The notes under the pieces are model-generated. The model worked only from the letters and a program-made list of their open reading frames with translations. It ran no database searches and was not told where the DNA came from. A program made the translations under genes and the position numbers. This document shows positions 1-36,451 of a DNA stretch of 36,451 nt, one piece after another. The stretch spans positions 1 to 36,451 of the forward strand of contig JALVJU010000285.1 of assembly GCA_027034005.1 (NCBI GenBank), written 5' to 3'. This stretch comes from Marinilabiliaceae bacterium. GTDB lineage: Bacteria; Bacteroidota; Bacteroidia; Bacteroidales; Marinilabiliaceae. Numbering within the stretch: position 1 is the first letter of the stretch; each line of letters starts with the position of its first letter.

Positions 1-2230
1 AATAGTATTTTATCTCTTCCGGACTTGAATAATCTAGTGCAGCAAAATGCAATGAAAAAATACGCTCTTCAGGATTAAATATCATTTTCTTGACAGCAAC
101 AATATCGTGTTCAAAAATCATATCTTTCTCCCCCTGCATGTTTTGTATCGAAATTTCTCTACCATTAACAGACATCCCTGTAAAATATATGGGGGGCTCA
201 TAAGTTGACTTTTTTATCTTTTCCGGATAAAAACCGGAAATGCCGTTTACACCGCCAAACAAGAAATAACCATCACTTAACTTTATCGCGGCAGTATTGA
301 ACTCGTCACCTTGCAATCCGTCGTGGTCAAAATAAAGCCCTTTTACCTGATAGGATCTCTTGTCGATAACAGCCAGCCCCTTATTCGTCGAAACCCATAT
401 CTCATTACCGGTTTGCAGAAACCGATATATATAGCTATTGGCCAGTCCATCCTTCAATCCAATATTCTTGATTATTTTCTTTTGTTTATAATCAAATATC
501 GAAACCCCCTTGCTTGTCGCCAAGCCGTATATATCATCCCCTATCTCTATTATATCAACTAAATCATTGGACTGAATTCCGTCTTTGCCGACTTCAAATT
601 TAAACGCCTCAAAATTATCCTTTTCAGGGTTATAAAGATTCACACCTCCCAAATTAACAACCCATATCCGGCCTTTTCTGTCCTCAAACAACCGCCAAAC
701 AAGCAAATTACTCAAGGCATTGGCTTTTCCATCGGCATAATAGTTATAAAACCCATCTATACTACTATCATACCTGCTCAGGCCCGATCTGGTGGCAACC
801 CATAACCGGCCTTTACTGTCTTCAAAAACATGCGTCACAAAATTATAGATAAGACTGTGATCATCATTTGTGTCCCTGAAATAACCTTTTTGCTTTTTAG
901 TCCTGGTGTCATACCTGATCAACCCTTCAGACGTTCCAATCCACACATACCTTTGGTCCTTATCAAAGCACATACTCCAAACATTCAGGTCACCCTCAGC
1001 TTTTGCCAACGATCTGACAGCAACCTGTTCAAATGTGTTATTCTTACGATCCCATATCGTAATTCCGTTTTGAGTACCTACCCATACCTTTTCATCTTTA
1101 CCCTCAAGGAAAGAGAACACGGAATTATTGGCTATACTTGGCTTTGTAGGGATATGGTACAAATGAAGAAAAGGGCTACGGCCTCCTTTGATCATTATAG
1201 CACTTTCATTGTATGTGGCAAACCATATATTACCGGCATTGTCACACATCCCGTCCACAACCATATTATCAGGAAAAGAGAATTTATCACAATATTCATT
1301 TTTGTAATGCAATAGTCCCCCTCTCTTCTCTATCTTATATACTCCATCAAACATTGACGTAACCCATACATTCCCCTCTTTATCAGAAAAAACACTAAAC
1401 AGATTCCGGCTTTCCAGCGGGAATTTAGAATACGAATGGGTTCGGAGGTTAAACATAAAAAGCCCTTCCTTTGATGCCAACAAGAGCAAACTATCCTTGT
1501 ATAACTCGATGTCCCTCACGACATCCTTATCCTTATTGTGTAATAATGGATTTTTGTAATTCTCATACGTGCCCGTCTTCTCATTTAATTTAAAGATACC
1601 GGAGCCAATAGAACCAACCCATGTTCCATTTTTGTCATCGCTATACACACATCTGCCAATTATTCTATTCTGCGATCCGGCATCGCCATTTAAAGGATAA
1701 TTATTAAATGTTTTATTTATTGAGTTGAACTTTGACAAACCATGGTCACCAACTACCCACACGGTTGAATCGTTAACATATTTTACATCGTAAAGGTTGT
1801 TACAGGAAATTGAATTTTGGGTTGAGTCGGACTTTAAATAATGAGTAACTTTAAGATCATCATAAGTCAGGACATCCAATCCGCCTCCATAAGTAGCTAT
1901 GTAAAGAGTGCTTTTCCTGTCACCGTCTAATCCATAAATAGGCCCTTCCGACAACCTGTTCTCATTGCTAAAACTATCATTAGCCATTAAGTTTATGACA
2001 TGCCTGCCATCATATCTATTCAATCCCTCATAGGTGCCAAACCACATAAATCCTCTGTAATCCTGATAAATTGAATATACCGAAGTCTGTGAAAGGCCGT
2101 CCTTCAAAGTAACCCTCCTGAAAGTGATATCTGAAATTTGAGCAAAGCCATACATCCCTACTAATAAAAACCAGAGGAACATCAAAGCCTTGCTTATTTT
2201 TTCCCTATTTTTAATCAAAGTCTTTATCAT
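1..2230 (-). CDS. Two-component regulator propeller / hybrid sensor-like protein, N-terminal part (truncated by window start)
   Basis: Reverse complement from the ATG at 2230 reads MIKTLIKNREKISKALMFLWFLLVGMYGFAQISDITFRRVTLKDGLSQTSVYSIYQDYRGFMWFGTYEGLNRYDGR..., a signal peptide plus propeller repeats (GLSQ, DxxGFMWFGT..GLNRYDG). Open to the window edge, so absent from the complete-ORF track. Confidence 0.85.
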   Translation of the reverse strand, partial: MIKTLIKNREKISKALMFLWFLLVGMYGFAQISDITFRRVTLKDGLSQTSVYSIYQDYRGFMWFGTYEGLNRYDGRHVINLMANDSFSNENRLSEGPIYGLDGDRKSTLYIATYGGGLDVLTYDDLKVTHYLKSDSTQNSISCNNLYDVKYVNDSTVWVVGDHGLSKFNSINKTFNNYPLNGDAGSQNRIIGRCVYSDDKNGTWVGSIGSGIFKLNEKTGTYENYKNPLLHNKDKDVVRDIELYKDSLLLLASKEGLFMFNLRTHSYSKFPLESRNLFSVFSDKEGNVWVTSMFDGVYKIEKRGGLLHYKNEYCDKFSFPDNMVVDGMCDNAGNIWFATYNESAIMIKGGRSPFLHLYHIPTKPSIANNSVFSFLEGKDEKVWVGTQNGITIWDRKNNTFEQVAVRSLAKAEGDLNVWSMCFDKDQRYVWIGTSEGLIRYDTRTKKQKGYFRDTNDDHSLIYNFVTHVFEDSKGRLWVATRSGLSRYDSSIDGFYNYYADGKANALSNLLVWRLFEDRKGRIWVVNLGGVNLYNPEKDNFEAFKFEVGKDGIQSNDLVDIIEIGDDIYGLATSKGVSIFDYKQKKIIKNIGLKDGLANSYIYRFLQTGNEIWVSTNKGLAVIDKRSYQVKGLYFDHDGLQGDEFNTAAIKLSDGYFLFGGVNGISGFYPEKIKKSTYEPPIYFTGMSVNGREISIQNMQGEKDMIFEHDIVAVKKMIFNPEERIFSLHFAALDYSSPEEIKYY

Positions 2231-2624
2231 TTTATGAACCAATTGAACAGAATATACGAGCAGAAGCACAAAATGTTATACCAATATCACGTTTAAATCC
2301 AAATATAAACAACTAAAGTTTCGCACATTCTTTTAATTGATTGATAATGAATTAGAAAACAAACTGCATTTTTCATATTTTGTTCAATATCAGAGTTTTG
2401 AAACTTCCATTTAAAATCAATTCCATCTCCGTGATACTTTGTGTCTTCTTTGTGAAACTCTGTGCAACAGCTATTTCACAAAGAAACACGAAGAAACCTC
2501 AAAGAACCACAAAGGGATTATTATGCATTCATAATAATGTGTTCCAAATAGTTATAAACTTTTAAATAAAATGCGAAACTTGAGCAAATAACCAGAATGA
2601 TAATTTGAATACTCTTGCAATAAC

Positions 2625-5600
2625 CTATTTAGGAACAGTAAACCAGAAGGTAGTGCCTTTACCTACTTCCGATTCCACCCAAATATTCCCGTCAAGAGCT
2701 TCAACTATATTTTTAGTGATAGTTAGCCCAAGGCCGTTGCCGCCATAAATTATATTTTTTGTTTTTTCTATTTTATAAAAACGATCAAAGATCCTGCTCA
2801 TTAACTCATCCCTAATACCTATTCCCGTATCACTCACATAGAACTGGATATAACCGTCTATCTCTTCACAACCAAGTGTAACACAGCCTTCACTAGTGAA
2901 CTTCAAAGCATTGTTCAACAAATTTGTTATCACCTGCCTTAACCGGTCCTCATCAGTATTCACGACCACCTCACTATCAGCCTTTAAAACGATTTCAAGT
3001 TTTACATGTTCCTTCTCCTTGTAAAGTTTTGAATTTTTAAACATGAAAAATATGTCCCTCACAAGATTACAAACCTTAACATCGGAAAAATGAAACTTCA
3101 ACTGTCCTGATTCTATCATGGAGATATCAATAATATCATTTAAGAGCTTAAGAAGTGCATCCCCATTCAATTTTACCATGCGAGCAAACATTTCCCGCTC
3201 TTTCTTATCAAAATCCTCTGCAAGTAATAACTCCGAGAATCCCAGTATCGCATTCATCGGTGTCCGTATCTCATGCGACATATTTGAAAGGAAAGCAGAT
3301 TTCAACCTGTCCGATTCCTCAGCCCTTATTTTTGCATCCTCAAGATCACGTGTGCGCTGCCTAACCTTATTTTCAAGTTCTGCGGCAAAATCCTGCAGTT
3401 CTTCTTTCTGGCGAGCTATTTCATCCCGCTGCCTGTTGGCAATATTGCGCTGCTGCTGTATCTCCTTGGTCCTTAACTGAACAATCTCTTCCAGTTTTTC
3501 TTTCTCATGCCTTATACTAAGTACCCTATGTCTGATAACAGCAGCAATAAGAAGCAATACACTTAAAATAATTAAACTATGTATCCGCCATTCCATCCAA
3601 AATGGAGGTGTAACATAGAGTTTTAGTCTTTTAATATTTTTATCACAAAGTATGCCATCCCCATTGGTAGCCTTCACCTCCAACGTATATTCCCCGGAAT
3701 TAAGATTTATAAATGTCATAAAATTCCTCTCCCCGAGAGATATCCATTTATCCGATACGGGAAGTATCCTGTAAAAATATGATATCCTTTGTGGATTGGT
3801 GTAATCGAGTGCGGCAAAACTAACAGTAACCATTTTTTCATCATAGCTCAGTGTTATTGAACTTGCCGCCACCATACTTCTTATAAATTCAGTTCTTTGG
3901 AATACCTCTTTGTTATCCGGCTTTACCTCTTCCCCGTACAGAGCCACAGACACAGGGTAAATAGGCGGACAAAAATCGCTTTTATGTACCTTATCGGGAT
4001 AAAAACCTACCACACCGGCAACACCACCAAACAATAAATACCCGTCATTCAGTTTTTCCGAAGGGCCAATATTGAACTCATCACTATAAAACCCGTCACT
4101 TGCCATATATTTTGCTTCAATAGCCAAGGTCTTTTTATCTATCGACACCAAACCTTTGTTTGTTGATACCCACATGTAGTCACCCGTATCCTGCACTTCG
4201 TTGGCAAATTCATCGAAAAATTTTCCATTTTCATCTTTCACAAAACCAATAATCTTGTCTTCATTGGGGTCATAAACATAAATACCACTCTCCGTGGCCG
4301 TCCATAACAAGCCCTCTTTACTCTCAGTTATAGAAGTAACAGTGTTGGCTAAAACATTATTACTGTTAAAACTTAGGTTACTAAAACGGATACAGCGAAA
4401 GTCATCTTTCTCGAAATTGTACTCATTAAGCCCATCACGGGTACCAAACCACAACCGCCCTTTGCTATCAGAAAATATCTGCATAACCCATGAATGGCTC
4501 AATGAATTATTTTTATTGATGTCGGCTTTGTAGTTTTTGAACTTCCCGGTACGCTCGTTAAGCCACCCTACCCCATGCGGAGTCGACACCCATAATCTTC
4601 CTTTTTTATCTCTTGTAATGCAAGCCACATCATTATTAACCAAGCTGTGAGTATCTTTGGCTTTCATGTGATAACTCCGGAAAGTACCATTCTTTCTGTC
4701 ATATTTCACCAGCCCTTTGTTTGTTCCTACCCAAACAACCTTGTTTTGATCAAAAAATATGGACCAAACAGAAAAATTCTTGGTCATATTACGATAAACC
4801 TTCAACTTAACCCGTCTAAAATCATTCTTTTGCGGGTTCCATATAGTTAACCCTTTAATCGACCCTATCCATACCTCACCGTTACTATCTTCCTTTATGG
4901 CAAAAACAGAGTTATCAGCTATACTCGGACGATCTGGCACATGGTATATCGATTTGAACGGTTTCCCTTCCAACATTACCTGCACTACCCCTTTAGAACG
5001 TGTTCCTAACCACAAACTCTGCATATTGTCCCTAAAAACAGTTACCACACGGTCTTCCGGCAGGGAACGAGGATCCTGAGGTTGGTTCTTAAAATGGCGT
5101 AACTGCTCATCCTTATTTATATAGTAAAGGCCGTCAAATCGTGAAGCGATCCATAAACCGCCTTTTTTATCAAGAGCCATTTTTTGTAACTCAACTCCAT
5201 GTATCTTGTATTCAAAAAACAACCCTGTTTGCGGATCGAAAAAATAAAGGCCGTACTTAGTAGAAACTACCAAAAGTCCATCTTTATATCCAATCACATC
5301 ATTTATATAATTTTTCTCCCATGTATTTATATTCCCTGCCTTATTATAAAAAGGAACAAACCTGTTTTCTTCGGCAATATATTCCATCAATCCCAAACCT
5401 TTTGTTCCTATCCAAAGATGCCCCCGGCCATCTATAAAAAAAGAACTTACCCCATCACACTTTGCATCCGGGTGTTTATTCAAAAAACCGGAAAAGTTCC
5501 TGAAAGTATTATTTTGGGGATTAAAGCAGGATATGCCAACATCTGAAGATATCCATACAGAAGTATCATTCACGTACTTAACACTGTAAACATAATTACT

Positions 5601-5996
5601 TATCAAAGAGTTTTTGTCACCTTCTACATGGTTGAAACTTTTGACCTTATCATAGTTAATATCATATATATATAGCCCCACACCGTAATTAGCAATAAAA
5701 AGGGCCCCTTTCCCATCTCCGTCAATACCTGTTATCTTACCTCTAATTGCATGGGTTTTGCCATCTTTCAAATACTTCAAAACCACAAATCCCCTGCCGT
5801 CAAAACGGTTTATACCATCATCTGTCCCAAACCACATAAATCCTTTTTCGTCCTGATAAATAGACTGCACGGTAGATTGTGACAATCCTTCCTTTATCGA
5901 AAACGATCTGAACTTATACTCTGAGACTTGGGAATAAGACCCGAGAGCAAAAATGATAGTCAGAAAAAATAATATATAAACCCTTTTAAAACTCAA
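2625..5996 (-). CDS. Beta-propeller (Reg_prop/Y_Y_Y) membrane sensor histidine kinase
   Basis: 1123 aa; repeated W(F/I)GT..GL propeller motifs, Y_Y_Y-like region, TM segment, coiled coil, H-box FLSNMSHEIRTPMNAILGFSELL, N-box NLLNNALKFT, G-boxes DTGIGI / GGNGLGLTI. Ends after the HATPase domain; no REC or AraC domain. Confidence 0.95.
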   Translation of the reverse strand: MSFKRVYILFFLTIIFALGSYSQVSEYKFRSFSIKEGLSQSTVQSIYQDEKGFMWFGTDDGINRFDGRGFVVLKYLKDGKTHAIRGKITGIDGDGKGALFIANYGVGLYIYDINYDKVKSFNHVEGDKNSLISNYVYSVKYVNDTSVWISSDVGISCFNPQNNTFRNFSGFLNKHPDAKCDGVSSFFIDGRGHLWIGTKGLGLMEYIAEENRFVPFYNKAGNINTWEKNYINDVIGYKDGLLVVSTKYGLYFFDPQTGLFFEYKIHGVELQKMALDKKGGLWIASRFDGLYYINKDEQLRHFKNQPQDPRSLPEDRVVTVFRDNMQSLWLGTRSKGVVQVMLEGKPFKSIYHVPDRPSIADNSVFAIKEDSNGEVWIGSIKGLTIWNPQKNDFRRVKLKVYRNMTKNFSVWSIFFDQNKVVWVGTNKGLVKYDRKNGTFRSYHMKAKDTHSLVNNDVACITRDKKGRLWVSTPHGVGWLNERTGKFKNYKADINKNNSLSHSWVMQIFSDSKGRLWFGTRDGLNEYNFEKDDFRCIRFSNLSFNSNNVLANTVTSITESKEGLLWTATESGIYVYDPNEDKIIGFVKDENGKFFDEFANEVQDTGDYMWVSTNKGLVSIDKKTLAIEAKYMASDGFYSDEFNIGPSEKLNDGYLLFGGVAGVVGFYPDKVHKSDFCPPIYPVSVALYGEEVKPDNKEVFQRTEFIRSMVAASSITLSYDEKMVTVSFAALDYTNPQRISYFYRILPVSDKWISLGERNFMTFINLNSGEYTLEVKATNGDGILCDKNIKRLKLYVTPPFWMEWRIHSLIILSVLLLIAAVIRHRVLSIRHEKEKLEEIVQLRTKEIQQQRNIANRQRDEIARQKEELQDFAAELENKVRQRTRDLEDAKIRAEESDRLKSAFLSNMSHEIRTPMNAILGFSELLLAEDFDKKEREMFARMVKLNGDALLKLLNDIIDISMIESGQLKFHFSDVKVCNLVRDIFFMFKNSKLYKEKEHVKLEIVLKADSEVVVNTDEDRLRQVITNLLNNALKFTSEGCVTLGCEEIDGYIQFYVSDTGIGIRDELMSRIFDRFYKIEKTKNIIYGGNGLGLTITKNIVEALDGNIWVESEVGKGTTFWFTVPK

Positions 5997-6361
5997 ATCA
6001 GAAAAAATTTTAGGTGCTAAAATAAAACATAAAAAATATAAAACCTATTAAAATAACATGTTACCTGTTTTAACTGTTCAAACTTAACAATTAGATAAAC
6101 ACAAAACCCATCTTTCTATTGATCCCGTGAACCAATGTATACAATATATTTCAAAAGCGATTTCACTTTTGCTGTCTAACCCAAAAAAATATTTTAAATT
6201 TAGGCTTAATTTTGTCCATTAAGTTAAAAGAGAGGCATATCACCGGAATCCTTTCCGCCATCAATGAGTAAAGATTAAAAGAAAATGTATTGGACAATAA
6301 GTTTAACAGGGAATATCATATCCCGGTATAAACTCATAGTTTGGTAAGGGCCTCATCCTGA

Positions 6362-6395
6362 CAAAAAAGGGAACAACCGTTGTTGCTCCCTTTTT
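6362..6395 (-). terminator. Intrinsic terminator of sRNA copy A
   Basis: GGGAGCAAC-AACG-GTTGTTCCC followed by TTTTTTG on the minus strand. Confidence 0.8.
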
Positions 6396-6430
6396 CAATT
6401 AACCAAACCCAAATCTATGAAAAAAATCTG
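6363..6430 (-). ncRNA. Putative sigma-54-dependent small RNA, copy A
   Basis: Minus strand: TTTTGGCACAGTACTTGCAATT promoter, then ~68 nt (CAGATTTTTTTCATAGATTTGGGTTTGGTTAATTGAAAAA + GGGAGCAAC-AACG-GTTGTTCCC + TTTTTTG). 30-nt core 29/30 identical to copy B; 9-bp stem with one G.U only on the minus strand. Confidence 0.72.
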
Positions 6431-6439
6431 TTAGTAAAA

Positions 6440-6459
6440 TTGCAAGTACTGTGCCAAAA
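6440..6459 (-). promoter_or_regulatory. Sigma-54 (-24/-12) promoter of sRNA copy A
   Basis: Minus strand TTTTGGCACAGTACTTGCAA; GG-N10-GC spacing exact. Confidence 0.75.
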
Positions 6460-6565
6460 CTATCCTCAAGCAATTATCATATTGTTAAACTATTTTGAAA
6501 AATCAAAAATCAGGAATAAAATCAAAAGAATTGCACACAAATAAAAATCATTTTTTTCATGTTAT

Positions 6566-6606
6566 AAAAAAACAGAAACGGGAACACTCCATTGAATGCT
6601 CCCGTT
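6566..6606 (-). terminator. Intrinsic terminator of sRNA copy B
   Basis: 15-bp stem GAAACGGGAGCATTC/GAGTGTTCCCGTTTC, AATG loop, followed by TGTTTTTTT on the minus strand. Confidence 0.8.
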
Positions 6607-6643
6607 TCACCTTAACCTAACCCAAATCTATGAAAAAAATCCA
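6566..6643 (-). ncRNA. Putative sigma-54-dependent small RNA, copy B (promoter-distal boundary set by intrinsic terminator)
   Basis: Minus strand: TTTGGCACGGTAGTTGCAATA promoter, then ~78 nt (TTGGATTTTTTTCATAGATTTGGGTTAGGTTAAGGT + GAAACGGGAGCATTC-AATG-GAGTGTTCCCGTTTC + TGTTTTTTT). 15-bp stem with two G.U pairs only on the minus strand. TSS estimated at -12 element + 12 nt. Confidence 0.72.
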
Positions 6644-6652
6644 AAAACAATA

Positions 6653-6671
6653 TTGCAACTACCGTGCCAAA
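6653..6671 (-). promoter_or_regulatory. Sigma-54 (-24/-12) promoter of sRNA copy B
   Basis: Minus strand TTTGGCACGGTAGTTGCAA; GG-N10-GC spacing exact against the TGGCACG-N4-TTGCW consensus. Confidence 0.75.
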
Positions 6672-6731
6672 CTTTTTAATCAACTTGTTACCAAGAGTTA
6701 AAACAAGCAAATAAATCCTTAATTCACAATA

Positions 6732-7073
6732 TCAATTGCAGAAAAAAGGAACATTTACCGATCCTATATTTTTCACATAGGCATAAGAAATGATATAATA
6801 CCGTGTATTGTATTTTTCAATTTTAACAGCTCCCATGTCCCATTTTTGCGCCCAAGCCTCTCCTGAGTAATTATCAGAGATAAACAATCCATTTAACAAA
6901 GTTGATGAACTGTGCACACAGTCATTCTTCCTTCTGCTGACCCGCTCCCTCATTTTACCGGGCAATTGCAAAGCGACAGAAAATGTGGCGAGCAAAGAAC
7001 CTTTTTGTGGATTTATCTTTCCCATATTATTTTTATGTTTTGTTCCGTCACCTTTAAACAAAAGCCGAACCAA
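6732..7073 (-). CDS. Hypothetical small protein (possible, uncertain)
   Basis: 113-aa ORF in the gap between sRNA copy B and the glycosyltransferase; no recognisable domain; could be spurious. Confidence 0.25.
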   Translation of the reverse strand: MVRLLFKGDGTKHKNNMGKINPQKGSLLATFSVALQLPGKMRERVSRRKNDCVHSSSTLLNGLFISDNYSGEAWAQKWDMGAVKIEKYNTRYYIISYAYVKNIGSVNVPFFCN

Positions 7074-7133
7074 AAAACACAGTTATGAGAAAGATTAACT
7101 ATTTTTATAAATGGAAAACGAATTTTAGATACC

Positions 7134-8060
7134 TTAATTCCTGAAATATTTTTCAGCTTTTGTTCCTGCACATATCTCCAAAGCATGATGCAGCTTAAAA
7201 AGACTGAACAAGAAGAGCGAAGAAACACCATTTCTTAATGCATATTCAATAAATGGATTAAAGATATTCAATACACCTTTTACGGGTTCAACCAGTTTCA
7301 TTTTATATAACTTCCTAACCCAAATAAGCAGCTTTACATCATCTATGAAGTCAGGAGCACCATTAACGATATTAAGGATCGTGAACAAACTTTCTACGGC
7401 TTCTCTGCTTTTAGTCAAAAACTCTTCATTTGTATCAAGTTCTCTGTTGATAACATAATTATCTATGTGCAAAATTCCTGCTCCCGCTTTTTTCAGACGG
7501 TATCCCATAAGTGTATCCTCATGCCCGTAACCTGTAAGTGTTTCGTCAAACCTAACTTTATCAAACACTTTTAATGGGATCAGGACGTTTTTTGTAATAA
7601 AAGATCTATAAGTATCTTTATTCCTGATGCTGGCCGGACGGCTTTCTACTTTTCGGCCATATTCCCACCTCAGCATCTTACTCTTTTCCGGTTTAACACC
7701 CGAATAGGCACTTCCGCCAACCACCACTTTCCCTTCATTTAGTTTCAAAACATGAAAATAATCCCGAAGAAAATCCGAACTGTCAACTACAGAATCACTG
7801 TCAATAAATAACAAATATTGTCCGGAAGCATATTTTGCAAACAGGTTCCTTATGCGTGATCTCCCAATATTTTTATCAAGTTCAATGTAGTTATCAATAT
7901 ACTTTGAAAGTTCCCTGTTATGCAATCGATATTCTTCGCCTGATGCATCATCTATAACAAGTATCTCAACCTGATATTTTAATTTAACTTTTTGATAATG
8001 CAACGCTTTTACAAGATCATCTATATGGCTGTTAAACACAGGAACACAAACGCTAATCAT
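7134..8060 (-). CDS. Glycosyltransferase family 2
   Basis: MISVCVPVFNSHIDDLVKAL...EILVIDDASGEEY...NIGRSRIRNLFAKYASGQYLLFIDSDS: GT-A fold N-terminus with a DxD-like motif. Confidence 0.9.
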   Translation of the reverse strand: MISVCVPVFNSHIDDLVKALHYQKVKLKYQVEILVIDDASGEEYRLHNRELSKYIDNYIELDKNIGRSRIRNLFAKYASGQYLLFIDSDSVVDSSDFLRDYFHVLKLNEGKVVVGGSAYSGVKPEKSKMLRWEYGRKVESRPASIRNKDTYRSFITKNVLIPLKVFDKVRFDETLTGYGHEDTLMGYRLKKAGAGILHIDNYVINRELDTNEEFLTKSREAVESLFTILNIVNGAPDFIDDVKLLIWVRKLYKMKLVEPVKGVLNIFNPFIEYALRNGVSSLFLFSLFKLHHALEICAGTKAEKYFRN

Positions 8061-8176
8061 ACTTCTCAGTTTATTACAAATGTATAACTATTAATACTTA
8101 ATACATAACTCATCTATTTTTTTAATAAATTTGCCCCTTTCAAAAACAAACATCATTATAATTTCACACAGTTAAT

Positions 8177-9613
8177 ATGATAACTTTTATAATTGCCTTG
8201 ATCACCATCATATTAGGATTTGTTTTTTATGGCCGTTTTGTGGAACGTTTTTTCGGTGCTGATGATTCAAGGCCTACTCCTGCTATAAGCATGCAGGATG
8301 GTGTGGACTATACTCCTATGCCCACCTGGAAAGTCTTCACAATACAATTCCTTAACATAGCCGGGCTGGGGCCCATTTTCGGGGCGATACTTGGCGCTAT
8401 GTACGGGCCTGTTGCATACATCTGGATAGTTCTGGGGGCTATTTTCATGGGCGCCGTGCATGATTACTATTCGGGGATGTTATCTATACGTGACGGAGGT
8501 GCCAGCATACCGGAGATCGTAGGCAAATACCTCGGGAAAGGATTTCAGAACTTCCTTCGCATATTTTCTCTTTTACTTCTAATCTTTGTAGGGGTTGCTT
8601 TTGTTTCCGGCCCTGCCGGACTTTTGGCCACATTGACAGAAGGAGGATTGACAAAATGGATTTATGCAATATTTGCCTACTACTTAATAGCCACTCTGCT
8701 TCCGATAAACAAGATCATCGGGATGATATATCCGCTTTTCGGCATTGCGCTTCTGGTGATGGCAATAGGTGTTGCCGGTGCAATATTCTTCAACGGCTTT
8801 ACGGGCAACATCCACCTCCCTGAACTCACACTAAGCAGTTTCGGCAACATGCACGAAGATCCCGTCCATAACCTTGTTTATCCGATGCTTTTCATCGTGA
8901 TATCATGCGGCGCCTTGTCAGGATTCCACAGCACACAGTCGCCAATGATGGCACGAACGATAAAAAAAGAGAGTTACGGACGATATGTATTTTACGGGGC
9001 AATGATAGCCGAAAGTCTAGTGGCGTTGATATGGGCCACTGCTGCAATGTCCTTTTTCGGCGGAACAGAAGGCCTTAATGATACAGTTGCTGCCGGCCAT
9101 AATCCTGCATGGATAGTGAACGAGATAAGCACCACCTGGTTTGGGAGAGTAGGAGCAATATTTGCCATTATCGGTGTGATTGCAGCCCCTATAACAACAG
9201 GGGATACTGCATTCAGGAGTGCCCGGCTCACCGTTGCCGATGTGTTCAACTATAAGCAAAGTTCCATCAAGCACCGCCTTGTGATAAGCATCCCACTTTT
9301 CATCATCGGCTGGTTATTATCGCAACTGGAGTTCTCAACCATCTGGAAATATCTTGGCCTATCGAACCAGGTACTTGCCACAGTGGTTCTCTGGGCCGGG
9401 GCAATGTATCTTGCAAAAGTGAAGAAACCCCATTGGATGCTTTCGTTACCGGCAGCATTTATGACCACTATCACATTTACATATCTGCTCGTCGCACCGG
9501 TTAAGAACGGGGGTTTCTTTATGGATACAACAACAGGTTACCTTATCGGTATTGCCGGAGGAATTGCTTCACTGATATTTTTCGTTTACAAAGCCTCGAA
9601 TGCAAAAATATAG
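8177..9613 (+). CDS. cstA: Carbon starvation protein A (CstA family transporter)
   Basis: 478 aa multi-TM; FYGRFVERFFGADDSRPTPAISMQDGVDYTPMPTWKVFTIQFLNIAGLGPIFGAILGA...HDYYSGMLSIRDGG motifs typical of CstA. Confidence 0.93.
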   Translation: MITFIIALITIILGFVFYGRFVERFFGADDSRPTPAISMQDGVDYTPMPTWKVFTIQFLNIAGLGPIFGAILGAMYGPVAYIWIVLGAIFMGAVHDYYSGMLSIRDGGASIPEIVGKYLGKGFQNFLRIFSLLLLIFVGVAFVSGPAGLLATLTEGGLTKWIYAIFAYYLIATLLPINKIIGMIYPLFGIALLVMAIGVAGAIFFNGFTGNIHLPELTLSSFGNMHEDPVHNLVYPMLFIVISCGALSGFHSTQSPMMARTIKKESYGRYVFYGAMIAESLVALIWATAAMSFFGGTEGLNDTVAAGHNPAWIVNEISTTWFGRVGAIFAIIGVIAAPITTGDTAFRSARLTVADVFNYKQSSIKHRLVISIPLFIIGWLLSQLEFSTIWKYLGLSNQVLATVVLWAGAMYLAKVKKPHWMLSLPAAFMTTITFTYLLVAPVKNGGFFMDTTTGYLIGIAGGIASLIFFVYKASNAKI

Positions 9614-10655
9614 AAGCATACTAAGATCCCTCATACCTGTCCTGTTGGCCATTTTCACATTCGGTCTTACCGAAATGGCCGCAAACCATCCGGAAACGAC
9701 TGAGGATATTTATTCAAAAGGTGTTTATCCTTTCGTCGCATCAGTGCTCAGCCGAGTAAGTGCAGTCTTCCCATTTTCCCTGGATGACCTTTTATATATT
9801 TTTCTTATTCTCGGTTTTTTGACGCTTACCGTTTTACTTTTTCTTCGCAAGGCCACCATTAAACGATATTTCCTGCTATTGGTAAATATCTTATCTGTTG
9901 TTTATATCCTTTTTTACTGGCTTTGGGGATTTAACTATTTCCGCGAGCACCTCAATTCCCGGTTGGATATACCTGAACAAAAAGCATCCACGGAAAAGTT
10001 CCGTTCCGCCCTGGATATTTTGATCAACTCAGCTAATACCAACCATGTTGATACTTTCAGTCTGAAAAAAGATGAGATAAACAGTTTGATAGAGGATAGC
10101 TACAAGGATATGTCGCATTTTCTCGAAATCGATTACCCTCAAGGAGTAAGACGACCGAAAAATATAACTTTCAGTAAACTGTTCGCCAAAGCTACCATAT
10201 CAGGATACTTCGGGCCGTTTTTCAACGAAATACACATAAACAAATATCTTCTTCCCGTTGAATATCCCTGGACGCTTGCCCACGAAAAATCGCATCAGTT
10301 CGGGATAACAAGTGAGGCAGAAGCCAACTTTTATGCATGGCTGGTTTGCAACAACAGCAGCAACAAGCAGATAAGATATGCCGGCAATCTCAACCTTCTT
10401 TTCTATTTCTTATACGATGCAAGAAAGCTGAACGATTATCAGGATATCGTAAACTCTCTTGATGAAAGTGTCAGGAACGATATAAAAAAGATTATCGCTC
10501 ACTGGTCAACACTCAGGAACAGGCATATTGAAAAAGTGGCGGAAAAAGCCAACGACACCTATCTGAAAACAAACAAGGTGGAAAAAGGCATAGATGATTA
10601 CGATGGCGTGGTAAGATTCGTTACAGAATTTCTTTCCATGCAAAATGGCAACTAA
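9600..10655 (+). CDS. DUF3810-like membrane protein with HExxH-type putative metallopeptidase motif
   Basis: 351 aa, N-terminal TMs, LAHEKSHQFGITSEAEANFYAWL motif; overlaps the cstA stop by 14 nt. Confidence 0.8.
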   Translation: MQKYRSILRSLIPVLLAIFTFGLTEMAANHPETTEDIYSKGVYPFVASVLSRVSAVFPFSLDDLLYIFLILGFLTLTVLLFLRKATIKRYFLLLVNILSVVYILFYWLWGFNYFREHLNSRLDIPEQKASTEKFRSALDILINSANTNHVDTFSLKKDEINSLIEDSYKDMSHFLEIDYPQGVRRPKNITFSKLFAKATISGYFGPFFNEIHINKYLLPVEYPWTLAHEKSHQFGITSEAEANFYAWLVCNNSSNKQIRYAGNLNLLFYFLYDARKLNDYQDIVNSLDESVRNDIKKIIAHWSTLRNRHIEKVAEKANDTYLKTNKVEKGIDDYDGVVRFVTEFLSMQNGN

Positions 10656-10733
10656 CAGGTAAAAAATTATCTGCTTTATTGTAACCTTTTTCTTCTGACC
10701 GGTATCAAAGAAGAAACGTTAAAACAGAAAATC

Positions 10734-11114
10734 ATGGATCACACAGTAGAAAACATTACAGCAACAGTCGCTGTGGCGACAACATTCATTGCTGCTTTTA
10801 CAGGAATTTTCTTTGCCTGGTATTTTTATTTGAAAGCCAAACAAAAAGAGCGCATGGCCCTGATAGAAAAGGCATCGGAAGGTATTGATGCGGCAAAACT
10901 TTTCGCACGCCCCAAAAAGCAATATTCCTTCCCCTGGCTAAAACTGGGCATACTGCTTTTTGCCATCACTCTTGGAGTGGCAATAGGCATTATATTTGCC
11001 AATACTACTTCAATGGATGAAAACTATACTCCGCTCTTCGGTTTTATGTTCGGAGGACTGGGAATGATAGCAGCCCATTTTGCCGGCAAAAAAGAGGATC
11101 AGCAAAATAATTAA
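10734..11114 (+). CDS. Small membrane protein (DUF6249-like)
   Basis: 126 aa; TM-basic linker-TM-TM layout; stop overlaps start of the sigma factor by one base (TAATG). Confidence 0.7.
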   Translation: MDHTVENITATVAVATTFIAAFTGIFFAWYFYLKAKQKERMALIEKASEGIDAAKLFARPKKQYSFPWLKLGILLFAITLGVAIGIIFANTTSMDENYTPLFGFMFGGLGMIAAHFAGKKEDQQNN

Positions 11115-11671
11115 TGGAAGAGGCATACATAAGGCGGGTCATTGAAGGTGATGTGGAGGCATTTCGTTTCCTTGTAAGGAAATACCAACACATGGCCTTC
11201 ACCGTTGCCATGTCTGTCGTCAAAGATGAGTTTACAGCCGAAGAGGTTACGCAGGAGGCCTTCATCAAGGCATTTGTGAACCTTAAACAGTTCCGGTTCC
11301 AATCCAAGTTTAGCACATGGCTCTACCGCATAGTGGTAAACCTTTCGTTCAAACAACTGAAAAAATTAAAACTGCAGGAAAACAATTTCATAAGTGCCGG
11401 GCCGGAAGACGCAGACACCACACCTGACGGGTTTGACAAGATGAATGATACGGATCGCAAATTTTACATTAACAAAGCCCTGGAAATACTTTCGCCAAAA
11501 GAGAGTCTTGCGCTACGTCTGTTTTACCTTGATGAGAATTCTGTTGATGAGATAAGCAACATAACAGGATGGTCAGAAGGTAATGTAAAAGTGATCTTGT
11601 TCCGTGCCAGGAAGAGTTTTTATGCAGCGCTCAGCAAGATCTTGAACAAAGAGATGAAAACAATTTTATAA
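11114..11671 (+). CDS. RNA polymerase sigma factor, ECF/sigma-70 family
   Basis: EAFRFLVRKYQHMAFTVAMSVVKDEFTAEEVTQEAFIKAFVNLKQFRFQSKFSTWLYRIVVN (region 2) plus C-terminal region 4 HTH. Confidence 0.93.
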   Translation: MEEAYIRRVIEGDVEAFRFLVRKYQHMAFTVAMSVVKDEFTAEEVTQEAFIKAFVNLKQFRFQSKFSTWLYRIVVNLSFKQLKKLKLQENNFISAGPEDADTTPDGFDKMNDTDRKFYINKALEILSPKESLALRLFYLDENSVDEISNITGWSEGNVKVILFRARKSFYAALSKILNKEMKTIL

Positions 11672-11678
11672 ATTCACA

Positions 11679-12038
11679 ATGTTTCTGATGGATATACCAA
11701 ACAAAAACAGGGATGACGAACTTAAGCAGCTGTTAGGCTACAGCAGGCTTGAAATGCCCTTTGATGATTTCGAGGAGCGGGTCATGAGTCACCTGAAAAA
11801 AGAGGTCCAAAGCGAAAAGTCGATTGACAGGAGCATCAGACTGTCGTGGTTGTTTTTCGTGCTGGGAACTGCGTTCGGGCTTTTGGTATCTGTGATAATC
11901 AGCCCTGTGACATCAATCCTGGGATTTTCTGTTTCAAAACTGATGATACCTCTCTACATAGTTGGTGCCACACTGCTGCTGTTATTCTTTGAGCAACTTG
12001 TGAACATCACCATTGAACGAAAAAAACACCGTGGCTGA
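11679..12038 (+). CDS. Small two-TM protein downstream of ECF sigma factor (putative anti-sigma-like)
   Basis: 119 aa; acidic N-terminus, two hydrophobic segments; placed 7 nt after the sigma gene. Function is inference. Confidence 0.65.
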   Translation: MFLMDIPNKNRDDELKQLLGYSRLEMPFDDFEERVMSHLKKEVQSEKSIDRSIRLSWLFFVLGTAFGLLVSVIISPVTSILGFSVSKLMIPLYIVGATLLLLFFEQLVNITIERKKHRG

Positions 12039-12062
12039 CAATTCTCCCGGTATACGCTCATT

Positions 12063-12767
12063 TTACTCCGGTTTCCCTGCCAGGCGGTCAAGTATCATCT
12101 CCAGTCGTTTATTGTTATCGGGCATAAAATATCCGGCCTGCGATATCATTCTATCTTCCGGCTCAATATGAGGTGCTTCGACCAATTCATGACGGCTGTT
12201 CTCAATAATATCTTTTACTGAACTTTCCGTTGTTTCAAAATGGAACTGTAATGCCAGCACTCTGTCTTTAAATATGAAAGCCTGGTTGCTGCACACATCA
12301 GAGGCAATTAGGTGAACGGCACCTTCGGGAATATCGAACATATCACCATGCCAGTGAAAAGTCACAAACTCTTCCGGCAGGTCTTTCAGTAACGGCTGTT
12401 TTTCTCCTTCAGGAGTTAATTTTACAGGCCACCAGCCTATCTCCTTTTCCTTGTTAGGATACACCTTAGCTCCAAGCACATCAGCTATCAGCTGTGCCCC
12501 GAGACAGATGCCTATGACAGTTTTCCCTGCATCTATCGCTCTCTTTATAAAATCCTTTTCACCGGCAAGCCATGATATGTTTTCATCATAAATACTCATG
12601 CTGCCTCCCATGATCACAAGCCAGTCAAGATCATTCACATCAGGCAGTTCCTGACCTTCATATAGTTTTGTGCCTGTCATTTGATGTCCATTTTTAACAG
12701 CCCAGTCACTAATGTATCCGGGGCCCTCATATGGCACATGCTGAAAATACTGTATCTTTAATCCCAT
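12063..12767 (-). CDS. Type 1 glutamine amidotransferase (GATase class I)
   Basis: VIMGGSMSIYDE...VIGICLGAQLIADVLGAKVYPN...FHWHGDMFDIPEGAV: nucleophile Cys in GICLGAQ and FHWH motif. Confidence 0.92.
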   Translation of the reverse strand: MGLKIQYFQHVPYEGPGYISDWAVKNGHQMTGTKLYEGQELPDVNDLDWLVIMGGSMSIYDENISWLAGEKDFIKRAIDAGKTVIGICLGAQLIADVLGAKVYPNKEKEIGWWPVKLTPEGEKQPLLKDLPEEFVTFHWHGDMFDIPEGAVHLIASDVCSNQAFIFKDRVLALQFHFETTESSVKDIIENSRHELVEAPHIEPEDRMISQAGYFMPDNNKRLEMILDRLAGKPE

Positions 12768-12768
12768 C

Positions 12769-13434
12769 TTATTTCTTTTTGCAGGTATTTACATAGAAAT
12801 ACATTCCGTCGATTCCTTTATCATTTTTTTCCAGGCTCAGGTAATCATATTTGCCGTCAACCTTTTCATGTTTTCCGCCAAAATAAAAACCCAAAGCATC
12901 TATCACAGCATATTCATCCGATTCGCGTATAACGTAAAACGGATAATCGGTAGACAAACCATGCCCGGAGCTGAGTATTGCCTCCAAAACGGCATTTATC
13001 CTGAATATCACATTCTTTATCCTTTCCTGCTCTTTTGTATGTTCAAATGCATATTCCCTGTAATTCAAAGCTCTCAGGTTAAACGGATTTACCGCAAGAA
13101 TGGAATCTGAAAATAAAATTATCTTTTCCGCATCAAGATCTGTCAGGTTTTTCATGGTAAAGAAGATCCGCAAACTGTCTTTGTATGCTTTGTTCCTGTC
13201 ATTTTTAAACTCCTTTTGAAACACAAAACCGTAATAGAGAAGTCGCTTTTCTTTTAGGGTAAGTGTCTTGTCAGAATTAAGAAAGCGTGTGAGCAATTTT
13301 GGGTAATATGTTGCATAATTCTCTTTCGAAATAGCTCTCTGGACACTTTTACACTTTGGAGCTTTGGGTTTATTAACCTGTCCAAGAGCATTTACCGATA
13401 TAAATAAAAGAAACAATAAGCTTAATCTGTACAT
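12769..13434 (-). CDS. DUF4919-like secreted protein
   Basis: 221 aa with signal peptide; LRALNYREYAFEHT...FYVIRESDEYAVIDALGF typical of this Bacteroidota family. Confidence 0.75.
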   Translation of the reverse strand: MYRLSLLFLLFISVNALGQVNKPKAPKCKSVQRAISKENYATYYPKLLTRFLNSDKTLTLKEKRLLYYGFVFQKEFKNDRNKAYKDSLRIFFTMKNLTDLDAEKIILFSDSILAVNPFNLRALNYREYAFEHTKEQERIKNVIFRINAVLEAILSSGHGLSTDYPFYVIRESDEYAVIDALGFYFGGKHEKVDGKYDYLSLEKNDKGIDGMYFYVNTCKKK

Positions 13435-13472
13435 ACTATTAATTTTTTCAGACTAAAAATAGTGAAATGTTT

Positions 13473-13507
13473 TAAAAAAAATACCGCCTGACAAATTTCA
13501 GACGGTA
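13473..13507 (-). terminator. Intrinsic terminator downstream of the biotin carrier gene
   Basis: Minus strand AAAAAATACCGTCTGAAATTTGTCAGGCGGTATTTTTTTT; 10-bp stem with one G.U favouring the minus strand. Confidence 0.75.
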
Positions 13508-13513
13508 TTTTTT

Positions 13514-13834
13514 CTATTCTAACTCTACCATTAAAAAATCTTTGGGGATTTTTTCGCCTTCCTTAACATGAATGGCCTTTATTTTCCCATCGAACGGCAT
13601 AAGTATTTTGTTTCTCATTTTCATTGCTTCAAGGATGAGGATAGTATTTCCCTTTTTAAGTTTTTTCCCACGCTTACCATATATCTTTATGACAGTGCCC
13701 GGGATATAAGACTTAATTTGCCTGGGATCAGGCTCCTCATACTTTTTTCTATTTATAAACTTTTTGGTCACACGTGTCCTGTACTTCAGGCTTTGTACCT
13801 GAAAATCGACCAGCCCGTCAAACTTTTTTGCCAT
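13514..13834 (-). CDS. Biotin/lipoyl-attachment carrier protein (BCCP-like)
   Basis: 106 aa; biotinylation motif ILEAMKMRNKI followed by FDGKIKAIHVKEGEKI. Confidence 0.92.
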   Translation of the reverse strand: MAKKFDGLVDFQVQSLKYRTRVTKKFINRKKYEEPDPRQIKSYIPGTVIKIYGKRGKKLKKGNTILILEAMKMRNKILMPFDGKIKAIHVKEGEKIPKDFLMVELE

Positions 13835-13845
13835 AACATAAACTA

Positions 13846-15390
13846 TTAAAATGGTGGAATACCATGTTTCTTTTTAGGTCTTGAAACACCTTTATTTGCT
13901 GACACTTCGATGGCATGTAACAAGAGCTTTCTTGTCTCAGACGGCTCGATCACTGCATCGATATAGCCTTTTGCTGCCGCAACATACGGATTGGCAAATT
14001 TCTCCTTGTACTCCTGAACCTTCTTCTTGCGCATCTCGTCAGGATCGTCTGCAGATTCTATCTCTTTTTTAAAGATAATATTTGCAGCTCCCTCAGGCCC
14101 CATTACGGCAATCTCTGCAGTAGGCCATGCCATCATAAAGTCGGCGCCCAGATGGCGTGAATTCATGGCAATGTAGCCTCCTCCGTACGCCTTACGAAGG
14201 ATTACAGTGATCTTGGGAACGGTAGCCTCTGAATATGCATACAGGACTTTAGCTCCGTGACGTATCACTCCGGCATGTTCCTGGTCAACACCGGGAAGGT
14301 AACCAGGCATATCCTCAAATGTAACTATCGGAATATTGAATGCATCGCAGAAACGAATGAACCTGGCAGCTTTATCTGAAGAATCAACATCAAGCACACC
14401 TGCCAGAACAAGGGGCTGGTTAGCAACAAAACCAACTGTCTCACCGTTCAGGCGGCCAAAGCCGATAACCATGTTGGGCGCCCAGAGTTCCTGTATCTCG
14501 AAAAAGTCCGAGTCATCAACCACGGCCCTGATGATATCTCTGATATCGTATGGCTGACGCGGATCGGAAGGAATAAGGTCTTCGATCTTTCCTTTGAATT
14601 TAGGCGGTTTTGGAGGAAATGCTCTTGCTTTTGTCTCATTGTTCCATGGAATAAACGTGATCAGTTTCTTTATCTGATCGAAACACTCCTGCTCGCTCCT
14701 CGCAAAGAAGTGTGCATTACCGGTAGTCTCGGCATGTACACGTGCCCCGCCCAGGTCTTCCATGGAGATATCCTCACCAAGAACAGTTTTGATCACGCTT
14801 GGACCAGTAATAAACATCTTGGAGATATTATCGACCACAAAAACAAAATCGGTAAGGGCAGGTGAATAAACAGCACCACCGGCACAAGGCCCGAGGATAA
14901 CCGATATCTGCGGAATAACTCCTGAAGCCAGGGTGTTACGATAAAATATCTCACCATATCCGGCAAGGGAATTAACGCCTTCCTGAATTCGCGCGCCACC
15001 CGAATCGTTGATCCCGATGAGTGGAACACGCATTTTCAGGGCATGGTCCATTATTTTTGTGATCTTGCGGGCATGCATTAGCCCAAGAGAACCTCCGGCA
15101 ACAGTAAAGTCCTGTGCGAACAAACATACCGGTGAGCCGTAGATAGTACCTGTTCCGATGATAACACCGTCTCCGTGAAGTTCTTTTTTATCCATCCCGA
15201 AGTCTCGTGCTTCATGTTCCACGAACAAGTCATATTCCGTAAAAGAATCTTTATCGCAAAGTGCCTGTATACGCTCACGGGCAGTGAGTTTCCCCATTGC
15301 AACCTGCTTTTCGATGGCTTTATCGCCGCCGCCTTTTTGCACCTTCTCTTTTCTTCTACGAAGATCAAGAATACTTTTTTTCAATGACAT
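13846..15390 (-). CDS. Acyl-CoA carboxylase beta / methylmalonyl-CoA decarboxylase alpha-type carboxyltransferase
   Basis: 514 aa; GKLTARERIQALCDKDSF, DFTVAGGSLGLMHARKI, GINDSGGARIQEGV, FEDMPGYLPGVDQEHAGVIRHGAKVLYAY, AYGGGYIAMNS. Confidence 0.95.
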   Translation of the reverse strand: MSLKKSILDLRRRKEKVQKGGGDKAIEKQVAMGKLTARERIQALCDKDSFTEYDLFVEHEARDFGMDKKELHGDGVIIGTGTIYGSPVCLFAQDFTVAGGSLGLMHARKITKIMDHALKMRVPLIGINDSGGARIQEGVNSLAGYGEIFYRNTLASGVIPQISVILGPCAGGAVYSPALTDFVFVVDNISKMFITGPSVIKTVLGEDISMEDLGGARVHAETTGNAHFFARSEQECFDQIKKLITFIPWNNETKARAFPPKPPKFKGKIEDLIPSDPRQPYDIRDIIRAVVDDSDFFEIQELWAPNMVIGFGRLNGETVGFVANQPLVLAGVLDVDSSDKAARFIRFCDAFNIPIVTFEDMPGYLPGVDQEHAGVIRHGAKVLYAYSEATVPKITVILRKAYGGGYIAMNSRHLGADFMMAWPTAEIAVMGPEGAANIIFKKEIESADDPDEMRKKKVQEYKEKFANPYVAAAKGYIDAVIEPSETRKLLLHAIEVSANKGVSRPKKKHGIPPF

Positions 15391-15553
15391 AATATAAAAG
15401 TTTTATTTAACCAATTGTTACTCAGGAATAACCTAAAAACTCCCGGCAACATATCCAATGCATAGTTACTAAATTTTATTTTTATAGCAACAATCAATAA
15501 TGAATTTGTTCTTCTTTTAAAGTTACATAAAATATAGTTAAAAGTAAAGAATT

Positions 15554-16633
15554 TTATTTCGGTGCTCTCATATAGAGAAAGATACCAATACCCAAAAAGA
15601 TTAAATTCGGAAGCCATACTGCCAAAAGCGGGTCCATATCCCCGTTCACCGCAAAAGTAGTGGAAAGGGTCATGAACATGATGTAACTAAAACTAAGTGC
15701 GATCCCTATTCCGATGTGAAGCCCCATGCCTCCCCTCACTTTCCTCGAAGCCAGCGACACACCTATCAAAGTCAGGATAAATGCCGCGAACGGGTTGGCC
15801 ACCCTTTTGTATTTCTCTATGAGGAACTCCTCAATATTTCCAACCCCGCGCCTTCGTTGCTCTTTAATATAATCATTAAGCTGATCGTTTGTCATCATCT
15901 CGTAGTAATTTCTCTCCTCCTTAAAATCGGACGGTTTAATGTCAAGAGTAGTATCCATCTTCATCCCAACGGTAATTTTCTGATGCCCGTCATCTAGAAG
16001 TTCACGCCTTGTATAGTTCCTCAGTACCCAATTTCCGGTCAGTGTATCATATTTTATCGATCGTGACGAAAGTTTCAGCTTAAGTTCCTTACCGTCAAAT
16101 TTTTCAAGATCAAAATACTCACCCCTGTCATTGTATGAATAATAGTTCCCCATATAAATAAACACCCCGGGCTCGATCTGCATGTGCATATTCTTCATCC
16201 CTGTTTCCCTTCGGTTCTTAATGTATTTATTCTCGAACCGAAGCCGTACCCTGTTCGCCGGAGGGATCACGTAACCGCTCAGAAAAAAAGAAAAAGATGA
16301 GATTACCAATGCGCCAAGAAAATACGGGTACATCATCCGCCTGAAACTAACACCGCTCGAAAGTATTGCAATAATTTCGGTGTTGTAAGCCATCTTGGAT
16401 GTGAAAAATATTACCGAGATAAATACAAAAAGAGGGGTGAAAAGATTTGCGAAGTATGGTATGAAGTTCTGGTAGTAGTCAAAAACAATAGCCCTTAAAG
16501 GAGCTTCTTTTTCCAGGAAATCATCAATCTTTTCCGTCAGGTCGAAAACCACAGAGATACTTATTATCAATATTATGGAAAAGAAGAAGGTTCCCAGGAA
16601 TTTCTTCAGAATATATATATCGAGCTTTTTCAA
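15554..16633 (-). CDS. LptF/LptG family permease (YjgP/YjgQ)
   Basis: 359 aa; MKKLDIYILKKFLGTFFFSIILIISISVVFDLTEKIDDFL, six-TM layout; adjacent to tgt. Confidence 0.92.
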   Translation of the reverse strand: MKKLDIYILKKFLGTFFFSIILIISISVVFDLTEKIDDFLEKEAPLRAIVFDYYQNFIPYFANLFTPLFVFISVIFFTSKMAYNTEIIAILSSGVSFRRMMYPYFLGALVISSFSFFLSGYVIPPANRVRLRFENKYIKNRRETGMKNMHMQIEPGVFIYMGNYYSYNDRGEYFDLEKFDGKELKLKLSSRSIKYDTLTGNWVLRNYTRRELLDDGHQKITVGMKMDTTLDIKPSDFKEERNYYEMMTNDQLNDYIKEQRRRGVGNIEEFLIEKYKRVANPFAAFILTLIGVSLASRKVRGGMGLHIGIGIALSFSYIMFMTLSTTFAVNGDMDPLLAVWLPNLIFLGIGIFLYMRAPK

Positions 16634-16700
16634 TGTCTGCTTTTTATTTTTCTTTAACCCCTTTCATTCGCAAGTTATTTATTTTTTCTAATTAAATCAC

Positions 16701-16850
16701 TTGCGGATTAAGGTAAGCCCTGTCTGACTGCGAAGCCAGGCAGGCCCGATTTAGAAAATCACAGGTTAAAGTGAGTGCAACGAAACTGTAACCTGTTGAT
16801 TTTCTTATATCGATCCGCAATAAAAATTTTTTATTGCGGATTTAGGGTAA
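16701..16850. repeat. Composite palindromic intergenic element: three consecutive hairpins bounded by an imperfect direct repeat
   Basis: Direct repeat TTGCGGATTaAGGTAA (16701) / TTGCGGATTTAGGGTAA (16834); hairpins CCTGTCTG..CAGGCAGG (16719-16745), gaaaatcacaggtta/taacctgttgattttc (16754-16804), ATCCGCAATAAAAA/TTTTTATTGCGGAT (16813-16841). Confidence 0.8.
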
Positions 16851-16921
16851 CCAAGAAAGCAAGTTGACGACAAAAGAACAAAAAAAATGTGTTATTAATT
16901 GTTAACTGTCGCAATTAGCAG

Positions 16922-18052
16922 TCATAAACGCTGTGATACCTGTTTCACCATTGAATTCTTCCACGAAAGGAAGTCCTCTTCAATAATGTGCTTTCTGGCT
17001 TCGCCTACCAACCACAGATAAAAACTGAGGTTATGTATCGAAGCTATCTGTGCCGCCAGCAGCTCTTTCGACACAAAAAGATGACGAAGGTATGCTTTTG
17101 TGTAATGCGAATCAACAAAGGAAACGCCATCCGGATCAACGGGGGAAAAATCATCTTTCCACTTATTGTTCTTCATGTTCAGAATTCCTTTACTTGTAAA
17201 AAGCATCCCGTTACGGCCGTTGCGCGTAGGCATGACACAATCGAACATATCAACCCCCAGGGCTATCGCTTCAAGTATGTTTTCAGGCGTTCCCACTCCC
17301 ATAAGGTACCTTGGCTTCTCTTTTGGCAGAATGCCGTTCACCAGTTCTATCATCTCGTACATGACCTCTGCCGGTTCGCCAACAGCAAGCCCCCCGATCG
17401 CATTTCCTTCGCAGTCCTGGTCTGAAATGAATTCTGCAGACTTTGACCGCAGGTCCTTGAACACACTTCCCTGAACTATGGGGAAGTATGCCTGCGAATG
17501 GCCATAAAGCGGTTCTGTTTCCCGAAACCTTTTCACACCCCTTTTCAACCAGTTATGCGTAAGGCCCATGGAATTTTTGGCATATTTATAATCGGCCGTT
17601 GAAGGCGGGCACTCATCAAAGGCCATCATGATGTCGGCACCGATGATGCGCTGGATATCTACCACATTCTCAGCAGTAAAAAAATGTTTCGACCCGTCAA
17701 TGTGTGAACGAAACTCCGCTCCTTGCTCGTTCAGTTTACGTATTTTGCTCAGAGAAAAAACCTGGAACCCGCCGCTATCGGTAAGTATCGGCCTGTCCCA
17801 TCCGTTAAACTTATGCAATCCTCCAGCAGCTTTAATGATATCCATGCCCGGCCTCAGATAAAGATGATAAGTGTTCCCCAGAATTATCTGTGCCTTGATG
17901 TCATCCTTCAGATCACGAAAATGCACCCCCTTTACAGAACCAACCGTCCCTACCGGCATAAATATGGGCGTTTGTATCTTACCATGATCGGTAGTTATCT
18001 CTCCGGCTCTTGCCGAACTGTTTTTATCTGTATGCTCTAAAACAAATTTCAT
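16922..18052 (-). CDS. tgt: tRNA-guanine transglycosylase
   Basis: 376 aa; QTPIFMPVGTVGSVKG, LGNTYHLYLRPG, LTDSGGFQVFSL, RYLMGVGTPENILEAIALGVDMFDCVMPTRNGRNG. Confidence 0.97.
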   Translation of the reverse strand: MKFVLEHTDKNSSARAGEITTDHGKIQTPIFMPVGTVGSVKGVHFRDLKDDIKAQIILGNTYHLYLRPGMDIIKAAGGLHKFNGWDRPILTDSGGFQVFSLSKIRKLNEQGAEFRSHIDGSKHFFTAENVVDIQRIIGADIMMAFDECPPSTADYKYAKNSMGLTHNWLKRGVKRFRETEPLYGHSQAYFPIVQGSVFKDLRSKSAEFISDQDCEGNAIGGLAVGEPAEVMYEMIELVNGILPKEKPRYLMGVGTPENILEAIALGVDMFDCVMPTRNGRNGMLFTSKGILNMKNNKWKDDFSPVDPDGVSFVDSHYTKAYLRHLFVSKELLAAQIASIHNLSFYLWLVGEARKHIIEEDFLSWKNSMVKQVSQRL

Positions 18053-18123
18053 TCAGGTTCATTAATGTTATTTGCCGGCAAAGATACAAAAGCAATGTCA
18101 TTAATACGATTGACTGCAAAAAG

Positions 18124-18337
18124 ATTACACCTTAACTCCGCAAGGGTGTTTCGTAGCGAAAGCTCCAAAAGTATGCCAGTATTGGAAAGCCTGTCTGCCT
18201 GCGCAGCCAGGCAGGCGCAGCGAAAAAGCCTCGCAGGCGTAGCCATAACTACGATGAGAAGCTTCAAGTGAGCATTTTCAATAATGGTGTGACTTTGGAG
18301 GTTGCAGCAGAAAGACTCTTGTGGAATTAAGGTTACA
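18124..18337. repeat. ~215-bp imperfect giant inverted repeat (MITE-like/structured repeat) containing the CCTGYCTG..CAGGCAGG palindrome
   Basis: Left arm (ccttaactccgcaagggtgtttcgtagcgaaagctccaaaagtatgccagtattggaaagc) aligns with the reverse complement of the right arm (ccttaattccacaagagtctttctgctgcaacctccaaagtcacaccattattgaaaatgc); inner palindrome 18190-18216. Confidence 0.75.
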
Positions 18338-18460
18338 TTAACCTTCAGCATGACAACAGTTACAAAACAAAAGTCAATTTATTATCACATATTTTATCGT
18401 AAAAAATTTTTTACACATTAAAAATATCTGATATTTGCATTGTGCTAAAACTACATTGAG

Positions 18461-19579
18461 TTGAACCAGGAAACAATATACATCTTATCTGCCATATTTA
18501 TCTTTTCATGGGTATTCCAAACCTTTCATTATTTATATATCCTCGGCGCTTTCAATCGTTATAAACCATTGGAAAGGCTACAAAAGCTTCCGCCCGTTTC
18601 AGTTGTTATCTGTGCCAAGAACGAAGATTCCAACCTGAAACAATTCCTTCCCAAAGTGCTGGAACAGGATTATCCCGAATTTCAGGTCGTAGTAGTAAAT
18701 GATACATCCACAGATGACACGGAGATGGTTCTGGCCGAAATGAAAGAGAAATACAAGAACCTCTACTACACCTCTATTCCTGTCGACAAGAAATTTTTTC
18801 ACGGCAAAAAGCTGGCTCTTACAATCGGCATAAAGGCCGCCAAACACGAGCATCTTGTTCTTACCGATGCCGATTGCTATCCTGTTTCGGATAAATGGCT
18901 GCAGTACATGGCAGGCTCTTTCAGCGACACAAAAAAGATCGTGCTTGGGTACGGCGGATATGAAAAGCAAAAAGGACTGCTGAACCTTATGATACGTTTT
19001 GAGACATTCTGGAATGCAGTACAGTATTTCGGCTTTGCACTTACAGTAAAACCCTTTATGGGTGTGGGCAGGAATATTGCTTACGAAAAAGAGGTTTTCA
19101 CAAACAGCTCTCAGTTCAGGAATAACCTGACTGTCGCATCAGGCGATGATGACCTTTTCATCATTGAAGCAGGGAACAAAAAGAACACAATCATTTGTGC
19201 CGAACCGAAAAGCCACACGATGTCTGTTCCTCCAAAATCAAGGGCGGAACTGAAGATACAAAAATCGAGGCATCTTACCTCTTCGGTACACTATCCGTTC
19301 TTCATAAAAACATGGTTGTTTTTCGAATTTTTAACAAGGCAATTATTTTGGCTGTTAACTATTTGTTCGATATTTTTTTCTATTTTTGCTCCAATTGCAG
19401 CAGGTCTGTTTGCTGTTCTGATATTTACCAAATTGATGGTAATGGGCAAAGCGGCAAAGAAACTCAGGCAAAAGCAACTGTTTTGGGCATTATTGCTGTT
19501 TGATTGGTACATGCCAATATGGATAGGAATATTGTGGATTAGTAATTTATTGAGACCAAAAGGAATTAAATGGAAGTAA
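18461..19579 (+). CDS. Glycosyltransferase family 2 (membrane-anchored)
   Basis: 372 aa from a TTG start; PPVSVVICAKNEDSNLKQFLPKVLEQDYPEFQVVVVNDTSTDDT, LTDADCYP, SGDDDLFI; C-terminal TMs. Confidence 0.9.
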   Translation: MNQETIYILSAIFIFSWVFQTFHYLYILGAFNRYKPLERLQKLPPVSVVICAKNEDSNLKQFLPKVLEQDYPEFQVVVVNDTSTDDTEMVLAEMKEKYKNLYYTSIPVDKKFFHGKKLALTIGIKAAKHEHLVLTDADCYPVSDKWLQYMAGSFSDTKKIVLGYGGYEKQKGLLNLMIRFETFWNAVQYFGFALTVKPFMGVGRNIAYEKEVFTNSSQFRNNLTVASGDDDLFIIEAGNKKNTIICAEPKSHTMSVPPKSRAELKIQKSRHLTSSVHYPFFIKTWLFFEFLTRQLFWLLTICSIFFSIFAPIAAGLFAVLIFTKLMVMGKAAKKLRQKQLFWALLLFDWYMPIWIGILWISNLLRPKGIKWK

Positions 19580-20178
19580 ATCCTAATCTTTCGGATAAAG
19601 CCAGGTATGATTACGATTTGGTTCAGCGGGCTGTAAAAGGAGACCAGAAGTCCTTTGCTGAATTGATGGGGAGATACAGGGATGCGATATACTTTATGTT
19701 ATTAAAGATGGTTAATAACAAAAGTGATGCAGAAGATCTTACGATCGAAGCATTTGGCAAAGCATTTAAAAACCTGGGCCAGTATTCTCCAAATTACGCT
19801 TTCAGTACATGGCTTTTCAAAATAGCTTCAAACAATTGTATCGACTTCCTGAGAAAGAAACGCACCAACATAGTATCCATCGACAGTGCCAACGATGATG
19901 ATAACGAAAATGAAACTCCCATACATCTTAAAGATGAGATGCCCGATCCGGAAGAAGGATTGATCAAACAGCAAAAGGCTATCCTGATGCGTACCGTGGT
20001 TAAGAAACTGAAACCACGTTACCGCACCCTCATAGAACTGAGATATTTCAAAGAGTTCTCGTATGAAGAGATAGCTGACGAGCTTGACCTCCCGTTGGGA
20101 ACCGTTAAAGCCCAGCTGTTCCGGGCCAGGGAACTTCTTTTCAACACCCTAAAAGGAACTGATGTAAAACTTGACTAA
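19570..20178 (+). CDS. RNA polymerase sigma factor, ECF/sigma-70 family
   Basis: 202 aa; KSFAELMGRYRDAIYFMLLKMVNNKSDAEDLTIEAFGKAFKNLGQYSPNYAFSTWLFKIASNNCIDFLRKK; region 4 FKEFSYEEIADELDLPLGTVKAQLFRARELL. Confidence 0.95.
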   Translation: MEVNPNLSDKARYDYDLVQRAVKGDQKSFAELMGRYRDAIYFMLLKMVNNKSDAEDLTIEAFGKAFKNLGQYSPNYAFSTWLFKIASNNCIDFLRKKRTNIVSIDSANDDDNENETPIHLKDEMPDPEEGLIKQQKAILMRTVVKKLKPRYRTLIELRYFKEFSYEEIADELDLPLGTVKAQLFRARELLFNTLKGTDVKLD

Positions 20179-20205
20179 GAGGTTTCATCTGTCAACAACT
20201 CATTA

Positions 20206-20826
20206 ATGGATATCATCTTGAAATATTTTCCTGACCTCACTGAAGATCAGAAAAAGCAGTTTGCTACTCTTGGCACTCTTTATGAGGAGTGGAACAGTAA
20301 GATCAATGTGATATCCAGAAAAGACATCTCTGAACTGTACACAAAACACGTTTTGCATTCCCTTGCCATTGCGAAGTTCACGAGTTTCACAAAAGGAACA
20401 AGAGTTCTTGACGTAGGAACAGGAGGAGGTTTTCCCGGCATTCCGCTCGCCATCATGTTCCCGGAAGTCTCATTTCACCTCATCGACTCCATCGGCAAAA
20501 AAATTAAAGTAGTAGAAGCGGTCACCTCTGAACTAAACCTGAAAAACGTAACCCCGCAACAGATAAGGGTCGAGCAGCTTAAGGACAGATATGATTTTAT
20601 TGTAAGCCGGGCAGTCACTGCTTTCCCCGATTTCGTAAAACTTTGCCGAAACAGGATAAAAAAAGAACAAAAGAATGCCATAACCAACGGCATACTTTAC
20701 CTCAAAGGAGGGGATTTTGGGAACGAGCTTAAGCCGTTCCGCAACAGGGTCAGTATAATTCCTCTGACAGACTTTTTTGAAGAACCCTTCTTTGAAACAA
20801 AAAAACTTATACATCTTTCGATGTAA
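20206..20826 (+). CDS. rsmG: 16S rRNA (guanine527-N7)-methyltransferase
   Basis: 206 aa; YEEWNSKINVISRKDISELYTKHVLHSLAI, VLDVGTGGGFPGIPLAI, DFIVSRAVTAFP. Confidence 0.95.
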   Translation: MDIILKYFPDLTEDQKKQFATLGTLYEEWNSKINVISRKDISELYTKHVLHSLAIAKFTSFTKGTRVLDVGTGGGFPGIPLAIMFPEVSFHLIDSIGKKIKVVEAVTSELNLKNVTPQQIRVEQLKDRYDFIVSRAVTAFPDFVKLCRNRIKKEQKNAITNGILYLKGGDFGNELKPFRNRVSIIPLTDFFEEPFFETKKLIHLSM

Positions 20827-20902
20827 ACAACCCGGATTGACAAGGCTTTTTTCGTTTCTAAATGCAAATATTCATAAAATTAGTAAAAAAAGAAGCCATA
20901 CT

Positions 20903-20933
20903 TTTTGGAAGAAGAAAAAAACATGTATTTTTG
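20903..20933 (+). promoter_or_regulatory. Bacteroidota housekeeping promoter upstream of rpmH
   Basis: TTTTGG (-33) with 17-nt spacer to TATTTTTG (-7, TAnnTTTG consensus), 52 nt before rpmH ATG. Confidence 0.6.
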
Positions 20934-20985
20934 CACTCCGTTTCGGGAGAATTAAGAATAAGTCGAAAGATTAAAACATATTACA

Positions 20986-21144
20986 ATGAAAAGGACATTT
21001 CAGCCATCAAACAGAAAAAGAAAGAATAAGCACGGTTTCAGATCAAGAATGGAATCACACAATGGCCGTAAGGTTATTTCTGCCCGCAGAGCTAAAGGAA
21101 GAAAAAAACTTAGTGTTTCTGACGAGAAGAAACATAAAGCATAA
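20986..21144 (+). CDS. rpmH: 50S ribosomal protein L34
   Basis: Translation [52 protein letters not shown]; canonical L34. Missing from the ORF track (52 aa). Confidence 0.98.
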
Positions 21145-21167
21145 TATACTTCTAAAGAATCAAGAAC

Positions 21168-21197
21168 AAAGGGCTCGCAAGAGCCCTTTTTCTTTTG
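21168..21197 (+). terminator. Intrinsic terminator after rpmH
   Basis: AAAGGGCTCGCAAGAGCCCTTTTTCTTTT hairpin plus T-run. Confidence 0.85.
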
Positions 21198-21382
21198 GCC
21201 GACATCAATATCACTTTTGCAGAGAGGGCAATCAGTAGCTTTGTAAAACATCCCCCATCCACAGGCTTATAATTTTCACACTTCGGTCTCTGGTTTTGAT
21301 TCATTAATACAGTCGCTCCAAACCCCGCTTTTAAGAATAATTACCTTTTTGTATCTTAAAGATTGCTTATTTTATATTATTT

Positions 21383-22267
21383 TTGACTCAAACAGAAATT
21401 ACGGATATGTCGATACTAAAATTCCTGATCAGCAAACCCTTTCTTAAAAATTTAGGTTTGATACTGGCATCAACCGCATTGCTGCTTATCGTTGTTTTTA
21501 TAAGCCTGAACATTTACACTCATCATGGCGAGGCCAAACCCCTGCCTGATTTCAGAGGCCTTACTGAAGCCCAGTTTAAGGAGCTGATAGAAAATGATGA
21601 CCTAAGGTACAGGATCATCGATTCTGTACATTTAGAAGATAAACTGCCTGGGGTAGTGATAGAACAAACGCCAAAGGCGGGGGAAAAAGTAAAAAGAAAC
21701 AGGACAATATTCTTCACCATCAATGCCTACACCCCCGAAAAGGTACAGATGCCCAACGTTGTGGAATCATCACTGCGTGACGCCAAAGTGACCCTTGAGT
21801 CATACGGACTGAAAATGGGTAAAATAATATACGTACCAAGTGAATACACTAACCTTGTCATGGGACAGATGTACAAAGGCAAACCCATTGAAAAAGGAAC
21901 TTCGATACCCAAAGGTTCAAGAATCGATCTGATGATAGGGAAAGGGCTGAGCGACCAGAAAACCAACGTGCCTGATCTTACAGGGATGTCGATAAACAAA
22001 GCTGAACAGATATGCCTTAACACATCACTCAATATTGGTGCAATAATTTGTGATACCACCATAAAAACAGGAGAAGATTCCCTTGATGCATTTATCTGGC
22101 AGCAACGGCCGAAGCCCGAGGAGGGAACTAAACTGAACCTTGGCGCATCGATAGACATCTGGGTAACCCTTGACTCACTGAAACTGCTTCCAGATTCCGT
22201 TGCCATGGAGATACGTATGCAGAGAGCAGCAGGTGATACAATCATTTCAAACGGTGGCGATGAGTAA
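21383..22267 (+). CDS. PASTA domain-containing membrane protein
   Basis: N-terminal TM and repeated PASTA units (PDFRGLTEAQFKELIENDDLRYRIIDSV.., MPNVVESSLRDAKVTLESYGLKMG.., VPDLTGMSINKAEQICLNTSLNIG..). Start may be the ATG at 21407. Confidence 0.9.
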   Translation: MTQTEITDMSILKFLISKPFLKNLGLILASTALLLIVVFISLNIYTHHGEAKPLPDFRGLTEAQFKELIENDDLRYRIIDSVHLEDKLPGVVIEQTPKAGEKVKRNRTIFFTINAYTPEKVQMPNVVESSLRDAKVTLESYGLKMGKIIYVPSEYTNLVMGQMYKGKPIEKGTSIPKGSRIDLMIGKGLSDQKTNVPDLTGMSINKAEQICLNTSLNIGAIICDTTIKTGEDSLDAFIWQQRPKPEEGTKLNLGASIDIWVTLDSLKLLPDSVAMEIRMQRAAGDTIISNGGDE

Positions 22268-23306
22268 AGAACTTCTTGAAAATGCTGATCTGCCCGAAGA
22301 GGAAAATGAACTGTATGAACATTTCAGGTTCACTGTTGATCCGGGACAAACTCACCTGAGAATTGATAAATTCCTGGTAAACAAGATACAGAATGCTTCC
22401 AGGAACAAGATACAGGCTGCGGCTGCAGCAGGGAATATCCTCGTAAACGGCAAAGCCGTAAAATCGAACTACAAGGTCAAACCCGACGATGAGATTTCCA
22501 TAGTGATGTCTTATCCTCCGCCCGACAATGAGATCATTCCGGAGGATATTCCTATCGACATTGTTTACGAGGATGATTCCGTCCTTGTGATAAACAAGGT
22601 ACAAGAGATGGTCATACATCCCGGGTACGGGAATAAAACAGGCACGCTTGTAAATGCATTGGTATATCATTTTATGGGAGATCCGTTCTTTAATCCGGAA
22701 AATGAACGCCCCGGTATAGTCCACCGCATCGACAAGGGTACTTCAGGACTTCTGGTGATCGCAAAAACTGAGATAGCAAGGAACCACCTTGCACGGCAAT
22801 TTTTCGAAAAAACATCAGAACGCACATACTGGGCACTTGTTTGGGGACAGCTCAAAGAGAACGAAGGGACTATTACGGGCCACATTGGCCGCCACCTGAA
22901 AGACCGCATGCAGATGGCCGTTTTCCCCGACGGGGAGAAAGGCAAACATGCAGTCACACACTACAAGGTCATTGAACGGCTGGGATATGTAACCCTGGTG
23001 GAATGCCGGCTCGAAACCGGGAGGACGCACCAGATACGTGCTCATTTCAAACACATAGGCCATCCCCTTTTCAACGATGACAGGTATGGAGGCGATCAAA
23101 TCCTGAAAGGCACGACCTTCACAAAATACAAACAGTTTGTACAGAACTGCTTTAAGATACTTCCCCGTCAGGCACTGCATGCCAAAACACTGGGGTTCAT
23201 CCATCCAAGAACAGGAGAAAAAATGAGATTTGACTCCGAACTCCCTGAAGATATGGCACAGGTAATTGACAAGTGGAGAAAATACATCGCAGGAAGAAAC
23301 AGTTAG
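22260..23306 (+). CDS. RluA/RluD family ribosomal large-subunit pseudouridine synthase
   Basis: Likely ATG at 22260 (MSKELLENADLPEEENELYEHF); S4-like N-terminus, VHRIDKGTSGLLVIAKT, LETGRTHQIRAHFKHIGHPLFND. Confidence 0.94.
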   Translation: MSKELLENADLPEEENELYEHFRFTVDPGQTHLRIDKFLVNKIQNASRNKIQAAAAAGNILVNGKAVKSNYKVKPDDEISIVMSYPPPDNEIIPEDIPIDIVYEDDSVLVINKVQEMVIHPGYGNKTGTLVNALVYHFMGDPFFNPENERPGIVHRIDKGTSGLLVIAKTEIARNHLARQFFEKTSERTYWALVWGQLKENEGTITGHIGRHLKDRMQMAVFPDGEKGKHAVTHYKVIERLGYVTLVECRLETGRTHQIRAHFKHIGHPLFNDDRYGGDQILKGTTFTKYKQFVQNCFKILPRQALHAKTLGFIHPRTGEKMRFDSELPEDMAQVIDKWRKYIAGRNS

Positions 23307-23317
23307 CATTTACCAAG

Positions 23318-24307
23318 ATGACAAAAAAGAACATTGCAATAGTTTACGGCGGCTACTCTTCCGAGATAATCGTTTCGGAAAAGAGCATGAAAGGTATACA
23401 ATCATTTATTGACAGTAACAGATACAACACTTGGCCGGTGCTGATAAAAGATAATGACTGGCAGGCTGTGATTGGCGGCAAATCGTATCCGGTTGACAAG
23501 AATGATTTTTCATTAACTTTTAATGGTTCTAAAATAACTTTCGACTGTGTTTACATCACCATACACGGCACACCGGGAGAGAACGGCGTCTTGCAGGGAT
23601 ATCTTGAGATGCTCGGCATACCGCACTCCACATGCGATGTCCTGCCATCGGCCTTAACATTCAATAAATTTACCTGTAACACATATCTGAAAGGTTTTGG
23701 CGTGGCCGTTGCCGACTCCGTCCTTATCCGTAAAGGGAACGACTACGCCCCTGCCGACATTGCTGACAAACTGAGACTGCCATGTTTTGTAAAGCCCAAT
23801 GCAGGCGGATCAAGTTTCGGGGTATCAAAAGTAAAAAAGAAGGAGGATGTTGTTCCTGCCATTGAAAAGGCTTTTGAAGAGAGTGATGAAGTGATAATCG
23901 AAGAACTGCTCGAAGGCAGGGAACTGACATGCGGACTTTACAAAACATCAATAGGAGAGAATATTTTCCCTATCACGGAAGTGATAAGCAAAAACGACTT
24001 TTTCGATTTCGAGGCAAAGTACAACTCCGAGAAAGCAGAGGAGATAACCCCGGCACCTGTTCCCGACAGCATCAGCGACCGCATAAAAAAAATATCGTCA
24101 ATGATATACGACATACTAGGATGCAAAGGGATAATCAGGATCGATTACATACTCTCGAAAGATAAGATCTATATGCTTGAGGTAAATACTACTCCCGGAA
24201 TGACCCCGACAAGTTTTATCCCGCAACAGATAAAAGCTGACAAAAGGGATATTTCGCAAGTATTTACAGAGATTATTGAAGACTCGATAGCGAGGAACAA
24301 ACATTAA
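23318..24307 (+). CDS. ddl: D-alanine--D-alanine ligase
   Basis: Likely ATG at 23318 (MTKKNIAIVYGGYSSE); HGTPGENGVLQGYLEMLGIPHSTCDVLPSALTFNK, VKPNAGGSSFGVSKV, LEVNTTPGMTPTSFIPQQ. Confidence 0.96.
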   Translation: MTKKNIAIVYGGYSSEIIVSEKSMKGIQSFIDSNRYNTWPVLIKDNDWQAVIGGKSYPVDKNDFSLTFNGSKITFDCVYITIHGTPGENGVLQGYLEMLGIPHSTCDVLPSALTFNKFTCNTYLKGFGVAVADSVLIRKGNDYAPADIADKLRLPCFVKPNAGGSSFGVSKVKKKEDVVPAIEKAFEESDEVIIEELLEGRELTCGLYKTSIGENIFPITEVISKNDFFDFEAKYNSEKAEEITPAPVPDSISDRIKKISSMIYDILGCKGIIRIDYILSKDKIYMLEVNTTPGMTPTSFIPQQIKADKRDISQVFTEIIEDSIARNKH

Positions 24308-24311
24308 CCCT

Positions 24312-25733
24312 TTATTTCCCCTCACCTTTAAGCAGGGTCCCAAGGGTGTAAAAAAGAATTTTCAGGTCAAGCAGCAATGATTGATTTTCGATGTACAACA
24401 CGTCGTACCTTAACCTCTGTATCATCTGATCAACATTCTCGGCATAACCAAACTTCACCATTCCCAGGGATGTAATTCCCGGTTTTACTTTCAAAATAAG
24501 GGAATAGCATGGAACTTCATCAAGAATCTTCTGAAGATAAAACTGTCTTTCAGGCCTTGGCCCGACAAGAGACATTTTACCCGAAAGAACATTGATGAGT
24601 TGCGGCAGTTCATCCAACCTCCAGCGTCTCATCCATCTACCTACTGATGTAACACGAGCATCATTGGATGAAGAAAGAGCGGGACCGTTCTTCTCTGCAT
24701 CAACATACATCGTACGGAATTTATACATCATAAAAGGCTTACCACTTTTCCCAACCCGCTCCTGAACAAAGAATACAGGGCCGGGAGAACTTTTTCTGAT
24801 CCTGTATATCATAAATGGAACAATTGGAAGGATCACAACTATACCTATAATTGAAAAAATGATGTCCATGATCCTTTTTACCCAGCACTGCACCAAAGAC
24901 AAACTACGACTGTGTATAACAACAAAGGGCGGAGAATCGATATCACTGATTTGCACCTGTCCCTTCAGAATATCATTCAATCCACCCGGCATATTTAGTG
25001 TGATGTTATACCGTTTACATACAGTGATGATATCCCTGAGTTCGCCAAGATTATTCTCCTTATCCACAAAAATAACCTCATCGATCTCACCTGAAGAAGC
25101 AAGATGCTTCAATTCTTCAAATGACCCTATCACATCTTTTCTATCGGTATTTGTTGTGTCAGAGTACATAACTCCCGTGAATCTGTGTTTCCTGAGATAG
25201 CCCGCATGATTAAACTCTTTCATGAATTGTTCAACCGCACCCTGCCTGCCTGCTACTACGGTATTGAATTTAATATAGCCTTTGTCAAAAAGCTTATTGA
25301 TAACAATATAGGTTATGATTCGCGGAATGCTTATGATCAGTATGAATTGAAGTGTAAATGTCAGGAAAGCAGGCCATGAGTCAGAATATTCAAACACTTT
25401 AAGAGGACCAAACACTACAATGAATAGTACAAGATTACCCACTATCACTTCCTGTATTGTGCTGCGAAGTATTCGCCAGACCGATTGATTAATGTTCCTG
25501 GTGTAATGGCCGAACAGATAAAAAATACTTAGCCAGTAAACTACGAGAATGGAGATATCAACATAAGGTTTGAAATTGCCAAATGTCCTGGCCGGACCCG
25601 AACCGATGAGATCACCGAAACTTTGTTTGAACTGATAAAAACTTATCAAAGCCGGCACGATAACAAATATCAGATCTACCAGAAAGAATATCAGGATGAT
25701 CTTTCTGTTTGTTATGTGACGTGGGTTTTTCAT
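24312..25733 (-). CDS. Polyprenyl-phosphate sugar phosphotransferase (exopolysaccharide/undecaprenyl-phosphate glycosylphosphotransferase family)
   Basis: 473 aa; N-terminal TMs, C-terminal bacterial sugar transferase domain VKRIMDIIFSIIGIV...GPVFFVQERVGKSGKPFMMYKFRTMYVDAE...RRWRLDELPQLINVLSGKMSLVGPRPER. Confidence 0.95.
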   Translation of the reverse strand: MKNPRHITNRKIILIFFLVDLIFVIVPALISFYQFKQSFGDLIGSGPARTFGNFKPYVDISILVVYWLSIFYLFGHYTRNINQSVWRILRSTIQEVIVGNLVLFIVVFGPLKVFEYSDSWPAFLTFTLQFILIISIPRIITYIVINKLFDKGYIKFNTVVAGRQGAVEQFMKEFNHAGYLRKHRFTGVMYSDTTNTDRKDVIGSFEELKHLASSGEIDEVIFVDKENNLGELRDIITVCKRYNITLNMPGGLNDILKGQVQISDIDSPPFVVIHSRSLSLVQCWVKRIMDIIFSIIGIVVILPIVPFMIYRIRKSSPGPVFFVQERVGKSGKPFMMYKFRTMYVDAEKNGPALSSSNDARVTSVGRWMRRWRLDELPQLINVLSGKMSLVGPRPERQFYLQKILDEVPCYSLILKVKPGITSLGMVKFGYAENVDQMIQRLRYDVLYIENQSLLLDLKILFYTLGTLLKGEGK

Positions 25734-25827
25734 TCAGTCAATAGCTCTGTAAAGTCAGGTTATTATTATTTAGGTTAAGGTTTAAACGATAAAAATAATC
25801 AAATATTACATATCCTGACAGCGATAA

Positions 25828-26541
25828 ATGATAGTGAGAATAATATTGGTTTTGGGTTTTCTGTTCAAGGTAATCTTTGTATTTTTACCCGCAATGACAG
25901 TACAGGACACATACAGACATAAAGGATTGCGAAGCAGACTTGTACAAAACCTCAAGCAGAAAGGCATTACTGACAAGGCTGCTTTAAATGCCATAGGGAA
26001 GGTTCCCAGGCATCTTTTTATCGAAAGTGGTTTTGTGAACTTTGCATACCAGGACAAAGCATTCCCCATCGGTGCCGGCCAGACTATCTCGCAGCCATAC
26101 ACTGTTGCTTTTCAGTCGCAGCTTCTGGAGTTGAAACCGGGAGAGAAAGTCCTTGAAATAGGTACAGGTTCGGGATACCAGGCAGCTGTTTTGATAGAAA
26201 TGGGAGCAGACCTTTACACGATAGAAAGGCAGTCGGAACTGTACAAGAAAACCACCCGGCTTTTAAAAAGCATGGGTTACAATGCCGGTTTCTTTCTTGG
26301 CGATGGTTACAAAGGGCTCCCTGCTTTTGCTCCTTTCGACAAGGTGCTGATAACAGCCGGGGCACCATTTATCCCCAAAGACCTCCTGTTGCAGATAAAA
26401 CCGGGAGGATGGCTTATCATACCTTTGGGCGAAAAGGAGCAGGTAATGACAAAAATAGTCAGGATAAGTGACGATGAGTTCGAACAGACCGAATACGGGA
26501 AATGCGCTTTTGTGCCAATGCTGGAAGGGATAGTAAAGTGA
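25828..26541 (+). CDS. pcm: Protein-L-isoaspartate O-methyltransferase
   Basis: RHLFIESGFVNFAYQDKAFPIGAGQTISQPYTVAFQSQLLELKPGEKVLEIGTGSGYQAAVL; N-terminal TM/start uncertain. Confidence 0.94.
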   Translation: MIVRIILVLGFLFKVIFVFLPAMTVQDTYRHKGLRSRLVQNLKQKGITDKAALNAIGKVPRHLFIESGFVNFAYQDKAFPIGAGQTISQPYTVAFQSQLLELKPGEKVLEIGTGSGYQAAVLIEMGADLYTIERQSELYKKTTRLLKSMGYNAGFFLGDGYKGLPAFAPFDKVLITAGAPFIPKDLLLQIKPGGWLIIPLGEKEQVMTKIVRISDDEFEQTEYGKCAFVPMLEGIVK

Positions 26542-26705
26542 TGTGCACCGCAAAGGTGCAGAAAGTATAGTTAGCAAAAATATACACCGCAAGGACGGGA
26601 AGGCGCAGAGAGAAAGTTCAAAGCTGGAAGGCGGAAGTTCGAAGGTTCTCTTTTTAATGAGAGAATCCGGGTGTGTACCATACATCAAACGGAATAAGAA
26701 TTAAC

Positions 26706-26872
26706 TAAAAACCTTTAACCATAGAACCATTTAGCCATAGGACCCGCCTGACTGCGCAGTTCTACCCGGCTACACAGTTAGACAGGCGGGCAGGCCATAA
26801 ACACATTAACCATTTAATCATTCAGCCATAGAGCACTTTAGCCATTTAACACTTTAACCATAGAACTCTCTA
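26706..26872. repeat. Degenerate AACCAT(A/T)-type intergenic tract interrupted by a GC-rich palindrome
   Basis: Iterated ttaaccatagaaccatttagccatag ... attaaccatttaatcattcagccatagagcactttagccatttaacactttaaccatagaac; palindrome cccgcctgactgcgcag...ttagacaggcggg at 26743-26791. Confidence 0.7.
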
Positions 26873-26877
26873 AAACC

Positions 26878-27516
26878 ATGAACATCCACACACTCCCCTT
26901 AAATCCCTGGCAGGTCAACACGTACATCCTTTCTGATGAAACGAACGAATGTGTCATCATCGATCCGGGTTGCTTCTCCGAAGAGGAACAACAGCAGCTT
27001 ACCGGATTTATCAGCGATAACGGACTGAAGCCGGTACGTCTGCTGCATACGCATCTTCATCTCGACCATGTTTTCGGCACCCGGTTTGTTTCCGAGGAAT
27101 ACAACCTAAAACCCGAAGCTCATCCCGATGATGAGTTTTTCATCGGCATCACTAAAGAATATGCATCGCTGTTCGGTGTCACCATTGATGAAGATCCGCC
27201 CCCTTTGGGCAATTACCTCAACGATGGCGATGAAGTAAAGTTTGGTAACAGCACACTGACTGTGATACATATTCCGGGGCATTCACCCGGCGGGGTAACT
27301 TTTTACAATGAGAAAGAAGGCATCCTGATAGCAGGCGATGTGCTTTTCAGGGACAGTACAGGAAGGACTGATCTTCCCGGAGGCGACTATGACACTCTGA
27401 TAAGCAACATTAAAAACAAACTTTTGACCCTACCCGAAAATACAGTGGTTTATCCGGGGCACGGACCGTCGACCACAATCGGATATGAGAAAAAGAACAA
27501 TCAGTTTTTAAGATAG
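26878..27516 (+). CDS. MBL-fold metallo-hydrolase (glyoxalase II-like)
   Basis: 212 aa; LLHTHLHLDHVFGTRF, HIPGHSPGGVTFY, AGDVLFRDSTGRTDLPGGD, VYPGHGPSTTIGYE. Confidence 0.94.
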   Translation: MNIHTLPLNPWQVNTYILSDETNECVIIDPGCFSEEEQQQLTGFISDNGLKPVRLLHTHLHLDHVFGTRFVSEEYNLKPEAHPDDEFFIGITKEYASLFGVTIDEDPPPLGNYLNDGDEVKFGNSTLTVIHIPGHSPGGVTFYNEKEGILIAGDVLFRDSTGRTDLPGGDYDTLISNIKNKLLTLPENTVVYPGHGPSTTIGYEKKNNQFLR

Positions 27517-27617
27517 GTTGCAAACTTTAACAATTTTAATGGTAAAAATCATTGGATTTTAGCCAAAACTTAACTCTCTTTGGATGTCAAAAAATAAACA
27601 CTACAAAATATAATAAC

Positions 27618-30488
27618 ATGGCTACTGATAAATTTGTTTCCCGCCACATTGGGCCAAGGGAACATGAGATCGACGAGATGCTGAAAACCATCGGGGTGTC
27701 TTCTGTTGACGAACTGATCGACCAGACAGTTCCCGCCGATATACGCACGGACAAAAAACTGAACATTGATGGAGGATTGACCGAAAGACAGTACTACAGG
27801 AAGATCCTCGACATAGCAGGAAAAAACAAAGTTTACAACACATATATCGGGATGGGATATTACGACACCATCACTCCTGCCGTGATACTGCGTAATGTGC
27901 TGGAGAACCCAGTTTGGTACACATCTTACACTCCTTATCAGGCTGAGATATCACAGGGCCGTCTGGAAGCGTTGCTGAACTACCAGACAGTTGTAACTGA
28001 GATGACAGGAATGGAGCTTGCAAATGCTTCGCTTCTTGATGAGGCCACTGCTGCAGCCGAAGCTATGATCATGATGTTCCACGCCCGCTCAAGGGCTGAT
28101 GTCAAAGCCGGAAAGAATGTACTTCTTGTGGATGAAAAGATATGGCCGCAGACAAAGGCAGTTCTTCAAACAAGAGCAAATCCTCTTGGTATCGAGCTCC
28201 AGTTCACCGATTACAAAACAGCAAAGTTCGATGAAAAGCATTTCGGACTGATAGTTCAGTATCCTAACTCCGACGGAAACATTGAGGATTACACCAGGTT
28301 CACAGAAGAGGCTCATGAAAAAGGAATAAAAGTAGGGGTAGCAGCCGACCTACTTAGCCTTGCTTTGCTGATACCTCCGGGGGAATGGGGCGCAGATATC
28401 GTTTTCGGTTCGTCCCAGCGATTTGGCATACCCATGGGATACGGCGGCCCTCATGCTGCATTTTTCGCCACACGCGAAGCACTCAAGCGCTCCATGCCGG
28501 GACGTATCATCGGAGTATCCAAAGACGTAAACGGCAACAGGGCACTGCGCATGGCATTGCAGACCCGTGAACAACACATTAAGCGAGAGAAAGCAACTTC
28601 AAATATCTGTACGGCACAAGCACTGCTTGCTACAATGTCCGGTTTCTATGCCGTTTATCACGGAGCTGAGGGAATAAAGAACATTGCATCACGCATACAT
28701 GGTATCGCAGCACAACTCACCAAGGAAATAGAAAAATACGGATACAAGCAACTTAACGAAAACTATTTCGACACCATCCGCTTCTCTGTTCCCGAAGGAG
28801 TAAAACTGAAAAAGATAGAGGAGCTCTCCCTGGGACTTGAAATGAACTTCCGCTACTTTGAAACAGGCAAGGTAGGCCTCAGCACTGATGAGACAACCAA
28901 CCTTGAAGACATTAACTGGATAGTAGAGGTGTTTGCAAAAGCTGCCGGCAAGGAGCCACCTGTGATCGAAGAGATGACAGAAGAGCTGACTATAGATAAG
29001 AAATTCCTAAGGACAAGTGAGTTCCTCACCCAGGATATTTTCAACCTGTACCGATCAGAGACAGAGATGGTACGGTACATTAAGAAACTTGAACGGCGCG
29101 ACATATCACTTACCCACTCGATGATATCGCTAGGCTCATGTACAATGAAACTGAATGCAGCTACTGAAATGCTTCCACTAAGCTGGATAGAGTTTGGAGG
29201 ATTGCATCCTTTCATACCCAAAGATCAGGCGACAGGATATCATGAGATGATGGAAGAGCTACGGAAAGACCTCGCCGAGATAACAGGATTTGAAGATGTA
29301 TGCCTACAGCCAAACTCAGGTGCGGCAGGCGAATACGCCGGTCTGATGGTCATCAGGGCTTACCACAGGAGCCGGGGAGACGAGCAGAGAAATGTTGCAC
29401 TTATACCATCATCTGCACACGGAACAAACCCGGCAAGTGCCGTAATGGCAGGAATGAAGGTAGTAGTAGTGCAATGCGACGAAAGAGGCAATATCGATGT
29501 TGATGACCTGAGAGCCAAAGCTGAAGAGAACAAAGATACACTTGCGTGCCTGATGGTTACTTATCCCTCAACACATGGTGTGTTTGAGAGCAGCATAAAG
29601 GAGATGTGTAAAATAGTTCATGACAACGGCGGACAGGTATACATGGACGGCGCCAACATGAACGCACAAGTTGGACTGACAAGCCCCGGTATTATCGGAG
29701 CCGATGTCTGCCACCTGAACCTGCACAAAACATTTGCCATTCCTCACGGAGGTGGCGGACCGGGCGTAGGGCCGATCGGCGTTGCAAAGCATCTTGTTGA
29801 TTTCCTCCCGACACACCCCGTTACCGACAATTCACACCATGGCATAACTGCTGTTTCTGCTGCTCCGTGGGGCAGTGCAAGTGTGTTGCCTATCACTTAC
29901 GGTTACATCAAAATGCTCGGAGCCGAAGGATTGACAGAAGCAACAAAGATGGCGATCCTGAATGCAAACTACATGGCAACAAAACTGAAAGAAGGGTACG
30001 GAATACTTTATACAGGTGAGAACGGACGTGTTGCCCATGAGATGATACTCGAATGCCGTCATTTCAAGGCAGTTTCAGGAATAACTGAAACCGACATCGC
30101 CAAACGTCTCATGGATTACGGCTTCCACGCTCCTACCGTTTCATTCCCCGTTCACGGCACACTGATGGTAGAGCCTACCGAAAGTGAGTCTTTGCAGGAG
30201 ATGGACAGGTTCATAGAGGCAATGCAGGGAATACTTGCCGAGATAAAAGAGATAGAGACAGGAACAGCAGATAAGACAGACAATGTACTCAAGAATGCGC
30301 CTCACCCGGCATACGTTGTGGCAGGTGATAAATGGGAACACTCATATGGCCGTGAAAAAGCTGCTTATCCGCTCGACTGGATCAGGGAGAACAAATTTTG
30401 GATTGATGTTGCTCGCATCGACGATGCCTACGGCGACCGCAACCTGGTTTGCACCTGTAATCCTATCGAAGATTATATTGAGAAGTAG
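27618..30488 (+). CDS. gcvP: Glycine dehydrogenase (decarboxylating), fused P-protein
   Basis: Likely ATG at 27618 (MATDKFVSRHIGPREHEIDEML); N- and C-halves both present; PLP-lysine region DVCHLNLHKTFAIPHGGGGPGVGPIGV. Confidence 0.98.
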   Translation: MATDKFVSRHIGPREHEIDEMLKTIGVSSVDELIDQTVPADIRTDKKLNIDGGLTERQYYRKILDIAGKNKVYNTYIGMGYYDTITPAVILRNVLENPVWYTSYTPYQAEISQGRLEALLNYQTVVTEMTGMELANASLLDEATAAAEAMIMMFHARSRADVKAGKNVLLVDEKIWPQTKAVLQTRANPLGIELQFTDYKTAKFDEKHFGLIVQYPNSDGNIEDYTRFTEEAHEKGIKVGVAADLLSLALLIPPGEWGADIVFGSSQRFGIPMGYGGPHAAFFATREALKRSMPGRIIGVSKDVNGNRALRMALQTREQHIKREKATSNICTAQALLATMSGFYAVYHGAEGIKNIASRIHGIAAQLTKEIEKYGYKQLNENYFDTIRFSVPEGVKLKKIEELSLGLEMNFRYFETGKVGLSTDETTNLEDINWIVEVFAKAAGKEPPVIEEMTEELTIDKKFLRTSEFLTQDIFNLYRSETEMVRYIKKLERRDISLTHSMISLGSCTMKLNAATEMLPLSWIEFGGLHPFIPKDQATGYHEMMEELRKDLAEITGFEDVCLQPNSGAAGEYAGLMVIRAYHRSRGDEQRNVALIPSSAHGTNPASAVMAGMKVVVVQCDERGNIDVDDLRAKAEENKDTLACLMVTYPSTHGVFESSIKEMCKIVHDNGGQVYMDGANMNAQVGLTSPGIIGADVCHLNLHKTFAIPHGGGGPGVGPIGVAKHLVDFLPTHPVTDNSHHGITAVSAAPWGSASVLPITYGYIKMLGAEGLTEATKMAILNANYMATKLKEGYGILYTGENGRVAHEMILECRHFKAVSGITETDIAKRLMDYGFHAPTVSFPVHGTLMVEPTESESLQEMDRFIEAMQGILAEIKEIETGTADKTDNVLKNAPHPAYVVAGDKWEHSYGREKAAYPLDWIRENKFWIDVARIDDAYGDRNLVCTCNPIEDYIEK

Positions 30489-30500
30489 ATTTATCCAAAA

Positions 30501-30540
30501 TAGTCATCCGATGACTTCGAGTCATCCGATGACTACCTTT
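30501..30540 (+). terminator. Duplicated-palindrome terminator between convergent gcvP and GH13 genes
   Basis: TAGTCATCCGATGACT-TCG-AGTCATCCGATGACTA followed by CCTTTTTT; each half is itself palindromic. Confidence 0.7.
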
Positions 30541-30541
30541 T

Positions 30542-32419
30542 TTATTCAAAGCCGGTTTTCTCCAACTCAAGTATCATGACCGATTTTGGATAGACCATTA
30601 TCCCGCTGAAATCGGAATATATATTACCCGTCATGATATCACGGGCAAATTTGAAGTTCATAAGGTTCTCTTTGTACTTCTTAAAATCAACCCTCTTTTG
30701 CTCATCCGGATCGTTGTTGAATATCACCATCACATTTTTCAGCTCAGTGGTACGGAAATACACATACATTCCTTTCGACGGCCTGTAATGCGTCAATGCT
30801 CCCGAATGGATTGCCACGCTCTCCTTACGCCACTTAAGCAATTTCTGCATGTAATCGAAAAATTCCCGCTGATCGGAAGAGAGACCTTTCTGCGTAAAGG
30901 CATTCACGGCATCACTTTGCCACCCACCCGGAAAATCAGACCTGACAAATCCCGGCCCCATCTTTTCAAGCCCCTCCTGCAGCACCTCCGTACCATACAG
31001 TATCTCCGGCGTTCTTTTTATCGTAAGCTCATAGGCAAGCATCATCTTCAGCTGTGACAACTCTTTATCTGCCACATTGTATGCTCTATCTAGGTGATTA
31101 TTGTCCATAAACACAAAATTGTTATCCGGATGGTTGTACACAAAATCACGTGTGATGATGTCATACAAATAAAGCAGACCGGAAGTGGGCTTCTCGTATG
31201 AAGAGAATGCCTGAGCGATTCTGTCTCTTAACGGGTAATCGGATGAATGGGTAAAATAAGCAGAAAACTTCTGCGGGTGATCGTTGCGCTGTACCCAGTA
31301 TTCCACCTGACAAGGATAATCCGTTTCCACATCACTGATAATTGAAAGATCCGGAAACTCCTTGTGCAAAATTGTTGTCAGATCATGTAGAAATGCTTTA
31401 TCGTTGTATGAGGTGTAATCAATCCTTATTCCATCGATTCCGGTAGTCTCAACCCACCACAAACAATTCTGAATAAGATATTTTTTCAGGTGAGGATCTT
31501 TCTGGTTCAGTCTTGGAGTGTCAAAAGCTTTCCAACTGTACTTGTTGAAATCGTAATCGGCCTCACTCGCATAAGGATCCGAAAAAACATTGATATGCGG
31601 TTCTTCCTGATATTTTTTCTTATCAGGCATAACCCAGTTCTCTATCGGTGCATCGGCAATGATACTATTCTGTTTGCCTGCCTGATGGAACACAAATGTT
31701 TGTATAAATTTCATGTCCCTTTTGTGACACTCATTAATCAATTTCATATAATCGTTCATGCTGCCCAATCTCTCACCGATCTTATAAAAATTGGTTATTG
31801 CATAATGATCATACGACTGAGAGAACTGATTACTTTCAAAAACCGGAGTTAGCTCTATCCCTGTAACACCAAGATCGGCAATATAGTCAAGATGGCTGAT
31901 TATCCCCTGAAGATCACCGCCATGAACACCGGAAGGATTCAACCTGTCTGCCCGCTCGTAGTAACCTTTAGGGTTGTCATTTTCAGGGTTGCCATTGGCA
32001 AATCTGTCAGGCACTATCTGATACAATACATCGGCACTTGTAATACCTTTGTGATACCCTTCGTTCTTGTTCTTTTTATAAAGACCGAAGCCGAAAGTAT
32101 TAATCACCTTACCGCCTTCCCTGAATACAAGGTTCATCACCCCCTCAGGTGTTTTAGGAGAAATATACAGATCAATAAAAATATAACTGGTACTTTGAGT
32201 TGAAATGATCTTATTGATCTTCACACCGGGATAATCGGCAGTAATACTTGTATTGCTGATATTTTCCCCGTAGGCAATGACCAGTAAATTATTGTATGAC
32301 ATGTCCACCCACCATGAAGAGGGATAAACAGCATCAAGCCTGGCTTTTGCAGATGCAAAACCTGAAAACAATAAACTTATTAAAATTATAAGAGAATATC
32401 TCAGCATATCCCTTTGCAT
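30542..32419 (-). CDS. GH13 alpha-amylase family protein (cyclomaltodextrinase/neopullulanase, SusA-like)
   Basis: 625 aa, signal peptide, N-terminal Ig-like domain, YQIVPDRFANGNPENDNPKGY, GGDLQGIISHLDYIADLGVTGIELTPVFES, GIDGIRIDYTSY, FMDNNHLDR. Confidence 0.93.
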   Translation of the reverse strand: MQRDMLRYSLIILISLLFSGFASAKARLDAVYPSSWWVDMSYNNLLVIAYGENISNTSITADYPGVKINKIISTQSTSYIFIDLYISPKTPEGVMNLVFREGGKVINTFGFGLYKKNKNEGYHKGITSADVLYQIVPDRFANGNPENDNPKGYYERADRLNPSGVHGGDLQGIISHLDYIADLGVTGIELTPVFESNQFSQSYDHYAITNFYKIGERLGSMNDYMKLINECHKRDMKFIQTFVFHQAGKQNSIIADAPIENWVMPDKKKYQEEPHINVFSDPYASEADYDFNKYSWKAFDTPRLNQKDPHLKKYLIQNCLWWVETTGIDGIRIDYTSYNDKAFLHDLTTILHKEFPDLSIISDVETDYPCQVEYWVQRNDHPQKFSAYFTHSSDYPLRDRIAQAFSSYEKPTSGLLYLYDIITRDFVYNHPDNNFVFMDNNHLDRAYNVADKELSQLKMMLAYELTIKRTPEILYGTEVLQEGLEKMGPGFVRSDFPGGWQSDAVNAFTQKGLSSDQREFFDYMQKLLKWRKESVAIHSGALTHYRPSKGMYVYFRTTELKNVMVIFNNDPDEQKRVDFKKYKENLMNFKFARDIMTGNIYSDFSGIMVYPKSVMILELEKTGFE

Positions 32420-32523
32420 ATCAGTTAAGCCTTCCCTAAAAGTTGTTTAAAGTTATAAAAAAAATCTAATTTCAAATATATACTCAAAAACTATACCGTT
32501 TTAAAGCAACACCTGTCTCCCGG

Positions 32524-33108
32524 CTATTTTATAATTTTCTTTTCTTTCAATGTCTTTGCCACATCTTCCATCTCCTCGTAAAACAGCTTTCCGTACCTAC
32601 GGATTATAGGTTCTTTGAGAAACTGAAAGACAGGTACACCAAGAACACCTCCCAGCTCACGGGCAGGAGCACATATGGGCCAGCTATGATAGTTCAATGC
32701 TTCATAACTCGGATACTTACTTACCCTGATCGGATACAGATGGCACGATATAGGCTTCTTGAAATCTGTCTTCCCCTCGATGTAAAGCTTTTCGATGATG
32801 CACTTTACGGTGCCATCCTCTTCAAAATAGGTATAGACACACTCCCTTCCTTCAATTATCGGAGTAACTTTATCTCCGTCGGCATCGATGACCCAGGCAC
32901 CATTCTGTTCAACCTCAGCTATCGCTTTCTCCGACATGTAAGGCTGCATCAACGGATACAGTCTTTCAATGATTTCAACTTCATCATCTTCAAGCGGCGC
33001 TCCTGACTCTCCTTCAACACAACATTCACCGTGGCATTTTCCCAGATCGCACACAAACCGTTTTTCAAAAACATCAAGGCTTATCAGCTTGTCATCTATC
33101 TGGACCAT
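32524..33108 (-). CDS. DUF3109 family protein (Cys-rich, putative metal-binding)
   Basis: 194 aa; KRFVCDLGKCHGECCVEGESGAPLEDDEV, CHLYPIRV, WPICAPA. Confidence 0.9.
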   Translation of the reverse strand: MVQIDDKLISLDVFEKRFVCDLGKCHGECCVEGESGAPLEDDEVEIIERLYPLMQPYMSEKAIAEVEQNGAWVIDADGDKVTPIIEGRECVYTYFEEDGTVKCIIEKLYIEGKTDFKKPISCHLYPIRVSKYPSYEALNYHSWPICAPARELGGVLGVPVFQFLKEPIIRRYGKLFYEEMEDVAKTLKEKKIIK

Positions 33109-33204
33109 AGCAGGTATTTTTCAAATACTATTTCAAATATACTATTAAAAACTATTTTTGTTACGTCTTTTTTACCAATCGATCAACAAAACGGATCAAA
33201 CATA

Positions 33205-33239
33205 CAAAAAACGCCGGACTCTTTCATGAAACCGACGCT
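33205..33239 (-). terminator. Intrinsic terminator downstream of gpmI
   Basis: Minus strand AGCGTCGGTTTCATGAAAGAGTCCGGCGTTTTTTG; GC stem plus T-run. Confidence 0.6.
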
Positions 33240-33258
33240 TACGTTATGAATTAAAAAC

Positions 33259-34791
33259 CTATTCAAATGTTATCAAACAGTGACCGGTCATCTCTTTGGG
33301 TTGCTCCACATTCATCAGCTTAAGGATAGAAGGTGCAACATCAGCCAAAACACCGTCCTCTACTTTCCCTGTACGTGAAGGAGAAACCCATACAAAAGGA
33401 ACAGGATTGAGTGAGTGTGCCGTATTTGGTGAACCATCAGGATTAACGGCATTGTCGGCATTACCATGGTCAGCAATGATGATGGTATCGTAATCATTAG
33501 ACCTGGCTGCTTCCACAACTCCGTTGAGACATTCGTCCACAGTCTTCACCGCTTTCACTATCGCCTCGTAAACGCCAGTATGTCCTACCATATCTCCGTT
33601 TGCAAAGTTAAGCACGATCAGATCGTACTTTCTTGTGTTCAGCTCTGCCACAACTTTATCTTTGACCTCATAAGCGCTCATTTCAGGCTTAAGGTCATAA
33701 GTTGCCACTTTTGGTGAATTTACCAGAATTCTATCTTCTCCGGGGAATGCCTCTTCACGGCCTCCCGAAAAGAAAAATGTTACGTGTGCATATTTCTCCG
33801 TTTCAGCTATCCTTAACTGCCTCAGGCCTTTTTTTGAAACTACCTCACCGAGGGTATTCTTCACATTTTCTTTGTCAAACAGTATATGCAATCCCTTGAA
33901 TGCTGCATCGTAAGGAACCATTGTGCAGTAATACAAAGGGATTGTGTGAAGTCCGTGCTCAGGCATGTCCTTTTGTGTAAGAGCGATGGTAAGCTCTTTT
34001 GCCCTGTCGTTACGGAAGTTGAAAAATATCACCACATCCCCTTCCCGGATGGTTGCAACAGGGTTCCCGTTTTCATCGACATGAACAACAGGTTTTATGA
34101 ACTCATCTGTCACATCCTCATCATACGATTTCTGGATAGATCCGAGAAGATCGGCCGATGGCTCTCCTTTCCCTTCCACCAATGCATCATATGCCAACTT
34201 TATGCGTTCCCAGCGGTTGTCCCTGTCCATAGCGTAGTAACGACCTGTCACAGTGGCAACATCCCCGGTACTCTCTTTCATGTGATCAAGCAGTTCGGAA
34301 AGGAAACCTTTACCGCTTTTAGGGTCTGTATCACGGCCGTCCATAAAAGCATGAACAAAAACATCAGACAGACCGTTTGCCTTTGCAACATCCAGAAGTT
34401 TGTAGATATGTTCCTGGCTGCTATGAACACCGCCTTTTGACACAAGGCCTAGCAAGTGAACTTTTTTGTTGTTCTCTGCAGCGTATTTATATGCTTTCAC
34501 CAGTTCCTCATTTTCAAAAATAGTTCCCGTTTCACATGCCTTATTGATTTTTACCAGGTCCTGATAAACCACACGGCCTGCCCCTATGTTCAGGTGGCCC
34601 ACTTCCGAGTTTCCCATCTGACCAGCCGGCAAGCCAACGTCCTCGCCCGATGCACTTAATTTTGAGTGAGGATATTTTTCAAGCAAGCTGTCCCAATACG
34701 GAGTATCAACCTGTGAAATAACATCTGCCTTCGAACCGTTTCCAATCCCCCATCCGTCAAGGATAACCAGTATCGTTTTTTTACCTTCCAT
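33259..34791 (-). CDS. gpmI: 2,3-bisphosphoglycerate-independent phosphoglycerate mutase
   Basis: 510 aa; [94 protein letters not shown]. Confidence 0.98.
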
Positions 34792-34999
34792 AATATTTAA
34801 TTTTTAAATTTTCTTATTCAATTCCGTCCCGCCGTGTTTTTACCGGCATTTGTATATCGAGCAAAAATACTTTAATTATCTGCCTTTTGAAAAGACATCA
34901 GTTAAATTATCAATGCTATTCACAAAAATTAACCAAAAGGAAAAAGAATTGTTCACTTCATATAAAATGGACAGATAAACTTTAATGCAGTAGGCCGGT

Positions 35000-36124
35000 T
35001 CAGATTTTCTTAACACCTATCCCGGGCAAATCGTTAAGCGTGACTTTACCGTTTATCACTTTCATCCCATCAAATACATCGTTGCTTATCAGAAGGTTGC
35101 CATCAAGATCTGCCCAGTCGGCAAGCGGCGACAACTGCGCTGCTGCAGAAACGGCACAGGACGTCTCGGTCATGCAGCCTATCATCACCTTCATTCCAAG
35201 CGCCCGTGCAACAGTTATCATCTTATGGGCTTCGAGCAGGCCGGTACTTTTCATGAGTTTGACGTTTATGCCTGAATAAACGCCTTTGAACCTGGCAACA
35301 TCAGGAAGGCGCTGAAATGCCTCATCTGCCACTGTGGGGAGAGGACTGTGTTCCGTCAGCCATGCCATATCATCAATATTCTCTTTCGGCAAGGGCTGTT
35401 CAACAAACACCACGCCCTGATCTTTTAGCCAGTATATCATCTCCAGTGCCTTATGTTTATCGCTCCATCCCTGGTTCACATCCACGTATATCGGAACATC
35501 GGTCACCGATCTAACGGTATTTATCATCTCTTTGTCATTCCCTCTGCCGAGCTTCACTTTTAGCACCTTAAAGCCTTTTGCCTCAAGCGTCTTTTCCCTG
35601 ACTACATCAGGTTTGTCGATGCCGATAGTAAAAGAGGTAACAGGAGTTTTTTCCGGATCCAGCCCCCAAAGCCTGTACAAAGGTTTATCTGCCAGTTTAC
35701 CCACTAGGTCATGCAAGGCGATGTCGACAGATGCCTTGGCTGCCCTGTTGCCGGGTGCCAGTCCGTCAAGATATTCATGAATATCCTCCAGCAGGAAAGG
35801 AGTGCTGAAACGGGAGAGGTCAACTTTTTTCAGAAACTCCATCACTGAATGCTGTGACTCCCCGAGATATGGCGGCAGCGAAGCTTCTCCATAACCCGTA
35901 ATGCCGTCAAACACGATCTCTGTTAGCACAACAGGCGTAGTATCCCTTGAATACTCGGCAACGGTAAAAGTATGCTTCAGTTTAAGGTCATACGGACGGA
36001 AACTTAATTTCATCTTACTGCTTTTTACCGGCATACGGTTTGCGCCCAAAAGTTGCTTACCGGAAGCCATTACTAAAGATGCTGCACCCAGCGTTTTAAC
36101 AAACCCTCTCCTGCCTGTTTTCAT
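35000..36124 (-). CDS. Dipeptide (L-Ala-D/L-Glu) epimerase-like, enolase superfamily, with Tat-type signal
   Basis: 374 aa; N-terminus MKTGRRGFVKTLGAASLVMASGKQLLG; catalytic KVLKVKLG, VDVNQGW, VEQPL, VADEAF motifs. Confidence 0.9.
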   Translation of the reverse strand: MKTGRRGFVKTLGAASLVMASGKQLLGANRMPVKSSKMKLSFRPYDLKLKHTFTVAEYSRDTTPVVLTEIVFDGITGYGEASLPPYLGESQHSVMEFLKKVDLSRFSTPFLLEDIHEYLDGLAPGNRAAKASVDIALHDLVGKLADKPLYRLWGLDPEKTPVTSFTIGIDKPDVVREKTLEAKGFKVLKVKLGRGNDKEMINTVRSVTDVPIYVDVNQGWSDKHKALEMIYWLKDQGVVFVEQPLPKENIDDMAWLTEHSPLPTVADEAFQRLPDVARFKGVYSGINVKLMKSTGLLEAHKMITVARALGMKVMIGCMTETSCAVSAAAQLSPLADWADLDGNLLISNDVFDGMKVINGKVTLNDLPGIGVKKI

Positions 36125-36167
36125 AACTAATCTGTTTTTCGATCCTGTCTTTCAAATATCATATAAG

Positions 36168-36451
36168 TTACTTGGGATCTTTTTCTGACAAAGTCTTATC
36201 CAACAAACGTTTAAATTCTTTTTCAAAAGAACCATCAGGCACCTCAACGATCCTGTATATCTCCTTTCCGTTCAAATAAAATATGAAAGTGGGAACCCGT
36301 TCCAAATCGTACTTTGAGATGTCTATTCCCGGAACCGTTTTATCCCTGTCAACGTAGATGAATTTAATATTTTCATCCGGAATTTTTATCCCATCGGCAA
36401 CTTTAAAAAAACGCGGCACTTCTCTTTGGCTGTCGGAACACCATGTCCCAA
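36168..36451 (-). CDS. Thioredoxin-family protein, C-terminal part (truncated by window end)
   Basis: Reading the minus frame from the window edge gives GTWCSDSQREVPRFFKVADGIKIPDENIKFIYVDRDKTVPGID...VPTFIFYLNGKEIYRIVE; cis-Pro VPTF motif. The listed ORF start (GTG at 36419) is internal. Confidence 0.85.
   Translation of the reverse strand, partial: GTWCSDSQREVPRFFKVADGIKIPDENIKFIYVDRDKTVPGIDISKYDLERVPTFIFYLNGKEIYRIVEVPDGSFEKEFKRLLDKTLSEKDPK

Follow-up and report, generated by a model that had tools for sequence, protein, structure and literature searches.

Tandem predicted small RNA genes with sigma-54 promoters and a FopS-like seed in a Marinilabiliaceae bacterium

Two tandem units and their promoters

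The window analysed here, a stretch of 36,451 nucleotides (nt) from a Marinilabiliaceae bacterium, carries on its minus strand a two-component-propeller histidine kinase gene (2625-5996) and a family-2 glycosyltransferase gene (7134-8060), and between these same-strand neighbours lie two units (6360-6700, minus strand) that read in equal order as a sigma-54 box, a core and an intrinsic terminator. A sequence-only reading had proposed that this locus holds duplicated minus-strand small RNA (sRNA) genes, each with a sigma-54 promoter and a terminator, and the proposal is supported, each part being found in its place in the sequence; the transcripts themselves are predicted. The measured repeat distance between the units is 213 bp, against an earlier estimate of about 212 bp. 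Neither a tRNA nor an Rfam family at gathering level was found in the window, and Rfam matches at E-value level (Plastid-psbA-3, STnc320, rliE and others) were dismissed, as they look like hairpin or low-complexity matches. A frame of 113 aa (6732-7073, minus strand), located between the sRNA pair and the glycosyltransferase gene, is without a Pfam match and is probably not a gene.

The promoter of unit 1, TGGCACGGTAGTTGCA (-24/-12; 6654-6669), is a perfect consensus whose position is conserved across relatives, and 17 nt upstream of its -24 element stands a direct repeat TAAC-N6-TAAC (TAACTCTTGGTAAC; 6687-6700), a candidate regulator site. Downstream follow the core or seed GATTTTTTTCATAGATTTGGGTTAGGTTAA (6612-6641), which contains the invariant columns of a 34-sequence alignment and is complementary to translation start regions, and the terminator hairpin GAAACGGGAGCATTC-AATG-GAGTGTTCCCGTTTC, then TGTTTTTTT (6575-6608), which is indicated by the fold and by compensatory changes and has a T-run to 6566. 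Judging from the -12 position and the terminator, the sRNA would be ~76-78 nt long (6566-6643), starting near 6641-6643 and ending near 6566. Unit 2 has an equally perfect promoter at a conserved position, TGGCACAGTACTTGCA (-24/-12; 6441-6456), with only a degenerate TAAC repeat upstream, followed by the core GATTTTTTTCATAGATTTGGGTTTGGTTAA (6399-6428), placed by sequence, by the alignment to Rfam RF04319 and by that of the relatives, and by the folded hairpin GGGAGCAAC-AACG-GTTGTTCCC (6369-6390) with its T-run at 6368-6363; the same two marks predict an sRNA of ~66-68 nt (6363-6430), starting near 6428-6430 and ending near 6363. All of these features lie on the minus strand.

Both promoters are perfect TGGCAC-N5-TTGCA boxes with the exact GG-N10-GC spacing that had been claimed, and direct reading confirmed that the two cores are 29/30 identical, one base apart. 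The shared GGGAGC..GTTCCC hairpin with T-run of the earlier description holds as a structure, but the letters differ (GAAACGGGAGCATTC.. vs GGGAGCAAC..). Both predicted transcripts fold far better than their shuffled counterparts (z -4.95 and -4.13).

Perfect TGGCAC-N5-TTGCA sites occur in the 36-kb window only at these two places. When two mismatches are allowed, 13 sites are observed and 11 expected, so near-matches alone are uninformative, and near-consensus sites were rejected as stand-alone evidence. Among 27 units gathered by the core alone, with the promoter left unused, 20 have a sigma-54 box of at least 9/11 consensus positions at the right distance (shuffled probability 4e-4 per unit). 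The sigma-54 units form class A, 48 of 78 distinct units, a count that includes loci fetched by the promoter pattern; in this class TGGCA and TTG are near 100%, the spacer is fixed at 5 nt and the predicted RNA start lies ~12 nt downstream of the box. Class B units (core ..GGATTTGGTTAACAA..) carry a sigma-ABfr-like TAnnTTTG box and are without a sigma-54 box. The TAAC-N6-TAAC repeat is common to both classes (30/48 in A, usually 16-17 nt upstream of TGGCAC; 14/15 in B; ~4-5% in shuffles), and its end lies mostly 50-53 nt before the TTTC of the core in each. It is thus found at equal distance from the RNA start in sigma-54- and sigma-ABfr-type units (window 6687-6700; L011-L070), an uncommon situation, as each of the two polymerases requires its own kind of activator. 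As a genome-wide regulon marker the repeat was discarded: intergenic sites were few across 1.6 Mb, and away from the sRNAs their spacing showed little preference.

Could the boxes be sites of another DNA-binding protein, with transcription from a sigma-ABfr or other promoter? Some family members are without a good sigma-54 box (the copy on contig C160 of the same genome matches at 7/11 positions, class B has none), class B and the FopS RNAs treated below have sigma-ABfr promoters, and in both classes the TAAC repeat stands equally far from the RNA start. Nevertheless, a spacer of exactly 5 nt and an RNA start 12 nt away are the geometry of sigma-54, a TAnnTTTG -7 box is not evident in the listed class A units, and a second bacterial family (f9) combines the same box with a CATAG core. 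We therefore judge this alternative very unlikely, and keep to sigma-54 promoters for the two units.

Conservation and distribution of the family

Across relatives the core is invariant over ~19 consecutive columns of the 34-sequence alignment, and the terminator stem covaries: in 39 distinct hairpins 92% of the cells are paired, compared with 52% in shuffles (maximum 57%), several standard pair types occur at every position, and 31 of the 39 family hairpins have an AACG loop. Covariance model R1, of which both sequences were part, finds unit 1 at 6573-6642 (72.8 bits) and unit 2 at 6361-6429 (81.6 bits), both on the minus strand. Box, core and stem complementarity are conserved and the spacers between the parts differ, as would follow from the selection on promoter, core and terminator that had been proposed.

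Seen from the plus strand, the core resembles a typical start region (ATGAAAAAAATC), so that one might take it for the translation start of small peptides, or for a repetitive element. Frames from that ATG, however, mostly stop within 4-38 codons and yield no conserved peptide, the promoter and the hairpin with its T-run are oriented on the minus strand, and the stems vary with compensation while the spacers differ. Such an origin is hardly credible; plus-strand coding or a mini-peptide was rejected, the frames being short and unconserved, and neither strand offers a coding rival to a minus-strand sRNA pair.

The window's own genome, which is incomplete, contains four core copies and one copy of class B type; a search with the 28-nt core at up to 3 mismatches gives 4 matches and 0 reversed. 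The copy on contig C27 has a good sigma-54 box (10/11), that on C160 the degenerate one mentioned above, and the copy on C353 (L188 / L040) has a FopS-like core of class B type, apparently without a sigma-54 box, its promoter being unclassified. Homologous units were likewise found in related genomes, the core (up to 3 mismatches) being present in 47 of 60 sampled Marinilabiliaceae genomes with 0 reversed matches and with as many as 9 copies in one relative. A scan of named genomes for the sigma-54 box and core returned 26 stretches, nearly all from Carboxylicivirga, Saccharicrinis and other Marinilabiliaceae; Carboxylicivirga linearis and C. mesophila are among the bearers of sigma-54-class copies. 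One metagenome-assembled genome labelled Chlorobiota (JAADEM01; L068, L070) has sRNAs of Marinilabiliaceae type and resembles G010, of the window's genus; the label looks wrong.

When 394 Bacteroidales genomes were scanned for the sigma-54 box with TTTTCATAG, matches beyond this family came mainly from one further family, f9, where promoter and CATAG occur together in 31/60 genomes (26/42 good ones, 16/26 genera; reversed control 0), counts that cover promoter-bearing copies only, since the search required the sigma-54 promoter. In the f9 units read out, the core is close to TTTTTTCATAG(G/T)TTAAGTTTTAGGTTA and is followed by a hairpin and, in most, a T-run. Matches in G100 and G165, which seem to have arisen by chance in coding DNA, were set aside. 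The idea that the family is widespread in Bacteroidota thus holds for Bacteroidales only: the combination of sigma-54 promoter and CATAG was found in two families of that order and in 0 of ~380 sampled genomes from the other orders of the class. Diverged CATAG..GGTT cores followed by terminators were also seen in ~ten further Bacteroidales families (L205, L210, L211, L213, L217), which suggests, at the level of sequence, a larger superfamily of anti-start-codon sRNAs across the order.

Two copies keep their neighbours across genomes, one a ~350-aa family starting MSEVKKTELGQLGEFGLI (L048, L049, L051, L059, L062, L064, L067), the other a 633-aa protein starting MSDQIKHECGIVLIRL (L046, L047, L061, L065, L069). 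An origin from phages or plasmids was rejected: four viral-contig matches are without promoter or terminator, and one plasmid match is weak. In several genomes tandem copies again lie 170-250 bp apart, as might be expected if they were duplicated leftovers of a mobile element or repeat that have no function. Against this speak the conserved box, core and stem complementarity beside unconserved spacers, the retention of neighbour genes by some copies across several genomes and the chance nature of the viral matches, and we give such remnants next to no credence beside functional sRNA genes.

Relation to FopS and predicted pairing with translation starts

FopS (Rfam RF04319, BTncRNA_FopS) is a paralogous sRNA family, with GibS, of Bacteroides thetaiotaomicron that was described in 2025, its RNAs consisting of a 5′ seed and a terminator and being driven by sigma-ABfr promoters (PMC11697453). 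It has been shown by experiment that FopS pairs with the susC start region and represses translation, and its predicted targets are enriched for outer-membrane proteins (PMC11697453). The RRM protein RbpB binds FopS RNAs in their 5′ part and antagonises the repression, which is due to seed-specific base pairing (PMC11697453).

The RF04319 model aligns to unit 2 (6359-6427, minus strand) over the full length of the FopS consensus, with the seed aligned, at 23.8 bits against a gathering threshold of 56 (E = 0.18 over 4227 families). At E<=0.01 it has no match in the sigma-54-class genomes G000 (the window's own), G010, G041 and G049, while a class-B genome of the same family scores up to 38.6 bits and other Bacteroidales up to 82, with many copies; the higher scores of the class-B relatives appear to bridge the sigma-54 units to FopS. 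Like FopS, the predicted RNAs are ~70 nt long, with an unstructured, U-rich 5′ seed containing UUUUUCAU..GGUUAA and one terminator hairpin (one strong hairpin and weak 5′ structure in the fold), occur as many paralogous copies per genome, have a seed with predicted complementarity to susC translation starts and share their genome with an RRM (Rbp) protein, which scores above the NCBIfam Rbp_regulator cut-off. Unlike FopS, they fall below the Rfam cut-off and are not classed under RF04319, they carry sigma-54 boxes instead of the sigma-ABfr TAnnTTTG that the class-B relatives resemble, and they were found in Marinilabiliaceae and one further family.

The finding is real, and it has more support than the sequence-only reading could draw on. 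On the strength of the RF04319 alignment and the published features of FopS, the units look like a diverged, sigma-54-driven FopS branch, not an unknown family. The surmise of an unnamed family must accordingly be given up, core and layout being those of FopS, although the score is below cut-off and the sigma factor is another one. We found no prior description of a sigma-54-driven variant in the open-access literature searched, and the units are apparently an undescribed sigma-54-controlled branch of an sRNA group known from gut Bacteroides.

Vibrio Qrr RNAs, with which the units had been compared, are ~110 nt long, have four stem-loops, work together with Hfq and have LuxO as their activator. 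Multicopy sRNA genes under sigma-54 promoters are common to both, as a functional analogy only; the units differ in having one main hairpin and other predicted targets, and scans of the window at the Rfam gathering threshold and at E<=10 gave no Qrr match. A sigma-54-driven sRNA pair, GlmY/GlmZ, is also present in Enterobacteriaceae, and RybB and MicA are sigma-E sRNAs that shut down outer-membrane protein synthesis; we know of no sequence relation of either pair to the units, and to our knowledge their chaperones are different. In comparison with RybB/MicA, it would here be sigma-54 that feeds the shut-off of outer-membrane proteins.

The reverse complement of the core, TTAACCTAACCCAAATCT-ATG-AAAAAAATC, reads as untranslated leader, then start codon, then codons for Lys-Lys-Ile, with which exported proteins commonly begin here. 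In the own genome (418 genes, 11 SusC, from fetched stretches), predicted pairing averages -19.05 kcal/mol for SusC start regions and -12.69 for other genes (p = 1.5e-7), and dinucleotide-shuffled seeds reach -13.2 on the same SusC genes. In the complete relative G041 (1.6 Mb, 1137 genes, 20 SusC) the values are -16.4 and -12.5 (p = 5e-4), with shuffled seeds on average about equal for SusC and other genes. The AUG is predicted to pair with the seed's CAU in 27 of 31 SusC genes, compared with 61% of signal-peptide genes and 51% of others. A preference of the seed for SusC start regions is thus supported computationally in two genomes. In the own genome it comes from the UUUUUUUCAU/AUGAAAAAA (AUG-AAAAAA) part of the seed; the 3′ half alone is without SusC enrichment there and enriched only in G041. 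Other signal-peptide genes are also predicted to pair better with the seed than the remaining genes; this, together with the lack of preference of the 3′ half in the own genome, points to a possibly broad target set.

The invariance of the core admits another explanation, in which the sigma-54-driven sRNAs are real and the core mainly binds protein, as an RbpB-type sponge or decoy, its complementarity to start regions reflecting shared recognition by an RNA-binding protein. Across genera the core barely varies, beyond what loose pairing with divergent targets would need, an RRM regulator is encoded in the own genome, where the 3′ half of the seed is without SusC preference, and in FopS RNAs it is the 5′ part that RbpB binds (PMC11697453). 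Against this, the core contains the exact complement of ATG and Lys-Lys codons, SusC genes favour the AUG:CAU register, and FopS represses by seed-specific pairing that RbpB antagonises (PMC11697453). We hold a mainly protein-binding core to be unlikely, and take antisense pairing as the probable main function of the seed.

A proposed sigma-54 switch for envelope proteins

Since sigma-54 promoters, in place of the sigma-ABfr promoters of FopS, lead one to expect an obligatory ATP-dependent activator, RpoN and NtrC-type activators should be present in the genome, and both were found: the RpoN DNA-binding domain on contig C439, interrupted by the contig end, and four full PF00158 enhancer-binding proteins. 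One of these four, on contig C640 (L276 2216-5314), is a sigma-54 activator of 426 aa without a receiver domain and is followed by lptE, with secG two genes on; Flavobacterium psychrophilum is listed with a comparable activator-LptE pair (PMC9723704). The C640 activator is a candidate link between sigma-54 and envelope biogenesis.

We think it likely that the locus encodes two tandem antisense sRNAs of the FopS kind that are activated through sigma-54 and an NtrC-type protein and repress translation of SusC and other envelope proteins. An NtrC-type enhancer-binding protein would activate sigma-54 RNA polymerase so that both tandem copies are transcribed, with the RNA 5′ end expected at AGATTTTTT, ~12 nt past the -12 GC. 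Each RNA would present a largely single-stranded, U-rich 5′ seed and end in an intrinsic terminator. Because the seed carries the exact complement of a Bacteroidales start region (UUAACCUAACCCAAAUCU-AUG-AAAAAAAUC), its pairing with mRNAs that encode SusC/RagA-type TonB-dependent transporters, as well as other exported proteins, should span the AUG and so block initiation of translation, a repression that is probably modulated by an RbpB-type RRM protein.

More tentatively, and with considerable doubt, in at least two Bacteroidales families sigma-54 and a conserved enhancer-binding protein, for which the C640 gene adjoining lptE and near secG is the candidate, might form an envelope-homeostasis switch: under outer-membrane or export stress, multicopy FopS-like sRNAs sharing a single universal anti-start-codon seed would hold back the synthesis of SusC-type transporters and further exported proteins, making the switch a Bacteroidota counterpart of the sigma-E response with RybB and MicA.

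So far, reports of FopS concern an sRNA cluster of Bacteroidaceae that is controlled by the housekeeping sigma factor. If our reading is true, with anti-start-codon RNAs of this type under sigma-54 in other Bacteroidales families and copies of both the sigma-54 type and the class-B type in one genome, the FopS-type group would be much older, and its control would have shifted to a sigma factor that is gated by an activator. It would also give the phylum a concrete candidate sigma-54 regulon, sRNA control of glycan-transporter synthesis, and would bear on the role of sigma-54 in Bacteroidales and on how over-production of SusC is prevented.
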